Origin: Sphingomonadaceae bacterium
GTDB lineage: Bacteria > Pseudomonadota > Alphaproteobacteria > Sphingomonadales > Sphingomonadaceae
Reading direction: 5' to 3'
DNA: 64,000 nt
NCBI GenBank assembly: GCA_947454135.1
Contig: CANGJI010000001.1
Span: 62,001 to 126,000, forward strand
Shown here: in pieces, positions 1 to 64,000 of the stretch
How positions within the stretch are numbered: the stretch's first letter is position 1
Layout: each line of letters starts with the position of its first letter
Program-made: the position numbers and the translations under genes
The notes under the pieces: model-generated
Told to the model about the DNA's origin: nothing
Seen by the model: the letters and a program-made list of their open reading frames with translations, nothing else
The model's database searches: none

Positions 1-99
1 CAGCGCGTCGTTGCGCGACGGACGTCCCTGTTCTTCGGCGATGCGCCGTTCAAGACCAGCATGTTTGGATTCAAGAGCGCTGATATGCGACAGTTCCAT
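1..99 (-). CDS. YdcH/DUF465 family small protein, 3' end outside the window
   Basis: Only the first 33 codons are inside the window. The translation starts MELSHISALESKHAGLERRI and continues with a basic Arg-Pro stretch, the pattern of the DUF465 (YdcH) family: a short helical hairpin protein of about 60-80 residues with unknown molecular role. The ATG at 97-99 is preceded on its own strand by a strong GAGGAGG Shine-Dalgarno seven bases upstream, which fixes the start. A second DUF465 gene lies divergently about 290 bp away. The family assignment is by visible sequence pattern; the C-terminal Leu-Lys-Lys motif that would confirm it lies beyond the window edge. Confidence 0.7.
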   Translation of the reverse strand, partial: MELSHISALESKHAGLERRIAEEQGRPSRNDAL

Positions 100-223
100 G
101 CGGCAACCTCCTCAAGGACACCAGCTTCGACCCACTCCAGCAGCAGGATCGCCGCAAGAGCAGAAAGGCCGAAGTTTTGCGCCGGCATGGACGTGTCGGC
201 CTCGACTCGTTCGAGCGGGCGCG

Positions 224-252
224 TTGTCATGCTCCCACAATCACCGTATCTT
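224..252 (+). promoter_or_regulatory. Candidate sigma-70 promoter for the rightward DUF465 gene
   Basis: TTGTCA at 224-229 and TATCTT at 247-252 are separated by 17 bases, which fits a housekeeping promoter (5/6 and 4/6 consensus matches). It sits in the divergent gap of about 290 bp between two DUF465 genes and would give a leader of roughly 130 bases. Nothing else in that gap was recognised. This is a pattern match only. Confidence 0.3.
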
Positions 253-389
253 GCAAGCCAATCTGCGCCGGGATGTCCAAATCGCGCGTTTGTGCGTATT
301 CCGGTTGCAGCTAAGCGTTAACGCGCTGCGGCCTGCAAACACGCGGCAGGGCACAACGCGATCTCGTCGGCGCAGGGCAATATCTGGGA

Positions 390-596
390 GTGGCGCGGTT
401 GACCGAAGACGAAATGCGCAAGCGGCTCGAAATGCTGCGGATCGAGCATCGCGATCTCGACGCGGCCATCGATGCACTGTCTGGCACCGGCGCGCATGAT
501 CAATTGCAAGTCGCGCGGCTCAAAAAGCGGAAGTTACGCCTCAAGGATCAAATCACGTTGCTCGAGGACTATCTGATTCCGGACATTATTGCCTGA
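390..596 (+). CDS. YdcH/DUF465 family small protein
   Basis: A 68-residue, highly charged, all-helical protein ending in LKKRKLRLKDQITLLEDYL, the conserved C-terminal half of DUF465/YdcH proteins. The molecular function of the family is not known. The frame opens with GTG at 390, but a TTG at 399 is an equally good start because GGGAG at 386-390 would sit eight bases before it; the start is therefore uncertain by three codons. The gene lies divergent to another DUF465 member and directly upstream of the rcdA homologue. Confidence 0.75.
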   Translation: MARLTEDEMRKRLEMLRIEHRDLDAAIDALSGTGAHDQLQVARLKKRKLRLKDQITLLEDYLIPDIIA

Positions 597-735
597 TTAC
601 AGATTCTTGACTCACGCTGAACAGCAACCGTGCCGCATCGGCGAACGTATCGTTCCGGCACAGTTTTCAAATCGTGGTGAACGCACCGGCAGCGATGTGT
701 TGAGTGGGGGATATGGATAGGCTTATGCGCATCTG

Positions 736-1230
736 ATGGCCCTCATGCCCAATCTCAATCCGCGCATCATAGAGGCGCTTTACGCGGAGGCACTTGTACT
801 CTCCGAGGAAGCGCGCGCGGTATTCGACCGGTTGCGCCAGGGGCATGACAGGCGCGCGCTCGTGGGTGCAAATGACGATCCCGACGCAGATCTCGCGCAC
901 GTTCAGGTGAGCTGCGAAGCACTGCGCACAACGACACGGATCATGCATTGCCTCGCGTGGCTGCTCAATCATCGGGCCTATTTTGCAGGCGAGCTCAGCG
1001 AATTGCAGCTGCGCCGACATGGAAGATTGATCGCCAACTTCCCGCTCAGCGATGCCCTGCAGGTCATGGCCCTTCCGGCTGAAGCCCAGCGCTGCGTGCA
1101 GGAAAGCGAGCGGCTTTATGCCCGCATCCAGCGCCTCGAACGCGCATGGCGAGGCGATGTCGAGTTCCCCGGCAGCGCGGTCGAGCGCCTGCGCCAAAGA
1201 TTGTCGGTGGCCATTCCGGCAGCACTCTGA
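736..1230 (+). CDS. rcdA: DUF1465 protein, RcdA homologue (regulator of CtrA degradation)
   Basis: 164 residues, predicted all helical. The segment LRTTTRIMHCLAWLLNHRA followed by GELS resembles the core of Caulobacter RcdA (DUF1465). There RcdA works as an adaptor with CpdR and PopA to deliver the cell-cycle regulator CtrA to the ClpXP protease; that role is established in Caulobacter and only inferred here. The chosen ATG at 736 has no strong Shine-Dalgarno, and an in-frame stop lies just upstream. The divergent C-terminal part is usual for the family. Family membership is fairly secure, function in this organism less so. Confidence 0.75.
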   Translation: MALMPNLNPRIIEALYAEALVLSEEARAVFDRLRQGHDRRALVGANDDPDADLAHVQVSCEALRTTTRIMHCLAWLLNHRAYFAGELSELQLRRHGRLIANFPLSDALQVMALPAEAQRCVQESERLYARIQRLERAWRGDVEFPGSAVERLRQRLSVAIPAAL

Positions 1231-1296
1231 TCTTCCCAGGCCATAGCCAATCGACGCGTCGTTGCGTCGCCCTCCGAAAATCCCCATATCCCGCCC

Positions 1297-2256
1297 ATGG
1301 CTTCCACCAATCCTCCGCCGGGCGTCTCCATCCCCGATCGATCCGAATGGAACACCGGCATTGCCGTGCCGCTGGAGCCGCAAGTGCGGCGGGTGCTGGC
1401 GCCCAATCCTTCGCCCTACACCTTCAATGGCACCCAGACCTATCTGGTGGGGAGTGGCAGCGATGTGGCGGTGATCGACCCCGGCCCGACTGGCACCGGT
1501 GTCTCAGGACACGCCGATACGAACGGTGAAGGCCATGTCGACGCCATCCTCAAGGCGATTGCGGGCCAGCGACTGGTTGCGATTGTGTGCACCCACACGC
1601 ACCGGGATCACAGCCCCGCCGCCCTGCCTCTCAAGGCCGCTACCGGCGCTCCCATCATCGGCTGTGCGGCGCTTGCCATTGACGACAGCGGCGCCGGCAT
1701 CGGCGTGAGGGCGGATGCTGAATTCGATCCGCTGTACAAGCCGGACCGGGTGCTGGGCGATGGCGACCTGCTTTCGGGCGACGGCTGGACCCTTCAGGCG
1801 GTCGCGACACCTGGCCATACGAGCAACCACTTGTGCTTCGCACTTCTGGAATCCGGCGCACTGTTCACCGGCGATCATGTCATGGGTTGGTCGACGACCG
1901 TCGTCTCCCCGCCGGACGGAGACATGAACGCCTACATGCTGTCGCTTCAGAAACTGCAGGGCCGCGAGGATCGGGTATACTACCCGGCGCATGGCCCGGC
2001 GGTGACCAAGCCGCAGCAGCTTGTGCGCGGGATGATTGGTCATCGGCGTCAGCGGGAGGCGCAGATCGTACGTCTTCTGGGTGAGGCGCCCTGCACCATT
2101 CCCGAGATGGTGGCGCAGATGTACAAGGGCCTCGATCCGCGCCTGAACGGGGCCGCCGGGCGCTCGGTACTGGCACACCTAATCGATCTCGAGACACAGG
2201 GCCGGATCACGCGCGGCCCGGATGGGCCGGAGCAGCAATGGGCCTTGATCCACTGA
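1297..2256 (+). CDS. Metallo-beta-lactamase-fold hydrolase (LACTB2-like)
   Basis: 319 residues. The zinc-binding HxHxDH motif is present as HTHRDH at residues 100-105, with further ligands in TPGHT (His174) and TGDH (Asp193), so the binuclear metal site looks intact. The C-terminal 70 residues resemble the winged-helix-like LACTB2 C-terminal domain. The eukaryotic relative LACTB2 is an endoribonuclease, but bacterial members are uncharacterised and the substrate here is unknown. The start overlaps no other gene. The stop codon overlaps the next gene by 19 bases, so the two are probably co-transcribed. Confidence 0.8.
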   Translation: MASTNPPPGVSIPDRSEWNTGIAVPLEPQVRRVLAPNPSPYTFNGTQTYLVGSGSDVAVIDPGPTGTGVSGHADTNGEGHVDAILKAIAGQRLVAIVCTHTHRDHSPAALPLKAATGAPIIGCAALAIDDSGAGIGVRADAEFDPLYKPDRVLGDGDLLSGDGWTLQAVATPGHTSNHLCFALLESGALFTGDHVMGWSTTVVSPPDGDMNAYMLSLQKLQGREDRVYYPAHGPAVTKPQQLVRGMIGHRRQREAQIVRLLGEAPCTIPEMVAQMYKGLDPRLNGAAGRSVLAHLIDLETQGRITRGPDGPEQQWALIH

Positions 2257-2909
2257 ACCCGCAAGTTCCCATATCGGTTCCCACCGGGCGTGCTCGTGGG
2301 CGGCTGGCGATTCTGCCCTGGTTCCTCTTTTTATGCGCAACTGCATTGGCCGCCTGGCTAGCATGGCAGATGTGGCAGCCGGCTCCGATCGGGGATCCGC
2401 TTGCGACGAGCCTCGTCGCGTTTGACAAGCAGAACCGCCTTACCGTGTTCAGCGCGGAACTGGCACCCGTTGTGGCCAGCGATGACAGCCGGCTTTTTGG
2501 CCTTGTCACTGCGCATCAGGTTGCGGTCATTCCGGCCCGAGTCGACTACGCCATCGATCTTGGCAAGGTCGGCCGGGACCGCATGAGCTGGGACAAGGCA
2601 AGCCGCACACTTACCGTGCGCCTCCCGGCACTTGAAGTAACCCGTCCGAACCTCGACGAGGCACGCGCGCAATATCTGCGCGAAGGCGTGTGGATCACGC
2701 GCGCCGCGCAAGACAAGCTCACGCGCGACAACACAAGGCTCGCCGAACGCATGGCCGTGGAGCAGGCTGCGAACCCGGTGCTATTGGGCCTGGCACGTTC
2801 CGCGGCGAAGGACGCGATCCGCCAGAACCTTGCCATCCCTCTGAAGGTGGCCGGATTTGGAGACGTCAAGTTGTCGGTTTCGATCGATGGAGAACTGCTG
2901 AAGCCATAG
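2238..2909 (+). CDS. Membrane-anchored DUF4230 protein
   Basis: 223 residues. A single hydrophobic helix at about residues 24-46 follows a short N-terminal tail, so the rest is expected to be periplasmic. The soluble part (DLGKVGRDRMSWDKASRTLTVRLPALEV) matches the DUF4230 pattern, a domain of unknown function. It overlaps the end of the MBL-fold hydrolase gene by 19 bases, suggesting translational coupling. The 180 bp after it, up to nadA, show no convincing gene. Confidence 0.7.
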   Translation: MGLDPLNPQVPISVPTGRARGRLAILPWFLFLCATALAAWLAWQMWQPAPIGDPLATSLVAFDKQNRLTVFSAELAPVVASDDSRLFGLVTAHQVAVIPARVDYAIDLGKVGRDRMSWDKASRTLTVRLPALEVTRPNLDEARAQYLREGVWITRAAQDKLTRDNTRLAERMAVEQAANPVLLGLARSAAKDAIRQNLAIPLKVAGFGDVKLSVSIDGELLKP

Positions 2910-3090
2910 CCCGGCGACTGTCTCCGCAATGGGTCTGATCTTTGCGCTCAATGGCGCAATTCAGGTGCTGGCCGGGATGCCGGAGATGTCCGCGTACGCA
3001 GAGGCTATTGCCCGTTGCGGCGGCGGTGCCTAAGTGCCGGGCGGAGAAGAGGGGGCACAGGTCTCCTCTCGACCCAGGGGATTTCGAGCG

Positions 3091-4080
3091 ATGACAGCCC
3101 AGCCTGCCAATCTTTCCGGCCTCGACCTGCGATCCGAAATCGATCGGCTGCGCAAGGACCGCAAGGCGGTGATCCTGGCGCACTACTATCAGAAGCCCGA
3201 AATCCAGGACCTTGCCGATTTTGTCGGCGACTCTCTGGAACTCTCGCGGAAGGCCGCAGCAACTGACGCTGAGGTCATTGCCTTCTGCGGCGTGAAGTTC
3301 ATGGCGGAAACTGCCAAGATCCTGAGCCCGGAGAAGATCGTGGTCCTGCCCGACATGGACGCCGGGTGCAGCCTTGAGGATTCCTGTCCGCCCGAAAAGT
3401 TCCGCGCATTCCGCGAGGCCCACCCGGATCACATTGCGCTCACCTACATCAACTGCTCGACTGAGGTGAAAGCGCTCAGTGACGTGATCGTCACCTCCTC
3501 GAGTGCCGAAACGATCTTGGCCCAGATCCCGCCCGAACAGAAGATCATCTTCGGTCCCGACAGGCACCTCGGCGGTTATCTCAACCGCAAGTTCGGCCGC
3601 GAGATGCTGCTCTGGCCTGGTGTCTGCATCGTGCACGAGGCTTTTTCCGAAACCGAGCTGCTCAAGCTGATGGCGCAGCACCCCGGCGCACCAGTTGCCG
3701 CGCATCCGGAATGCCCGCCGCATATCGTAGACCACGCCGAGTATGTCGGTTCGACCAGCGGTATCCTGCAATTCGCGCGCACATTCCCGGGCGATACGCT
3801 GATCGTCGCGACCGAACCCCACATCATTCACCAGATGCAGCTGGCGCTGCCGGACAAGACCTTCATCGGTGCGCCCGGTGCTGACGGGAACTGCAACTGC
3901 AACATTTGCCCGTACATGGCACTGAACACGCTCGAAAAGCTCTATCTCGCGCTGCGTGATCTGACCCCGCGGATCGAGATTGAAGAAACCTTGCGGCTCG
4001 GTGCGAAGAAGAGCCTCGACGCCATGCTGGCAATGGCAAGCGGGACGGTCGGTCAGGGCGATCTTGGCGCACGCAAATAG
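3091..4080 (+). CDS. nadA: Quinolinate synthase A
   Basis: Condenses iminoaspartate with dihydroxyacetone phosphate to quinolinate, the second step of de novo NAD synthesis, using a 4Fe-4S cluster. The 329-residue product has the signature ILAHYYQKPEIQDLADFVGDS near the N terminus, conserved cysteines in CGVKFMAE and MDAGCSLEDSCP, and the C-terminal GADGNCNCNICPYM that carries a cluster ligand. The frame is open 19 codons further upstream, but the ATG at 3091 fits family length best. No nadB or nadC lies beside it in this window. Confidence 0.95.
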   Translation: MTAQPANLSGLDLRSEIDRLRKDRKAVILAHYYQKPEIQDLADFVGDSLELSRKAAATDAEVIAFCGVKFMAETAKILSPEKIVVLPDMDAGCSLEDSCPPEKFRAFREAHPDHIALTYINCSTEVKALSDVIVTSSSAETILAQIPPEQKIIFGPDRHLGGYLNRKFGREMLLWPGVCIVHEAFSETELLKLMAQHPGAPVAAHPECPPHIVDHAEYVGSTSGILQFARTFPGDTLIVATEPHIIHQMQLALPDKTFIGAPGADGNCNCNICPYMALNTLEKLYLALRDLTPRIEIEETLRLGAKKSLDAMLAMASGTVGQGDLGARK

Positions 4081-4095
4081 GGTGAAACTGGCAGC

Positions 4096-5016
4096 ATGAG
4101 CACATCCCCATCGCCAGCCAGGCCTGCAGCCATGAAGCGACCGGCGCGAGCGCGGGAGATGCAGGACGCGCTCAACCACTACCTCTACCACCCGCTCGCG
4201 TGGCAACTGGCGCGTCTGCTGGCCCCCACGCCAATCACACCCAACATGGTTTCGGTGTTCGGCGGGCTTATGGTGGTGGCGGCTGGGGCTGTTTACTGGA
4301 GCACGTCCGGCCCGCTCTTCGCTATGCTCGGCATGTTGCTCCACATGTCATGGCATGTAGTCGATGGCGCGGATGGCGATCTCGCGCGCATCACTGGTCG
4401 CACGAGCCCGCTGGGCGAGCTGGTTGATGGCATCTGCGACTACGCCAGCCACATCGTCCTCTATGTGCTTCTGGCATTTATCCTCACCCGTGCGCTGGGT
4501 CCGGGCTGGGCGTGGTTCTGGGCGCTGGCGGCCGGAGCGAGCCACATCGTGCAGGCCAATCATGTCGAGGTGCAGCGGCGGTTCTACCAGCATTGGACCT
4601 ACGGGACACCGTGGCTCCACAATGCGAGCGGCAACAACTCCGCCTTGTTCCGCGACCAGGGCGGAATCGGCTGGGTGCTGCGCGCCTTTGTGGCCGGCTA
4701 TCTGCGGCTTGCGGCAGGCATGAGCCCCAACGCGCTGCGGATCGATGCTGCCGTCACGCAGGCCATGGCAAATGATCCTGTTCGCCTTGGCCAGATCAGA
4801 GCGGAAGTGCAGCGAGAACAGCGCCCGCTGCTGGTGATGCTGCGCTATCTCGGCCCTAATCCCCGCGCGATCCTGCTTGGCTGCTCGATGATCGCAGGAA
4901 GCCCGCTGTGGTACTTCCTGTACCTGTCAGTCGTCCTCAACCTACTGCTGATGCTGTCAGTCCGTCTGCATGATGCGGCTGCAGGCCGGGTGGTTGCCCG
5001 GCTGGAGCTGCCCTGA
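4096..5016 (+). CDS. CDP-alcohol phosphatidyltransferase family membrane protein
   Basis: 306 residues with several hydrophobic helices. The catalytic signature D-x2-D-G-x2-A-R-x8-G-x3-D-x3-D is complete (Asp90, Asp93-Gly94, Ala97-Arg98, Gly107, Asp111, Asp115). The enzyme should therefore transfer a phospho-head group between a CDP-activated molecule and an alcohol in the inner membrane. It is longer than PgsA or PssA and does not resemble them closely outside the motif, so the substrate is unknown. An inositol-phosphate synthase and a nucleotidyltransferase gene 7-9 kb away make an inositol substrate one possibility. It starts 15 bp after nadA. Confidence 0.8.
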   Translation: MSTSPSPARPAAMKRPARAREMQDALNHYLYHPLAWQLARLLAPTPITPNMVSVFGGLMVVAAGAVYWSTSGPLFAMLGMLLHMSWHVVDGADGDLARITGRTSPLGELVDGICDYASHIVLYVLLAFILTRALGPGWAWFWALAAGASHIVQANHVEVQRRFYQHWTYGTPWLHNASGNNSALFRDQGGIGWVLRAFVAGYLRLAAGMSPNALRIDAAVTQAMANDPVRLGQIRAEVQREQRPLLVMLRYLGPNPRAILLGCSMIAGSPLWYFLYLSVVLNLLLMLSVRLHDAAAGRVVARLELP

Positions 5017-5022
5017 TCTGCG

Positions 5023-6360
5023 TCAGGTCGCCGGATCGCGGCGCATGCCAAAGGTGCAGATCAGGATGACGGTCAGGGACAGCATCTCGACAACGCCCCA
5101 CGCCAGCCAGTTCGAGTGGTTGTAGAGCCACACGCCGATGGCCGGGGAAATGATGTAGGCTGACCCGTTGACTGCAGCGACAATGCCCGCCGATTGGCCC
5201 TGTTCGGCCGGCGTGACGGCAAGGCTCGCGCCCGATGTGAAGCCGGGACGGAACATGCCGAATCCGAGCGAACAGATGGCAAAGCCGGTCGCGATGGCGT
5301 GAAGATCACGGCCGGTCGCCATGGCCAGCGTCCCGACAGCCACAAGGCCCATGCCCCACTGCGTCGAGGTGCGGGGCCCGAGCTTCATCATCGGGATGAG
5401 CCCCCACTGAGCGAGGAGTGTAGCGACCGCACCGCACATGAGGACAAGGCCGATCGGGCCTGCCGCAGCATCCGGCTGATGACGCAGGCCCAGCCGATCG
5501 AGGAGTAGGAAACCTACTACGCCGAGCAGGATGGATTGTGCCTGCCCGCCCAGTGTTCCAGCGGCAAGCCATGCCCGCAAACGCGGATCGCGCCAGCGCA
5601 ACCTGCCGACTTTCGAGTCCACCGAATGCGGCTCAAGCTCTGGTTCGGCATGGAAACGGTCGTTCGCCGCATCGCTTGCATCACCCATTCGCGGGATGGA
5701 GAAGGCGCTCATCGGCTCGCCCAGGATTTCGCCGCGACCGGCAAACCGGGGATCGTCGTCGGGCAGGCGCAGCCGAAGCAGCACCAACACGACGACTGCC
5801 GCGAGCGTGAAGGCCGCAAACGGGCCGATAAGACCAAGCCCCGGCAGGATGAGCAGCGGGGCAAGCGCCGGGCCCAGCACGGTTCCAAGGCCGAAGCTCG
5901 AGGACACCATTGAAAGCGCCTGCGTCCGCTCGGCACGGCTGGTCCGGCTGGCGACATAAGCTTGCACCGCCGGCGGCGCAGCAGAGCCGAAGGTCCCGTA
6001 GAGTGACCGGGCCGCCGCAAACAGGAGGATGGCGGTAAGGCCTCCGATGGTGCCACTGAGGCCCGCATAAAGCGCCGCGCCGCACAAGGCGAAGGAGACT
6101 GCGAAGCCCACGAGCCCCAAAGCCATCATTGCCTTGCGCCCACGCCGGTCCGACCGGCGCGCCCAGAACGGTGCGAGCAGCATCCACAGCAGCGCCGACC
6201 AGCTATAGGCGAGGCTCACCCAGACATCGGCGATATGCAAATGCGTGCCGATCGAGGGCATGACCGACTGCATGGCGGTGTTGCCAGCGGCCGTGACGAG
6301 CATGACCATGAACAGCAGCGCCATGCGGCTTCGCGGCAGCTGCACATTCGCTTCATCCAT
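5023..6360 (-). CDS. Major facilitator superfamily transporter
   Basis: 445 residues with about twelve hydrophobic helices. The motif WARRSDRRGRKAMMALGLVG between the second and third helices is the typical MFS loop signature (G/A-x-x-x-D-R-x-G-R-R/K). A long hydrophilic loop rich in Asp and Glu lies in the middle, as expected between the two six-helix halves. The substrate cannot be predicted; the shape is that of a drug/metabolite efflux or TetA-like member. It begins five bases after the stop of the upstream membrane-protein gene on the same strand, so the two form an operon. It converges on the CDP-alcohol transferase gene. Confidence 0.85.
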   Translation of the reverse strand: MDEANVQLPRSRMALLFMVMLVTAAGNTAMQSVMPSIGTHLHIADVWVSLAYSWSALLWMLLAPFWARRSDRRGRKAMMALGLVGFAVSFALCGAALYAGLSGTIGGLTAILLFAAARSLYGTFGSAAPPAVQAYVASRTSRAERTQALSMVSSSFGLGTVLGPALAPLLILPGLGLIGPFAAFTLAAVVVLVLLRLRLPDDDPRFAGRGEILGEPMSAFSIPRMGDASDAANDRFHAEPELEPHSVDSKVGRLRWRDPRLRAWLAAGTLGGQAQSILLGVVGFLLLDRLGLRHQPDAAAGPIGLVLMCGAVATLLAQWGLIPMMKLGPRTSTQWGMGLVAVGTLAMATGRDLHAIATGFAICSLGFGMFRPGFTSGASLAVTPAEQGQSAGIVAAVNGSAYIISPAIGVWLYNHSNWLAWGVVEMLSLTVILICTFGMRRDPAT

Positions 6361-6365
6361 CGCGA

Positions 6366-7175
6366 TTACCGATCCGCTGTGCCAGCCGCTTCGCCGGCGA
6401 GTTGGAGGTAGATCGCCGCAAGCATGGCAACAAAATAGGTATAGCCGACCGCCAGGAGCACGCCGGCCACGCCCTCACCCAGCAAACGCTGTGGCTCACC
6501 CTTGAGCAACAGGACAAGAACCACCCCGACGAACATCATCACAAGGCCATAGACAATCAGAAACACGAACCCCGCCATCCCGATGAAGAGCAGGATCCGC
6601 CCGGCATTGCGCCGGGTGAGGCGGAAACTCTCGCGAATGGCCGTGACAGGATTGCGCACGCCCTCTCCGGCAACCACCGGCCCGACCAGCATGGTCCGCA
6701 TGACGGGGTAGAGCAGCAGACCGAGCGCTAACGACACCGCCAGACGATCCGGAAGGATCAGCGAGAGGACACTCGCCAGCGCAATCGAAAGCGGAAGGAT
6801 GCCAAGCGCGATCATCAATTGCGCCACGAAATAGGTCGGCAGTGCACGGACACTATGCCGGATCGCTTGCGCTACGGTGGGCCGTGCGGAATCGAGCATC
6901 GCGACCAGCATTGTCAGCATCCCGGCCATGGGGAGCAGGGACAGGACCAGAAGGATCGGCAGCGAGCTGGCGTAATAATCCTGCATCACGGCGAGCATCT
7001 GCGTCTCGGACATATCTGACGTCATCGTCGGAGATGGTGCAAAAACCGCGCCGGCAAGACCCGGAAGCACATAGAATACCCCGGCAATCGCCATGAGAAG
7101 GTCACGGTTGGCGGCGACCATGCGCGTTGCGCTGGCCCAGGCCGCACTGCTGTCCAAAGTTGTCACGGCAGTCAT
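6366..7175 (-). CDS. Polytopic membrane protein of unknown function
   Basis: 269 residues with about six hydrophobic segments and a conserved-looking amphipathic stretch (RNPVTAIRESFRLTRRNAGRI) of the kind seen in the glycerophosphoryl-diester-phosphodiesterase membrane-domain family. I do not recognise it more precisely. The start at 7175 is chosen over an upstream frame extension because AAAGGGA lies just before this ATG. It is the first gene of a two-gene operon with the MFS transporter and is divergent from lipB. Confidence 0.6.
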   Translation of the reverse strand: MTAVTTLDSSAAWASATRMVAANRDLLMAIAGVFYVLPGLAGAVFAPSPTMTSDMSETQMLAVMQDYYASSLPILLVLSLLPMAGMLTMLVAMLDSARPTVAQAIRHSVRALPTYFVAQLMIALGILPLSIALASVLSLILPDRLAVSLALGLLLYPVMRTMLVGPVVAGEGVRNPVTAIRESFRLTRRNAGRILLFIGMAGFVFLIVYGLVMMFVGVVLVLLLKGEPQRLLGEGVAGVLLAVGYTYFVAMLAAIYLQLAGEAAGTADR

Positions 7176-7291
7176 GTCCCTTTCCGGCGCAGCCCTAGCA
7201 GGACCGAAAGAAATGCGCACCCCCTGCTGCGGTGCAATCATCCCCTAGTCGGCCTTGCCAGCGAGCGGCCACGCGTTCATGCGCTTGCGCC

Positions 7292-7975
7292 ATGATTCCT
7301 TCCGATGAGATCGAGATCCTTCAGGCGCAGGATCTGGTACCCTACCGCGACGCACTGGATGCGATGACGGCGCGCAACGCGGCCGTGCAGGAGGGCAAGG
7401 CGCGCGAACTGATCTGGCTGCTCGAACATCCGCCAGTCTACACCGCCGGAACCAGTGCAGCAGCCGAAGAACTGCTCGATCGCCGCTTCGATGTCGTCGA
7501 AGCCGGGCGGGGCGGGCGCTATACCTACCACGGCCCCGGACAACGCGTTGGCTATCTGGTTCTCGATCTTGGCAAGCGCGCGCGCGATGTGCGCGGTTTT
7601 GTCCATGCGGTCGAAGGCTGGGTCATCGATACGCTGGGCGACTTCGGAGTAGAGGCATGGCGGGCAGCCGGTCGGGTTGGCATCTGGACTCGCGGCGCAG
7701 ACGGCCGTGAAGCGAAGATCGGTGCCATCGGTATCCGCATCCGGCGCTGGGTGACGATGCACGGCTTTTCAGTGAACCTCGCGCCCGACCTCACCCATTT
7801 CGGAGGAATCGTGCCCTGCGGCATCGAGGACTATGGGGTCACCAGCCTTGCCGCGCTCGGTATTTCGGTTGCGCCGGAGGAGTGGGATCGGGCATTACTC
7901 GCACGGTGCGAGGAATTTCTTGCCCACCTAGAACCGCGCGATACGGCGAACCCTGCCGCCAAGGACCCGTCATGA
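7292..7975 (+). CDS. lipB: Octanoyl-[acyl-carrier-protein]-protein N-octanoyltransferase
   Basis: Transfers octanoyl groups from acyl-carrier protein to lipoyl domains, the first step of lipoate assembly. The 227-residue product carries [15 protein letters not shown], the catalytic Lys142 in AKIGAIG and the thioester-forming Cys176 in GGIVPCGI, all hallmarks of LipB. The ATG at 7292 gives the usual family length, although the frame is open 20 codons upstream. The stop overlaps the next gene as ATGA, so the lipoprotein gene is translationally coupled to it. No lipA was seen nearby. Confidence 0.95.
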
Positions 7976-8313
7976 GCCTTCACCTGCCATCACGATCACT
8001 GGTTTGCGCCCTGGCGCCTCTGCTCCTGCTGAGTGCGTGCGGGAAGTCGTCCGCACCGCAGGCGGGTGCAACCGCCAGCGGCGAAATTCTGCCGGGTTCG
8101 GTCAGTGATGCCATGCTCGAAACCGATCGGTCGCAGGCGCAGGCACCGCTGGCGCCGACTGCACATAGCGCAGCAGCCAAGGCCGACGCGAGCACGGCTG
8201 CCGACGCGTCCGGCGCAGCCACGGACGCGAATGCCGAGATCGATCCCGCAAACGCAGACACAGCTCCCACCGCTCCAAAAACCGCGGCAAGCGCAAAACC
8301 GGCGAATCCCTGA
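7972..8313 (+). CDS. Small Ala-rich lipoprotein
   Basis: 113 residues. The N terminus has a signal peptide ending in the lipobox LLSAC with the lipidated cysteine at position 23. The mature part is low complexity, rich in Ala, Asp, Thr and Pro, and has no recognisable domain. The ATG overlaps the lipB stop by four bases (ATGA). Function unknown; the lipobox and the coupling to lipB argue that it is a real gene. Confidence 0.7.
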
Positions 8314-8326
8314 GCCGGCGGTCCGG

Positions 8327-9211
8327 TTAATCGATGCCGAGTAGCGCCTTTGCCTGACGCAGATGCGGCTGATCCAGCATCCTGCCCTGCAGCTGCAGAG
8401 CCCCTACCCCAGGATTGGCAGCAAACGCATCGACGATAGCCCGCGCGTAGGCGAGCTCCTCCTCGCTCGGCGTGAAGGCCGCATTGATCAGCGGCACCTG
8501 GGACGGATGGATTGCGAGCATGCCGGCAAACCCGTCCGCGCGGGCTGCTTCTGCCGCGCGCTTCGTACCTTCGACATCGCGGAAATCAGCGTAGAGCGTG
8601 TCGATGGCCCAGACTCCACGGGCATGGGCGACAAGCAGGGTCTGAGCCCGAACGAAGCGGAATGCATCGGTCCAATGCCCATCGGCATCGCGCTTGCGCG
8701 CAGCGCCAAGCTCGGCAGAGAGGTCTTCCGCCCCCCAGGTGAGACCTGCCAGACGCGGCATGGAGGCATCCATATAGGCCGTGATCGTCAGCGCGGCGCG
8801 CGGTGTTTCGCTTACCAGCGGAAGCAGGCGGGTCTGGCCATTGGGGATGCCATGCCGCTGTTCGAGCTCGTAGATTTCAGCCGCGACCTGCCGGATCTGC
8901 TCGGGCCCTTCCGCCTTCGGCAGCATGATGCCTTCCGGAGCACCCGGCATAACGGCGGCAAGATCCTCGCGCCAAAGGCCGGTTTCTACAGCGTTGATCC
9001 GCACCCACCGCGCCTGCTTGCGCATCGTGATCTGGCGCCGATGCACCTCAAGCCAGTCGCGTGTCATCTGTCGCGCAGCAGGCTTCGCCGAAACCGCCAC
9101 CGCGTCTTCCAGATCGACGATCAGCGCATGGGCACCCGTCTCCGGCGTCTTGAGCAGCTTCTTTTCGCTATCGCCAGGCACGAACAGCCAGGATCGCGGA
9201 ATGGTGCGCAT
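8327..9211 (-). CDS. HpcH/HpaI aldolase family, CitE-like CoA ester lyase
   Basis: 294 residues. The N terminus RSWLFVPGDSEKKLLK, the acidic strand ALIVDLEDAV and the later LTWGAEDLSAELGA are the signatures of the CitE/malyl-CoA lyase branch of the HpcH/HpaI TIM-barrel family, which cleaves or forms short-chain hydroxyacyl-CoA esters using a divalent metal. Citrate lyase partners (CitD, CitF) are absent, so a stand-alone malyl-, citramalyl- or beta-hydroxyacyl-CoA lyase is more likely than citrate lyase itself. AGGAG lies seven bases before the ATG. Confidence 0.85.
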   Translation of the reverse strand: MRTIPRSWLFVPGDSEKKLLKTPETGAHALIVDLEDAVAVSAKPAARQMTRDWLEVHRRQITMRKQARWVRINAVETGLWREDLAAVMPGAPEGIMLPKAEGPEQIRQVAAEIYELEQRHGIPNGQTRLLPLVSETPRAALTITAYMDASMPRLAGLTWGAEDLSAELGAARKRDADGHWTDAFRFVRAQTLLVAHARGVWAIDTLYADFRDVEGTKRAAEAARADGFAGMLAIHPSQVPLINAAFTPSEEELAYARAIVDAFAANPGVGALQLQGRMLDQPHLRQAKALLGID

Positions 9212-9251
9212 GTCTTGCTCCTATGAACCTGCCCCACCGCGCTGTGGCCAT

Positions 9252-10361
9252 TCAAGCAGTGGCGCGGGTCTGCTCCTCGGCAAGCGTCGGATAGTCAATA
9301 TAGCCCGCCTCGCCCGGGAAGTACCACGTCTGCGGTACGCCGACATTCGGCGCAAGCTCGGCATCGACCCGGATCCGTTCGACGAGATCGGGGTTCGAGA
9401 TGTAGGGCCGCCCAAAGCTGACCGCGTCAGCGCGCCCGGACGCGACATCGGCGTCGGCACCTGCGGGTGTGTAGTCGCTGTTGAGAACCAGCGGCCCCGA
9501 GTAGTGCTGGCGGAACACGTGGTCCTGCGGGGGGACATCAGTCGCACCGAAGGTACCATCCGGCCCCGGCTGCCGCAGTTCGATGAACGAGACTTTCAGG
9601 TGCTCGAGCACCCGGGCCGCTTCGGCATAGAGCGTGGCGGGGTCACTATCGTCGACGCCTTGGCTTTCGCCGTTGGGGGACAGGCGGATCGAAACGCGGT
9701 CGGCGCCCCAGATGGCCACCAACCGCTCCATCACCTCACGCATGAGACGCACGCGGTTTTCCGGGCTGCCGCCGTAATCGTCATCGCGCAGGTTCGAGGA
9801 ATTGCGCAGGAACTGGTCGATCAGATAGCCATTTGCACCGTGGAGCTGGACACCATCGAAACCGGCGCGCTTCGCGTTCTCGGCAGCATGACCATAGTCA
9901 TCGACGATCCGCGGCATCTCGTCGAGCCGGAGCGGACGGGCCACGACATTGTCCATGCGGCCTTCCGGCGTGTGCGCATGGCCCGGCGCCTTCGTTGCCG
10001 ATGCTGAAACAGGCAGCTCGCCACCAAGGAAGTAGGGGTGCACGATGCGCCCCATGTGCCAGAGCTGCATGATGATGCGGCCACCAGCTTCGTGAACGGC
10101 TTCGGTAACCGGCTTCCAAGCCTCGACCTGCGCGTCGGTCCAGATGCCCGGCGCGCTCGGCCAACCGGATCCTTCACGGCTGATCCCGGTTGCCTCGCTG
10201 ATGATCAGGCCGGCACTGGCGCGCTGGCGGTAGTAGGTCTGCATGATCTCGGTCGGAACGGCATCAGGCCCGGCGCGGCCGCGCGTCAGCGGTGCCATCA
10301 GGATGCGATTCGGGGCAGTAATGGCACCAAGCTGGATCGGCCGGAAAAGCGATTCATGCAT
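9252..10361 (-). CDS. Old Yellow Enzyme family alkene reductase (NemA-like)
   Basis: 369 residues, an FMN-dependent TIM-barrel ene-reductase that reduces activated C=C bonds of enones, nitro-olefins or N-ethylmaleimide with NAD(P)H. Visible signatures are LFRPIQLGAITAPNRILMAPLTR at the N terminus, GFDGVQLHGANGYLIDQFL, the NLRDDDYGGSPENR stretch and a C-terminal FGRPYISNPDLVERI. AAGGAC precedes the ATG at nine bases. It lies just upstream of, and on the same strand as, the CitE-like lyase gene with 40 bp between them, so co-transcription is possible. Confidence 0.9.
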   Translation of the reverse strand: MHESLFRPIQLGAITAPNRILMAPLTRGRAGPDAVPTEIMQTYYRQRASAGLIISEATGISREGSGWPSAPGIWTDAQVEAWKPVTEAVHEAGGRIIMQLWHMGRIVHPYFLGGELPVSASATKAPGHAHTPEGRMDNVVARPLRLDEMPRIVDDYGHAAENAKRAGFDGVQLHGANGYLIDQFLRNSSNLRDDDYGGSPENRVRLMREVMERLVAIWGADRVSIRLSPNGESQGVDDSDPATLYAEAARVLEHLKVSFIELRQPGPDGTFGATDVPPQDHVFRQHYSGPLVLNSDYTPAGADADVASGRADAVSFGRPYISNPDLVERIRVDAELAPNVGVPQTWYFPGEAGYIDYPTLAEEQTRATA

Positions 10362-10529
10362 CGATGAGTGTCCTTCTCGGAATGCGAATGCGAGATACGA
10401 AGGGATCGTTCGCGCTAAGGGAAAACGACTTGCAGAAGTGGCACTTGGGAAATCCGGGCGGGCGCTCTATGGCCGGGATCACAGTGAGGCTTCGCGTTAT
10501 CGGCGTCAGCCCCCTAACCTGATAGCCAG

Positions 10530-10551
10530 ACCCTGTCGCGCCCGACAGGGT
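10530..10551. repeat. Inverted repeat (hairpin) between nemA-like and EamA genes
   Basis: CCCTGTCG at 10531-10538 and CGACAGGG at 10543-10550 pair perfectly around a four-base loop, extended by an A-T pair and followed by TTT on the plus strand. It lies in the 254-bp divergent gap between the ene-reductase and the EamA transporter. It could be a leader hairpin or an operator; there is no plus-strand gene upstream for it to terminate. The core CCCGACAGGG recurs at 11564-11573. Confidence 0.4.
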
Positions 10552-10615
10552 TTCCATTTGCAACTCAGCTAGGATGCCGGTGTCCGCATGACAAGCGTGA
10601 GATGATCAGCGGACC

Positions 10616-11512
10616 ATGACAAGCATCGAAGACCGGCGTGAAACGCCACTCCCCAATCCTTGGCATTTCGTGGCTCTGCTGGGCGGAAACTTTGCCCTCG
10701 CGCTCGGCCCGTGGTTCGTGCGGATGGCGGATTCGGGTCCGGTTTCGGCGGGCTTCTGGCGTCTGTTCCTGCCGCTTCCCGTGCTTGCGATACTCGCTGT
10801 GCGCCAGCACCGGCCGGCCCGCGATGCCACCCCGCTGAAGGCCTGGCTACTCGTCGCAACGGCGGGCGTCGCCTTTGCGCTCGATCTTGCGAGCTGGCAT
10901 ATCGGCATAGCTTATACCCGGCTCGGCAATGCATCGCTGTTCGGCAATTCCGGCAGCCTGATCCTGATGGTCTGGGGCTTGGTCGCCGCCAAGCGCCTGC
11001 CGCATCGCATCGAACTGGCCGCGATGGTCGCAGCCATCAGCGGAGCCGCCATTCTGCTGGGACGGTCGCTCGAAATCGACCACGTGACCCTGATCGGCGA
11101 TCTGTTCTGCATCCTCGCGGGTGTGTTCTACTTCTTCTATATCATGCTGCTCCAGGGCGCGCGTGGCCGGTTCGAAAGCTGGGAGCTGCTGTTCACCTCG
11201 ACACTCGCCAGCGCCCCCGTGATGCTGGGAATCGCTCTTTGGCTGGGCGAGCCGGTGTGGCCGCACGTCTGGTGGCCCCTGATCGCTCTCGCGTTCTGCA
11301 GTCAGGTTGTCGGGCAAGGGCTGATCGTCTTTGCCTTGCGCCATTTCTCCGCCCTGATCATTGGCGTCGTCCTCCTGACCCAGCCAGCAGTATCGATCCT
11401 GATCGGATGGCTCGCATTCGGCGAGACAATGGGTCTGCTGGACGCGCTCGGGATGGCGCTCATCGCCGCCGCGCTTCTGCTTGGCAGGCTTGGAGAGGCC
11501 AAATCCCGTTGA
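10616..11512 (+). CDS. EamA/DMT superfamily transporter
   Basis: 298 residues with about ten hydrophobic helices in two repeated halves, the EamA (drug/metabolite transporter) layout. Typical motifs are SAGFWRLFLPLP in the first repeat and QPAVSILIGWLAFGE near the end of the second. The substrate is unknown; family members export amino acids, nucleotides or drugs. The ATG at 10616 has only a weak Shine-Dalgarno. It is divergent from the ene-reductase gene and is followed by a non-coding stretch of about 350 bp. Confidence 0.85.
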   Translation: MTSIEDRRETPLPNPWHFVALLGGNFALALGPWFVRMADSGPVSAGFWRLFLPLPVLAILAVRQHRPARDATPLKAWLLVATAGVAFALDLASWHIGIAYTRLGNASLFGNSGSLILMVWGLVAAKRLPHRIELAAMVAAISGAAILLGRSLEIDHVTLIGDLFCILAGVFYFFYIMLLQGARGRFESWELLFTSTLASAPVMLGIALWLGEPVWPHVWWPLIALAFCSQVVGQGLIVFALRHFSALIIGVVLLTQPAVSILIGWLAFGETMGLLDALGMALIAAALLLGRLGEAKSR

Positions 11513-11861
11513 TTCGTGACCAACACACAGGCTCCTCGCCGAAGAGGAGGCCCGGTTTGCTAGCCCGACAGGGCAGGTCCATGGCGCAAATTTGCTGCAT
11601 TGCGGAACTTGAGATTTGTGCCGGAAAAGCGGGCAAAAAAGCCGACGATTCAAGAGAATTCAGGGAGTTTCAAGCCCTCTGGCAACGCCTTCCGGCAATC
11701 AATGGCGCATCTGCAAAAGGCCTCAGGGGTTGCCGGCTTGCCACCGCCATGCATGTGCTTGCATGACGCTGCGGAAATCTCCTTGCAATCTGGAGCTTTT
11801 GTGTGGAGTGAGGCAGTTTAGTTACAACGGCATTCCGTTTGCCCAAGGGGATCTGGTTAAA
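11513..11861. other. Intergenic region upstream of the inositol-phosphate synthase
   Basis: A stretch of 349 bp with no convincing gene. An imperfect hairpin (CTCCTC and GAGGAG arms, about 11530-11552) follows the EamA gene and may help end its transcript, although no T-run follows. A second short inverted repeat, GCCC-GACA-GGGC, lies around 11563-11574. AAGGGG near 11845-11850 lies about 11 bases before the ATG of the next gene. The rest probably holds the promoter and leader of the synthase gene, but I could not identify the promoter. Confidence 0.4.
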
Positions 11862-12962
11862 ATGAAGCCAATCAAGGTCGCAGTGATCGGCGTAGGTAAC
11901 TGCGCAAGCTCGCTGGTGCAGGGTGTAGAGTTTTACCGCAACACCAACTCGTCGGCGGGCCTGATCCATGAGCGGATTGGCGGCTACGGTGCAGGTGACG
12001 TCGAGTTCGTGATGGGTGTCGACGTCGACGCCCGCAAGGTCGGCAAGGACATCGCCGAAGCCATTTTCGCTGCTCCGAACTGCACCGCCGTGTTCCAGCC
12101 GACCGTTCCGGCAACGGGCGCGAAGGTGATGATGGGCAAGATCCTTGACGGCGTTGCCGATCACATGACCGGCATGGGTGATCGCGGCTTCATCCTGGCT
12201 GACGCGCCCGAGGCGACCCACGAGTCCATCGTGGCAGCGCTGCGCGAATCCGGCGCGGAAGTTCTGCTCAACTTCCTGCCCGTCGGTTCGGAAGCCGCGA
12301 CCGAATTCTACATGGAATGCGCGCTTGAAGCGGGCGTTGGCGTCGTCAACTGCATGCCGGTGTTCATCGCCAGCCGTCCCGAGTGGGAAGCCAAGTTCCG
12401 TGCCAAGCGCATTCCGATCGTCGGCGACGACATCAAGGCGCAGGTCGGCGCGACGATCGTTCACCGCGTTCTGTCGAGCCTGTTCGGCGCGCGCGGCGTG
12501 ACGGTCGAAAAGACCTACCAGCTCAACACCGGTGGCAACACCGATTTCATGAACATGCTCGATCGCCAGCGCCTTGGTTCCAAGAAGGAATCGAAGACCG
12601 AAGCGGTTCAGGCCATGCTTGCGCAGCGCCTTGCGGACGAGAACATCCACGTCGGTCCATCCGACTACGTGCCTTGGCAGAAGGACAACAAGCTTTGCTT
12701 CCTGCGCCTTGAAGGCACGCAGTGGGGCAACGTTCCGATGAACCTCGAGCTGCGTCTTTCGGTCGAAGACAGCCCGAACTCGGCAGCTTGCGTCATGGAT
12801 GCAATCCGCTGCTGCAAGGTCGCGCTGGAGCGCGGCGAAGGCGGGGCCCTGATCGGTCCGTCGGCCTACTTCTGCAAGCATCCTCCGCAGCAGTTCAACG
12901 ACGATGTCGCCGCCCAGCTGGTCGACGAATACATCTCGGAAACCGCGCTGGCTGCCGAGTAA
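11862..12962 (+). CDS. ino1: Inositol-3-phosphate synthase (myo-inositol-1-phosphate synthase)
   Basis: Converts glucose 6-phosphate to inositol 3-phosphate using NAD. The 366-residue product starts MKPIKVAVIGVGNCASSLVQ with the Rossmann-type NAD motif and contains FLPVGSEAATEFY, NCMPVFIAS, GDDIKAQVGATIVHR and LNTGGNTDFMNMLD, which are the conserved blocks of the short bacterial/archaeal branch of the family. The frame is open far upstream, but the ATG at 11862 is the only start that fits the family. A nucleotidyltransferase gene of inositol-phosphate type follows after 95 bp containing a strong hairpin. Confidence 0.93.
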   Translation: MKPIKVAVIGVGNCASSLVQGVEFYRNTNSSAGLIHERIGGYGAGDVEFVMGVDVDARKVGKDIAEAIFAAPNCTAVFQPTVPATGAKVMMGKILDGVADHMTGMGDRGFILADAPEATHESIVAALRESGAEVLLNFLPVGSEAATEFYMECALEAGVGVVNCMPVFIASRPEWEAKFRAKRIPIVGDDIKAQVGATIVHRVLSSLFGARGVTVEKTYQLNTGGNTDFMNMLDRQRLGSKKESKTEAVQAMLAQRLADENIHVGPSDYVPWQKDNKLCFLRLEGTQWGNVPMNLELRLSVEDSPNSAACVMDAIRCCKVALERGEGGALIGPSAYFCKHPPQQFNDDVAAQLVDEYISETALAAE

Positions 12963-12987
12963 GCCATTCAGCGAACATGAAACTGGC

Positions 12988-13016
12988 GGCGCCGGTCCTC
13001 AAGCAGGATCGGCGCC
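12988..13016 (+). terminator. Strong hairpin between ino1 and the nucleotidyltransferase gene
   Basis: The arms 12988-12999 (GGCGCCGGTCCT) and 13005-13016 (AGGATCGGCGCC) form a 12-bp stem with one G-U pair and a five-base loop. No T-run follows, so it is not a classical intrinsic terminator. It may be a Rho-dependent pause, an RNA-stability element or a partial attenuator that sets the ratio of the two enzymes. Confidence 0.5.
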
Positions 13017-13057
13017 GTCGGCGTTAAGGGACCCGGCCCGGGAAGAGGACTGCCCCG

Positions 13058-13798
13058 ATGGATGCCGTGATCATTGCCGCCGGCTACGGCAGCCGACTGG
13101 CTGCGCTGTCGCCGTCAAAACCGCTCACGCCGGTCTGCGGCGTCCCTCTGATCGAGATCGGGATCCGGCAGGCCGCTGCCGCCGGAGTGACGCGGGTAGT
13201 AGTCGTCACCGGCCATCAGGCCGAGGCGGTCGAAGCGTTTCTGACCGATCTGGCGCGGCGCGTGAATGTGGCCATCGAGCCTGTCCGCGTCGGCGACTGG
13301 AGCAAGCCGAATGGCTATTCGGTCATGGCCGGCGCTTCGCGGTGCGCTGGCGATTATCTGCTGATGATGGCTGATCACATGTTCGACAGCGCCATTCTCG
13401 GCGGCCTGCGCAGCACCGGCAGCGAAACGCGCGATGTCACCCTGGCGATCGACCGGCAGACCGAAAGCCCGCTGATCGATCCCGACGATGCCACATGGGT
13501 AAAGACCGATGCGCACGGCTTCATCAGCGCAATCGGCAAGACTATCCCCGCATGGGATGCAGTGGATTGCGGGGCCTTTCTCGCCACTCCGCGCCTTGCC
13601 GAAGCGATCGCGGCGGCCATTGCAGCCGGCAAGTCAGGCAGCCTCTCCGATGGCATGCAGTGGCTGGCAGACCGCGGCCGCGCCGCTACCTACGAAATCG
13701 GCGGTGCCTGGTGGATGGATGTCGATGATCCTCGCGCGCACGCCCTTGCCGAGGAACTGGCGCCCCGCCATCTCACGGCCGCTTTCGCGGCAACCTGA
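13058..13798 (+). CDS. Nucleotidyltransferase, candidate CTP:inositol-1-phosphate cytidylyltransferase
   Basis: 246 residues. The N terminus MDAVIIAAGYGSRL with KPLTPVCGVPLI is the sugar-nucleotidyltransferase signature (pyrophosphorylase loop at residues 8-14). The pair NGYS (85-88) and ADH (105-107) within GDYLLMMADHMFD is reminiscent of the cytidylyltransferase domain of archaeal and thermophile IPCT-DIPPS proteins, which make CDP-inositol. Its position directly after ino1 supports inositol phosphate as substrate. Other sugar 1-phosphates or phosphocholine remain possible. The CDP-alcohol transferase domain normally fused in IPCT-DIPPS is absent here; a separate one is encoded at 4096-5016. 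Confidence 0.65.
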   Translation: MDAVIIAAGYGSRLAALSPSKPLTPVCGVPLIEIGIRQAAAAGVTRVVVVTGHQAEAVEAFLTDLARRVNVAIEPVRVGDWSKPNGYSVMAGASRCAGDYLLMMADHMFDSAILGGLRSTGSETRDVTLAIDRQTESPLIDPDDATWVKTDAHGFISAIGKTIPAWDAVDCGAFLATPRLAEAIAAAIAAGKSGSLSDGMQWLADRGRAATYEIGGAWWMDVDDPRAHALAEELAPRHLTAAFAAT

Positions 13799-13807
13799 CG
13801 GGTCCGA

Positions 13808-14299
13808 TCAGAACTTCCGCAGATTGATCGTGATCGACTGGTTCGGGCGTTCGATCTTCACGAGCGTCGAACGCAGCGAAGGCGGTCCGAGGAAGATTGT
13901 CGGATTGTTCGAGAAACCGACAGCCTCGGTGGGGATGCCAAAAAGCCCGCCGCGGTTGATCGTGCCGGACGAATCCTCATCGTGATAGATCGCTATCGCG
14001 TAGTTTCCGGGATGAGGCACAAACAGGCAGAATCTGGTCTGTCCGACCGTTGCAGGTGTGCTCGCGACGTAGAACGATCCGTTCTTGACCAGGAAACGCT
14101 TGGGATCGTTCGGATAGAGCGTCGCCGTGATCAGCCCTCGGCTGTTGCGCACCCGATCAACGGTGATGTTGATCCAGGTCTCGCTTGCCGGCCCGATACA
14201 GGCAGGGGCCGCCAGCGCCGGCGCTACAAGCACTCCCTGCGGCGCGATCATCAATCCCAGCATCGATGCCAGGGCGGTCCGCCACTTCGGCAGCATCAT
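13808..14299 (-). CDS. Secreted DUF2141 domain protein
   Basis: 163 residues starting MMLPKWRT with a signal peptide of about 30 residues ending near ALAAPA. The mature part, with ITVDRVRNSRGLITATLYP, GNYAIAIYHDEDSSGTINRGGLFGIPTEAVGFSNN and a final NQSITINL, matches DUF2141, a beta-rich domain of unknown function in the periplasm or outer surface. GGGAAG lies upstream of the double ATG; the first (14299) was chosen. It converges on the nucleotidyltransferase gene with a 9-bp gap. Confidence 0.8.
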   Translation of the reverse strand: MMLPKWRTALASMLGLMIAPQGVLVAPALAAPACIGPASETWINITVDRVRNSRGLITATLYPNDPKRFLVKNGSFYVASTPATVGQTRFCLFVPHPGNYAIAIYHDEDSSGTINRGGLFGIPTEAVGFSNNPTIFLGPPSLRSTLVKIERPNQSITINLRKF

Positions 14300-14596
14300 G
14301 ACATTCTTCCCAAAATCGGCACGCCCGGAAATCGCGCAGCGGACTGGGCGGCGGCATAGGCAACCTTTACCATGTTCGGCAAGGCGAACATTGTCGCATT
14401 GTTTCGCAGCGCAGTCAGAGTTGGTGGCAAACGCCAGCCGTCTTTGCGCCGAAACGGCCGCAAATAGGGATAATGCGTGTGGAAAAGGGAGGTATCTGCG
14501 CTTGTTCCGATGATTCGCCACCGGTAATCGCATGAGGCAGGGCCGCCGGGCGCATGTGCGTCAACTGCCGCTGACCCCTGTTTGCGAGTTTTGGTA

Positions 14597-15259
14597 ATGG
14601 CCGCGCCGCTGATCTCTCCATCGATTCTTTCTGCCGATTTCGCCCGGCTTGGTGAGGAAGTGCGGGCAATCGACGCAGCGGGTGCAGACTGGGTGCATGT
14701 CGATGTGATGGACGGTCATTTCGTGCCGAACATCACCATCGGTCCCGGCGTGGTGAAGGCGCTTCGCCCGCACAGCACCAAGCCGTTCGACGTCCACCTG
14801 ATGATTGCCCCGATCGATCCGTATCTGGAGGCGTTTGCGGCTGCGGGTGCGGACATCATCACTGTTCACCCCGAAGCCGGACCGCACATCCACAGGACGG
14901 TCCAGGCCATTCGCGCATTGGGCAAGAAAGCCGGCATCGCGCTCAATCCCGGTACGCCGGCCAAGATGCTGGACTACCTTATCGAGGAGATCGATCTGGT
15001 CCTGGTGATGAGCGTAAATCCGGGATTTGGTGGGCAGAGCTTCATCACCAGCCAGCTCCGCAAGATCGAGGCGGTGCGCAAGATGATCGACAAGACGGGG
15101 AACCCGATTCACCTCGAGGTGGATGGTGGGGTGGATCTCGTCACGGCCCGGCAGTGCACAGATGCCGGTGCCGATGTACTGGTTGCGGGCACCGCCACCT
15201 TCAAGGGCGGCCCCTCCTGCTACGCCGCCAATATTGCCGCGCTGAAGGGCGCTGACTGA
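14597..15259 (+). CDS. rpe: Ribulose-phosphate 3-epimerase
   Basis: Interconverts ribulose 5-phosphate and xylulose 5-phosphate in the pentose phosphate pathway. The 220-residue TIM barrel shows the metal and catalytic residues His34, Asp36 ([17 protein letters not shown]) and His67 (FDVHLMI), the glycine-rich [12 protein letters not shown] and the acidic LEVDGGV. The ATG at 14597 is preferred to a TTG five codons upstream because the protein then starts [11 protein letters not shown] as relatives do; no clear Shine-Dalgarno is present. The heparinase-like gene starts 4 bp after the stop. Confidence 0.95.
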
Positions 15260-15263
15260 CACA

Positions 15264-17198
15264 ATGGCGGGCCTTTTCCCCGGTATCCGTCCAGCCTCGG
15301 ATCGAGGCCTGATCAGCGGGCCGGAGAATGGGGTGACGCTCGATAGCGATGCGCTGCGGCCCGCACTAAGGCTCGGCCCGGAACCGGAACCGCTTGCAAT
15401 CCTCTCTCCCAAATCAAGACCGATCGCGGCAGAAAGCGCCGTGCCGCCCGCATCGAACGACAGCGAAAACGATAGCGAAATTGCCCCGCTGGAGCCCGGG
15501 CGGGCCTTGGCCATCGCCGATTTCTCACCGCCGCAGGTTGGCGCCGGCGAACGCCTGATCCGACTTGCCTATGGGCTTGGACTTCCCCCATCCGCACTGA
15601 ATCCCTTCCGGAAGCGCGCAAGGCCTCGGCTGACAGCAACGGTTGCGAGCGCGCTGCCCGGTGATCCGGCATCCGGTACGGCGCTGCGGGCAGGGCACTT
15701 TCTGCTTCATGGCGTCAAGCTGCCCATTGCGGATACCGAATTCAGCGGTCCTCGGCTCTCACCGCCATTCGAACGCATGGTCCATGGCTTCAGCTGGCTA
15801 GGCGATCTGGCCAGCTGCGCGGCCCGGCCGCAATGCGCACCTGTCGCCGAACGGATCTTCACCGCGTGGATTGCTCCCAATCCCCGTCCCGGTGCGGGCC
15901 CGGCATGGGCGGTGGCCAACGCCGGGCACCGCCTGCTTTCGTGGCTGATCCACGCTCCCCTCCTGCTCTCCAGTCAGGACCGCAAGCTGCGCGCGCGGGT
16001 CCTGATGACGTTCGAAGAGACGGCGCGCTGGCTCGATCGTCATGTCGGAAAGTCGGAGGATATCCTTGCCGAAGTGGCAGGCTGGACCGCGATTACTGCG
16101 GCTGGCCTGCTTCTTGCCGAAGGCCGCGCTCGCAGGCTGTATGGTGAAGCTGGGCTGATCCGCGCGCTCGGCAATCTCGTGAGCGATGATGGCGGTGTGC
16201 TGTCACGCAGCCCGCTCGGCCAGATCGAGGCGATCGAGCTGCTGATCGAATTGCGCGCTTGCTATGCAGCGGTGCGCAGCACGCCGCCGCCCCAGCTCGA
16301 TGCCATTCTTGAGCTGCTGGTACCGCCTCTTCTTACCCTGCTCCACGGCGACGGCGGGCTTGGCTCCTGGCAAGGTGCTGGTGCCGTATCGGCCGAACGT
16401 ATCGCAGCGCTGATCAAGGCGAGCGGGGTGCGCACGCGCCCGCTGCGCGATGCGCGCCAATGGGGCTACCAACGCGTCAACGCGGGGAAGGCCGTACTGC
16501 AGTTCGATGCAGCGCCGCCTCCGCTTGCTCGCCACGCACGTGATGGTTGCGCCTCAACCCTGGCGTTCGAGTTCAGCCACGGCAAGGAACGCCTGATCGT
16601 CAATTGCGGCGGTGCGGCCTTTGCCGGCGGGCAAATTCCCCTGCGGCTCGCACAGGGTCTGCGCGCCACGGCCGCGCATTCGACCCTCGCGATCGACGAT
16701 TTCAACTCCACTGCGGTCCTCATCAACGGGAAGCTCGGCAGCGGTGTCTCGGAAGTCGAGGTTGATCGGCGGATTCTGGCCGGCGAGGGCGCTGGCGCGA
16801 CGCGGATAGAGGCCAGTCATAACGGCTATGTCAGCCGCTACGGCCTCACTCATCGCCGCATCCTGATCCTCCGCGACGACGGCAGCGAGCTGCGCGGCGA
16901 GGACTTGCTGGTGCCGGTCGGGCGCCGCGGCAAGCGGGGCATGATCGGCGTGGCCTTGCGCTTCCACCTCGGCCCTCATATCGAGCTGGCGCAAGGGCGT
17001 GATGGTCTTGGCGTCACGCTTGCATTGCCCGACGGCAGCCTGTGGCAGTTCCGCTCTGGCCGCGATCCGGTCACGCTCGAAGAGAGCCTCTGGTCGGACG
17101 GCCTGGGTCGGCCGCTAGCCACGCGCCAGCTCGTCATTTCGGCCAAGATTCCGCGCAGCGGCGAGTCCTTCTCGTGGCTGCTAAAGAAGATGCGCTAG
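15264..17198 (+). CDS. Heparinase II/III family protein
   Basis: 644 residues. An N-terminal all-helical (alpha/alpha toroid-like) half with HGVKLPIADTEFSGP and GHRLLSWLIHAPLLLS is followed by a beta-rich half with YQRVNAGKAVLQFDAA and FEFSHGKERLIVNCGG, the layout of the heparinase II/III family. A proline- and charge-rich N-terminal extension of about 80 residues is unusual and no clear signal peptide is visible. Known relatives cleave acidic polysaccharides by beta-elimination; the substrate here is unknown. It sits tightly between rpe and purH (gaps of 4 and 15 bp), so it is probably co-transcribed with housekeeping genes. Confidence 0.8.
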   Translation: MAGLFPGIRPASDRGLISGPENGVTLDSDALRPALRLGPEPEPLAILSPKSRPIAAESAVPPASNDSENDSEIAPLEPGRALAIADFSPPQVGAGERLIRLAYGLGLPPSALNPFRKRARPRLTATVASALPGDPASGTALRAGHFLLHGVKLPIADTEFSGPRLSPPFERMVHGFSWLGDLASCAARPQCAPVAERIFTAWIAPNPRPGAGPAWAVANAGHRLLSWLIHAPLLLSSQDRKLRARVLMTFEETARWLDRHVGKSEDILAEVAGWTAITAAGLLLAEGRARRLYGEAGLIRALGNLVSDDGGVLSRSPLGQIEAIELLIELRACYAAVRSTPPPQLDAILELLVPPLLTLLHGDGGLGSWQGAGAVSAERIAALIKASGVRTRPLRDARQWGYQRVNAGKAVLQFDAAPPPLARHARDGCASTLAFEFSHGKERLIVNCGGAAFAGGQIPLRLAQGLRATAAHSTLAIDDFNSTAVLINGKLGSGVSEVEVDRRILAGEGAGATRIEASHNGYVSRYGLTHRRILILRDDGSELRGEDLLVPVGRRGKRGMIGVALRFHLGPHIELAQGRDGLGVTLALPDGSLWQFRSGRDPVTLEESLWSDGLGRPLATRQLVISAKIPRSGESFSWLLKKMR

Positions 17199-17213
17199 AC
17201 AGGATTTTCCAAC

Positions 17214-18806
17214 GTGACGGACGTAACGATCAAACGGGCGCTGCTTTCAGTGTCCGACAAGACCGGCCTTGCCGACCTCGGCCGCGCCCTCGCCGCCCAT
17301 GGTGTCGAACTCGTCTCGACCGGCGGCACCGCTGCGGCACTGCGCGATGCCGGCCTTGCCGTTCGCGACATTTCAGACCTTACCGGCTTCCCCGAGATGA
17401 TGGATGGCCGCGTCAAGACGCTCCATCCCAAGGTTCACGGTGGCCTCCTCGCCGTGCGCGATGATCCGGCCCATGCCGCCTCGATGGCCGAGCATGCCAT
17501 CGGCGCGATCGACCTTGTCGTGGTCAATCTCTACCCCTTCGCCGCCACGGTCGCCAAAGGCGCAGAGCGCGAGGAAGTGATCGAGAACATCGACATCGGC
17601 GGCCCGTCGATGGTGCGTTCGGCGGCGAAGAACCACCACTACGTCACGATCGTCACCGATCCTGCCGACTATGCGGTGCTGATCGAAGCGCTGCAGCAGA
17701 CCGGCGGTGCAACCAGCGTCGAGTTTCGCAAGGCCATGGCCGCCAAGGCCTTTGCCGCGACCGCAGCCTATGATGCGGCAATCGCACAGTGGTTTGCCAC
17801 GACCGACCAGCAGCAGCACTTCCCCGCAACGCTGCTCAGCGCGAACAAGCTTGTTTCGACCCTGCGCTACGGAGAGAACCCGCATCAGAGCGCCGCACTC
17901 TATGTGCCCGCGCAAGGCGGCACCGTGCAGGGCCTCCCGCAGGCCCGGCAGTTGCAGGGCAAGGAACTGTCCTACAACAATTACAATGACGCCAATGCGG
18001 CACTCGAACTGATCGCAGAGTTTGGCGCGGACCAGCCCGCAGTCGTCATCGTCAAGCATGCCAATCCATGCGGTGTGGCCGTTGGCGCAACCCTGCTCGA
18101 AGCCTGGCAGGCCGCGCTGGCATGCGATTCGGTCTCGGCTTTCGGCGGCATCGTCGCACTGAACCGACCGCTCGATGGCCCGACCGCTGAAGCCATCTGC
18201 GAGATCTTCACGGAGGTCGTGGTCGCACCGGGTGCCGACGATGCGGCGCTTGCTGCCTTCGCGCGCAAGAAGAACCTTCGTCTGCTGCTGCTCGACGCTT
18301 TGCCGACCGCCAATCGCAGTGGCCTCGTCGCCGTTCAGATCGCCGGCGGCCTGCTCGTGCAGGATCGCGACAATGGCGAACTGACCGATGACATGCTGCA
18401 GGTGGTCACCAAGCGCCAGCCGACGGCGCAGGAACTGGCAGACTGCCGCTTTGCATGGACCGTTGCCAAGCACGTCAAATCGAACGCGATCGTCTATGCG
18501 CGCGACGGCGTCACGGCAGGTATCGGCGCCGGCCAGATGAACCGCCGCGACAGCGCGCGGATCGCGGCGGTGAAGGCACAGGAAGCTGCCGAAACCTACG
18601 GCTGGGATGCACCGCGCACCGTCGGCTCGGCTGTGGCTTCGGACGCGTTCTTCCCGTTTGCCGATGGTCTGATGGCCGCTGTCGAAGCCGGCGCGACTGC
18701 TGTGATCCAGCCGGGTGGTTCGATCCGTGATGATGAAGTGATCGCCGCAGCCGATGCGGCCGGCATTGCCATGGTATTCACAGGAATGCGCCACTTCCGC
18801 CACTAA
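17214..18806 (+). CDS. purH: Bifunctional AICAR transformylase/IMP cyclohydrolase
   Basis: Catalyses the last two steps of de novo IMP synthesis. The 530-residue product has the N-terminal cyclohydrolase domain ([38 protein letters not shown]) and the C-terminal formyltransferase domain with [50 protein letters not shown] and [11 protein letters not shown]. It starts with GTG at 17214, preceded by AGGA. It follows the heparinase-like gene with a 15-bp gap, and a hydrolase gene follows 17 bp after its stop. Confidence 0.97.
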
Positions 18807-18823
18807 GCTGAAGAGGGGATGCC

Positions 18824-19573
18824 GTGGTGAAGAGCGTCTATCTCCACGGCAACCCCGGCGGGCCCGATGAACTGCCCCTGCTCGGCGGGGAGGCGGTCAG
18901 TTCATGGTTTGTGCCGGACCGCAGCGCCCTGCCGCTTGAACCGGAAGCCCGGCTCTCGGCACTAGCCGGAATGATTTCGGACGCTTGCGGCTGCGAACCG
19001 ATCCGGCTTGTCGGGTTTTCGGCCGGTGCCCATGTCGCGTTGCAGGTTGCTGCGCGGTTGCGCGATGCCAATTTGGTACTGCATCTCGTCTCACCCGCAG
19101 GTCCGCTCGAAACGGGCGACTTTCTCGATATGATGGCAGGGGGACCGATCTTCCGCACAGCCATGAAGCGCCCGCAGCTGCTCTCTGCGCTGGTGCGCGC
19201 GCAATCGCTGGGAGCGAGGGCGGTCCCGGGTCTGCTCATGCGCTTGCTGTTCACGTCTGCGCAGGGCGGAGACAGGGCACTGCTCGATGAGGAACAATTC
19301 AGCCGCAGCTACAAGGCCGTTCTGCAGCACTGCCTCGTCGCAGGGCGTCTCAGCTATCAGGCTGAAATAAAGGCCTATGTCAGGCCGTGGGCCGGGCTTC
19401 TGGCAGAGGTCCGCCACCCGGTCACCATCTGGCAGGGCAGCGCCGACAATTGGACTCCGCCTGAAATGGCGCAGGCCATGGCGCAGCTTCTGCCACAAGT
19501 GACGGCCTTCAACCTGCTCGAAGGCCAATCACACTTTTCAACGCTGCGGGCCGCTCTTGCCGCCTTGGCCTGA
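18824..19573 (+). CDS. Alpha/beta-hydrolase
   Basis: 249 residues. YLHGNPGGPDE forms the oxyanion-hole region, GFSAG (64-68) is the nucleophile elbow with Ser66, WQGSADNWTPP carries a candidate catalytic Asp and EGQSHFS the His. A complete catalytic triad is therefore likely. Substrate unknown; relatives include esterases and haloalkane-type hydrolases. The start is one of two consecutive GTG codons (18824 or 18827), with AGAGGGG five or eight bases before. It is probably in the purH operon. Confidence 0.75.
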   Translation: MVKSVYLHGNPGGPDELPLLGGEAVSSWFVPDRSALPLEPEARLSALAGMISDACGCEPIRLVGFSAGAHVALQVAARLRDANLVLHLVSPAGPLETGDFLDMMAGGPIFRTAMKRPQLLSALVRAQSLGARAVPGLLMRLLFTSAQGGDRALLDEEQFSRSYKAVLQHCLVAGRLSYQAEIKAYVRPWAGLLAEVRHPVTIWQGSADNWTPPEMAQAMAQLLPQVTAFNLLEGQSHFSTLRAALAALA

Positions 19574-19609
19574 GGCCACGGCAGCAGGAGAGCCCATCAG
19601 CGGCTGTGC

Positions 19610-20260
19610 TCAGCGATAGAAGACGTGGTTGTCGACCCGCGCCATGCGGATCTTGCCCCAGGACGGCGTAACATGCGCCGCGTGGAAGAACATTGCGCCT
19701 TCCACCGGGCTCTTCCAGGCACCGCTATCTGCAATCACCGCAATCTTCACGGCCTGCTGCCACTTGGGGCTATCATGATCGACCCACGGCATCGCGTTCG
19801 CGCGAACGAACGAGAACTGCGAAGGCTGGTAGACCACGCCGCAGTATGAGCTGGGGAACCGGCCCGACGTCGCGCGGGTCACGATGACCCGGCCAACGGC
19901 AAGCTGGCCTGCAAGCGTTTCGCTGCGGGCCTCGAAGTAGACGGCACCCGCCAGGCATTCCATTTCGCGCGAGAGCGAGGCGGGAAGCGGGGTGCGTTCA
20001 ACCAGATCGGCAAGCGACACTGCCGATGGCAGCGCATCCGTGGCATCGGGCTCGGACCGTTCGGGTTGGGGAAGAGGCTGTTCGGCCGGCCGGAACACGC
20101 TCGTGCGGGGTTCGACGGTAATGGCCGAGGATCCGGGTGCTTCAGCGACCGGGATCTGGATATCCTGTGCCTTTGCACCGGAACCGCCGGTGCTGAACAG
20201 GATGGTAGCAAGACTTGCGGCAATGCACACGGCACTGGCAACGCGGAACTGGCGGCTCAT
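19610..20260 (-). CDS. Secreted cell-wall hydrolase, SleB/CwlJ family
   Basis: 216 residues with a signal peptide of about 31 residues (cleavage near AKAQD) and a Pro-rich linker. The catalytic domain starts at MECLAGAVYFEARSE, where the Glu of the FEARSE motif is the expected catalytic acid of the Hydrolase_2 (SleB) fold, followed by AVGRVIVTRATSGRFPSSYCGVVYQPSQFSF. These enzymes cut peptidoglycan, as lytic transglycosylases or amidases. In a non-sporulating organism it probably serves in wall remodelling. It converges on the alpha/beta-hydrolase gene. Confidence 0.85.
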   Translation of the reverse strand: MSRQFRVASAVCIAASLATILFSTGGSGAKAQDIQIPVAEAPGSSAITVEPRTSVFRPAEQPLPQPERSEPDATDALPSAVSLADLVERTPLPASLSREMECLAGAVYFEARSETLAGQLAVGRVIVTRATSGRFPSSYCGVVYQPSQFSFVRANAMPWVDHDSPKWQQAVKIAVIADSGAWKSPVEGAMFFHAAHVTPSWGKIRMARVDNHVFYR

Positions 20261-20460
20261 GCAACTTCGTCATTGGGCGGTGAACGTCAGCACAAGGCGC
20301 GATCGGTGTGGTGTTGCAGGTCGTTCCTGCAAGACCGTAAACCGTTCGAAGGCCTTGGCGTCTGCCCCCCGTCTGCGTGCTGGCGGGGATGGCTGTCTCG
20401 CCGTCCCATCGCTGCCTACGCGTGGTCGAGTGGGGCCCCTTATGGTCTCGACACAGCAAG

Positions 20461-20838
20461 TCAACCCATGAGTCCGGGTTTGTTCTCCGTTCCGTCGAGA
20501 TTCAGGATGAACTGTTCGCCGTCAGCGATGGTCAGTTCGATAACCCACAGGTCCCGGTCCTGCGCTATGCGTCGTGTCAGATAACTCTCAAATTCGGCTT
20601 TGTTTTGAGCATCTTGCACCTTTGCCGTAGCCCAACCACGGGTTCCATCAGCCTTGGGCAGGCGTTCGAACGCCTGCGCGCTGTATTGGCCAAAGCCTTG
20701 ATTATCGAGAATAACTACCAGAATCGTGCCGCTGTCGGGTTCGCCCCGGTGCAGAACCATGCCGAAGCCGCCCCTGGCCTCAGCCAACCGAATCAACGCT
20801 GTCGCCTCAAGCGCGGCGGGAAGGCGTTCGCCGCTCAT
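20461..20838 (-). CDS. DUF1491 family protein
   Basis: 125 residues. GGFGMVLHRGEPDSGTILVVI, the W-containing middle and RIAQDRDLWVIEL near the C terminus match the alphaproteobacterial DUF1491 family, whose function is unknown. The four-base overlap with the upstream thioesterase gene (ATGA) indicates one operon, ptsN-thioesterase-DUF1491. The 200 bp between its stop and the SleB-type gene hold no gene that I can support. Confidence 0.75.
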   Translation of the reverse strand: MSGERLPAALEATALIRLAEARGGFGMVLHRGEPDSGTILVVILDNQGFGQYSAQAFERLPKADGTRGWATAKVQDAQNKAEFESYLTRRIAQDRDLWVIELTIADGEQFILNLDGTENKPGLMG

Positions 20839-21290
20839 GCGGGCCCACCCGCCCCCGTGTAGCCGGGCAGCGAGTTGAGCGGAATGCGCGAACGCTGAAA
20901 GGTTCCGGTGCCCCGGCCAACCTCGTTGCCAGCCGCATCAATGATCCGCGACTCAGCGAGAAGCACGCGCCGCCGCCCGGAAACCCATCGCCCTTCGGCG
21001 ATGGCTGTGCCGGGGTGGAGCGGCTTGGTGAACAGCAGATTGAACGCCGTGGTGAGCAGGAAGCAGTCCGTCACCAGCGTGTTTGCCGCATAGAATGCGA
21101 CGTCATCGAGCATCTTGAAGTAGACCGTGCCATGCGCCGCGCCGGCTGCGTGGAAGAATTCGGGCCGAATCTCGAATTGAATCCGTGCGACACCTTCCTC
21201 GATGATCGCGAGCTGGGAGACGAACTGGTCGTTGATCGGTGCGGAGGCGTACAGGCTCTCCAGCGCACGCCAGTGCCGTTCGGTTTCCAT
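20835..21290 (-). CDS. PaaI-type hotdog-fold thioesterase
   Basis: 151 residues when started at the ATG at 21290. FHAAGAAHGTVYFKMLDDVAFYAAN carries the hotdog helix with the conserved HG-x-x-x-x-x-x-D-like active-site pattern of PaaI/YigI thioesterases, and LHPGTAIAEGRWVSGRRRVLLAESRI supplies the beta sheet. Such enzymes hydrolyse acyl-CoA thioesters; the substrate is unknown. The frame is open 30 codons further upstream into ptsN; the 21290 start is chosen because relatives begin near this ERHWRALESLYAS sequence. The choice is not certain. Confidence 0.75.
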   Translation of the reverse strand: METERHWRALESLYASAPINDQFVSQLAIIEEGVARIQFEIRPEFFHAAGAAHGTVYFKMLDDVAFYAANTLVTDCFLLTTAFNLLFTKPLHPGTAIAEGRWVSGRRRVLLAESRIIDAAGNEVGRGTGTFQRSRIPLNSLPGYTGAGGPA

Positions 21291-21324
21291 CAGTCCGGAA
21301 TCGCCGGCAACAGCTGCAGCAAGC

Positions 21325-21786
21325 TCAGGCGGCGTCGCGGTCGATGACATTGACGAGCAATGCGTAGATCGCATCGGCATCGGGAGCGGCGATCAGACGT
21401 TCGTGCATCCGCTCGTCGCGCATCAGCCGCGAGATCGCAGCAAGCGCCTGCAAATGCGTTGCGCCCGCCTGTTCGGGCGAAAGCAGGCCGAACACGCAAT
21501 CGACCGGCATCCCGTCCGACGAGGCGAACTCGACCGGGCTTTCGAGGCGGAAGAAGACTGCGACCGGGCGAGCCAGCGATTCCAGCCGGGCATGAGGAAT
21601 GGCAACGCCGCGCCCGAAGCCGGTGCTGCCCAGAGTTTCGCGCTCTTCGATACGTTCAAGCACCGTCGAGCGGTCAAGTCCGTAGACTTCCGCGAAGCAG
21701 TCCGCGAGCGCATCGAGGATCTGCGTCTTGGTCTCGGCACGAACGATGCGCACCGCTTGAAGATCGATCGAGAAAAGAGCGGTCAT
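21325..21786 (-). CDS. ptsN: PTS IIA-like nitrogen regulatory protein PtsN
   Basis: 153 residues. The fold is PTS EIIA type 2, with the phosphorylatable His65 in GVAIPHARL and the STGFGRG stretch before it. It would be the terminal phospho-acceptor of the nitrogen PTS (EINtr-NPr-PtsN), which influences potassium transport, nitrogen stress and sigma factors. The start at 21786 gives MTALFSIDL, the usual beginning. It follows the hpf gene on the same strand, a common arrangement in proteobacteria where both accompany rpoN; rpoN itself is not here. Confidence 0.9.
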   Translation of the reverse strand: MTALFSIDLQAVRIVRAETKTQILDALADCFAEVYGLDRSTVLERIEERETLGSTGFGRGVAIPHARLESLARPVAVFFRLESPVEFASSDGMPVDCVFGLLSPEQAGATHLQALAAISRLMRDERMHERLIAAPDADAIYALLVNVIDRDAA

Positions 21787-21937
21787 GGAGACAATGATGC
21801 CGGAAAATGCGCTTGCGCGCCTGATATGGAGCGGCCCATGCGCCCGAACGCGACGTGGTGCAAGCACCGAATCGCGTTCGTTCCCTCACTGATCCTCGCG
21901 GTGGTCATCAGATCGCGGTGCGCTCTTGCTGGTCCGG

Positions 21938-22504
21938 TTACTTGCCAGGTTCGACCCAGCCGATCGACCCATCGCCGCGGCGATAGACCATGTTGTGCAC
22001 GCCGGTGCCCGCGTTCTTGAACAGCAGCGCATTGGTGTTGCGCAGATCAAGCATCATCACCGCATCCGAAACGCTGGCGGTCGGCACGTCGACGCGCGTT
22101 TCCGCAATGACCAGCGGCGCGTCGGCCGGTTCTTCGGTTTCGGTCTCCTCGACCATGAAGACGGTATAGGCCGCTTCTTCCTCGCGGCGAGCATGGTCGG
22201 CCTGGTCCTGCCGGGCATTGATCCGGCGCTTGTAGCGACGCAGCTGCTTGTCGATCTTTTCGGCCGACTGGTCGAGCGCGACGTGGGCATCCTGCGCCAC
22301 CGCGCTGCCCTTGAGGATCAGACCCTGAGCGACATGGGTGACGATATCGCAGCGGAAACCGCCATGCGGCGCCTTGCCGAGGGTCACGTGCGAAGTCAGC
22401 GCGCGCGAGAAGTACTTGTCGACAATCGCGGACAGGCGCTCTTCAGCATGAGCTTCGAAAGCGGCGCCGGTATCGACCTGATGGCCAGAAACGCGAATAT
22501 CCAT
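21938..22504 (-). CDS. hpf: Long ribosome hibernation promoting factor
   Basis: 188 residues. The N-terminal domain (MDIRVSGHQVDTGAAFEAHAEERLSAIVDKYF, with HVALDQSAEKIDKQLRRYKRR) is the ribosome-binding HPF/RaiA fold, and the C-terminal domain (MLDLRNTNALLFKNAGTGVHNMVYRRGDGSIGWVEP) is the dimerisation domain of long HPF, which pairs 70S ribosomes into inactive 100S particles. The length and domain order fit the long form found in alphaproteobacteria. The gene is followed by ptsN after about 150 bp. Confidence 0.93.
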   Translation of the reverse strand: MDIRVSGHQVDTGAAFEAHAEERLSAIVDKYFSRALTSHVTLGKAPHGGFRCDIVTHVAQGLILKGSAVAQDAHVALDQSAEKIDKQLRRYKRRINARQDQADHARREEEAAYTVFMVEETETEEPADAPLVIAETRVDVPTASVSDAVMMLDLRNTNALLFKNAGTGVHNMVYRRGDGSIGWVEPGK

Positions 22505-22559
22505 AAGTCCACTCTCCTTCGCTCAATTCCTTGCCCGCAACGAACCGGGCAAGGCAGAT

Positions 22560-23249
22560 TCATTGCAGCCAGATGGCGCCTTTGATCCCCTCGACAAACG
22601 CGGCATGCCGGGCGAGCTCTTCCGCGCTCGGTCCGTGGGGCCGGGCAGGTCGCTGCGTGCGCGGCGAAGCGGCACGCACCGGAGCTGCGACCGTGACCGT
22701 CTTGACCTCGAGGTCCGCTGCAAGTTCGAGACCGATCTGCCGGCCCCCCATGAGCTCCACGTAGAGCTGCGCCAGGAGTTCGGCGTCGAGCAGTGCGCCG
22801 TGGCGAACGCGGTGGCTGCGATCGATTCCATAGCGCGAGCAAAGCGCATCGAGGCTGAGCTTCGCGCCGGGGTGCTTGCGCCGGGCGATCGCCACCGTAT
22901 CAACCATGCGAGCGCGGTCGACCGCCGGCAGCGCGCAGATCGCGAGTTCGGCGTTGAGGAAGCCGAAATCGAACCCGGCATTGTGCGCGACCAGCGGTGC
23001 ATCGCCGAGAAAGGCCAGCAATTCCTCGGCTTTTTCGGCAAAGCGCGGCTTGTCGGCAAGGAATGCGCTGGATAGGCCGTGCACCGCTTCGGCTTCAGCC
23101 GGCATCGTCCGTTCGGGGTTGAAGTAAGCATGGAAGACCGCGCCGGTGGGCACGCGGTTCACCATCTCGATGCAGCCAATTTCCACCAGCCGATCACCGC
23201 TCTGCGGGTCGAGGCCGGTCGTCTCTGTATCGAAAACGATCTCACGCAT
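22560..23249 (-). CDS. dnaQ: DNA polymerase III epsilon subunit (3'-5' proofreading exonuclease)
   Basis: 229 residues beginning MREIVFDTETTGLDP, the ExoI motif with the metal-binding Asp and Glu. HNAGFDFGFLNAEL is ExoII, and the HGALLDAELLAQLYVEL segment is ExoIIIepsilon with the catalytic His and Asp. It provides proofreading in the replicative polymerase. The start at 23249 is preferred to an upstream extension. It follows coaE on the same strand, in the PPSR-maf-aroE-coaE-dnaQ series that flanks the origin in several alphaproteobacteria. Confidence 0.93.
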   Translation of the reverse strand: MREIVFDTETTGLDPQSGDRLVEIGCIEMVNRVPTGAVFHAYFNPERTMPAEAEAVHGLSSAFLADKPRFAEKAEELLAFLGDAPLVAHNAGFDFGFLNAELAICALPAVDRARMVDTVAIARRKHPGAKLSLDALCSRYGIDRSHRVRHGALLDAELLAQLYVELMGGRQIGLELAADLEVKTVTVAAPVRAASPRTQRPARPHGPSAEELARHAAFVEGIKGAIWLQ

Positions 23250-23289
23250 TTGCTGTAGTCTGGACCCGGTGAAGGGGGGTTGCAAGGCT

Positions 23290-23892
23290 TCAGCGCGGGT
23301 TTTTTTGCCGTAGGGCAGACACCAATGCGGCGACTTGCTCCCGCGTCTCGGCCAGCGTCACCCCGGTATCGATCACATGATCAGCAAGGGCACGCTTCTC
23401 CGCATCGGGAACCTGCAGCGCGAGGATCTGGGCGAACTTTTCGGGTGTCATCCCCGGCCGCGCGAGAACGCGAGTGCGCTGCATTTCGGCAGGTGCTGAA
23501 ACGACAGCAACGGCATCAAGCCCGGCGCCATGGCCTTTCTCGTAGAGCAGCGGGATATCGAAGACCACGATGGCTTCGCCGGCATGCTCGAGCATGAACG
23601 TTGCGCGTTCATCTGCGACTGCGGGGTGAACAATCGCTTCCAGCCGGGCCAGCGCTTCAGGATTGCCGAACACCTGCGCGCCTAGTGCAGGGCGGTCCAC
23701 GCCATGAGGACCGGTCGTGCCGGGAAAGGCCGCCTCGATGGCGGGAAGAAGCGCGCCGCCCGGGCCTTGCAGCTTGTGGACTGTAGCATCCGCATCGAAC
23801 ACCGGCACGCCAAGCTCACGCAGCATCAACGCGACGGCCGATTTGCCCATGCCGATCGAGCCGGTCAGACCCAGGATGAAGGGCCGGCTCAT
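23290..23892 (-). CDS. coaE: Dephospho-CoA kinase
   Basis: Phosphorylates dephospho-CoA in the last step of coenzyme A synthesis. The 200-residue product has the P-loop GSIGMGKS at 11-18, the DADATVHKL segment and FDIPLLYEKG of the substrate lid. The ATG overlaps the aroE stop by four bases, so it is translated from the same message as aroE and maf. Confidence 0.93.
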   Translation of the reverse strand: MSRPFILGLTGSIGMGKSAVALMLRELGVPVFDADATVHKLQGPGGALLPAIEAAFPGTTGPHGVDRPALGAQVFGNPEALARLEAIVHPAVADERATFMLEHAGEAIVVFDIPLLYEKGHGAGLDAVAVVSAPAEMQRTRVLARPGMTPEKFAQILALQVPDAEKRALADHVIDTGVTLAETREQVAALVSALRQKNPR

Positions 23893-24746
23893 GCGCCGAG
23901 CACCTTGCGCAATTCGCCATCCCTGTCACGCGGAGGCACCGCGCCAAAGAAGCGCCGGAAGGCATGGTCCGCCTGTCCGATCAGCATCGACAGGCCATCG
24001 ATGGCGGAGAACCCGGCGGCACGTGCGGCCTTCAGGAACGGGGTTTCGAGCGGGCTTGTGACGATGTCGTAGAAGATCGAGCCGGGCGGGGCATGGCTCA
24101 TGTCGAAGACCAGCGGCGGATGGCCGGTCATGCCCAGCGACGTGGCATTGACGACGAGGTCGAGACAACCTTCGCGGTCATCGAAGGCAAAGTCGGTTGC
24201 ATCGGCGAAGTGCGCGAGGTCGATGGCGTGATGCTCGCCGGCAGGATCGAGTTCATCGAGCAGTGCGCGCGCCTTTTCGGGGCTGCGGCCAGCCAGGACG
24301 ATGATGAGCTTCTCGTCGGCAAGGCCCTTCACGATCGCGCGGGCCGCGCCGCCGGTACCGATCACGCGGGCCATGCGGAAGTAGTGGGTCCGGTCGAGCA
24401 TGGGGCGCAAGGGTTCGAGGAAGCCGGGCACGTCCGTATTGTAGCCGATCAGCCCATCCGCTTCGGGGACAATCGTGTTGACTGCACCGACCGCTGCGGC
24501 GAGCGGATCAAGCCGGTCGAGTAGCGGGATGACCGCTTGCTTGTGCGGCATGGTGACATTGCAGCCGCGCCAGAGCGGATCGGAACGGCGCGTGCTCAAA
24601 AATTCGGCCAGCTCGTTCGTGTGGACGTGTGAAGCCCTGTATTCAGCTTCAATACCAAGCGCTTGTAGCCAAAATCCATGAATTGCCGGCGATTTCGACT
24701 GGACAATCGGATCGCCGATCACTTCGGCGTAGGGACGCTCGCTCAT
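23889..24746 (-). CDS. aroE: Shikimate dehydrogenase (NADP+)
   Basis: Reduces 3-dehydroshikimate to shikimate in aromatic amino acid synthesis. The 285-residue product has the substrate-binding [30 protein letters not shown] with the catalytic Lys, [11 protein letters not shown] with the partner Asp, and the nucleotide-binding [18 protein letters not shown]. Four-base overlaps with both maf upstream and coaE downstream mark a tight operon. Confidence 0.95.
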
Positions 24747-25327
24747 TCCGGCAGCTCACCGTGCGTGCGCAGCGCACCGAGCAGCGCGAGCAGCGGCATG
24801 CCGAGTACGGTGAAATGGCTGCCCTCGATATGATCGAACAGCTGGACCCCCAGCGCCTCGATCCGGAACACGCCGACGCAGGCACCGACTGCGGGCCATT
24901 CCTGCGCGAGGTAGCCTTCGATGAACTCGCTCGACAGGGTCCGCACACGCAGCTTTGCAGTTTCGCAGTGCCGCCATACCGGCACGCCATCACGCACGAG
25001 GATCGCGGCGGAATGGAGGTGCATGGTCTGGCCGGAAAAGAAAGCGAGGTGCTTTGCCGCATCGGCCCGGCTCGCAGGCTTGTCGAACGACCTTCCGCAG
25101 ACTTCGACCAGCGAATCCCCGCCGAGCACCAGACGGCCCGGCGCACCGACCGACACCGAAAGCGCCTTCGCCTCGGCGAGGATCATCGCGATCTCGCTGC
25201 CGGGAACGCCGATCAGCTCGCGCTTGATCTCGGCCTCGTCGACATCCGAGCCGCGCACCTCGAACGGAACGCCTGCAGCCGTCAGCATGGCTTTGCGGCT
25301 TGCGCTTTGGGACGCCAGAATCAGCAT
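24743..25327 (-). CDS. maf: Maf family nucleotide pyrophosphatase
   Basis: 194 residues with the Maf signatures [23 protein letters not shown] at the N terminus, [11 protein letters not shown] and [18 protein letters not shown]. Maf proteins hydrolyse non-canonical or canonical NTPs to NMPs and have been linked to septum control; which nucleotides this one uses cannot be told. It overlaps aroE by four bases and starts 32 bp after the PPSR stop. Confidence 0.9.
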
Positions 25328-25359
25328 TCTCTCACCTTGCTATCATGACTGGCACGCGT

Positions 25360-26202
25360 TCAGAGGGCATGGCCCGAACTGCCCGCGCCGCCATCGGGCC
25401 TGCGTTCGTTATAGAGATTGATCACGGCAGCCGCAGTTTCCTCGATGGATCGCCGTGATACGTCAATCACCGGCCAGCCGTTATCCGCGAACATGCGCCG
25501 TGCATACTGGACTTCCCGCGCGACATGATCGCTATCGACATAAGCGGTTTCCGGCGCCTGGTTCAGCGAGAGCAGCCGGTTGCGACGCACCTGGATCAGG
25601 CGCTCGGGGCTGGTGGTGAGCCCGACCACGAGCGGCCTGCGCAGACTGAACAGGGCAGGCGGCGGCGGGCTTTCAACGACGATCGGAATGTTGGCGACCC
25701 GGTAGCCGCGGTTGGCGAGATAGATCGCGGTCGGCGTCTTCGATGAACGTGACACCCCGGCGAGGAGGATATCGGCCGCTTCCCAGTCCTCCCAGCCGAT
25801 CCCGTCATCATGCGCGATGGTGAACTGGATGGCTTCGACCCGCCGGAAATAGGCATCGTCCATCGCATGCTGACGGCCGGGACGACCCTTGGCCGGCTGG
25901 CCCAATTGCGCCTCGAGGGCGAGAGTGACCGCATCAAGCGCCGGGACGCTGGGAAGGCCGAGCGCGGCACAGCGGCTTTCAAGCAGGGCGCGCGTTTCGG
26001 CATTGACCATGGTGAACAGCACGAGTCCGGGATTGGCGGTGATTTCCCCCATGATCCGGTCCAGATGTTGCTGCGAGCGGACCATCGGCCAGAAATGGCG
26101 CACCACATCGGCATCGTCGAATTGCGCGAGAGCCGCCTTGGCAATCATTTCAAGCGTTTCACCGGTCGAGTCCGATAGAAGGTGCAAGTGCAGACGCGGC
26201 AT
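25360..26202 (-). CDS. Pyruvate, phosphate dikinase regulatory protein (DUF299/PPSR)
   Basis: 280 residues. LHLLSDSTGETLEMIAKAALAQF at the N terminus and the P-loop-like GVSRSSKT (149-156) followed by PTAIYLANRGYRVANIPIV identify the DUF299 family, bifunctional ADP-dependent kinases/phosphorylases that switch pyruvate phosphate dikinase or PEP synthase off and on. Which of the two it controls is unclear. The ATG at 26202 is selected because relatives begin MPRLHLHLLSDSTGE. It is the first leftward gene beside the presumed replication origin, as in Caulobacter. Confidence 0.93.
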   Translation of the reverse strand: MPRLHLHLLSDSTGETLEMIAKAALAQFDDADVVRHFWPMVRSQQHLDRIMGEITANPGLVLFTMVNAETRALLESRCAALGLPSVPALDAVTLALEAQLGQPAKGRPGRQHAMDDAYFRRVEAIQFTIAHDDGIGWEDWEAADILLAGVSRSSKTPTAIYLANRGYRVANIPIVVESPPPPALFSLRRPLVVGLTTSPERLIQVRRNRLLSLNQAPETAYVDSDHVAREVQYARRMFADNGWPVIDVSRRSIEETAAAVINLYNERRPDGGAGSSGHAL

Positions 26203-26253
26203 GGGGCTTCCTGATCCGCTCCGGGGAAGGAGCTTTCGCCCCCGGGAGAAGGC

Positions 26254-26262
26254 TGTGGAGAA
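26254..26262 (-). promoter_or_regulatory. DnaA-box-like 9-mer (TTCTCCACA)
   Basis: One mismatch to TTATCCACA on the minus strand. It is the leftmost of four related 9-mers in the presumed origin, 52 bp upstream of the PPSR start. Confidence 0.45.
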
Positions 26263-26289
26263 CAGGAGGATAAACCACGGCACGAAACC

Positions 26290-26398
26290 GGGGACAAGTT
26301 TGCACTGCGATTGTGCCCCCGGCTTCCGCGTCTGGCCCCGTCAGTTGCGAACAGCGCGGCAAGGTTACCCACAGGCCGGGGAGAACGGGGACAAGTTT
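26290..26398 (+). repeat. Direct repeat of GGGGACAAGTTT in the presumed origin
   Basis: The identical 12-mer is at 26290-26301 and 26387-26398, each preceded by a C- and G-rich base run. A 12-base perfect repeat within a 356-bp gap is unlikely by chance and could be a second class of initiator or regulator site. Confidence 0.5.
26365..26373 (+). promoter_or_regulatory. DnaA-box-like 9-mer (TTACCCACA)
   Basis: One mismatch to TTATCCACA on the plus strand, inside the presumed origin between the two copies of the 12-base repeat. Confidence 0.5.
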
Positions 26399-26440
26399 CG
26401 CTTGCCCCTGCAACTGTTCAGAGTCGCTGACACACTTTCT

Positions 26441-26449
26441 TGTGGAGAC
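26441..26449 (-). promoter_or_regulatory. Weak DnaA-box-like 9-mer (GTCTCCACA)
   Basis: Two mismatches to TTATCCACA on the minus strand. It is included because it lies in line with three better boxes; alone it would not be convincing. Confidence 0.3.
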
Positions 26450-26484
26450 GGCGGGACAATTCGGGCACACCCCGTTCGTCCCCG

Positions 26485-26493
26485 CTATCCACA
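26485..26493 (+). promoter_or_regulatory. DnaA-box-like 9-mer (CTATCCACA)
   Basis: One mismatch to TTATCCACA, positioned 18 bp before the A/T-rich tract, as expected for a box that helps open the duplex. The same 9-mer occurs in the dnaB upstream region at 55730-55738 (minus strand). Confidence 0.55.
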
Positions 26494-26510
26494 GGGCCAA
26501 CAAACAACCT

Positions 26511-26545
26511 CAATCTGATTCAAAAGAATCTATAGATTTGATTTG
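26511..26545. other. A/T-rich tract with two GANTC sites, possible DNA unwinding element
   Basis: About 26 of 35 bases are A or T, contrasting strongly with the surroundings. GATTC at 26517-26521 and GAATC at 26526-26530 are targets of the alphaproteobacterial cell-cycle methylase CcrM. The tract lies immediately before the hemE start and may also supply hemE promoter elements. Confidence 0.5.
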
Positions 26546-26558
26546 GACCGACTGCCTG

Positions 26559-27596
26559 ATGTCTGACCCTGCCGCCAAGCCGCTTCTCGCCACCCTCAAG
26601 GGGGCCAATCTTTCCCGCCGTCCGATCTGGCTCATGCGCCAGGCAGGACGCTACCTTCCCGAATACCGCGAACTGCGTGCCGAGAAGGGCGGGTTCCTCG
26701 CACTGGTCTATGATTCCGCAGCCGCTGCGGAAATCACCCTCCAGCCGCTGCGCCGCTTCGGTTTCGACGGGGCGATCCTGTTTTCGGATATCCTGATCGT
26801 GCCCTATGCGATGGGTCAGGATCTCCAGTTCCTCGCCGGTGAAGGCCCCGCGCTCTCTCCCCGCCTCCTCGATGTGGGCCTGGAGACGCTCAGGAGCGTG
26901 CCTGAGCGCCTTTCGCCGATCTATGATACCGTGGCGCAGGTCAGCGCTGCTTTGCCGCCTGAGGCGACCATGCTGGGCTTTGCCGGCAGCCCCTGGACCA
27001 TCGCGACCTACATGGTCGCTGGCGAAGGCAGCCGCGACCAGCACGACACCCGCGCGCTCGCCTACCGCGATCCCGGCGCGTTTCAGGCGATCATCGATGC
27101 CATCGTCGATGTCACGGTGGAATATCTCAGCGGGCAGGTGAAGGCCGGCGCCGAAGGCCTCCAGCTGTTCGACAGCTGGGCCGGCAGCCTTGCTCCCGCC
27201 GAGTTCGAGCGCTGGGTGATTGCGCCCAATGCGCAGATCACCGAAGCGATGCACAAGCTGCATCCCGAAGTACCGATCATCGGCTTCCCCAAGGGCGCGG
27301 GCGAAAAGCTGGTCGCCTATGCTGAGGGTACGGGTGTGGATGCCATCGGTGTCGACGAGACAATTGATCCGGTCTGGGCGGCCAAGAGCTTGCCCGCCGG
27401 GCTTCCGGTGCAGGGCAACCTCGATCCGCTGCTGCTGCTGGCGGGTGGGCCTGCTTTGGAAGACGGTGCGCGCCGTGTGCTCGACGTGTTTGCCGACCGC
27501 CCGCATGTGTTCAACCTTGGCCACGGCATCGGGCAGTTCACGCCGATCCCGCATGTCGAGCGGCTCCTCGAAGTGGTGCGGGGCTGGTCGCGCTGA
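26559..27596 (+). CDS. hemE: Uroporphyrinogen decarboxylase
   Basis: Decarboxylates the four acetate side chains of uroporphyrinogen III to give coproporphyrinogen III. The 345-residue product has the N-terminal signature RRPIWLMRQAGRYLPEYRELRA, FGFDGAILFSDILIVPYAMG, FAGSPWTIATYMV, DSWAGSL and the C-terminal NLGHGIGQFTPIPHVERLLE. The frame stays open leftwards through the origin, but the ATG at 26559 gives the family N terminus. hemJ follows 95 bp downstream. hemE beside the origin is a feature shared with Caulobacter and Rickettsia. Confidence 0.96.
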   Translation: MSDPAAKPLLATLKGANLSRRPIWLMRQAGRYLPEYRELRAEKGGFLALVYDSAAAAEITLQPLRRFGFDGAILFSDILIVPYAMGQDLQFLAGEGPALSPRLLDVGLETLRSVPERLSPIYDTVAQVSAALPPEATMLGFAGSPWTIATYMVAGEGSRDQHDTRALAYRDPGAFQAIIDAIVDVTVEYLSGQVKAGAEGLQLFDSWAGSLAPAEFERWVIAPNAQITEAMHKLHPEVPIIGFPKGAGEKLVAYAEGTGVDAIGVDETIDPVWAAKSLPAGLPVQGNLDPLLLLAGGPALEDGARRVLDVFADRPHVFNLGHGIGQFTPIPHVERLLEVVRGWSR

Positions 27597-27691
27597 GGCG
27601 AGGCCGGTCGCGCCAAGGCGTCTGGGGGGCGGGATGATCCGCCCCAAATCCCAAGTTCCGGTCCGGCTGCGAAAGCGCTAGACTTGGCAGA

Positions 27692-28135
27692 ATGATGCAG
27701 GTTCTCGCGATGCTCTATCTCTGGCTCAAAGCCGGCCATGTCATCTTCGTGATCTTCTGGATGGCGGGCCTGTTCATGCTGCCGCGCTTTTTCGTCTATC
27801 ATCAGGAAGCGGCTGAAGGTTCGCCCGAAAACGCGATCTGGGTCGACCGCGAGCGCAAGCTGATGAAGATCATCATGTGGCCTTCGCTGTTTGCGGTCTG
27901 GGGCTTCGGCCTCGCTCTGGCGGTAAGCGGGGAGTGGTACACGCAAGGCTGGTTCCATGCGAAGCTCGCGATGGTGTTCGTCCTCACCGGCTACCACATC
28001 TGGCTGGCAGGCTATGCGGCAAAGCTGGCACGGGGCGAGCGGCAGCTGACCGGACGGCAGCTGCGCCTGCTCAATGAGATACCCGGCGTGACCGCAGCGG
28101 TGATCGTTATCATGGTGATTGTGAAGCCGTTCTGA
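27692..28135 (+). CDS. hemJ: Protoporphyrinogen oxidase HemJ
   Basis: 147 residues with about four hydrophobic helices. AGHVIFVIFWMAGLFMLPRFFVYH at the N terminus (His16 a likely heme ligand or catalytic residue), KLMKIIMWPSLFAVWGFG and WFHAKLAMVFVLTGYHIWL are the conserved HemJ (UPF0093) blocks. It oxidises protoporphyrinogen IX to protoporphyrin IX in the inner membrane. Neighbouring hemE suggests a small heme cluster. A second ATG one codon later (27695) is an equally possible start. Confidence 0.93.
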   Translation: MMQVLAMLYLWLKAGHVIFVIFWMAGLFMLPRFFVYHQEAAEGSPENAIWVDRERKLMKIIMWPSLFAVWGFGLALAVSGEWYTQGWFHAKLAMVFVLTGYHIWLAGYAAKLARGERQLTGRQLRLLNEIPGVTAAVIVIMVIVKPF

Positions 28136-28302
28136 GCCGTTTCCAAGGCCGTTCTGCGATTGACGCCCCGTCTGGTGGGGCCTATGCGCCGTGAAGCAAT
28201 CCGGTTTCCGGCAGCGCTTTCAGGCCCTGCCCCCTTTGGTCCGCTTTCCCCAAGCCCAATGACCTCCCGGCGCGCGCAGTTACCCCAATTCGGACAATGC
28301 CC

Positions 28303-29559
28303 ATGCATCTCAAGGAACTGAAGAAGAAGACGCCCGCCGAGCTCGTCCAGATGGCCGAGGAGCTTGATGTCGAGGGTGCAAGCACGCTGCGCCGGCAGGA
28401 CCTCATGTTCGCCATCCTCAAGGAAGTGGCGGAAGACGGCGAGGAAATCCTCGGCATCGGCACGATCGAAGTGCTGCCGGATGGATTCGGCTTCCTGCGC
28501 AGCCCGGAGGCGAACTATCTCGCCGGTCCGGACGACATCTATGTCTCGCCCAACCAGGTCCGCAAATGGGGCCTGCGCACCGGCGATACCGTGGAAGGCG
28601 AGATCCGCGCACCCAAGGACGGCGAGCGCTATTTCGCGATCACGCGCCTGATCAAGGTCAACTTCGATGATCCGGAAGCCGTGCGCCACCGGGTGAACTT
28701 CGACAACCTCACGCCGCTCTACCCGAACGAGCGCCTGCGGCTCGATACGCTCGATCCCACGGTCAAGGACAAGTCGGCCCGCGTGATCGACCTCGTCAGT
28801 CCGCAGGGCAAGGGCCAGCGCGCGCTGATCGTGGCGCCGCCGCGCACCGGCAAGACCGTGCTGCTGCAAAACATGGCCAAGGCCATCACCGACAACCACC
28901 CGGAAGTGTTCCTGCTGGTGCTGCTGGTGGACGAACGCCCCGAGGAAGTCACCGACATGCAGCGTTCGGTGAAGGGTGAGGTGATTTCCTCGACCTTCGA
29001 CGAGCCCGCCAGCCGCCACGTTCAAGTCGCCGAAATGGTGATCGAGAAGGCCAAGCGCCTCGTCGAGCACAAGCGTGACGTCGTCATCCTCCTCGATTCG
29101 ATCACGCGCCTCGGCCGTGCCTACAACACCGTTGTGCCCTCGTCGGGCAAGGTGCTGACGGGCGGTGTCGACGCCAACGCGCTGCAGCGGCCGAAGCGCT
29201 TCTTCGGCGCAGCGCGCAACATCGAGGAAGGCGGCTCGCTTTCGATCATCGCCACCGCGCTGATCGATACCGGCAGCCGCATGGACGAGGTCATCTTCGA
29301 AGAGTTCAAGGGCACCGGTAACTCGGAAATCGTCCTCGACCGCAAGGTGGCGGACAAGCGCATCTTCCCGGCGCTGGATGTCGGCAAGAGCGGCACCCGC
29401 AAGGAAGAGCTCCTCGTGCCGCAGGATCAGCTCAGCAAGATGTGGGTGCTGCGCCGCATCCTCATGCAGATGGGCACGATCGACGCGATGGAATTCCTGC
29501 TCGACAAGATGAAGAACTCGAAGACCAACGAGGACTTCTTCGCGACAATGAACCAGTAA
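28303..29559 (+). CDS. rho: Transcription termination factor Rho
   Basis: Hexameric RNA helicase that ends Rho-dependent transcripts. The 418-residue product (from [10 protein letters not shown]) has the N-terminal Rho domain, the cold-shock-like RNA-binding domain ([22 protein letters not shown]), the P-loop APPRTGKT at 178-185, and later [16 protein letters not shown] and the Q- and R-loop region [21 protein letters not shown]. An ATG two codons upstream (28297) is possible; 28303 matches the usual N terminus. The 167-bp leader shows no obvious structure to me, although rho leaders are often autoregulated. Confidence 0.96.
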
Positions 29560-29581
29560 GGCCGATGCTGGCTGGCGGCGC

Positions 29582-29965
29582 TCAGGTGTTCTGCAGCGCC
29601 GCCGCCATCATCTCCCACAGCTTGTTCATGGCCTTGAGGGGCCGCACCATCACCTTGAAATCGACGATCTTTCCATCAAGATCGAAGCGGATCAGATCGA
29701 TGCCGTTGACGTGGATGCCGTCGACGGTAGCCGTAAACTCGAGCAGGGCTTCGGGCCCGTCGACAAGTTCGCGGACATAGGTGAAGCCGGTATCGGAAAA
29801 GACCTGGCCCGCGGCAGTCAGGTACATCAAGACCTTCGCATGGCCTTCCTGCGGCGTATGCACCACCGGCGAGTGGAACACGGCATCGGAGGCGATCAGG
29901 TCTGACAGCAGGGCGGTGTCGCCGGTCTGCATGTAGCGGTGCCAGGCGGCGAGGCCGGTGTGCAT
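29582..29965 (-). CDS. NTF2-like (SnoaL-type) protein
   Basis: 127 residues, cone-shaped alpha+beta fold of the nuclear transport factor 2-like superfamily: WHRYMQTGDTALLSDLIASDAVFHSPVV at the start, then FTATVDGIHVNGIDLIRFDLDGKIVDFKVMVRPLKAM. Such proteins bind small ligands or act as isomerases or hydrolases; no specific role can be given. AAGGAGAGAG lies before the ATG at 29965, which decides the start against a longer open frame. It converges on rho. Confidence 0.75.
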   Translation of the reverse strand: MHTGLAAWHRYMQTGDTALLSDLIASDAVFHSPVVHTPQEGHAKVLMYLTAAGQVFSDTGFTYVRELVDGPEALLEFTATVDGIHVNGIDLIRFDLDGKIVDFKVMVRPLKAMNKLWEMMAAALQNT

Positions 29966-30059
29966 GGGGTCTCTCTCCTTGTCGTCGTGTCGCGGCCTTG
30001 TGGCACGCACGCGCGCACCAGCCATTGATCCAGCGCAGGTTTGCGCTAACCCTGCGGCC

Positions 30060-31202
30060 ATGACAACCGTTTCGCCGGAAGCCCTCATCACCGAAGCCCT
30101 GGCTGCGCTGCGGGCGCGCAATCCGGCACGGGCGGCTGAGTTGCTGCGCGAGGCAAGCGGCGCCATCGCAGCAGAACGTATGCCCTGGCCTGCGCTGGCA
30201 CAGGCCGAACTGGCGCTGGGCAATCATGCGAACGCGGAAGCAGCGCTCGACCGGCAACTTGAACTTGCCCCCCGCGATGTCGGCGCTCTGCTCGCCAAGG
30301 GGCAGCTGCGGCAGCGTGCGCGCGATGATCGCGCGGCGGTGAGCTTCTATACGACGGCGCTGGCGCAGGCCGGTGTAAGCGGTGTGCCACGCGGCATGGA
30401 AGCCATGGCGGCAACGGCGCAGGCCTTCATCGGCGAGGCGCAGGGTGCGTTTCAGCGCCATCTCGACCACGTCATGGCGGGCGGACTTTCTCCTGCGATG
30501 GAAGAAGCGCTCGGGCTGCTCAAAGGTACGCGTGAGATCGACCTGCAGCAGCCATCGCTGTTCTACTATCCGGGGCTGCCGCAGCGGCGCTTCTATGATC
30601 CAGCCGAGTTTGGCTGGATGGAAGCCGTGCTCGATCTCTTGCCGCAGATGCAGGCAGAGCTTGCCGCCGTGATGGCCGATGAAGCTGCCGATACCTTCGC
30701 GCCCTACGTCACGGCAGGTCAGGACCGGCCTGCACCCAACAATCCGCTGCTGGGCGATCCCTCATGGGGCGCGTTCTATTTCTGGAAGGACGGCGCCCCG
30801 GTGGAGGCCAACGCCGCGCGGTGCCCGGCTACCATGGCAGCCTTGGCCCACGCGCCGATGCCAATGATTCCCGGCCGTGCGCCGAATGCACTGTGGTCGC
30901 GGCTGAAGCCCGGTACCCACATCATGCCGCACACCGGCATGCTCAACACGCGGCTGATCTGCCACGTGCCCATCCGTACTGCGCCCCGTTGCACGCTGCG
31001 GGTGGGCAGTGAGACACGGACCTGGGAGCCTGGCGTTCCGCTGATCTTCGACGATTCGATGCAGCACGAAGCACGCAACGCGGGTCCGGAGACGCGCACC
31101 GTGCTGCTGTTCGAGATCTGGCGTCCCGAAGTGCCCGAGGAAGACCGCGCCGCCGTGGCCCGGCTGCTCGAAGGCATCGCGGGCTACGACGGGACAGCCT
31201 GA
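30060..31202 (+). CDS. TPR and aspartyl/asparaginyl beta-hydroxylase domain protein
   Basis: 380 residues. The first half (ALRARNPARAAELLREASGA, AELALGNHANAEAALDRQLELAPRDV) forms TPR-like helices, and the second half contains the AspH/LpxO-type dioxygenase domain, with SRLKPGTHIMPHTGMLNTRLICHVPI (first iron His) and FDDSMQHEARNAG (second His). It should be a 2-oxoglutarate/iron-dependent hydroxylase acting on a protein or lipid. The substrate is unknown. The ATG at 30060 begins the TPR part cleanly; the Shine-Dalgarno is weak. It is divergent from the NTF2-like gene. Confidence 0.8.
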   Translation: MTTVSPEALITEALAALRARNPARAAELLREASGAIAAERMPWPALAQAELALGNHANAEAALDRQLELAPRDVGALLAKGQLRQRARDDRAAVSFYTTALAQAGVSGVPRGMEAMAATAQAFIGEAQGAFQRHLDHVMAGGLSPAMEEALGLLKGTREIDLQQPSLFYYPGLPQRRFYDPAEFGWMEAVLDLLPQMQAELAAVMADEAADTFAPYVTAGQDRPAPNNPLLGDPSWGAFYFWKDGAPVEANAARCPATMAALAHAPMPMIPGRAPNALWSRLKPGTHIMPHTGMLNTRLICHVPIRTAPRCTLRVGSETRTWEPGVPLIFDDSMQHEARNAGPETRTVLLFEIWRPEVPEEDRAAVARLLEGIAGYDGTA

Positions 31203-31209
31203 GCGTTCC

Positions 31210-31908
31210 TCAGGTCAGGTGAGCCTTGAAGAAATCGCGGGTGCGTTCGTCGGCGAGGTTAGCACCGGCTTCATCGCGGCGGGAACCCATTTCGGCGGCA
31301 AAGCCGTGATCGAGCCCCACGTAATCGTGCAGCACGACCTTGGGATGCGAATCGAGCGCACCGTGGATTGCGGCCTGCGCTTCCGGACCGACGAAGTGGT
31401 CGGCGGTCGGGATATGCAGCATCAGCGGCCTCGCGATGCCGTGGGCTTCGTTCAGCATCTGATCGATCATCACGCCGTAGTAGCCGACCGAAGCATCGAT
31501 ATCGGTGCGCGCTGCGGCCATGTAGGCCATGCGTCCGCCAAGGCAGAAACCGACGAGGCCGACCTTGTCGATGCCCTGCTCCTGCCGCAGCCAGCGGATC
31601 GCCGCCTCGATGTCCTGCACGCCGAGATCGGGGTTGTACTGCCCGAAATAGCCGAGTGCTTCCTGGAACTGCTCCGGCACATCGGGATCGAGCTCCACGC
31701 CGGGGGCAAAGCGCCAGAAGATGTCTGGCGCCAGCGCAACGTAGCCGAGCGCGGCCCAATCCTCGCACTTCTTGCGGATGCCGGCGTTCACCCCGAAGAT
31801 TTCCGGGATGACGATGATCGCGGCATCGGTCTGCTCGTCCGGCGTCGCGATGTAGACGGGAATCTCGTTCTCGCCGCCCAAGGTGGGAATGGTCGTCTTC
31901 TCGCCCAT
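31210..31908 (-). CDS. Dienelactone hydrolase family protein
   Basis: 232 residues. VIPEIFGVNAGIRKKCEDWAALGYVALAPDIFWR, the nucleophile elbow GFCLGG with Cys122, the FVGPEA Asp region and GLDHGFA with the catalytic His make a complete Cys-Asp-His triad of the dienelactone hydrolase type. Classic members open dienelactones in chlorocatechol or aromatic degradation, but stand-alone copies like this one are often general esterases. It converges on the hydroxylase gene and is divergent from the small DUF6489-like gene. Confidence 0.85.
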   Translation of the reverse strand: MGEKTTIPTLGGENEIPVYIATPDEQTDAAIIVIPEIFGVNAGIRKKCEDWAALGYVALAPDIFWRFAPGVELDPDVPEQFQEALGYFGQYNPDLGVQDIEAAIRWLRQEQGIDKVGLVGFCLGGRMAYMAAARTDIDASVGYYGVMIDQMLNEAHGIARPLMLHIPTADHFVGPEAQAAIHGALDSHPKVVLHDYVGLDHGFAAEMGSRRDEAGANLADERTRDFFKAHLT

Positions 31909-32030
31909 GGTGCTTGTCCTTCAATGGAGGGTATTCGTCGAATTGCGGTTCCGGATCCTGATTGGCGCTGTCCATGGACTTTGCCAAGAGCACATGACAG
32001 TGTTGCTGCGGCTCAGTGAGAGGTGTTCCC

Positions 32031-32309
32031 ATGAAGATCAACGTCGAGGTGGAATGCACGCCGGAAGAGGCACGGCGCTTTCTGGGCCTGCCGGATGTCA
32101 CCCGGGCGAATGATGTCTATGTCGATGCCATCGCCAAGGCGATGCAGGGCATGAACAGCGTCGACCAGCTTCAGGGCTTCGCCAAGCAGATCGCGCCGAT
32201 GGGCGAAATGGGGCTCAAGCTGTTCCAGCAGTTTGTCGAGCAGGGTGCGGGTGCGGCGATGGCCGGATTCAAGTCCGGCGCGTCGGGAACCGAAAAGCCC
32301 AAGGCCTGA
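32031..32309 (+). CDS. Small conserved protein (DUF6489-like)
   Basis: 92 residues: MKINVEVECTPEEARRFLGLPDVTRANDVYVDAIAKAM, then a helical, Gly/Met-containing C terminus. The opening beta strand plus helix is highly reminiscent of the alphaproteobacterial DUF6489 family; function unknown. GAGAGGTG upstream supports the ATG at 32031 over one five codons earlier. It lies 26 bp before mnmE on the same strand and may be co-transcribed with it. Confidence 0.7.
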   Translation: MKINVEVECTPEEARRFLGLPDVTRANDVYVDAIAKAMQGMNSVDQLQGFAKQIAPMGEMGLKLFQQFVEQGAGAAMAGFKSGASGTEKPKA

Positions 32310-32335
32310 ACCATCCGTCTGAATGAACCGACCCG

Positions 32336-33631
32336 GTGACTGACACGATTTTCGCGCTTTCGTCGGGCGCGCCTCCTGCCGCGATTGGCGTGATCCGGAT
32401 CAGCGGGCCAGCGGCGCGACTGGCGCTGGAGCGGCTCGCGGGCAAACTTCCGCCGCCGCGCCGCGCCGTACTGGCGGCATTGCACGATGCCGATGGGCTG
32501 GTGCTCGATCGCGCGGTCGTGCTGTGGCTGCCAGGTCCGGGAACGGCCACGGGCGAGGACAGCGCCGAACTGCACCTGCATGGCGGACGGGCTGTCGTGG
32601 CCGCTGTCGAGACCGCACTTGGCGCCGTGCCAGGTCTGCGCCGAGCCGAGCCGGGCGAGTTCACCCGCCGCGCCTTTGCCAACGGACGCATCGATCTTGC
32701 CGAGGCCGAAGGGCTGGCAGACCTCCTTTCCGCAGAGACCGAACTTCAGCGCCGTAGCGCGCTGGCGATGGCGGGCGGGGATCTGTCGCGGCTGGTCGCG
32801 GATTGGCGGATGCGGGTTCTCGCACTGTCCGCCGCCGTGGAAGCAGCACTCGATTTTGCCGGTGACGACGAGATCGATGACGATGGCGCCGCTTTGCCGG
32901 ACGGCGTTGCCGAGAGTTGCGCCGCCTTGGCCGAGGAACTTGCGCAATGGTTGGCCCGTCCGCGCGCAGAGCCGCTGCGCGAGGGATTCCGCGTTGTCCT
33001 CGCCGGGCCGCCAAATGCGGGTAAATCAACACTTTTCAATGCATTGGTAGAGGATGAGGCGGCCATTACCGCTGCCGAACCCGGTACGACCCGCGATGTG
33101 CTCGTGCGTGCGGTCGCGATTGGCGGGCTGCCCTTTGCCTTTATCGATACGGCGGGCCTGCGTGATGAAGGTGCGGGCACGATCGAGCGGATCGGCATTG
33201 CCCGCGCGCGGGCCGAAGCCGAGCGCGCCGATCTCGTGCTGTGGTTGGGACCGGAAGGTGAGGGGCCAAAGGTCGGCACTGTCTGGGAGATTGCGGCGCA
33301 GGTTGATCGCAGCGACCTTCCGGCCAAGCCCGGTGCGCAGTTCCGGCTCTCGGCGGTGACGGGCGAAGGACTGGATGTGTTCCGCGAGGCGCTGGTCGCC
33401 CATGCGCGGATGGCCTTGCCCCAGCCGGGAGACGTGGCGCTCAATGCGCGCCAGCATGCCTTGCTCGCCGAAGTGATGACGGCTGCTGCCGATGCCGGAC
33501 GCTGCACCGACCCGCTGCTTGCGGCGGAGAACCTGCGGATCGCGCGTGTGGCGCTTGATCGCCTTGTCGGGCGCGCGGGAACCGAGGACATGCTCGATGC
33601 GCTGTTCGGACGGTTCTGCATCGGGAAGTGA
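32336..33631 (+). CDS. mnmE: tRNA uridine-5-carboxymethylaminomethyl modification GTPase MnmE
   Basis: With MnmG it modifies U34 of tRNAs reading split codons. The 431-residue product has the N-terminal tetrahydrofolate-binding domain (IFALSSGAPPAAIGVIRISGPAA), the central helical domain, and an inserted G domain: G1 AGPPNAGKS (223-231), G2/K-loop GTTRD (250-254), G3 DTAG (271-274). The G4 motif is unusual: the aligned position reads DRSD (324-327) rather than NKxD. The catalytic C terminus ends FCIGK. It begins with GTG. The first parS-like site starts one base after its stop. Confidence 0.95.
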   Translation: MTDTIFALSSGAPPAAIGVIRISGPAARLALERLAGKLPPPRRAVLAALHDADGLVLDRAVVLWLPGPGTATGEDSAELHLHGGRAVVAAVETALGAVPGLRRAEPGEFTRRAFANGRIDLAEAEGLADLLSAETELQRRSALAMAGGDLSRLVADWRMRVLALSAAVEAALDFAGDDEIDDDGAALPDGVAESCAALAEELAQWLARPRAEPLREGFRVVLAGPPNAGKSTLFNALVEDEAAITAAEPGTTRDVLVRAVAIGGLPFAFIDTAGLRDEGAGTIERIGIARARAEAERADLVLWLGPEGEGPKVGTVWEIAAQVDRSDLPAKPGAQFRLSAVTGEGLDVFREALVAHARMALPQPGDVALNARQHALLAEVMTAAADAGRCTDPLLAAENLRIARVALDRLVGRAGTEDMLDALFGRFCIGK

Positions 33632-33647
33632 TGTTCCACGTGAAACA
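33632..33647. promoter_or_regulatory. parS: parS site 1
   Basis: TGTTCCACGTGAAACA, a full match to the TGTTNCACGTGAAACA pattern recognised by chromosomal ParB proteins. It lies in the short gap between mnmE and mnmG, starting directly after the mnmE stop, about 3.4 kb from the parB gene and 7 kb from the presumed origin. Confidence 0.93.
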
Positions 33648-33702
33648 CCGACGCGACCGGCTGCGCTTTGACGCGAAAGCCTGAATCGCATATCGCCGCG
33701 TC

Positions 33703-35550
33703 ATGCATCAGTTCGACATCATCGTAGTCGGCGGTGGGCACGCCGGCGTCGAAGCGGCGGCGGTTGCTGCGCGCATGGGTGCGCGCACCGCGCTGGTGAG
33801 CTTCGATCCCGCGATGATCGGGGCGATGTCGTGCAATCCGGCAATCGGAGGCCTGGGCAAGGGGCACCTCGTCCGTGAGGTGGATGCCTTTGACGGACTC
33901 ATCGCGCGGGCTGCTGATGAGGCGGCAATCCACTACCGCATGCTCAATCGCAGCAAGGGTAGCGCGGTCCAGGGGCCGCGCATCCAGGCCGACCGCCGGC
34001 TGTTTCGCGCGGCGATCCAGCGCATGGTTGCGGCGCAGGACGGGCTCACGGTTGTCGCCGGGGAAGCAGCAGCGCTGCGTTTCGAGGGTAATGTGGTGAG
34101 CGGCGTGGACCTTGCTGATGGGACGGCGCTGTTGGCACCCGCTGTCGTGCTGTGCACGGGCACGTTCCTCGGCGGGCGATTGTTCCGCGGTGAAGAACGG
34201 ATGGAGGGCGGGCGCATCGGCGAATCGGCTGCGCATCGGCTCGCCCAGCAACTGCGCGGGGCAGGGCTGCCGATGGCACGGCTCAAGACGGGTACGCCGC
34301 CTCGGCTTGATGGACGAACCATCGATTGGTCGCGCTTGCCGGTGCAGCTGAGCGATGCCGAGCCATGGACGATGTCGCCGCTCACCAAGTCGCGGCCGCA
34401 GCCGCAGGTGTTTTGCGCGATTGCGCGAACCAATGCGCGAACCCATGATGCCATCCGTGCCGGGCTCGACCGTTCGCCGCTGTTCAGCGGGGCAATCGAT
34501 GCCCAAGGTCCGCGCTACTGCCCGTCGATCGAGGACAAGATCCACCGCTTCGGCGATCGCGATGGCCATCAGGTCTTCCTCGAACCGGAAGGGCTGGACG
34601 ATCATGTGATCTATCCCAACGGCGTCTCGACCTCGCTGCCGACCGATGTGCAGGTGGCGATGATGCGTTCGATGGAGGGGCTTGAGGCAGTCGAGATTCT
34701 CGTGCCTGGCTACGCTGTCGAGTACGATCATATCGACCCGCGCGCACTGCGGCGGAGCCTTGAATTGCGCGAAGTGCCGGGGCTCTACTGTGCCGGCCAG
34801 ATCAACGGCACCACGGGATATGAGGAAGCGGCGGCGCAAGGGCTGGTGGCCGGTTTGCACGCTGCCGCCGCCGTGCTGGGCCGCGATGCGCCGGCGCTGG
34901 ACCGGGCCTCCAGCTACATGGCCGTGATGGTCGACGATCTGACCTTGCACGGCGTGTCGGAGCCTTATCGCATGCTCACGGCGCGGGCGGAGTATCGGCT
35001 GCGGCTGCGGGCCAACAACGCGGCGACCCGGCTGACGCCGCTGGGCCTTGCGGCGGGCTGCATTGGCCCTGATCGCGCGGCATGGTTTGCAGCACGCGAA
35101 GAGGCGCGGGCGCGCGTTGCCGAGAAACTGGAGCAGCAGGTCTTGCCGAGTGAGCTCAATGCCCATGGCGTCATGGTGCGCGGCGACGGCGTACGCAGGC
35201 CGCTGGGCGAGTGGCTGCGGTTCCCGGAAGTGAGCTTCGCGGAGCTCGCGCCTTGGCTCGGAGATGAGCCGATGGATCCCGAGCTTGCCGAGGAGATCGA
35301 AGAGGATGCGGCCTATGCGCCCTATCTCGCGCGGCAGGAGGCTGAGTTGAAGCAATTGCGCGCGAGCGATGGCGTGCCGCTGGGCGATCATTTTCCCTAC
35401 GCTGATGTTCCGGGGCTCTCGCGCGAGATGGTCGAACGGCTGGAGCGCGCCCGCCCCGATACGCTGGCTGCGGCGGGACGGGTGCCCGGCATTACGCCAG
35501 CGGCCCTGGCCAGCCTCCTCGTTGCGGCGCGGCGGCGGATCGCGGCATGA
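33703..35550 (+). CDS. mnmG: tRNA uridine-5-carboxymethylaminomethyl modification enzyme MnmG
   Basis: FAD-dependent partner of MnmE in wobble-uridine modification (also called GidA). The 615-residue product opens with the FAD-binding [22 protein letters not shown], followed by [43 protein letters not shown], the catalytic-cysteine region [27 protein letters not shown] and [19 protein letters not shown]. Its stop overlaps rsmG as ATGA. Confidence 0.97.
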
Positions 35551-36239
35551 GCATCGCGAGCGAACAGGACGCCCGTGAGTGGCTCGCGGCACGTCATGCC
35601 GATGCGATGGCGCGGCTGGATGTGCTGGTCGGTGCGTTGCGCGAGGAGAACGAGCGGCAGAACCTTGTTTCGCGGCCTTCTCTCGATGCGGTGTGGCAGC
35701 GCCATATTCTGGACAGCGCACAGCTGCTCCATGTTTCACGTGAAACAGTTTCGCCGGGCCCGTGGCTCGATCTTGGCAGTGGGGCCGGGTTTCCGGGTCT
35801 CGTCATCGCGGCGCTGGAGCCGGAACGTCCGGTGACTCTCGTCGATTCGCGGCGGCTGCGGACGGAATGGCTGGCCCGCGCCGCGACCTTGATGGGCCTT
35901 GGGAATGTCGAAGTCGTGCTGGCCCGCGCCGAGGATCTTGGTGAGCGGCAGTGGCATGTCATTTCAGCCCGCGCGTTTGCGCCGCTTGACCGCCTGCTCG
36001 AGATAGCGGCAGGCTTTTCCACACCGGAAACCTTGTGGTTGTTGCCCAAGGGCGCCAAGGCGCAGCATGAGCTGGATACGCTCGGTGCAGAGTGGAATCG
36101 AACGTTCCACGTGGAACAGTCGTTGACCGATCCCTCGGCGGGCATCATCGTTGGCTATCTGCAGGGTCGTCTGCCCCGGCAGGCCGAAACAAGACGCACT
36201 GGCAAGACTGCATTACGCAAGCGAGGTTCAGGTCGATGA
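35547..36239 (+). CDS. rsmG: 16S rRNA (guanine527-N7)-methyltransferase RsmG
   Basis: Methylates G527 of 16S rRNA; loss gives low-level streptomycin resistance in other bacteria. The 230-residue product has [23 protein letters not shown], the SAM-binding [32 protein letters not shown] and [16 protein letters not shown]. Two parS-like palindromes are embedded in the coding sequence and are read as HVSRETV and TFHVEQ. The Arg/Lys-rich C-terminal tail is somewhat longer than in relatives. It overlaps mnmG and parA by ATGA junctions. Confidence 0.95.
35732..35747. promoter_or_regulatory. parS: parS site 2, inside rsmG
   Basis: TGTTTCACGTGAAACA, a perfect 16-bp palindrome and the canonical chromosomal parS sequence, also that of Caulobacter. 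It lies in the rsmG reading frame (encoding V-S-R-E-T), so both the protein and the DNA site are conserved together. Confidence 0.96.
36103..36118. promoter_or_regulatory. parS: parS site 3, variant, inside rsmG
   Basis: CGTTCCACGTGGAACA, with the perfect 14-bp palindrome GTTCCACGTGGAAC as core. The palindrome is of the variant type reported for several chromosomal ParB systems. It encodes T-F-H-V-E-Q in rsmG, about 120 bp before the parA start. Confidence 0.8.
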
Positions 36240-37012
36240 TCACGATAGCCGTCGCGAACCAGAAGGGCGGGGTAGGCAAGACCACCACGGCGATCAACAT
36301 CGCCACGGCGCTGGCAGCCACCGGATGGAAGGTTCTGCTGATCGATCTCGATCCGCAGGGCAATGCCTCGACCGGGATCGGCGTTTCCGCAGCCGAGCGC
36401 GAGCGGTCGTCCTACGACCTCCTCATCGAGCAGGCGAGCGTGGCTTCCTGCATGATCCCGACGCGGATTCCCGGGCTCGACCTTGTCCCGGCGACCGTGG
36501 ACCTCTCCGGCGCCGAAGTCGAACTGGTCACTGTGCCGGACCGTACGCACCGGCTGCGCACCGCGCTGGCCGAGGATTCCGGGCACGAAATCTGCCTGAT
36601 CGATTGCCCGCCGTCGCTGGGCCTGCTCACGCTCAATGCGATGACAGCGGCGAACTCGTTGCTCGTGCCGTTGCAGTGCGAGTTCTTCGCGCTCGAAGGG
36701 CTGAGCCAATTGCTCCAGACGGTGGAGCGCGTGCAGGAGCGGTTCAATCCGGACCTCGGCATTCTCGGCATCGTGCTGACCATGTTCGACCGGCGCAACC
36801 GGCTGACCGATCAGGTCGCGGACGATGTCCGTTCGTGCCTGCATGGCCTGGTGTTCGAATCCGTGATCCCGCGCAACGTGCGGCTTTCCGAAGCGCCGAG
36901 CCATGGTCTGCCGGCGCTGATCTATGACCATGCCTGCGCCGGATCGCAGGCCTACATGAAGTTGGCGCGCGAGCTGATCGGCCGCCTGCCTGAACGGAGA
37001 CAAGCGGCATGA
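36236..37012 (+). CDS. parA: Chromosome partitioning ATPase ParA (Soj type)
   Basis: 258 residues. The deviant Walker A motif KGGVGKT at 10-16, LLIDLDPQGNAS and the Walker B LIDCPPSLGLLTLNAM identify the small chromosomal ParA/Soj class without an N-terminal DNA-binding domain. It binds DNA non-specifically with ATP and pulls ParB-parS complexes toward the opposite pole. The ATG at 36236 overlaps the rsmG stop. The C-terminal FESVIPRNVRLSEAPSHGLPALIYD is typical. Confidence 0.97.
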   Translation: MITIAVANQKGGVGKTTTAINIATALAATGWKVLLIDLDPQGNASTGIGVSAAERERSSYDLLIEQASVASCMIPTRIPGLDLVPATVDLSGAEVELVTVPDRTHRLRTALAEDSGHEICLIDCPPSLGLLTLNAMTAANSLLVPLQCEFFALEGLSQLLQTVERVQERFNPDLGILGIVLTMFDRRNRLTDQVADDVRSCLHGLVFESVIPRNVRLSEAPSHGLPALIYDHACAGSQAYMKLARELIGRLPERRQAA

Positions 37013-37950
37013 GCGGCGAAGCGGACGGAACGGCAGCGAAGGCGGCGAAGCGGCCGGCGCTGGGCCGTGGTCTCGGTGCGTTGCTGGGTGAGACGCGGCG
37101 CGAGGAAGCGGTGTCGCGCATTTCGGTCTCGGCGCCGGGCGAGGCGGTGACGAGTGGCCTTGCCTTGCTGACGGTTGCCTCGATCGAGCCGCACCCGGAG
37201 CAGCCGCGGCGGCACTTCGATGAAGATGCGCTGGAAGAACTGGCGCGCTCGATTGCGGCGCGGGGCGTGATCCAGCCCGTGGTGGTGCGGCCAATCGGCG
37301 GCGGACGCTACCAGCTGGTCGCGGGTGAGCGACGCTGGCGCGCGGCGCAGCGGGCGCGCTTGCACGAGCTTCCGGCCATCGTGCGCCAGCTTGACGACCG
37401 TGAAGTGACAGCGTTGGCGCTGATCGAGAACCTCCAGCGCGAGGATCTCAATCCGATCGAAGAAGCCCGCGCTTACCAGCGGCTGTCGGAGCAGGACGGG
37501 CTGACCCAGCAGGAAATCGCGACCTTCGTCGACAAGTCGCGCAGCCACGTCGCGAACCTGATGCGTTTGCTCGTGCTGCCCGGCGAAGTGCTTGATATGG
37601 TCGAGCGCTCGCAGCTTTCGATGGGCCATGCGCGTGCGCTGGCCGTGCTGCCCGATCCGGTGCCGCTGGCCCGCGAAACGGTGGCCAAGGGGCACTCGGT
37701 CCGCGATGTCGAGCGGCTGGCCAAGCGCGTGCTGCGCCCCGAATCGGCGCCCCGCCGGGCGCGGGCCGTGCGTGATCCGGCCAACTCGGCGGACATCGCT
37801 GCGGTCCAGGCCCATCTCGAGGAATTCCTCGGTCTCAAGGTCACGATCCAGACGGACGCCGATCCGCGCACGGGTGCGGTGACGATCCGCTACAAGACGC
37901 TCGATCAGCTCGATCTGATTTGCCAGCGCCTCACTGGCGGGGAGATCTAG
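37009..37950 (+). CDS. parB: Chromosome partitioning protein ParB
   Basis: 313 residues. RPALGRGLGALLGE at the N terminus is the ParA-interacting Box, GERRWRA at 106-112 is the CTP-binding box II, LIENLQREDLNPIEEARAYQRL follows, and the helix-turn-helix LTQQEIATFVDKSRSHVANLMRLL recognises parS. The C terminus is the dimerisation domain. It loads at the three upstream parS-like sites and slides as a CTP-dependent clamp. The start overlaps parA by ATGA; the two are one operon. Confidence 0.97.
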   Translation: MSGEADGTAAKAAKRPALGRGLGALLGETRREEAVSRISVSAPGEAVTSGLALLTVASIEPHPEQPRRHFDEDALEELARSIAARGVIQPVVVRPIGGGRYQLVAGERRWRAAQRARLHELPAIVRQLDDREVTALALIENLQREDLNPIEEARAYQRLSEQDGLTQQEIATFVDKSRSHVANLMRLLVLPGEVLDMVERSQLSMGHARALAVLPDPVPLARETVAKGHSVRDVERLAKRVLRPESAPRRARAVRDPANSADIAAVQAHLEEFLGLKVTIQTDADPRTGAVTIRYKTLDQLDLICQRLTGGEI

Positions 37951-37983
37951 GGCTCCAACTGCCCCGAAGGACAGGCTCCTTAA

Positions 37984-38009
37984 CCGGTCGATTAATTTCG
38001 ATTGACCGG
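37984..38009. repeat. Inverted repeat downstream of parB
   Basis: CCGGTC at 37984-37989 and GACCGG at 38004-38009 are perfect inverted arms around a 14-base A/T-rich spacer. It may be a weak parAB terminator or an operator overlapping the -35 box of the following gene's promoter; no T-run follows. Confidence 0.35.
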
Positions 38010-38031
38010 GCCGGACGGCTTTGCCTATCCT
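38002..38031 (+). promoter_or_regulatory. Candidate sigma-70 promoter for the acyl-CoA dehydrogenase gene
   Basis: TTGACC at 38002-38007 and TATCCT at 38026-38031 with an 18-base spacer, about 38 bp before the ATG at 38069. The -35 box overlaps the right arm of an inverted repeat, which could be an operator. Confidence 0.4.
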
Positions 38032-38068
38032 TCAGGGCAATAACAGACCCGAAACCGGAGAGCCTGCC

Positions 38069-39223
38069 ATGTCGCTCGATCTGATTCCCCGTTCTGCCTA
38101 CACGCCCGACCATGAGGCGTTCCGTCAGACGGTGCGCCGTTATCTCGAAACCGAAATCGCCCCGCACGCCAACGAATGGGCCGAAGCAGGTATCGTGCCC
38201 AAGTCGATCTGGCCCAAGGCCGGCGAACTTGGCATGCTGTGCCCGACTGTGCCGGAGGAATACGGCGGCCTCGGCCTTGACTTCGGCTACAACGCCATCG
38301 TCGATGAAGAGAGCGCCTACTACGGCCGTGTCGCCACCGGCTTCTCGCTGCAGTCGGACATCGTGGTGAACTACCTCGTTTCGTACGGCTCGGAAGAGCA
38401 GAAGCGCAAGTGGCTGCCCAAGATGGTTGCGGGCGAAGTCGTCACCGCCATCGCGATGACCGAGCCGGGCACCGGTTCCGACCTTCAGGGCATGCGCACC
38501 ACGGCCAAGAAGGACGGCAACCACTACGTGATCAACGGGTCGAAGACCTACATCACCAACGGCCAGAACGCTGACCTCATTCTCGTCTGCTGCAAGACCG
38601 ACACCGAGATCCAGCCGGCCTGGAAGGGTGTTTCGATCGTGCTGGTCGAGGCGGAACGCGAAGGCTTCAAGCGCGGCCGCAACCTCGACAAGATCGGGCA
38701 GGACGAAGCCGATACCTCGGAACTGTTCTTCGAGGACGTGCGCGTGCCGATCACCAACTGCCTCGGCGAAGAGGGCAAGGGCTTCATCTACCTGATGAGC
38801 GAACTGCCGCAGGAGCGCCTCTCGATCGCTGTCAGCGCGCAGGCTTCGGCCCAGAAGGCGTTCGACGACACCGTGGCCTTCACCCGCGAGCGCAAGGCGT
38901 TCGGCAAGCCGGTGCTCGATTTCCAGAACACCCGCTTCACCCTGGCTGACCTCAAGTCCAAGCTGCAGGTGGGCTGGGCGCACCTCGACTGGGCGCTGGC
39001 ACGCCACCTCAAGCGCGAACTGACCGCCGAGGAAGGCGCTGCCGCCAAGCTGTGGCATACCGAGCTGCAGTGGGAAGTCATGGACAAGTGCCTCCAACTC
39101 CATGGCGGCGCCGGCTACATGAACGAGTACGCGATTGCCCGCGCCTGGCGCGGTGCGCGCGTGACGCGCATCTTCGGCGGCACCAACGAGATCATGAAGG
39201 AGCTCATCGGGCGCAAGCTCTGA
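38069..39223 (+). CDS. Acyl-CoA dehydrogenase
   Basis: 384 residues. The family blocks VPEEYGGLGLDFGYNAIVDEE, TAIAMTEPGTGSDLQGMRTTA, QERLSIAVSAQASAQKAFDDTVAFTRERKAFGKPVLDFQN and the C-terminal QLHGGAGYMNEYAIARAWRGARVTRIFGGTNEIMKELIGR are all present. The FAD-dependent enzyme makes the first double bond of beta-oxidation. The Glu in GGTNEI is at the usual catalytic position of short/medium-chain members. GGAGAG lies seven bases before the ATG. Confidence 0.95.
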   Translation: MSLDLIPRSAYTPDHEAFRQTVRRYLETEIAPHANEWAEAGIVPKSIWPKAGELGMLCPTVPEEYGGLGLDFGYNAIVDEESAYYGRVATGFSLQSDIVVNYLVSYGSEEQKRKWLPKMVAGEVVTAIAMTEPGTGSDLQGMRTTAKKDGNHYVINGSKTYITNGQNADLILVCCKTDTEIQPAWKGVSIVLVEAEREGFKRGRNLDKIGQDEADTSELFFEDVRVPITNCLGEEGKGFIYLMSELPQERLSIAVSAQASAQKAFDDTVAFTRERKAFGKPVLDFQNTRFTLADLKSKLQVGWAHLDWALARHLKRELTAEEGAAAKLWHTELQWEVMDKCLQLHGGAGYMNEYAIARAWRGARVTRIFGGTNEIMKELIGRKL

Positions 39224-39264
39224 GCGCCGCCCATGATCGATCAGAACTTCTGATAAAGTCGGCC

Positions 39265-40323
39265 ATGCGCACGCGGACAGGACCTTGCCTGAACCCGCGT
39301 GCGCATTGCCGCATGCTCGCAGCAGGCTTCGGCCTGTTGCTGGCAGCCAGCTCAGCGCCCGCCACGGCGCAATACGATCCAGATTCGGATGACGTGGTGA
39401 TCGAGGAGGTGGGGACGCCTCCTCCTGCTCCATCCACGTCCTATCGCAGCGGTGTGGTCCCCGCCGACGAACCTGCCTGGGCCAACACCGCTTCGCTTTA
39501 TACCGTGCCGCCCGATCCGGCCCAGTGCCAGGCTGGCGTGCTGCGACCAGAGACGAAGTACCGCTTTCTGGCGGCGTTCAATGCGCTGCGGGCCCGTCAT
39601 GGCCTGTCCCCGGTGCGCTACAACGAAGGGGCTGATCGCGCTGCTGGTGAAGCGGCTCTGATCATGGCGACCAACAACGCGCTCAGCCACGATCCGCCCT
39701 CGAACTGGACGTGCTGGACGGCAGCCGGTGCCGGTGCTGCGGGGAGCTCCAACCTGCTCGGCGGCGTCTCTTCGCCCTATCTGAGCTACGAGGATGATAA
39801 CGGCATTCTGGCCGAGTGGCTCATCGAAGGCGATAGCGACGAGATTGGCCACCGCCGCTGGATGCTGGATCCCTATCTCGATCAGACCTCGCTTGGCCGC
39901 GTCATCGCGGTCCTGCCCGGCGGCGTCAGGGTCGATTCAGTGGTCATGAAGGTGTTCGACTTTCCCGGAAAGGCGCCGCGCAGTGGGGGTGATCCGCGGA
40001 TTCCGGACTTCGTGGCCTGGCCGCAAGGCGAATATCCGCAGCAATTCTTCTCACCACACGCGCGGCTTTCATTCTCGGTCAGCCAGGACCCGGATGAACT
40101 AACCAACGTTGATTTCTCCGACGCCCGCGTTGCCATCAGCGACGGCCAGCAGACACTTCCGGTGCGCGATCAGCGCTGGGATAACGAGGGCTACGGAGTG
40201 GCCAATTGCCTATCGTGGCGAGTCGATGGAATCGTGCCCGGGCGCACTTATACCGTAACGATCACCGGCGTTCGTGATGCTCCGCGGGACCGATACGATT
40301 ACACTTTCCGCATCACCAATTAG
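39265..40323 (+). CDS. Secreted CAP-domain protein
   Basis: 352 residues with a signal peptide ending near ATAQYD. The CAP/SCP core is visible as [45 protein letters not shown] (catalytic-like His) and ILAEWLIEGDSDEIGHRRWMLDPYL (second His and Glu). A beta-rich C-terminal domain of about 90 residues follows (LSFSVSQDPDELTNVDFSDARVAI ... YTVTITG), perhaps an Ig-like fold. Bacterial CAP proteins have no settled function. The ATG at 39265 is chosen because it precedes the signal peptide directly. Confidence 0.8.
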   Translation: MRTRTGPCLNPRAHCRMLAAGFGLLLAASSAPATAQYDPDSDDVVIEEVGTPPPAPSTSYRSGVVPADEPAWANTASLYTVPPDPAQCQAGVLRPETKYRFLAAFNALRARHGLSPVRYNEGADRAAGEAALIMATNNALSHDPPSNWTCWTAAGAGAAGSSNLLGGVSSPYLSYEDDNGILAEWLIEGDSDEIGHRRWMLDPYLDQTSLGRVIAVLPGGVRVDSVVMKVFDFPGKAPRSGGDPRIPDFVAWPQGEYPQQFFSPHARLSFSVSQDPDELTNVDFSDARVAISDGQQTLPVRDQRWDNEGYGVANCLSWRVDGIVPGRTYTVTITGVRDAPRDRYDYTFRITN

Positions 40324-40390
40324 AATTGGTATTATTTTCACCCGCTTGGCCTGCGCATCCCACGCAGGAGATCGGTAGATATATGTATTC

Positions 40391-40423
40391 TGCCTTAGGC
40401 ATTTAGTTTATATAACTAAGGCA
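40391..40423. repeat. Nested A/T-rich inverted repeats upstream of the M48 protease gene
   Basis: Outer arms TGCCTTAG (40391-40398) and CTAAGGCA (40416-40423) enclose inner arms TTAGTT (40403-40408) and AACTAA (40414-40419) around TATAT. The inner and outer pairings share bases (40416-40419), so the two hairpins exclude one another. The 230-bp gap between the CAP and M48 genes is unusually A/T rich here. It could be a terminator, an operator or a structural RNA element. Confidence 0.5.
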
Positions 40424-40553
40424 AGACGAGAAGTGGGAGTGGGCGTGTGAAAGTCGGGTCGGAATGCCTCCCGTCGTCACAACGCGGTCACTCACATTGC
40501 CTCACCACAGGTTGCAGACCGACCTTGCCATCAAACCCGTCAGTTGACCCCGC

Positions 40554-41636
40554 ATGAAGCGCCGAGCCTTGAGCCTCGTCTTCGCCCTGAGGTTCGGGGC
40601 CCTGAGCTTCGGGGCGGCCCTGCCGGGCGTTGTCGCTGCGCAAAGCGATCAGGCACAGCCCGCACAGCCCGCACAGCAGGCCGGTGATCGGGACAAGGGC
40701 AAGTGCAAGCTGGGCAAGGAATGGTCCGAGGCCAAGCTGCATGACTACTGGCCCAACGAGAGCCGGGTACAGAGCGTAGGTGCGATGGGCTACATGGGCC
40801 AGCCGACCGCCTCACGCGAGGCCGATCTGGCGGAAGCCCGCGCACAGGTTGAACGTGTCGTCCGGGTCAGCGGGCTCGAGATGAATTTCGAGCTGATCGT
40901 CGATCCCTCGACCCCGGCCGCCGCCGAGATCATCAACGGGCGGCGCGTGATCCTGTTCGATCCCCGCTTCATGGCGCAAATGGCTGACAGCATCTGCCCG
41001 GACTGGGGCGCGATGAGCATTCTTGCGCATGAAGTCGGCCATCACCTTGCCGGCCACACGCTGCGTCAAACCACCGAACCGTGGCGCGACGAGCTGGAAG
41101 CGGACGAGTTTTCGGGCTTCGTGCTGGCCCGGCTGGGTGCAACGCTGTCGGAGACGACCTCGGCAGCTGCGCGCATTCTGCCGGAACAGGCCACGCCAAC
41201 GCATCCCGGCCGCAAGGATCGCATCGCCGCGATCGTTCACGGCTGGCAGAATGCCCAGGCCATGGTCAATGCGGAGCTCACGCAGGCGCGCCATGATGGC
41301 GGGCTTGTGCCGATGCGGCAGACGCGGTTCGATCCCGATGGCGAAGGTGACGGCGCTTCGGACATCTCGCTCGCCGCGCGGATCATTCTCTACGACGATC
41401 CCAACGATTACTACATCACCAAGAGCGGGCGCATCGACTCCTATGACGGCACTCGCCGTCCGGTGGGGCGCAAAGCCATCCCGAGCTCGGCCGACTATGC
41501 CTGGACCTTCCAGACCGACGTAGCCCGGTTCGACGTCGACTACGGCGGCCGCGTGCTCATGCGGCTCCCTTCCGGGCGCACCCATGAAGTTGGCGTCGTG
41601 GTGGCACTCCTGCCGCGAGCAGCGGGCGGCGAGTAG
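40554..41636 (+). CDS. Secreted M48 family metalloprotease-like protein
   Basis: 360 residues with a signal peptide ending near VVAAQ. The zinc motif HEVGH (159-163) and the third-ligand ELEAD (Glu180 to Asp184) give an intact M48-type active site, facing the periplasm since no membrane helices follow. The C-terminal 130 residues are beta-rich and not recognised. It could be a protein quality-control protease of the BepA/LoiP type, but the TPR part of BepA is missing. Confidence 0.8.
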   Translation: MKRRALSLVFALRFGALSFGAALPGVVAAQSDQAQPAQPAQQAGDRDKGKCKLGKEWSEAKLHDYWPNESRVQSVGAMGYMGQPTASREADLAEARAQVERVVRVSGLEMNFELIVDPSTPAAAEIINGRRVILFDPRFMAQMADSICPDWGAMSILAHEVGHHLAGHTLRQTTEPWRDELEADEFSGFVLARLGATLSETTSAAARILPEQATPTHPGRKDRIAAIVHGWQNAQAMVNAELTQARHDGGLVPMRQTRFDPDGEGDGASDISLAARIILYDDPNDYYITKSGRIDSYDGTRRPVGRKAIPSSADYAWTFQTDVARFDVDYGGRVLMRLPSGRTHEVGVVVALLPRAAGGE

Positions 41637-41642
41637 CGGGCG

Positions 41643-42554
41643 TCAGCTGCCGGCGGGCACCTTGACGCGCTTGTCGCGGCGCGGCGGGGCGCCGATGTAG
41701 CGCTTCTTCACCGGCACGTACTCATAGGAGACCGTACGCGTCTCGGTGCAGGGGCCTTGCGTCTGCGCAGCGGCTTGCGGTGAATTTGCGGGGACCATCA
41801 CGTAGCCCATCGGCACGCCCGTCATCGGTGCGCCTGTTGCCGGTGCTGCTGCCATCGGCGCGCCCGACATCGGGGGCACATAGCCATAGGACGGATAGCC
41901 ATAGGTGTAGCCGCCGGTGGGCGCCGCATAGCCGTAGTAGGCCGGAGCCGGCTGCTGCGGCGGGGCGTAGTTGCTGAAGAACTCGTCGCATTCGCGTTCG
42001 CGCTTCTTGTCGACCGACTTGCCGATCGCACCGCCGGCGACCGCGCCAACCGCAGCACCCGCGACCGTCCCGATGGTACGCTCGCCCGAGGCAACTTGGT
42101 TGCCGACGACACCGCCGACGAGGCCGCCGATGACCGCGCCGGTCGTTCCGCCGTGGCGGGTGGTGACGCCCTGGCACTTGTCGACCATCTCACGGTAATG
42201 CGGATCGGCCTCTGCTGGGGACTGGGTGGTGCCGACATAGCCTTGCGGGGGAACGTATCCCTGAGGAGGCACCGAACCCTGCGGGGCTGGCATGTATCCC
42301 TGAGGCGCCGCCACATAGCCCAGCGGCGGAGCAACCGGCACCGAGTAGACCGGCACGCTGTAGACCTGCGGAGGATATGCCTGGGGCGCATATACCGGGC
42401 CGCCATAATAGGGGTACGCGCCCGGATAGACGGCGGGATACGTCGTCTGCCAGGTGGTCTGCGCGACTGGTGCCTGCTGCTCACGCGCCAGCGCGGGCAT
42501 CGCGACGCTGGAGGCCAGCGCGGCCACCACGAAGGCACGGAACAGTCTGGCCAT
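41643..42554 (-). CDS. Secreted glycine-zipper protein with Tyr/Pro/Gln-rich repeats
   Basis: 303 residues with a signal peptide ending ALAREQ. A long Tyr-Pro-Gly-rich region with repeated PPQGYV-like units is followed by a glycine-zipper segment (GAVIGGLVGGVVGNQVASGERTIGTVAGAAVGAVAGGAIGK), typical of outer-membrane 17-kDa-antigen-like proteins, and by another Tyr/Gly-rich region and a basic C terminus. No enzymatic motif is visible. It is probably a structural envelope protein. It converges on the M48 gene. Confidence 0.75.
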   Translation of the reverse strand: MARLFRAFVVAALASSVAMPALAREQQAPVAQTTWQTTYPAVYPGAYPYYGGPVYAPQAYPPQVYSVPVYSVPVAPPLGYVAAPQGYMPAPQGSVPPQGYVPPQGYVGTTQSPAEADPHYREMVDKCQGVTTRHGGTTGAVIGGLVGGVVGNQVASGERTIGTVAGAAVGAVAGGAIGKSVDKKRERECDEFFSNYAPPQQPAPAYYGYAAPTGGYTYGYPSYGYVPPMSGAPMAAAPATGAPMTGVPMGYVMVPANSPQAAAQTQGPCTETRTVSYEYVPVKKRYIGAPPRRDKRVKVPAGS

Positions 42555-42620
42555 ATTCTTCCCCTGTCAGCGCAAGCCGGGACTCGGTCGCCGCGCACGG
42601 CGCGCGGTTCTATTCCACGG

Positions 42621-42635
42621 TTAACACGCCGTTTA
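42621..42635. promoter_or_regulatory. Possible CtrA-type box upstream of the glycine-zipper gene
   Basis: TTAA-N7-TTTA, one mismatch to the CtrA full site TTAA-N7-TTAA, about 67 bp upstream of the start of the glycine-zipper gene. A single near-match has a real chance of being coincidental. Confidence 0.2.
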
Positions 42636-42701
42636 GCATCGTGCACCACATCGGACCAAGAGGTGCGGCGCTGTTGTGCCGAAACGGGGCAGGGCCAGAG
42701 G

Positions 42702-43184
42702 CTAGATCCGGTCGGCAAGCGCCCGGGCGAGCGCTTCGATCCCGGCGGCATCCTCTTCGTCGAAGCGGGCAAGCAGCGGACTGTCGAGATCGATCACGGC
42801 GACCACCGCGCCGTCCCTGACGACCGGCACGACCAGTTCGGACCGGCTGGCAGCATCACAGGCGATATGGCCGGGAAAGGCGTGCACATCGCGCACGAGC
42901 TGCGTCTCTCCGCTCGCCGCCGCCGTGCCGCAGACGCCCTGGCCGAGCGGGATGCGGATGCAGGCGGGCTTGCCGGCGAAGGGCCCGAGCACGAGTCCGC
43001 CGTCCACCATGCGGTAGAACCCTGCCCAGTTGAGATCGGGGAGGAACTCGGCGAGGAGCGCGGCGCAATTGGCCATGTTGGCCACGGCATCGGGCTCGTC
43101 CTGCGTGATCGCACGCGTCGCATCGAGGAGATCGGCGTAAAGCGCGGGCTTGGGCTGGCCCGGAACGGGGGTGAAATCGTACAT
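42702..43184 (-). CDS. Free methionine-(R)-sulfoxide reductase (GAF-domain fRMsr)
   Basis: 160 residues forming one GAF domain. The three cysteines used by the enzyme family are all present (Cys75 in KPACIRIPLG, Cys85 in GQGVCGTAA, Cys109 in HIACDAAS), with LNWAGFYRM and AVIDLDSP conserved. It reduces free methionine R-sulfoxide with thioredoxin, protecting the methionine pool from oxidation. It is divergent from the sorbosone-dehydrogenase-like gene. Confidence 0.9.
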   Translation of the reverse strand: MYDFTPVPGQPKPALYADLLDATRAITQDEPDAVANMANCAALLAEFLPDLNWAGFYRMVDGGLVLGPFAGKPACIRIPLGQGVCGTAAASGETQLVRDVHAFPGHIACDAASRSELVVPVVRDGAVVAVIDLDSPLLARFDEEDAAGIEALARALADRI

Positions 43185-43260
43185 GGCCCGCCCTTAGCAG
43201 GCCCCATCCTGCACCGCGAGGGCCATTGCGGGAAGGCGGCCCGGCTTCTAGACGTGGGCC

Positions 43261-44724
43261 ATGTTCACGCTCCGCAAGACCCTGACCGGGCTCCTCGTCG
43301 TCCTCGTTGTCCTTGGCCTCGGCGCCTTCTGGCTGCTGCGCGGCGATTCCGCGCAGCTGACGCTCGACAAGACCACCGGGCCCAAGCCGGAGCTGGCGGA
43401 GGCCGCGCCGCAGTTGTTCCCCACGATCGGCATCGCCAAGCCCATCGGCTGGGCCGCGGGTGAAACGCCGGTGGCGGCGGCGGGCCTTGTCGTGACGCGC
43501 TTTGCCGACAAGCTCGATCATCCGCGCACCATGACCGTGCTGCCCAACGGCGACGTGCTGGCTGCCGAAACCAACGGTCCCGCCCAGCGTGGTCCGGGCG
43601 GGCTCACCGGCCTTGTCATGAGCTATCTGATGTCGGCCGCCGGTGCGGGCGAGGCTTCGCCGAACAAGATCGTGGTGCTGCGCGACAGCAATGGCGACGG
43701 CATCGCCGACCAGCGCTTCGAGATGAGCAATCCGGGCCTGAACTCGCCCTTCGGCATGGTCCTGCGCGAAGGCCGGCTCTACGTCGGCAACCACGATGCG
43801 GTGGTGTCGTGGCCGTTCACGCCGGGGCAGACCAAGCTTGAAGGGAAACCGGAAAAGCTGATGGACCTGCCCGGCGGCGGCAATCACTGGGCGCGCAACC
43901 TTGCGCTGAGCCCGGATGGCAAGCTGCTCTACGTCACGGTCGGTTCGGCCTCGAACATCGGCGAGAACGGGCTCGATCAGGAAAAGGGCCGCGCCGCGAT
44001 CTACGAGTATGATTTCGACCACAAAAGCTCGCGCACTTATGCCGAGGGCCTGCGCAATCCGAACGGGCTCGACTGGAACCCGCGCAGCGGCGAGCTTTGG
44101 ACCACGGTGAACGAGCGCGACATGCTCGGCTCGGACCTCGTGCCCGACTACCTGACCAATGTTCCGCTCGGCGCGCAGTATGGCTGGCCGTGGGTCTACT
44201 GGAAGAAGAACATCGACTGGCGGGTGACCGACCCGATGCCGAACGACATGTTCGCCTATGTGCGCAAGCCGGAATACGGCCTTGGCAGCCATGTGGCGGC
44301 GCTTGGCCTCGCGTTTGCGCGGGGCGGCAACCTGATGGGCGAGCGCTTTGCGAGCGGCGCCTTCGTGGCGCGGCACGGTTCGTGGAACCGCAAGCCGCTC
44401 TCGGGCTATGACGTGGTGTTCGTGGCCTTTGACAACAACGGCAATGCGCTGCCGAAGCCCCCGGTGCCGGTGCTGACCGGGTTCCTCACCAAGGACCAGA
44501 CCACGCATGGCCGCCCCACGTGGGTTGCCTTTGCCAAGGATGGTGCGCTGCTGGTGAGCGACGATACGGGCGGCGTGATCTGGCGCGTGGTGGCCCCGGG
44601 CGCGAAGCCGGCTGCTCAGATCACTCCGATTCCGGCGACGCCGATGCCGCCCGCGCCGAAGCCGGGCACCAGGTTCATCGTCAAGCCGACAATGGATTCG
44701 GACCTGACCAAGCCCCGGAACTAA
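43261..44724 (+). CDS. Sorbosone dehydrogenase-like PQQ-type beta-propeller protein
   Basis: 487 residues. One N-terminal membrane helix (about residues 6-26) anchors a periplasmic six-bladed propeller: HPRTMTVLPNGDVLAAETNGP, KIVVLRDSNGDGIADQRFEM, GNHWARNLALSPDGKLLYVTVGSASN, YAEGLRNPNGLDWNPRSGELWTTVNERD and FVARHGSWNRKPLSGYDVVFV. These are hallmarks of the soluble glucose/L-sorbosone dehydrogenase family that uses PQQ and calcium. PQQ use and substrate are not proven here. Its stop overlaps the convergent ATPase gene by four bases. Confidence 0.85.
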   Translation: MFTLRKTLTGLLVVLVVLGLGAFWLLRGDSAQLTLDKTTGPKPELAEAAPQLFPTIGIAKPIGWAAGETPVAAAGLVVTRFADKLDHPRTMTVLPNGDVLAAETNGPAQRGPGGLTGLVMSYLMSAAGAGEASPNKIVVLRDSNGDGIADQRFEMSNPGLNSPFGMVLREGRLYVGNHDAVVSWPFTPGQTKLEGKPEKLMDLPGGGNHWARNLALSPDGKLLYVTVGSASNIGENGLDQEKGRAAIYEYDFDHKSSRTYAEGLRNPNGLDWNPRSGELWTTVNERDMLGSDLVPDYLTNVPLGAQYGWPWVYWKKNIDWRVTDPMPNDMFAYVRKPEYGLGSHVAALGLAFARGGNLMGERFASGAFVARHGSWNRKPLSGYDVVFVAFDNNGNALPKPPVPVLTGFLTKDQTTHGRPTWVAFAKDGALLVSDDTGGVIWRVVAPGAKPAAQITPIPATPMPPAPKPGTRFIVKPTMDSDLTKPRN

Positions 44725-45536
44725 AGGCTGCGGCCCGCGCGCCCGGCGAGTTCGTTGACATATTGCCACGCGACGCGGCCCGAGCGGCCGCCGCGCTGCT
44801 TCGACCATGCCAGGGCATCGTCCTGTTCGAACGACAGGCCGTAGTGCGCGGTGTAACCCGCTATGATCGCGAGGTAATCGTCCTGCGAGCAGCCATGGAA
44901 GCCGAGCGAGAGGCCGAAGCGGTCAGCCAGTGCCAGCCGGTCATCGACGACATCGCGCGGATTGATGGGGTCGTCCTGCTCGGCCATGTGCCGTTCGACA
45001 ATGGCGCGGCGGTTTGAAGTGACGGCGAGGCGGACATTGGCAGGCCGCGCTTCGACGCCGCCTTCGAGCCACGACCGCAGGCGGCGGGCGGAGCGGGCGT
45101 CGCCCGCATCGAAGCCGAGATCGTCGAGCAGGATCAGGAACCGGCGGTCGATGCTGCGAAGCTGGGTCAGCAGCAGGGCCAGGCTCTCGTCGGGCGACGC
45201 CTGAATCAGCGCTATCCGGCCCGGATGCGCCTGCTGCGCCGAGCGGACAGCGGCGCGGATGAGCGCGGATTTGCCCATGCCGCGCGAGCCCCACAGCAGC
45301 ACGTCGTGCGCCGCAGCGCCCGAGGCGAGCCGCAGCACGTTCTCGGCGACAGCGGCCTTCTGCGCATCGACACCCTTGATCAGTTCGAGGGTGGGCGCCT
45401 CGAGCGGATCGACCGCGCGCGCGGTGTTGCCGGTCCAGACATAGGCCGGATGGGCCAGCCAGTCCGGCGCCACCGGGGCAGGGGGCAAAAGCCGCTCCAG
45501 CGCGGCGGCAATCCGCTCGAGCTGGACCTCGCTCAT
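44721..45536 (-). CDS. DUF815 family AAA+ ATPase
   Basis: 271 residues. VLLWGSRGMGKSALIRAA is the Walker A region, FLILLDDLGFDAGD the Walker B, and RLAVTSNRRAIVERHM carries the sensor/arginine-finger region, matching DUF815, a stand-alone AAA+ family of unknown role. The start overlaps the stop of the upstream acyl-CoA dehydrogenase gene as ATGA, so both come from one message. Confidence 0.85.
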   Translation of the reverse strand: MSEVQLERIAAALERLLPPAPVAPDWLAHPAYVWTGNTARAVDPLEAPTLELIKGVDAQKAAVAENVLRLASGAAAHDVLLWGSRGMGKSALIRAAVRSAQQAHPGRIALIQASPDESLALLLTQLRSIDRRFLILLDDLGFDAGDARSARRLRSWLEGGVEARPANVRLAVTSNRRAIVERHMAEQDDPINPRDVVDDRLALADRFGLSLGFHGCSQDDYLAIIAGYTAHYGLSFEQDDALAWSKQRGGRSGRVAWQYVNELAGRAGRSL

Positions 45537-47254
45537 CCGGTCAGCGCCTCGCTTTCCAGCTCGTAGTACAGTGCGGCGCCAGCCATGGCCGCAGCACCGA
45601 GGCCGCGTGCTTCGGGAACGATCGTGCGGTTGAACACCTTGGTGACGGCAGTCTTCTCAGACGACCCTGTGGCGCGCGCCTGACGGGCGAGCTGCCAGCC
45701 GGCGACGGCAACCGCGCACATGGTGAGGAAGGGGACGCTGCCAGCGAGCTTGTCATCGAGGCTGGCATCGCCGCTTGCCATCCACGAGCCGATGGCGGCG
45801 GCGTCCTTGGCGAGCGAGGCGACTTCGGGGACGTCCTGCATCTCGGACGAGATGTCCGCCATCAGCGCCTGCAACACGCCGCCCTGCTCCATGCCGAGCT
45901 TGCGGGTGACGAGGTCTGCCGCCTGGATGCCGTTGGTGCCCTCGTAGATCGGCGCGATGCGGGCGTCGCGGTAGTGCTGCGCGGCGCCGGTCTCCTCGAC
46001 GAAGCCCATGCCGCCGTGGATCTGGATGCCGAGGCTGGCAACTTCGCAGCCGACATCGGTGCCCCAGGCCTTGAGCAGCGGCACGAGCAGTTCGGCGCGT
46101 GCTCCCGCCGCCTTGTCGCCCAGCAAGCCGCGGTCGACCTGTCCGGCGGTGTAGTAGAGCAGCGCGCGCGAGCCTTCTGTGAGGGCGCGCATTCTGAGGA
46201 TCATGCGGCGCACGTCCGGATGCTCGATGATCGGCACCGGGTTCTTGTCGGGCGAACCGGCGCGGGCGGACTGGATGCGATCACGCGCATACATCCGTGC
46301 CTGCTGCAGCGCGCGCTCGGCAATCTGGACGCCCTGGCTGCCGACGTTGATGCGCGCCGAGTTCATCATCGTGAACATGGCCTTGAGGCCTTCGTTCTCG
46401 TGGCCGACCAGTTCGCCGATGCACTCTCCGTTGTCGCCATAGGACATGACGCAAGTGGGCGAGACATTGATGCCGAGCTTGTGCTCGATCGAGACGGCGC
46501 GCAGGTCGTTGCGCGCGCCCAGCGAACCGTCTGCATTCACGTGGTACTTGGGCACGATGAACAGCGAGATGCCGCGCGATCCGGCAGGCGCGCCGGGGGT
46601 GCGGGCGAGAACGAGGTGGATCACGTTCTCGGCCAGCTCATGCTCGCCCCAGGTGATGTAGATCTTGGTGCCGGCGATGCGGTACTTGCCGGCGTGCGGG
46701 CCTTCCTCGATCGGCACGGCGGTGCTGCGCAGCGCGCCGACGTCCGAACCGGCCTGCGGCTCGGTCAGGTTCATCGTGCCCGACCATGCGCCCGAGACGA
46801 GCTTGGGCAGGTACATCGCTTTCTGCGCTTCGCTGCCGTGGTGATCGAGCGCTTCGATCGCGCCGACGGTGAGCATGGGCAGCAGCGTGAAACCCATGTT
46901 GGCCGCACCCAGCGTTTCGAGCACGCAAGTGGCAAGCGTGAAGGGCAGGCCTTGTCCGCCGAACTCTGCGGGGCCGGCAATCGAACCCCAGCCCTGCTCG
47001 ACGAAGGCGGCGTAGGCTTGCGCATAGCCGGCGGGCGAGGAAACCACGCCGTCCTTGCAGTGCGCGCCTTCGGTATCACCGATTCGGTTGAGCGGCGCCC
47101 ACTCGCCTGCGGCAAACGCGCCGATGCCTTCGGCGATGGCCTCGACCACGTCGGGCGTGGCCGCGCCGTAGCGTTCATGGTTCGCCAGCTCGTCGATTCC
47201 CGCGCAGACGCGCATGGCCAGGACCTGGTCTTCGGTGGGGGCGATAAAGCTCAT
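45533..47254 (-). CDS. Acyl-CoA dehydrogenase, large form with C-terminal extension
   Basis: 573 residues, longer than typical acyl-CoA dehydrogenases. It has an N-terminal extension (FIAPTEDQVLAMRVCAGIDELANHERYG), FGGQGLPFTLATCVLETLGAANMGF, MNLTEPQAGSDVGALRSTA, INVGSQGVQIAERALQQARMYARDRIQ, IQIHGGMGFVEETGAAQHYRDARIAPIYEGTNGIQAADLV and a C-terminal helical domain, the arrangement of the AidB/DmdC/very-long-chain-like subgroup. Substrate unknown. AAGGAAAA before the ATG at 47254 fixes the start. Confidence 0.93.
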   Translation of the reverse strand: MSFIAPTEDQVLAMRVCAGIDELANHERYGAATPDVVEAIAEGIGAFAAGEWAPLNRIGDTEGAHCKDGVVSSPAGYAQAYAAFVEQGWGSIAGPAEFGGQGLPFTLATCVLETLGAANMGFTLLPMLTVGAIEALDHHGSEAQKAMYLPKLVSGAWSGTMNLTEPQAGSDVGALRSTAVPIEEGPHAGKYRIAGTKIYITWGEHELAENVIHLVLARTPGAPAGSRGISLFIVPKYHVNADGSLGARNDLRAVSIEHKLGINVSPTCVMSYGDNGECIGELVGHENEGLKAMFTMMNSARINVGSQGVQIAERALQQARMYARDRIQSARAGSPDKNPVPIIEHPDVRRMILRMRALTEGSRALLYYTAGQVDRGLLGDKAAGARAELLVPLLKAWGTDVGCEVASLGIQIHGGMGFVEETGAAQHYRDARIAPIYEGTNGIQAADLVTRKLGMEQGGVLQALMADISSEMQDVPEVASLAKDAAAIGSWMASGDASLDDKLAGSVPFLTMCAVAVAGWQLARQARATGSSEKTAVTKVFNRTIVPEARGLGAAAMAGAALYYELESEALTG

Positions 47255-47301
47255 GTGCTGTTTTCCTTGGCAGCCTCTCTCGCGGCCTATAGCGGCAAGC
47301 C

Positions 47302-48267
47302 ATGACCACGCAAACGCCTCCACACGTGCAAGCCAATATCATGCTCGCCGATGCGCAGGGCATGGCCGAGGCCGCGCGCGTGCTGGCGGCGGGCGGAACG
47401 GTCGCCGTGCCCACCGAGACGGTCTACGGCCTCGCCGCGCGGGCAGACAGCGATGCGGCGGTGGCGGCGATCTACCGCGCGAAGGGCAGGCCGGATTTCA
47501 ACCCGCTGATCGTCCATGTGCCCGATGGCGCGGCCGCCGAAGCGCTGGCGGAGTTTGACGGACGGGCCAAGGCGCTCGCGGCGGCATTCTGGCCCGGCCC
47601 GCTGACCATGGTGCTCCCGCGCCGCGCGGACGCGCCGCTGGCGGCGGCGGTCACGGCGGGCTTGCCGACCGTGGCGCTGCGGGTGCCGGCGCATCCCGTG
47701 ATGCGCGCCGTGCTGGCGGCGGCGGGGCTGCCGCTGGCCGCGCCTTCGGCCAATCGCAGCGGCGGCGTCAGCCCGACGAGCGCGGCGCATGTCGCGGCAT
47801 CGCTGGGGCTGCGGGCCGATCTCATCCTCGATGGCGGGGCCACCCAGCAGGGCCTCGAATCGACCATCGTTGCCCTGAGACCCGGCGGCGGCTGGCAGGT
47901 GCTGCGGCCCGGCCCGATCACCGAGGCGGCGCTGGCGGCGGTGCTGGGCGAAGAGGCCGATACCATGACGTCAGGCGAGCCTCGCATCGAAGCGCCGGGG
48001 CAGCTTGCCAGCCACTATGCGCCGGGCAAGCCGGTCCGGCTGGGGGCGACGGCGCCAGAGCCGGGGGAGTTCCTGATCGGCTTCGGCCCGGTGGCGGGGG
48101 ATGTCTCGCTCTCGCCAGCGGGTGATCTCGCGGAAGCGGCGGCGCGGCTTTATGCGGCTCTGCACCTTGCAGCGGCGGCGGGGGAGCCGCGCATTGCGGT
48201 CGCACCGATCCCGGATGAAGGCATCGGCGTCGCCATCAACGACCGTCTGCGCCGCGCGGCCGTCTAG
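47302..48267 (+). CDS. L-threonylcarbamoyladenylate synthase (Sua5/YwlC type)
   Basis: 321 residues. The N-terminal YrdC domain (GGTVAVPTETVYGLAARADSDAAVAAIYRAKGRPDFNPLIVHV, FWPGPLTMVLPR, VALRVPAHPVMRAVL, APSANRSGGVSPTSAAHV) makes threonylcarbamoyl-AMP for tRNA t6A37 synthesis. The C-terminal Sua5 domain (APGQLASHYAPGKPVRL) makes it the long Sua5 form rather than TsaC. It is divergent from the acyl-CoA dehydrogenase gene and overlaps the convergent small secreted-protein gene by four bases. Confidence 0.93.
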   Translation: MTTQTPPHVQANIMLADAQGMAEAARVLAAGGTVAVPTETVYGLAARADSDAAVAAIYRAKGRPDFNPLIVHVPDGAAAEALAEFDGRAKALAAAFWPGPLTMVLPRRADAPLAAAVTAGLPTVALRVPAHPVMRAVLAAAGLPLAAPSANRSGGVSPTSAAHVAASLGLRADLILDGGATQQGLESTIVALRPGGGWQVLRPGPITEAALAAVLGEEADTMTSGEPRIEAPGQLASHYAPGKPVRLGATAPEPGEFLIGFGPVAGDVSLSPAGDLAEAAARLYAALHLAAAAGEPRIAVAPIPDEGIGVAINDRLRRAAV

Positions 48268-48509
48268 CGTTCGGCTCTCAGCGTCTCGATCAGGCCGCTG
48301 ATCTGGTTGGCATCGGCACAGGCAGCGGTTTGTCCGCGCGTGCAGTCGGCGAGGCGGCGGGAGTACTTCTTCTCGAGCTTTTCGATCTCGTGCGCGCGCT
48401 TCTGCGCTTCACGGCTGGTTTTGACGTCATGGGCGGTTTCGGCGCGCACGACGCTGCCGGGCAGGGCGAGCGCGCCCAGTGAACAAAGGAGGAGCAGGGA
48501 TCGAAACAA
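48264..48509 (-). CDS. Small secreted helical protein
   Basis: 81 residues: a signal peptide of about 23 residues ending VVRAET, then a charged helix rich in Lys, Glu and Arg, with two cysteines (ADCTRGQTAACAD) that could form a disulphide. No known family was recognised. Coding is supported by the clean signal peptide, but little else. Confidence 0.5.
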   Translation of the reverse strand: MFRSLLLLCSLGALALPGSVVRAETAHDVKTSREAQKRAHEIEKLEKKYSRRLADCTRGQTAACADANQISGLIETLRAER

Positions 48510-48580
48510 GCGCGGGACCCTTCGAGGCGGGACCCTTGCCTAGCCCATCGATCCTTGCCCCGCCATGACCGGCTTGCGCC

Positions 48581-49321
48581 TCACGGCTCGCAGGTCAGCG
48601 AGCCCGAACCCATCGAATTGACCTTGCACTGGGCGCGTCCCTTCACGCGCACTTCGCCCGATCCCATGATGTCGGCCTTGACCTGACCGTCAGAGGCGAA
48701 GCGCGCATCGCCTGATCCCGCGATCTCGATCCTGGCGTCCTCGGCCTTGAGCCCTTCCATGTTGGCCGAGCCGGAGCCGACTATGGAGATCTTCAGCGAC
48801 TTCGCCGTGCCGCCCGCCTTGAGATCACCAGAGCCGGCGACTTCGACCTTGAGCTGCTGCGCGTCGATGGCGGGCACTTCGATATCGCCGGAACCCATGA
48901 TGCTGACGCTGGCCGCCTCGCCGCGCAGCACATCGGCGTGCATCGAGCCGGATCCGGCCATCACGAGGCGGCTGGCCGCCGGGACCGTCACTTCGACCGT
49001 GGCGAGATCGTCGGTGCCGCCGATCTTCCAGCCTTCACGCCCGATCGCCAGCTTGCCGTCCTTGAGCACGAAGCGCAGGCGGTCCTTGGCTTCCTGCTTG
49101 CCGCTGACGGTGATCGCGAGCTTGTCGCCCTGGATCACGTGCACGGTATCCGGGCCGAGCAGGGTGATTTCCTCCGGCGCCTTGGCCGAAAGATCGAGTT
49201 CGCCCAGCGGCACGCCCTTCATGCCGTTCACTTCGAGCGTCGCGCCATTGCAGGCGGCGAGCGAGAGCGCGATGGCAGCCACGGCAATGCCGCCGAGCGT
49301 GCGGGCGATATCCTTGATCAT
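48581..49321 (-). CDS. DUF2807 (head GIN domain) lipoprotein
   Basis: 246 residues with a lipoprotein signal (AIALSLAAC, Cys at about position 24). The mature part has about eight repeats of the unit V/I-x-G-S-G-x (for example VMAGSGSMHADV, IMGSGDIEV, VAGSGDLKA, IVGSGSANM), which build the parallel beta-helix of DUF2807 domains. Function unknown, probably an envelope adhesive or protective layer. It lies downstream of carD, separated from it by a terminator. Confidence 0.85.
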   Translation of the reverse strand: MIKDIARTLGGIAVAAIALSLAACNGATLEVNGMKGVPLGELDLSAKAPEEITLLGPDTVHVIQGDKLAITVSGKQEAKDRLRFVLKDGKLAIGREGWKIGGTDDLATVEVTVPAASRLVMAGSGSMHADVLRGEAASVSIMGSGDIEVPAIDAQQLKVEVAGSGDLKAGGTAKSLKISIVGSGSANMEGLKAEDARIEIAGSGDARFASDGQVKADIMGSGEVRVKGRAQCKVNSMGSGSLTCEP

Positions 49322-49456
49322 GCGGGGCTCCTTTATTGCTGGCCTTGATTTCCGGCCTCGGCCTCTGGTGTGTTGGCAACATAATGCACCGCCGCTTGCG
49401 AGACCACGTCACTCGCCGATCTGTGTCTGCTGTTTGGCGGACGGGCGCCGGGAAAC

Positions 49457-49492
49457 AAAAAGGGCCGCCGGATTGCTCCGGCGGCCCTTTTT
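49457..49492. terminator. Bidirectional intrinsic terminator downstream of carD
   Basis: The arms GGGCCGCCGGA (49462-49472) and TCCGGCGGCCC (49477-49487) pair perfectly around TTGC. Five A bases precede and five T bases follow, so it can work in both directions; in context it ends the leftward carD transcript. It is the clearest intrinsic terminator in the window. Confidence 0.93.
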
Positions 49493-49536
49493 CGTAGCAC
49501 CTCGCCAAAGGCGCGGGTGCGTTTGCCTGGGTGGTC

Positions 49537-50061
49537 TCAGGCCGTTTCGTAGTACTTCGGCGCGTGCTCGTTGAGGATCGCGAGGATCTTCTTGAGCGCC
49601 GCGGGCTCGTCCGTCTTTTCCATGGCGGCGAGTTCGCGGGCGAGGCGCGAGGAAGCCGCTTCGAAGATCTGACGCTCCGAGTAGCTCTGCTCCGGCTGGT
49701 CGTCGGCGCGGAACAGGTCGCGCGTCACTTCCGCGATCGAGACGAGATCGCCCGAGTTGATCTTGGCTTCGTATTCCTGCGCGCGGCGCGACCACATCGT
49801 GCGCTTGACCTTGGGCTTGCCCTTAAGGGTATCGAGCGCTTCGCGCAGCGTCTTGTCCGAAGACAGCTTGCGCATGCCGATCGCTTCAACCTTGTTGACG
49901 GGGACGCGCAGGGTCATGCGTTCCTTTTCGAAGCGCAGCACATAGAGCTGCAGCTTCATGCCCGCGATTTCCTCGTTCTGCAGTTCCACCACACGGCCGA
50001 CGCCGTGCTTGGGATAGACCACGTAATCCCCAACATCGAAGGCAAGTGCCTTGGTTGCCAT
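49537..50061 (-). CDS. carD: CarD family transcriptional regulator
   Basis: 174 residues. FDVGDYVVYPKHGVGRVVELQNEEIAG at the N terminus is the RNA polymerase-interacting domain, and the helical C-terminal domain with KPKVKRTMWSRRAQEYEAKINSGDLVSIAEVTRDLFRAD contains the DNA-contacting Trp region that stabilises open promoter complexes. CarD is a general regulator, often linked to rRNA and stress control in alphaproteobacteria. Confidence 0.93.
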   Translation of the reverse strand: MATKALAFDVGDYVVYPKHGVGRVVELQNEEIAGMKLQLYVLRFEKERMTLRVPVNKVEAIGMRKLSSDKTLREALDTLKGKPKVKRTMWSRRAQEYEAKINSGDLVSIAEVTRDLFRADDQPEQSYSERQIFEAASSRLARELAAMEKTDEPAALKKILAILNEHAPKYYETA

Positions 50062-50369
50062 TGCTTATCCTTTCGGCGCAGCAGAGACGAGGGCAAGGTG
50101 GGGCGCATGCGCCCCCGGACAGCAATCCGGGCCCTTTGGGGGAGAGGTCCGGCAAACGACCGTCTTTAAACGCGGTCTACAAGCACTGCGATCCGTTTGC
50201 CGTTTGTCCTGCCTGAGCGTGTTGTCGGCTACCGGGAGGAACGTTCCGCCCAGCGCTTGCGGGCGTATATAGCAGCTCTGTCACAAAAATGCCAGAGGCA
50301 AGGGCGCGCCGAGTGCGCCAAAATGCCGCAGTTTCGGGGGCGCAGGCCTGCGCCCCCTCAAGCGAGGGC
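50062..50369. other. Intergenic region between fdxA and carD
   Basis: A stretch of 308 bp without a convincing gene, spanning the gap between two leftward genes. It should hold the carD promoter and leader; the best candidate -10 box is TATATA around 50266-50272 (minus strand), but no convincing -35 box is at the right distance. A perfect palindrome lies near the fdxA end. Confidence 0.5.
50336..50357. repeat. 22-bp perfect palindrome after fdxA
   Basis: GGGGGCGCAGG at 50336-50346 is followed at once by its exact complement, 13 bp beyond the fdxA stop. It could be the fdxA terminator hairpin (nine pairs and a four-base loop), but no T-run follows on the minus strand. Confidence 0.55.
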
Positions 50370-50708
50370 TTAGTCGCCTTCGCCGGGCTCGGGCGAGAAG
50401 TACTTTTCGAACTTGCCTTCTTCGCCCTTGTGATCGTCGGCGTCGGCAGGGGCGTCCTTCTTGGTGGTGATATTGGGCCACTCGGCCGAATACTTGGCGT
50501 TGAGCTCAAGCCACTGCTCGAGGCCGCTTTCGGTATCGGGCAGGATCGCCTCGGCCGGGCACTCGGGCTCGCACACGCCGCAGTCGATGCATTCGCTGGG
50601 GTTGATCACCAGCATGTTGTCGCCCTCGTAGAAGCAGTCCACCGGGCAAACCTCGACGCAATCCATGAACTTGCAGCGAATGCAGGCTTCGGTAACGACA
50701 TAGGTCAT
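50370..50708 (-). CDS. fdxA: 7Fe-8S ferredoxin FdxA
   Basis: 112 residues. The N terminus has C-I-R-C-K-F-M-D-C-x3-C-P and the second cluster motif C-I-D-C-G-V-C-x3-C-P, the 3Fe-4S/4Fe-4S pattern of the essential alphaproteobacterial and actinobacterial FdxA. The C-terminal part is charged and ends [12 protein letters not shown]. The ATG overlaps the S4-domain gene by four bases, so it is translated from the helicase-S4-fdxA message. Confidence 0.95.
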
Positions 50709-51046
50709 GGCAGTGGCAGTCCCTCAGGGTTAGGATTTGTCAGGTTCGTTCCGGCTGGTGCTAGAGGCGGTTTACCTGCTGCGTCAAGCTCCTCATAACA
50801 GCCCCTGGCTTCTTCGACAGGACCGCGCCGCCGGGGAAGCTGCCCGACCGAGATGACCTTCACCCCCGCGCGCAGCGGCAAAACCAGCACATCGCCGCAG
50901 CGCACCGCCGTGCTGGCGCGCTCGATCCGGCGGCCGTTGAGGCGGATATGGCCTTCCGCAACCCATTCCTGCGCGTGGCTGCGCGATCCGGCAAAGCGCA
51001 GGAACCACAGCAGTTTGTCGATGCGCAGGGAGCCTTCGCCAGCCAT
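50705..51046 (-). CDS. S4-domain RNA-binding protein (Hsp15-like)
   Basis: 113 residues. [51 protein letters not shown] is a complete S4 domain, as in Hsp15/RqcH-pathway proteins that bind stalled 50S subunits. A proline-rich C-terminal tail follows, without the other domains seen in pseudouridine synthases. The start and the helicase stop overlap as TGATG, and its stop overlaps fdxA as ATGA. Confidence 0.85.
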
Positions 51047-53583
51047 CAGCGGATCAGCTCGGCGAGGGCGGCAAAGGCGCCGGTGGCAGGCGGGGGCGGC
51101 ATGGCCTCGGCGCGCTCAGGCACGTTGCGGGGCGGGCGCCAGTCCCACATGGGCGGAGCCGGCGGGCCATGCGCGCTCTCGGCCAGGAGCCGCGCCATGT
51201 GGACGCGAAAGCCTGCCGCGCGGAGCAGGGCGGCATAGCCCGCCGTGGCGAGCCCCATCGACCGGGCCAGCGCGGGATCGAGCGGATAGCGTTTGCCTGC
51301 TGCGCCGATCCGGCAGCGGTGCGCGGCTTGCAGCAGCTTTTCCGCCATATCGACGCGGATCGCCTGTTGTCCGGCGCGTCGATAGCCGGCTGGCGGCGCT
51401 TTGGCCGTGACCACGGGCGGCAGATTGCGCGGCGGTCCGACCAGTGCATCGCCGCGCAGTGCGGCAAGCCGGCACCACAGCGCAAGCGGCGCGGGCTTGA
51501 GCATGGCCGGCGTGAACAGATCGAGCGCACCGATCCGTATCCCGAGTCGGCGCAGCGTATCGCGCTGGCGCGAATCGAGCCGTTCCAGAGCGGCCTCCTC
51601 GCGCGGGAGCACGCCGCCGCCGCCAACGAGGCGAAGCAGCAGCGCGCGCAGGTCGGGGCCGGATTCCGGCGCGCGCGCAGCTTCCGCGATCCGGAGCAGC
51701 GGCCCCAGGTCGGCGGCGATCCGGCGGGCGAGCCACCCTTCCAGGGCGGCAATCAGTTGCGGGCGCTGGCGGGCGGAGAGCAGGCCCAGGGCCGAATCGA
51801 GCCGCAGCCGTGGTTCGAGGGCCGACTTGCCGGGTTCGAGCCGGGCAACGACCAGCCCGTTCCAGGCGAGGCTGCCATCCTCGATCACGAGGGCTGCGGG
51901 CTCGGCGGTCGCGGCGATCAGGGCTTCGGCGCGTGCGGACAGGAGCCCGGGCAGATGCCGTTCGGCGGCTGCAAGGAGCAACTTGCGGTCAGCCGCGCGC
52001 GCCAGCGGATCGACCACGAAGCGGAAGCCTTCAAGGTGGCCGATGGGCTCATCATCGACGAGCACCGCGCCTGCCTCGCTGATGCGCACGGGCAGCAGCG
52101 AGGCATCGCCGCCGGCCTTGCGCATGAGGACAGTGGTGCGGCGGTTGACGAAACGTTCGGTGAGGCGGGCGTGAAGCGCATCCGAAAGGCGTGTCTCGAC
52201 AGCCCTGGCGCGCGCGGCCATTTCCTCGCGCGCCAGCACCCAATCCGGGCGCTGGGTGATATAGGCCCAGCTGCGCACGGCGGCGATGCGGCCCTGCAAG
52301 GTGTCGATATCGCCGGAGGGATTGTCCTGCTGGGCGATAGCCTGCGCGACATAGTCCGCGCCGAGATAGCCGTGGCGCAGGTCCTGCCACAGGCGGGCGA
52401 CGAAGCGGGAATGGGTCTCAGCGCCCTGCTGGCGGAAATCGGGGAGCGAGCAGACCTGCCAGAAGCGCTGGACCGAGGCGCGGCCGCGCACGGTGCCCGC
52501 GATGTCAGGTTCGTCGGCGAGGCGCTTGAGGACAGCGAGGTCGATGGCTTGCGGGGCCGATGAAAGCTCGGGCTGCGGGGGCGGGCTCTCGAGATCGGCG
52601 ATCAGCGTGCCCAAGCTATCGAAGCGCGGCTCGGCCTCGCGCCAGAACAGGCGGGTCAGCGGCGGGAAACGGTGCTCTTCGATCGCGTAGACTTCATCGT
52701 CCGCGAACTCCGGATCATGGCCGCCCATGCCTGCGAGCGTACCGAAGGTACCGTCCTTGTGGTGCCGGCCCGCGCGGCCCGCGATCTGCGCCATTTCGGC
52801 GGTGGTCAGGCGGCGGTGGCGGTGGCCGTCGTACTTCGAGAGGCCGGCGAAGGCGACATGGCTGACATCGAGATTGAGGCCCATGCCGATAGCGTCTGTC
52901 GCGACGAGGTAATCGACCTCGCCCGCCTGATACATCGCGACTTGCGCGTTGCGTGTCTGCGGGCTCAGCGCGCCCATCACCACCGCTGCGCCGCCGCGAA
53001 AGCGCCGCAGCATTTCGGCCATCGCGTAGACCTGCTCGGCGGAGAAGGCGACGATGGCGCTGCGGGGCGGGATGCGGCTGAGTTTCTTCGCGCCGACGTG
53101 GCTCAAGGTGGAGAAGCGCGGGCGGGTGACGACTTCGACGCCGGGAACAAGCGCCTTGACCATGGGCTCGAGCGTGGCCGAGCCCAGCAGCATGGTTTCC
53201 TCGCGGCCACGGGTATGCAGCAGGCGATCGGTAAAGACATGGCCCCGTTCGGGATCGGCGGCGAGCTGGGCTTCATCAAGCGCCACGAAGGCAAGATCGG
53301 GCCTGCTTGGCATCGCCTCCACCGTGCAGAGGTGCCAGCGCGCGTTCGGCGGCTCGATGCGCTCTTCGCCGGTGATCAGCGCGACGTTGGCTTCGCCCTT
53401 GATCTTGCAGACGCGGTCATAGACCTCGCGCGCCAGAAGGCGCAGCGGAAAACCGATGGCGCCCGAGGAATGGGCGCAGAGGCGTTCGATGGCGAGGTGA
53501 GTCTTGCCCGTGTTGGTCGGGCCGAGGACCGCCTTTACCGGCGCACGGTCGCGGTCAGCGCGCGAAGGCATGGGGCGGGCCAT
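51046..53583 (-). CDS. SUV3-type ATP-dependent RNA/DNA helicase
   Basis: 845 residues. The P-loop GPTNTGKTH at 21-29, the DExx box variant LDEAQL, SATLEPM (motif III) and VATDAIGMGLNLDVSHVAFAGL with QIAGRAGRHHKDGTFG (motifs V and VI) match the SUV3 family of mitochondrial RNA-degradation helicases, here of bacterial MgpS/SUV3-like type. The C-terminal 450 residues are Ala/Arg/Leu-rich and poorly conserved. It leads an operon with the S4 protein and FdxA. The substrate (RNA or DNA) is not known for bacterial members. Confidence 0.85.
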   Translation of the reverse strand: MARPMPSRADRDRAPVKAVLGPTNTGKTHLAIERLCAHSSGAIGFPLRLLAREVYDRVCKIKGEANVALITGEERIEPPNARWHLCTVEAMPSRPDLAFVALDEAQLAADPERGHVFTDRLLHTRGREETMLLGSATLEPMVKALVPGVEVVTRPRFSTLSHVGAKKLSRIPPRSAIVAFSAEQVYAMAEMLRRFRGGAAVVMGALSPQTRNAQVAMYQAGEVDYLVATDAIGMGLNLDVSHVAFAGLSKYDGHRHRRLTTAEMAQIAGRAGRHHKDGTFGTLAGMGGHDPEFADDEVYAIEEHRFPPLTRLFWREAEPRFDSLGTLIADLESPPPQPELSSAPQAIDLAVLKRLADEPDIAGTVRGRASVQRFWQVCSLPDFRQQGAETHSRFVARLWQDLRHGYLGADYVAQAIAQQDNPSGDIDTLQGRIAAVRSWAYITQRPDWVLAREEMAARARAVETRLSDALHARLTERFVNRRTTVLMRKAGGDASLLPVRISEAGAVLVDDEPIGHLEGFRFVVDPLARAADRKLLLAAAERHLPGLLSARAEALIAATAEPAALVIEDGSLAWNGLVVARLEPGKSALEPRLRLDSALGLLSARQRPQLIAALEGWLARRIAADLGPLLRIAEAARAPESGPDLRALLLRLVGGGGVLPREEAALERLDSRQRDTLRRLGIRIGALDLFTPAMLKPAPLALWCRLAALRGDALVGPPRNLPPVVTAKAPPAGYRRAGQQAIRVDMAEKLLQAAHRCRIGAAGKRYPLDPALARSMGLATAGYAALLRAAGFRVHMARLLAESAHGPPAPPMWDWRPPRNVPERAEAMPPPPATGAFAALAELIR

Positions 53584-53707
53584 GCCTCGGAATGTGGCGT
53601 CCCCTCAGGCTGCGTGCAAGCGGCCTTTGGGGACTTATCCGCAAGGGGTGCGGCGGGTAACACGCCCTTCCCCGAACCCTCCCGCAGACAGGAGGGGAGA
53701 CAGGCTG

Positions 53708-54052
53708 TCAGCCGTCGTAATCAGCGCCAAGCGAGGTGTTGCGCACAGGAGCCGCTGCGGTGATGCGCAAAGCTTCTGCCGACTGCGAGAGCGAGCCGAT
53801 TTCGTCGACCTGATCGTCGTCGTCCGGCAGCACGCGCTGCAGCGACTGGATCAGGTTTTCCTTGAGCACGGCGGGGCGCACGGTGGCGTCCGCGATCTCG
53901 CGCAGGGCAACGACCGGGTTCTTGTCGCGGTCGCGATCAACGGTCAGCTCCGCGCCGCCCGAAATGGCCCGCGCGCGCTCGGCAGCGAGCAGCACGAGAT
54001 CGAAGCGGTTGGGGATCTTGTCGACGCAATCTTCGACGGTAACGCGCGCCAT
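53708..54052 (-). CDS. rpoZ: RNA polymerase omega subunit
   Basis: 114 residues from [31 protein letters not shown], the family signature, with [14 protein letters not shown]. The C-terminal tail (residues 70-114, acidic) is a common alphaproteobacterial extension. It helps assemble and stabilise RNA polymerase. The ATG at 54052 is chosen over a GTG three codons earlier because GGAG lies upstream and family members begin MARVTVED. Confidence 0.95.
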
Positions 54053-54148
54053 GCGGGGCACTCCGAACTATTCTGTGGGAAAGCGCGCCAGCTAGGGCGC
54101 GGGGGCGCGAAAGTCAAGAAAATCGGGGTGTGCCCGCGCAGACCCCTT

Positions 54149-55672
54149 TTATTCGTCGTCGAAGCCATAGCCCATCTGATCGGGGGCGAGGTCGCTGAAG
54201 CGGGTGATCCTCGCTTCAAACTTCAAGCGGACCTTGCCGGTCGAGCCGTGGCGCTGCTTGGCGACGATCAGTTCGGCAAGGCCGAACACGCGCTCCATTT
54301 CAGCCTGCCACGCGGCGTGGGCCTCCTGCACCTTGGCATCGTCGGACCCTTGCGGGACCTTGGGCTCCTTGGCGGCGACGTAGTAATCCTCGCGGAACAC
54401 GAACCAGACCATGTCCGCGTCCTGCTCGATCGAGCCCGATTCGCGCAGGTCCGACAGCATCGGCCGCTTGTCGTCACGCTGTTCGACGGCGCGGCTGAGC
54501 TGCGAGAGCGCGATGACGGGGACGGCGAGTTCCTTCGCCAGCGTCTTGAGGCCGCGGCTGATTTCCGAGATTTCGTTGACGCGGTTGTCGCTGGCGCGGC
54601 CGGAGCCCTGGAGCAGCTGGAGGTAGTCGACCACGATCAGGCCGATGTCATGGCGGCGCTTCAAGCGGCGGGCGCGGGTGCGCAGTGCGCCGATGGTGAG
54701 CGCCGGCGTATCGTCGATATAGAGCGGCAGTTCGGCGAGGCGCTGGCTGGCGAAGGAGAGCTGCTGGAAATCCTCGCGGCTGATGCGGCCCATGCGCAGC
54801 GCTTCGGAACTGATCCCCGATTGTTCGGCAAGGATACGCGTGGCGAGCTGGTCCGCGCTCATTTCGAGGCTGAAGAAGGCGACCGCGGCGCCAACCGAAT
54901 CCTTGACCGAAATCCCGTCCGCCATATCGCGGCGCAACCGGTCCGCCGCGTTGAAGGCGATATTGGTGACGAGCGAAGTCTTGCCCATGCCGGGGCGTCC
55001 GGCGAGGATGATAAGGTCGCTGTCGTGCAGGCCGCCGATCTTCTCGTTGACCGAGGTGAGGCCGGTGGTCTTGCCCGAGATGTGGCCACCCGAAAGCAGC
55101 GCCTTCTCGATCATTTCGAGCGAGACACGCGTGGCCGCCCCGAAGCTCTGCGCCTCGCTGCCCGTCTGCGCGCCTTCGGCGACGGCATAGAGCGCGGCTT
55201 CGGCCTGCTCGACCTGCTTGAGCGGCGCGACCGCTTCGCTGGTGTCCATCGCGCCGGAGACGAGATTGCGCCCGACGGTGATCAGCTCGCGCAGCAGGGC
55301 GAGATCGTAGATCTGCTCGGCCAGCTCCTTCGGCGCGAGCAGGCCCTGCCCGTCTGCCGTGAGGCGCGCGAGATAGGCGGTGCCGCCCAGTTCCTTGAGG
55401 CCTTCGTCCGCTTCGAAATAGGGCTTGAGGGTGACCGGAGTGACCACCGCCTTGCGGTCGATCAGCGCCTGAATGCGTTCATAGACCCGGCCGTGGACCG
55501 GTGCGTAGAAGTGCTCTGCGCGCAGCGGTGTCTGCAGTTCCTCGAGAATCCGGTTGTCGATCAGCACCGCGCCGAGGAAGGCGGCCTCCGCCTCGACGTT
55601 CGAGGGAAGCGTGGCGGCGGCGGACCCATTGGAATCGGGTTCGCGCAGGGGGATCGGCTGGACGTTGGACAT
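54149..55672 (-). CDS. dnaB: Replicative DNA helicase
   Basis: 507 residues. The N-terminal domain (PSNVEAEAAFLGAVLIDNRILEELQ) is followed by the RecA-like motor with ILAGRPGMGKTSLVTNIAFNAA (Walker A), AFFSLEMSADQLATRILAEQSGI, DIGLIVVDYLQLLQGSG (Walker B) and EISRGLKTLAKELAVPVIALSQLSRAVEQR. It unwinds the chromosome at the fork. AAGGG before the ATG at 55672 supports this start. It is divergent from the UPF0262 gene; the gap holds a DnaA-box-like sequence. Confidence 0.97.
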   Translation of the reverse strand: MSNVQPIPLREPDSNGSAAATLPSNVEAEAAFLGAVLIDNRILEELQTPLRAEHFYAPVHGRVYERIQALIDRKAVVTPVTLKPYFEADEGLKELGGTAYLARLTADGQGLLAPKELAEQIYDLALLRELITVGRNLVSGAMDTSEAVAPLKQVEQAEAALYAVAEGAQTGSEAQSFGAATRVSLEMIEKALLSGGHISGKTTGLTSVNEKIGGLHDSDLIILAGRPGMGKTSLVTNIAFNAADRLRRDMADGISVKDSVGAAVAFFSLEMSADQLATRILAEQSGISSEALRMGRISREDFQQLSFASQRLAELPLYIDDTPALTIGALRTRARRLKRRHDIGLIVVDYLQLLQGSGRASDNRVNEISEISRGLKTLAKELAVPVIALSQLSRAVEQRDDKRPMLSDLRESGSIEQDADMVWFVFREDYYVAAKEPKVPQGSDDAKVQEAHAAWQAEMERVFGLAELIVAKQRHGSTGKVRLKFEARITRFSDLAPDQMGYGFDDE

Positions 55673-55729
55673 GGCGCCCTTGTGAAGGAGCGGGGCCTGT
55701 GCGGCAAGCGGCGCGGATGCAACACAGCC

Positions 55730-55738
55730 TGTGGATAG
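55730..55738 (-). promoter_or_regulatory. DnaA-box-like 9-mer in the dnaB upstream region
   Basis: TGTGGATAG on the plus strand, which reads CTATCCACA on the minus strand: one mismatch to TTATCCACA and identical to the box at 26485 in the presumed origin. It lies 58 bp upstream of the dnaB start, a place where DnaA could regulate transcription. Confidence 0.35.
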
Positions 55739-55820
55739 CGGGGAGGGAGAGCGGAGAAGCGCCGATTGCTCACGCAAATGGCTTGCCGCCGCCGAATCCG
55801 TCTGCAAGACACTGGCCGCC

Positions 55821-56303
55821 ATGGCAGACCCGCGCATTTCGCATATCGAGCTCGACGAAGCGACGATCGTGTGGCGCAATGCCGATATCGAGCAGGAACG
55901 CCGCATCGCGATCTTCGACCTGATCGAGGAGAACACATTTCGCCCGGTTCGCGCGGCGGCAGCGGGCTTCGAAGGGCCCTATCGCCTCAGGCTTTCGGTG
56001 GACGACGGACGGCTGGCGCTCGCGATTTCCGCGGAAGATGGCAATCCGCTCGAGACTATCGTGCTTGGGCTGGGCCGCTTCCGCCGCCCGATCCGCGATT
56101 ACTTCGCGATCTGCGATTCGTATTACCAGGCGATCCGCCGCGCGACGGCGCAGGAGATCGAGACGATCGACATGGCCCGCCGCGGGGTCCACAACGAAGC
56201 GGCGGAATTGCTGCTGGAGCGGCTGGAGGGCAAGATCGAGACCGATTTTGCCACTGCGCGGCGGCTCTTCACCCTGATCTGCGTCCTGCATATCAGGGGA
56301 TGA
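55821..56303 (+). CDS. UPF0262 family protein
   Basis: 160 residues. RISHIELDEATIVWRNADIEQERRIAIFDLIEEN, LGRFRRPIRDYFAICDSYYQAIRRATAQEIETIDMARRGVHNEAAELLLERL and TDFATARRLFTLICVLHI match UPF0262, a family almost confined to alphaproteobacteria whose function is unknown. The ATG at 55821 gives the usual N terminus. The GH25-like gene follows 22 bp later. Confidence 0.88.
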   Translation: MADPRISHIELDEATIVWRNADIEQERRIAIFDLIEENTFRPVRAAAAGFEGPYRLRLSVDDGRLALAISAEDGNPLETIVLGLGRFRRPIRDYFAICDSYYQAIRRATAQEIETIDMARRGVHNEAAELLLERLEGKIETDFATARRLFTLICVLHIRG

Positions 56304-56325
56304 AAAGCCAGCGAGAGACGTCATC

Positions 56326-57021
56326 ATGAACAAGCCCGGGAAGCCAGCGCGGCGGCGCGTGTGGATCCTGCTCGCCGTGCTGCTCGCGTGCATGGCGGCG
56401 GCTGGCTGGTGGGAATCGCGGCGCTGGGTGCCCGACCGCGCCCGCTTTCCGGTGCAGGGCCTGTGGCTCGATGCCCACGACGGTCCGGTCGAATGGCCAT
56501 CGCTCAAGGCGCAAGGCGCGGATTTCGTCTACCTCACCGCCAGCGAAGGCGCGGGGCGGCGCGACGAAACCTTCACCGCCGGGCTCGAGGCGGCGCGCAA
56601 GGCTGGGCTGCAGGTCGGCGCGGTGCATGTCTACGATCTGTGCGCCCCGGCCGATGCGCAGGCCGGCAGCTTCGTGACCGTGGTCCCGCGCGATGATGGG
56701 CTGCTGCCCCCCGCCGTCGCGCTCGATCTCGATTCGCGCTCCTGCCTGCAACCGCCCGGCGAAGCGGCGATGCAGAGCGAGCTCACCACCTTCCTCAACC
56801 AGATCGAGAAGCACACCGAGCGCCCCGCGATCCTGATGGTCTCGCGCTCGTTTGAAAGCCGCTACCATCTGGCGGCGCGCGTTGATCGCAACCTCTGGCT
56901 TTCGGGCGATTTCCTCGAACCCAGCTATGCCGGGCGTCCGTGGGTGATGTGGACGGCGACGACCCGGCTGCGCATCTCCGGTGCGCCGGGCCCGGTGCGG
57001 TGGGTGGCGGTGCACCGATGA
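56326..57021 (+). CDS. GH25 (lysozyme)-like protein with altered active site
   Basis: 231 residues. An N-terminal signal anchor (about residues 11-27) precedes a TIM-barrel segment resembling glycoside hydrolase family 25: GLWLDAHDGPVEWPSLKAQGADFVYLTASEG, AGLQVGAVHVYDLCAPADAQAGSFV and ALDLDSRSC. In GH25 muramidases the central pair is D-x-E; here it is Asp134-Leu135-Asp136, so the catalytic Glu is replaced by Asp. The protein may bind peptidoglycan without cutting it, or use a modified mechanism. It overlaps cdd by ATGA. Confidence 0.65.
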   Translation: MNKPGKPARRRVWILLAVLLACMAAAGWWESRRWVPDRARFPVQGLWLDAHDGPVEWPSLKAQGADFVYLTASEGAGRRDETFTAGLEAARKAGLQVGAVHVYDLCAPADAQAGSFVTVVPRDDGLLPPAVALDLDSRSCLQPPGEAAMQSELTTFLNQIEKHTERPAILMVSRSFESRYHLAARVDRNLWLSGDFLEPSYAGRPWVMWTATTRLRISGAPGPVRWVAVHR

Positions 57022-57470
57022 GCGTGCTCGATGCCAGCGATGCCGCGATGCTGGCCATGGCGGCGCGGGCGGCGGCTGGCAGAGCCTATGCGCCCTATTC
57101 CGGTTTCCACGTCGGCGCCGCGCTGATGTTTGCGGATGGCGCCATCGTGCAGGCGGCCAATGTCGAGAACGCGAGCTATGGCCTTTCGCTCTGCGCCGAG
57201 GCCAGTGCCGTCGCCAAGGCGATGAACGAGGGGCGGCGCGGCGGGCTGGTTGCGGTGGCGATCGCCGGCGGCAGGCCTGATGCAGAAGGCAATGCCGTCC
57301 CGGGTCCGGAGCCGGTCATGCCTTGCGGGCGCTGCCGGCAGATGCTCCATGAACTGGCGGCACTGGGCGGCACCGATCCCGAAGTGATCGGGGTGGCCGA
57401 TGGCGGTCTTGCGCGCATCATGCTGTCCGCCCTCTTGCCGCATGCGTTCGGACCGGCCAATCTGGGCTGA
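57018..57470 (+). CDS. cdd: Cytidine deaminase
   Basis: Deaminates cytidine and deoxycytidine to uridine nucleosides. The 150-residue product has the substrate-binding [12 protein letters not shown], zinc ligand and catalytic CAE at 59-61, and PCGRC at 102-106 with the other two zinc cysteines. It is the small homotetrameric class. Its start overlaps the GH25-like stop by four bases; dcd follows 38 bp later. Confidence 0.93.
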
Positions 57471-57508
57471 ACGACCTTCTTTCCTTCCCATTAGACCGGA
57501 GCGCCGCA

Positions 57509-58063
57509 TTGGCCATTCTTTCCGACAAGTGGATTCGCACGCAGGCCATGGAAAACGGCATGATCGAGCCGTTCGTGGAGAGCCAGCGCCGCGAGGGCTG
57601 CATTTCCTATGGCCTCTCGTCCTACGGCTATGACGCGCGGGTGGCGGACGAGTTCAAGATCTTCACCAACATCGATTCGTCGGTGGTGGATCCCAAGGAC
57701 TTCGATTCCAACTCGTTCGTCGACCGCAAGACCGATGTCTGCGTGATCCCGCCCAACTCCTTTGCGCTGGCGCGGACGGTCGAATACTTCCGTGTGCCGC
57801 GCGATGTGCTGGTGATCTGTCTTGGCAAATCGACCTACGCGCGCTGCGGGATCATCGTGAACGTCACGCCGCTGGAGCCGGGCTGGGAAGGCCACGTGAC
57901 GCTGGAGTTTTCGAACACCACGCCGCTGCCTGCGAAGATCTATGCCAACGAAGGCGCGTGCCAGTTCCTGTTCCTGCAGGGGAACGAGCCCTGCGAAGTG
58001 AGCTATGCCGACCGCGCCGGGAAATACATGGGCCAGCGCGGGGTGACCCTGCCAAGGCTCTGA
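57509..58063 (+). CDS. dcd: dCTP deaminase
   Basis: Converts dCTP to dUTP in thymidylate synthesis. The 184-residue product has the N-terminal [97 protein letters not shown] with the catalytic Glu, and the C-terminal [14 protein letters not shown]. It starts with TTG at 57509; CCGGAG about seven bases upstream supports this start, and no ATG gives the conserved N terminus. cdd and dcd lie together as pyrimidine deaminases. Confidence 0.95.
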
Positions 58064-58089
58064 AGATAAACAATAAAGGGGAGAGAAAC

Positions 58090-59265
58090 ATGGCAACGAC
58101 CAAGGCCGACCGGCCGTTTGATATCATCGTCTATGGCGCGACCGGCTATACCGGGCGGCTGGTGGCCGAATATCTTGCGCATCACTACGGCAAGGACGGC
58201 CCGCGCTGGGCGATGGCCGGGCGCAGCGCCGCGAAGCTGGCAGAAGTGCGCGATCTGATTGGCGCGCCTGCGGATACGCCGCTGGTGGTTGCCGATTCGG
58301 AGGATCCCGCCAGCCTCGCCGCGATGGCGGAGCAGACCCGCGTCGTGGTGACGACGGTCGGACCCTACCAGCTTTATGGCGAGCCGGTGCTGCGTGCCTG
58401 CGTCGCGGCGGGAACGGACTATGCCGACCTCTGCGGCGAGCCGGTGTGGATGCGCCAGATGGTCGATGCCCTGCACGAGCAGGCGAAGGCGACCGGGGCG
58501 CGCGTGGCGTTTTCCTCGGGCTTCGATTCGATTCCCTTCGATCTCGGCGTGTTCATGCTCCAGCAGGAGGCCAAGGCCCGCTTCGGCGCCCCGGCACCGC
58601 GCGTGAAGTGCCGTGTCCGGGCGATGGTGGGCGGTTTCTCCGGCGGCACGGCGGCCAGCCTTGGCGCGACGCTGAAGGCGCTTGGCGCGAATCCCTCGCT
58701 GATCCCGATCATGCAGAGCCCGTTCGGCCTGACGCCGGGCTTCGAAGGGCCGCAGCAGCCAGCGGACGACAAGCCGTTCCTCGATGACGCCACGGGCAGC
58801 TGGGCTGCGCCGTTCATCATGGCGGTGATCAACACCAAGAACGTCCACCGCACCAATTTTCTGCGCGGGCACCCTTATGGTACCGACTTTGTCTATGACG
58901 AGATGGTGCTGACGGGCCCCGGCGAGCAGGGTCAGGCAATTGCCGAACACCTCGCGAAGACGCCGGTGATCGGTGGGCCCAACGATCCCAAGCCCGGTGA
59001 AGGCCCCAGCGCGGAAGAGCGGCTCAATGGCCACTATGATGTGCTGTTCGTGGGCGAAATGCCGGACGGGCGCGAGCTCCGCTACGGCGTCAAGGGCCGC
59101 TATGATCCGGGTTACGGTTCGACCAGCCGCATGCTGGCCGAAACGGGCATCGCGCTGCTTTCGTGCAAGGCCGAAGGCGCGATTGCCACACCCGGCGCGC
59201 TGCTGGGTGAAGCCCTCGTCGAGCGTCTGCGCGCCCATGCCGAGATCAGCTTCGCGCCCGAGTAA
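58090..59265 (+). CDS. Saccharopine dehydrogenase NADP-binding domain protein (trans-acting enoyl reductase-like)
   Basis: 391 residues. The N-terminal Rossmann domain FDIIVYGATGYTGRLVAEYL with MAGRSAAKLAEV, TTVGPYQLYGEPVLRACVAAGTDYADLCGE and SSGFDSIPFDLGV resembles the trans-acting enoyl reductase/saccharopine dehydrogenase-like family, oxidoreductases acting on lipid or polyketide intermediates. Lysine-pathway saccharopine dehydrogenase itself is unlikely. A run of G and A with GGGG before the ATG at 58090 serves as the ribosome binding site. Confidence 0.85.
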   Translation: MATTKADRPFDIIVYGATGYTGRLVAEYLAHHYGKDGPRWAMAGRSAAKLAEVRDLIGAPADTPLVVADSEDPASLAAMAEQTRVVVTTVGPYQLYGEPVLRACVAAGTDYADLCGEPVWMRQMVDALHEQAKATGARVAFSSGFDSIPFDLGVFMLQQEAKARFGAPAPRVKCRVRAMVGGFSGGTAASLGATLKALGANPSLIPIMQSPFGLTPGFEGPQQPADDKPFLDDATGSWAAPFIMAVINTKNVHRTNFLRGHPYGTDFVYDEMVLTGPGEQGQAIAEHLAKTPVIGGPNDPKPGEGPSAEERLNGHYDVLFVGEMPDGRELRYGVKGRYDPGYGSTSRMLAETGIALLSCKAEGAIATPGALLGEALVERLRAHAEISFAPE

Positions 59266-59337
59266 GGGCTAACGGACCGCCTGCCGAGCCAGAGGGGGGT
59301 GCTCCGGCAGGCGGTCCGGGCTGCAGACCTGTGCTGC

Positions 59338-59781
59338 TCAGGCTGCTTCGGCGTAAGCCTCGGCTTCGGCGGCGATCAGGATATCGGCAAGCATCCAGTA
59401 AGCCTCGCCCCAGGCGGCGAGCACTTCATCGGTGGCGACATCTGCGCCGAGCACGTCGCGAATCGCCGGGAGCAGCGCTTCGGCGACATAGGGGTAATGC
59501 GCGGCCTTCACGCCGGTCTCGACATGGCGCTTGACCATGCGGGTGACGGCGGAGCCGAGGTTTTCGAGGTGATCGATGTTCTTCGCATAGGCGAGGATCG
59601 CGTTGGCGAGGCGGCGCGGCTGCTCGCCGCTGTCCTGCGCGGCGGCGTCGAACATGTCCTTCACGGCTTCATTGACGAACAGGCGCTTGTACATCGCGGT
59701 GGTGATGTCCACCCCGTGCTTTTCGATCACGGGAGCGGTGGCCTTGACGATGGTACGGGCATGTTCGGAAGCGGTGCGCAT
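59338..59781 (-). CDS. Single-domain globin (flavohemoglobin-type)
   Basis: 147 residues. KHGVDITTAMYKRLFVNEAVKDMF contains the B-helix Tyr and the CD region, ILAYAKNIDHLENL follows, and MVKRHVETGVKAAHYPYVAEALLPAIRDVLG holds the proximal His in the F helix. The sequence follows the globin domain of Hmp flavohemoglobins, but no reductase domain is encoded. It probably binds or detoxifies nitric oxide or oxygen. An Rrf2/NsrR-type regulator is divergently encoded 85 bp away. Confidence 0.85.
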   Translation of the reverse strand: MRTASEHARTIVKATAPVIEKHGVDITTAMYKRLFVNEAVKDMFDAAAQDSGEQPRRLANAILAYAKNIDHLENLGSAVTRMVKRHVETGVKAAHYPYVAEALLPAIRDVLGADVATDEVLAAWGEAYWMLADILIAAEAEAYAEAA

Positions 59782-59806
59782 GGGGTTGTCTCCAATCAGG
59801 TATTAG

Positions 59807-59839
59807 AAATACCGGTATTTAATCTGCTTGATTTAAGCA
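59807..59839. promoter_or_regulatory. Candidate Rrf2/NsrR operator between globin and regulator genes
   Basis: AAATACCGGTATTT (59807-59820) is a perfect 14-bp palindrome, and TGCTT-GATTT-AAGCA (59825-59839) is an adjacent 5-bp inverted repeat. Both lie in the 85-bp divergent gap between the globin and regulator starts, in an A/T-rich patch. This fits operator sites for an Rrf2-family repressor controlling both directions. Binding is inferred. Confidence 0.6.
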
Positions 59840-59866
59840 AGCGAAAAATGGATTTCTGAACGCGCC

Positions 59867-60319
59867 ATGCAGCTCACCCAGCACACCGATTTCGGCCTGC
59901 GCCTGCTGATCGTCCTTGCCCGTGAGGATGGCGCTATTGCGCTGCCTGCGTTCTCGGCACAGCAGGGGCTGAGCTATCACCATGTCGCGAAAGTGGCGCA
60001 GGCGCTGGTGGCGGCGGGCTTTGCCGTCTCGCACCGCGGCCGCAGCGGCGGGATCGCACTGGCGCAACCGGCAGAGCAGATTTCCGTCGGCAAAGTGGTG
60101 CGGACGCTCGAAAAGGGCATGCGTCTGGCAGACTGCGCGACGTGCGCACTCCGTTCGGATTGCGCGCTCAGCGGGGTTCTGGCGGAAGCGCTCGAAGCGT
60201 TCCTCGGCGTGCTCGATCGCTACACGCTGGCCGATGTTGCGCGCACGGGCGTGGCCGCCTTCGCTCCATGGGCTGCGCTGCCGAGCGCGCCGACCTGCGC
60301 GGTCAGCGAGGCTTCCTGA
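59867..60319 (+). CDS. Rrf2 family regulator, NsrR-like
   Basis: 150 residues. The N-terminal winged helix starts MQLTQHTDFGLRLLIVLA, with LSYHHVAKVAQALVAAGFAVSHRGRSGGIALAQ as recognition and wing region. Cys90, Cys93 and Cys99 (ADCATCALRSDC) are the iron-sulfur cluster ligands, and Asp8 matches the fourth-ligand Asp of Streptomyces NsrR. The spacing and Asp8 favour NsrR (nitric oxide sensor) over IscR or RirA. The divergent globin gene supports a nitric-oxide response. Confidence 0.8.
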   Translation: MQLTQHTDFGLRLLIVLAREDGAIALPAFSAQQGLSYHHVAKVAQALVAAGFAVSHRGRSGGIALAQPAEQISVGKVVRTLEKGMRLADCATCALRSDCALSGVLAEALEAFLGVLDRYTLADVARTGVAAFAPWAALPSAPTCAVSEAS

Positions 60320-60725
60320 GCGCGGCGACGCAGGCCGCACGATCGACATCGCGACCATCGCCGCGCCGGGCATCGACAAAGGTCGCCACCGGGCGGCCAC
60401 CCCCGTCCTGCGGATAGAGATAGGCGTCTAGCACGCAGGGCGTGCCGCTCCATTGCAGCTTGCGCGCATCGCCTTCGCGCACATCGAGCCGCGGCGTGCC
60501 GAACTGGCGGGTGAGCGCCTCGGCGTCGGCGCCGATCACGCCTTCGAGGCCGGGCAGGACCTGAATGTGCGGCCGGGGACGCTGCGTCTGGATCGCGGCT
60601 GGCGGCGCCGGACGGATGGCCCTGGCCGGTGGCGGCGGCGGAAGCGGACGCATCGCCTCTTCGCTGCCGCCGCAGGAAGCGAGGGCGAGCAATGCGGGGA
60701 GGACAAGCAGGTGGCGCGCGTTCAT
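60303..60725 (-). CDS. Small proline-rich lipoprotein
   Basis: 140 residues. The signal sequence MNARHLLVLPALLALASC has a lipobox with Cys18; a Pro-rich spacer (RPLPPPPPARAIRPAPPAA) leads to a small domain with IGADAEALTRQFGTPRLDVREGDARKLQWSGTPCVLDAYLYPQDGG. This second half is similar to hypothetical sphingomonad lipoproteins whose function is unknown. It slightly overlaps the 3' end of the convergent regulator gene. Confidence 0.7.
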   Translation of the reverse strand: MNARHLLVLPALLALASCGGSEEAMRPLPPPPPARAIRPAPPAAIQTQRPRPHIQVLPGLEGVIGADAEALTRQFGTPRLDVREGDARKLQWSGTPCVLDAYLYPQDGGGRPVATFVDARRGDGRDVDRAACVAALRKPR

Positions 60726-60847
60726 GGCGGCGTGAATCGCCGCTGCGGGATGCTCTGTCAACGCGTTGCGCCGCAGCGCAGCGCGTCGTTGCACCGCGCT
60801 GCCGTGCCAGCTACGGCCACCGGAACCTACCTACCCGGAGATTCTGG

Positions 60848-61861
60848 ATGAGCTCTACGCCGTCACCGTCCCATGAGACCCGCTACGATGTGATCGCCAT
60901 TGGCAACGCCATCGTCGACGTGATGGCACCGGCGGCGGAAGAAGACATCGCGCGGCTGGGGCTGGCCAAGGGCGGCATGACGCTGATCGATACGGCCCGC
61001 GCGCATGAGCTCTATCAGGCGATGGGGCCGGCGCGGGAAATCTCCGGCGGCTCTGCTGCGAACACGCTGGCCGGCCTCGCCGCGCTGGGCGCGAAGTGCG
61101 CGTTCATCGGGCAAGTTGCCGACGATCAGCTCGGCGAAGTCTTTGCGCACGATATCCGCGCGGGCGGCATCGCGTTCGAAACCCCAGCGCGCGGCGAAGA
61201 CCCTGCGACGGCCCGCTGCCTGATCTTCGTGACGCCCGACGGGCAGCGCACGATGAACACCTATCTCGGCGCCTCGCAGTTCCTGCCCGCCTCCGCGCTC
61301 GATGAAGCGGTGATCGCCAACACGTCGGTGCTCTATCTCGAGGGCTATCTGTGGGATCCCGAAGAGCCCCGGCAGGCGATGCGCCGCGCCATCAGGGCCG
61401 CTCGCGATGCCGGGCGGCAGGTGGCCTTGACCCTCTCCGACGGATTCGTGATCGCGCGCCATGGCGACGATTTCAAAGCGCTGATCGAAGCGGGCGAGAT
61501 CGACATCCTGTTTGCCAACGAACACGAGCTCGCGGCGCTGACCGGCGAGGAGGATTTCCACGCCGGGATCGCCCAGCTGGCGCCAAAGGTGCCGGTGCTG
61601 GTCGTCACGCGCAGCGAGAACGGCGCACACGCCGTGGCGCATGGCGAGCACGCATCGGTTCCCGCCGAGCCGGTGGCCAAGGTGGTCGACACGACCGGTG
61701 CGGGCGACTTGTTCGCCGCCGGTTTCCTCTTCGGCCACGTGCGCGGGCGCAGCCTGGCCGAGTGCCTCAAGATGGGCGCGATCTGCGCGGCCGAAGTGAT
61801 CTCGCACTACGGCGCGCGGCCGGAGGCAGACCTCGCGGCGCTTGTGGCAGAGCGGATCTAG
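60848..61861 (+). CDS. PfkB family sugar/nucleoside kinase (adenosine kinase-like)
   Basis: 337 residues. [14 protein letters not shown] at the N terminus, [61 protein letters not shown] and the C-terminal anion-hole motif [18 protein letters not shown] identify the PfkB/ribokinase family. The pattern is closest to the adenosine/inosine-guanosine kinase-like branch common in alphaproteobacteria, but the substrate cannot be settled from sequence. GGAG precedes the ATG. The stop overlaps that of the convergent purD gene by four bases. Confidence 0.88.
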
Positions 61862-63177
61862 GCGGACTGGCGGGCCAGTTCGCGCCAGCCGATATCGCCG
61901 CGCCAGAAGCCGTCATCGAAGCGGATATCCGCCAGCGCGGCATAGGCGCGGTCACGCGCTTCCTGCAGCGAGCTGCCGGTAGCGGTCACGTTGAGCACCC
62001 GGCCGCCCTTGGCAACGAGCGCACCCGTTCCGTCTGTGGCAGTACCGGCATGAAACACCTTGGCGCCGTGCGCTTCGGCGGCGGACAGGTTCTCGATGAG
62101 GCCGCCGCTGGCGGGGGTGCCGGGATAGCCCTTCGCCGCCATGACCACGGTGATCGCGTGCTCGTCTGAAAGCCGGGTGGGCTCCGCCGCCGCGAGTTCA
62201 CCGCGCGCGCAGGCTTCGAGCAGATCGACGAGATCGCTTTCCAGCCGCATCATCAGCACCTGGCATTCGGGATCGCCGAAGCGGCAGTTGTATTCGATCA
62301 GCTTGGGGCCCCGCGCCGTCAGCATGAGCCCGGCAAACAGCACACCTGAATAGGGCATCCCGGCCTCGGCCATGGCGGCGACAGTGGGGGCAATGATCTC
62401 GGCCATCGCGCGGGCTTCGAGCTCTGCCGTGAGGACCGGCGCGGGGCTGTAGGCGCCCATGCCGCCGGTGTTGGGGCCGGTATCGCCCTCCCCCACTCGC
62501 TTGTGATCCTGCGCCGAACCGAATGCGACGATGGCGCTGCCATCGGTCAGCGCGAAAAGGCTGACTTCCTCGCCTTCGAGGAATTCCTCGATCACGACTT
62601 CGGCGCCCGCGCCGCCGAACGCGCCGCCGAACATGTCGTCGATCGTGGCGGCGGCTTCTTCGGCGGTCTGCGGAATGACAACGCCTTTCCCTGCCGCGAG
62701 GCCATCGGCCTTGATCACCACCGGAAGCGAGAAGCCGGCAATCGCGGCATGGGCTTCGGCAGCACTTCTGGCACGGACATAGCCGGCGGTCGGGATGCCT
62801 GCGCGCGTGCACATGTCCTTGGTGAAACCCTTGGAACCTTCAAGCTGCGCGGCAGCCTTGCCGGGGCCGAACACCGCGATCCCGGCACCGCGCAGCGAAT
62901 CGGCGAGGCCATCGACGAGCGGCGCCTCGGGACCGACGACGACGAGACCGATGTCCTGCGCCTTGCAGAATGTCTTCACGGCGGCGTGATCGGTCAGATC
63001 GATCGCGGTGCAGGCGCCGGGAGTGGTGCAGGAACGGCGCGCATTGAGATCGCCGATCACTTCGGCAATGCCGGGGTTCCCCGGCGAAGCCCACAGCGTG
63101 GTGCAACGCGGCGATTGCGCCAGCTTCCACGCCAGCGCATGTTCGCGTCCGCCCGCGCCGAGCAACAGGATGTTCAT
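61858..63177 (-). CDS. purD: Phosphoribosylamine-glycine ligase
   Basis: ATP-grasp enzyme of the second step of de novo purine synthesis (GAR synthetase). The 439-residue product starts [22 protein letters not shown] and has [83 protein letters not shown] and [13 protein letters not shown]. The start codon lies only 7 bp from the divergent xseA start. Confidence 0.97.
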
Positions 63178-63184
63178 GCCAGAA

Positions 63185-64000
63185 ATGCCGCCTTACCGTG
63201 ATGAAGATGCCGGGCTGTTAGCCGCCCAGACCGCAGGCGACAACGCCCCGGCGCTTTCGATCAGCGAGATTTCGCAACTCCTCAAGCGCACGGTGGAGGA
63301 TCGCTTCGGGTTCGTGCGCGTGCGTGGCGAGCTTTCCGGGGTGAAGCGCGCGGCTTCAGGGCACCTCTACCTCAGCCTCAAGGACGAGAACGCGCGGCTC
63401 GACGGGGTGATGTGGCGCGGCGGCGCGCAGCGGCTCGGCTTCGTGCCGGAAGACGGCGTCGAGGTGATCGCGACGGGCAAGCTGACGACCTATCCGGGCC
63501 GCTCAAACTACCAGATCGTGATCGAGCGGATGGAGATTGCCGGCGAAGGGGCGCTTCTTGCGTTGCTCGCCAAGACCAAGGCGCGGCTGGAGGCGGAAGG
63601 CCTGTTCGCTCCGTCGCGCAAGCGGCCCCTCCCCTATCTCCCGCGCGTCATCGGCGTCGTGACGTCGCCGACCGGTGCGGTCATCCGCGATATTCTCCAC
63701 CGGCTGCGCGACCGGTTTCCGACTCATGTCGTGGTCTGGCCGGTGCTGGTGCAAGGCCCGGGCGCAGCGGCGCAGATCGCAGCGGCCGTGCGCGGCTTTT
63801 CCGCGCTGGAGCCGGGCGGCCCGGTCCCTAGGCCCGATCTGCTGATCGTCGCGCGCGGCGGCGGCTCGATCGAAGACCTGTGGTGTTTCAATGACGAGGA
63901 TGTCGTGCGCGCCATCGCCGCCTCGTCCATTCCGACGATCAGCGCCGTGGGGCACGAGACGGACACCACGCTGGCCGATTTCGCGGCCGATGTGCGCGCG
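63185..64000 (+). CDS. xseA: Exodeoxyribonuclease VII large subunit, 3' end outside the window
   Basis: 272 codons are present and open to the window edge. [30 protein letters not shown] with [21 protein letters not shown] is the OB-fold DNA-binding domain, and [77 protein letters not shown] are the conserved catalytic-domain blocks. With XseB it degrades single-stranded DNA from both ends. The ATG at 63185 has no strong Shine-Dalgarno. Confidence 0.95.

Follow-up and report, generated by a model that had tools for sequence, protein, structure and literature searches.

A very probable chromosomal replication origin of the hemE type between PPSR and hemE in a Sphingomonadaceae genome

In a Sphingomonadaceae genome, the divergent genes PPSR (pyruvate, phosphate dikinase/PEP synthase regulator) and hemE are separated by a short gene-free gap, and the question is whether this gap is the chromosomal oriC or only a regulatory region shared by its two neighbours. 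The gap was analysed within a window of 64,000 nucleotides on contig C1 of the assembly, and compared with the corresponding gap in relatives. The gap is almost certainly the chromosomal oriC, of the hemE type of the alphaproteobacteria, as judged from its sequence and that of its relatives. Support for this assignment, already made in a preliminary description as an oriC of the sphingomonad type, comes from the clustering of DnaA boxes, an A/T-rich element, the nearby parS and parAB, the same gap in relatives and the change of sign of the GC skew in one relative, G220.

The PPSR-hemE gap and its neighbourhood

The flanking gene starts were picked by homology, with the PPSR proteins of relatives aligning from residue 1. 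PPSR, which we take to be COG1806/DUF299, is thus a minus-strand gene beginning at 26202, and hemE has its ATG at 26559, so that the 356-bp gap described earlier between these divergent genes is exact (Table 1). Mechanically called open reading frames extend deeper into the gap than these starts, one to 26283 and the other from 26313. The left side carries dnaQ-coaE-aroE-maf and the right side rho, mnmE, mnmG, rsmG and then a ParA-like and a ParB gene, all backed by NCBIfam or Pfam matches. This agrees with the gene order given previously, which had omitted hemJ (27692-28135, right of hemE, with a score slightly below the NCBIfam cut-off) and an open reading frame at 29958-31202 between rho and mnmE. 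The latter matches OlsC/LpxO-like hydroxylases in its C-terminal half, and about 200 residues ahead of the matched half are unexplained.

Table 1. Features of the PPSR-hemE gap and its surroundings (window coordinates)
Feature	Position	Strand	Evidence
oriC candidate, PPSR-hemE intergenic gap	26203-26558		gene starts, family matches, box clustering, alignment, A/T content
PPSR (Kinase-PPPase), left flank	25360-26202	-	NCBIfam NF003742, 5.2e-95; PF03618, 1.6e-90
hemE, right flank	26559-27596	+	TIGR01464, 9e-111
W-box-like TCCCC(G)	26223-26227	-	this part of the gap absent from most relatives
DnaA box TTCTCCACA	26254-26262	-	CCACA core kept in 72/77 aligned gaps
DnaA-like box TTATCCTCC	26265	-	2 mismatches
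ATAAACCACGG, most conserved block; minus-strand GTTTAT as candidate -10 of a leftward PPSR promoter	26270-26280		alignment, spacing
W-box-like TCCCC(G)	26290-26294	-	motif match
CTTGTC, candidate -35 of the PPSR promoter	26293-26298	-	offset constant in 71/74 gaps holding the core
DnaA box TTACCCACA	26365-26373	+	CCACA core kept in 56/77 aligned gaps
W-box-like TCCCC(G)	26378-26382	-	motif match
W-box-like TCCCC(G)	26387-26391	-	motif match
GAGTCG, CcrM (GANTC) site	26421-26426	+	GA[GT]TC[GT] in 77/77 gaps
Weak DnaA box GTCTCCACA	26441-26449	-	CCACA core kept in only 29/77 aligned gaps
W-box-like TCCCC(G)	26479-26483	+	motif match
DnaA box CTATCCACA, adjoining the A/T-rich element	26485-26493	+	CCACA core kept in 77/77 aligned gaps
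A/T-rich tract, presumed duplex unwinding element	26510-26544		77% A/T; GANTC sites at 26517 and 26526
parS, perfect GTTTCACGTGAAAC	35733-35746		further copies at 33633 (one mismatch) and 36104 (two mismatches)
parA-like gene	36092-37012	+	family match
parB	37009-37950	+	family match

The assembly itself (G000) comprises 151 contigs and 3.39 Mb and is 93% complete; the best matches to its PPSR protein are from Novosphingobium, and its dnaA sits on another contig (C22), away from the gap. A comparison of 25800-27000 with Rfam gave no RNA gene match up to E = 1, and a strict scan of 26150-26600 reported neither terminators nor sigma-70 consensus promoters. When a plasmid collection was searched at distant similarity with 26100-26700, nine records were returned in which coding pieces alone matched, namely a piece of PPSR in one and an early piece of hemE in eight, five of which have no annotated gene there.

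DnaA boxes, relatives and GC skew

Over 136.7 kb of contig C1 (C1:60001-62000 left out), ten boxes lie within one mismatch of TTATCCACA, three of them inside the gap where 0.025 would be expected (Poisson 2.7e-6; about 100-fold excess). Within two mismatches there are 133, with five inside the gap (expected 0.34; Poisson 2.8e-5), and another place on the contig, near 40040, likewise has five. The window as a whole shows no excess of such boxes (61 versus 56 expected), and thus it is their clustering rather than their number that matters. No perfect TTATCCACA occurs within the gap. All four of the DnaA-like boxes named in the preliminary description were recovered, clustered above chance, but that at 26441 proved weak. 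Among the 77 aligned gaps, 64 have boxes within one mismatch, and CCACA/TGTGG reaches 13.2 per kb, as against 1.3 per kb in the plain intergenic gap between hemJ and rho in 53 of the same rows. The weak W-box of Caulobacter has the consensus TCCCCA (review, PMC4285127); TCCCC[AG] occurs at 8.0 per kb in the 77 gaps, compared with 1.9 per kb in the 53 hemJ-rho gaps and 1.2 per kb across the whole loci.

Next to the last box lies the only 35-mer at 77% A/T among the 63,966 in the window, and the richest of all, in keeping with the tract of about three-quarters A/T noted before; on its composition alone it is presumed to be the unwinding element. On the right-hand side, parS and the parA and parB genes are 7-12 kb from the gap, and strain MW5 likewise has parS-like sites 7-10 kb from its own gap. 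A search of the window for parS at up to three mismatches gave three matches versus 1.3 expected, a number reached in 9 of 100 shuffles.

The same arrangement recurs in relatives, which were taken as the best 80 loci of a longer list from a PPSR protein search. The order PPSR-gap-hemE was found in 77 of the 78 loci among these best 80 that reach far enough; L019 and L050 were excluded, as their sequences end before hemE. In the remaining full-length locus, L052 (Novosphingobium sp. isolate Xx448_bin32), PPSR has no hemE in the preceding 3 kb, which reflects either a gene order broken at the origin or a misassembly. The alignment consists of 77 rows, namely the window and 76 loci, with L043 (a 562-bp gap) omitted for its length; as the rows are mutually related, 77 of 77 stands for fewer independent events.

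Across the order, 27 of 30 chosen genomes have PPSR, and 25 of these 27 share the gap, which measures 295 to 973 bases (ends approximate) and holds at least one DnaA-like word in 23 of the 25. For the remaining two, the match to PPSR starts at base 154 and base 60 of contig 1, as if these records had been opened at the origin gap. No PPSR was found in the near-complete same-family genomes G095, G104 (genus g13) and G202 (genus g35), which seem to have lost one flank of the origin. The longest gap, of 973 bases (L173, on contig C2 of genome G075), is about three times the usual length and seems to contain an insertion, with what may be a short reading frame on the side of PPSR.

Conservation was compared with that of the hemJ-rho gap (window 28136-28296), using those 53 of the 77 rows in which hemJ and rho could both be located. 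Columns conserved at 95% number 59 of 356 in the origin gap versus 28 of 161 in the control, no better at the origin, and mean identity (0.53 versus 0.48) and the best 10-mer (0.97 versus 0.93) are only slightly higher there. Conservation of the gap as such was therefore dropped as an argument for an origin. The hemJ-rho gap has conserved blocks of its own, such as GATTGACG and CTTTCCCCAAGCCC, which are perhaps a rho leader or promoter.

As the assembly is in 151 contigs, a full skew curve could not be drawn and relatives were sampled instead. In G220 (a single contig of 2.72 Mb, 20-kb samples), the ten samples that run from 2.38 Mb across zero to 0.93 Mb were all negative and the nine from 0.98 to 2.10 Mb all positive, with that at 2.24 Mb about zero and slightly negative. 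PPSR lies at 0.966 Mb, and the sign thus changes at the orthologous gap; a 200-kb run gave a minimum near 0.976 Mb, about 10 kb from the gap. G118 was sampled at 19 points along a contig of 2.64 Mb. Its skew was negative in all 12 samples between 0.60 and 2.10 Mb and positive in the following three (2.25-2.55 Mb); the sample at base 1 gave a negative value, and those at 0.15-0.45 Mb, three in number, gave positive ones. Its PPSR lies at 2.073 Mb, with a fine minimum at 2.126 Mb (about 50 kb off) and a second low at about 2.054-2.078 Mb. Contig C1 itself has a skew of -0.011 to the left of the gap and +0.037 to the right. The minimum of its cumulative curve is flat, extending from about 72 to 88 kb, and its lowest point, near 72 kb, is 16 kb away from the gap. 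In MW5 (40 samples), the skew was too noisy and weak to place a minimum and showed no clear flip; the gap of this strain has no box within one mismatch and five within two. Taken together, the skew favours the gap at a resolution of tens of kb. The proposed check by skew was thus borne out in G220 and roughly in G118, while MW5 was uninformative.

These results bear on the view that the gap is merely the divergent regulatory region of PPSR and hemE and that the origin lies elsewhere, for example at dnaA. A density of DnaA-like cores roughly tenfold that in the control gap is hard to reconcile with it, even if the control is nearly as conserved and a CTTGTC-N17-GTTTAT element faces PPSR at a constant offset in 71 of 74 gaps, as a regulatory region would have it. 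The looseness of the skew in two of the three relatives (G118 and MW5) also suits that view, but in G220 the skew flips at the orthologous gap. The dnaA locus (L086, 3483 bases) was rejected as a rival origin, with no box within one mismatch and five within two. Overall, we consider a purely regulatory role of the gap highly improbable.

With the gap as oriC, the course of initiation may be sketched from the sites themselves, their conservation, the skew change in relatives and the flanking genes, all of which were observed directly. DnaA would bind the stronger boxes (26254, 26365 and 26485) together with the weaker TCCCC sites in between, oligomerise toward the A/T-rich tract beside hemE and open 26510-26544. 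Replication would then fire and depart bidirectionally, and the parS/ParAB region 7-12 kb away would segregate the new origins.

Promoter-like blocks and the GANTC site

The most conserved 10-mer of the gap is ATAAACCACG at 26270, with 97.7% mean identity over the 77 rows. On the minus strand, CTTGTC (48 of 74 rows) or a close variant of it is followed after 17 nt by GTTTAT (72 of 74). The constancy of this spacing led us to prefer a promoter over a regulator site for this block, and ATAAACCACG is probably part of the promoter of PPSR, which the strict sigma-70 scan does not report. The gap thus has two near-constantly spaced blocks that look like promoters facing outward, one toward PPSR and, less clearly, one toward hemE.

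If the gap is an origin, the same block could instead be a variant DnaA box or bind a regulator of initiation. The agreement of TAAACCACG with TTATCCACA at six of nine positions, the near-invariance of ATAAACCACG and the silence of the strict promoter scan would fit such a role, as would the single exact ATAAACCACGG in the whole assembly, but the 12 one-mismatch places bring its total to 13, the same as for the reversed control at up to one mismatch. Several other genera, inspected by eye, have a different sequence at this position, and the constant 17 nt to CTTGTC on the PPSR-facing strand suits a promoter better. Across the order, 111 of 296 genomes, from 34 of 79 genera, contain ATAAACCACGGG, as against about 71 of the 296 for the reversed word (counted by eye); the present genome scores as a miss, its last base being C. 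Of 30 loci fetched by this search, five are in a PPSR-hemE gap, comprising five of the six from the family of the window and none of the 24 from other families. This points to an origin feature within the family and not one of the whole order, and the order-wide count is not a count of origins. A new regulator site is thus less likely than the PPSR promoter, and we regard it, or a variant DnaA box, as unlikely, the more so in view of these fetched loci.

A second conserved element may bear on the timing of replication. The CtrA site TTAA-N7-TTAA is not present in the gap even at one mismatch; the exact form occurs in none of the 77 aligned gaps and in one of 25 more distant gaps, and looser or half sites, taken in the forms TTAACCAT/ATGGTTAA, are likewise found in none of the 77. 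CtrA control through such sites at this gap was therefore rejected. In contrast to these missing sites, 26421-26425 reads GA[GT]TC in 77 of 77 gaps (49 with G, 28 with T), followed by G in 75 and T in two. GANTC reaches 13.3 per kb in the gaps versus 1.7 per kb in the flanks, a ratio of 7.8; the corresponding ratios of other palindromes of the same form are 0.7 to 1.1 for six and 2.8 for one. In the hemJ-rho gap, GANTC occurs at 2.4 per kb, with at least one site in 19 of 53 rows. These two comparisons were relied upon, since a reversed-sequence control (78 rows, L043 included) is a poor one in that the reversed word is rare in itself.

The genome encodes a CcrM homologue of 384 aa (best PDB match CcrMI 6pbd, 3.9e-157). 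GcrA (PF07750) was not found in the 93%-complete assembly, which is one of four misses among 41 genomes of the genus; with GcrA present in the other 37, its absence is ruled out as a trait of the lineage and is probably an assembly gap. An extended methylation motif, YGAKTCK, has been proposed for Caulobacter GcrA, while B. subvibrioides showed no preference for it (PMC7987155). All 77 gaps have GAKTCK, but just 25 of them also have the leading Y, which in the window is an A. TTG[AC]NN stands 18 or 19 nt ahead of the GANTC site in 57 of the 70 pairs found; inspection by eye gave no -10 box after this block.

It is conceivable, though doubtful, that the Novosphingobium/Erythrobacter lineage has lost direct CtrA sites and times oriC through its invariant CcrM site by a promoter of the GcrA type. 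The TTG[AC] block that precedes the GA[GT]TC[GT] by 18-19 nt would point at hemE, fork passage would leave the CcrM site hemimethylated, and a methylation-read promoter within oriC would make transcription across the unwinding element depend on how old the origin is. If true, this would be a once-per-cycle timer with a logic like that of Dam/SeqA in E. coli, but acting via transcription. A methylation-read promoter inside oriC is a guess, and published results count against it. One of them is the missing preference for the extended motif in B. subvibrioides. Overexpressed CcrM does perturb the chromosome content of Caulobacter, but the enzyme, unlike Dam, is dispensable for initiation (review, PMC6090056). 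In Sphingomonas melonis, CtrA is said to have an influence on replication. The dispensability of CcrM in Caulobacter and this influence of CtrA led us to lower our confidence in a methylation timer. Nor is GANTC at origins a new idea, since repABC origins are rich in it (review, PMC6090056); it is also generally enriched between genes in alphaproteobacteria. In literature titles and abstracts, which are weak evidence of absence, no description of a conserved GANTC site in a sphingomonad oriC was found. The missing CtrA sites together with a CcrM site invariant in 77 gaps make the question of replication timing a concrete one.

Comparison with known origins

In the basal unwinding system, a DnaA box is followed by a spacer and DnaA-trios (PMC8287927). 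The gap resembles this in that the last DnaA box, at 26485, is followed by a short spacer and then the A/T-rich tract. CTACTA repeats of the DnaA-trio type are absent from the window; six of the 77 near gaps have them, as do six of 25 more distant gaps.

Sphingomonad origins had been called much less studied than that of Caulobacter, which fits the papers found as far as experiments are concerned, but their location has already been predicted for Sphingopyxis and Novosphingobium. In Novosphingobium sp. PP1Y and N. aromaticivorans, of the same or a near genus, the origin was predicted near hemE, thus in the same place, with three DnaA boxes by Ori-Finder (PMC4059872). It was also called close to dnaA there, whereas the dnaA of the present genome is on contig C22. 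For Sphingopyxis granuli TFA, an origin was predicted beside hemE, and likewise in DoriC for most Sphingomonadaceae (PMC4741004). Like the present one, these predicted origins occupy the same position within a conserved gene order and combine several DnaA boxes with a putative unwinding element; that of strain TFA belongs to a different genus, and the main text passages of that paper make no mention of a methylation site. The published origins found for the family are predictions, to which the present analysis adds an exactly annotated oriC.

The closest parallel is with Cori of Caulobacter crescentus, which lies between hemE and COG1806 (DUF299) and has five CtrA sites; the flanking genes are the same in Rickettsia (PMC1914354). 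Cori and the gap share their two flanking genes, DnaA boxes, weak boxes of the TCCCC type and an A/T-rich element. They differ in the CtrA sites, of which the gap and its 77 aligned counterparts have none of the TTAA-N7-TTAA form, and in the strong boxes, which here are unlike the TGATCCACA G-box of Cori. An oriC of the hemE type has long been known for this class, and the gap between PPSR and hemE is an ordinary, well-supported instance of it in a new genome.
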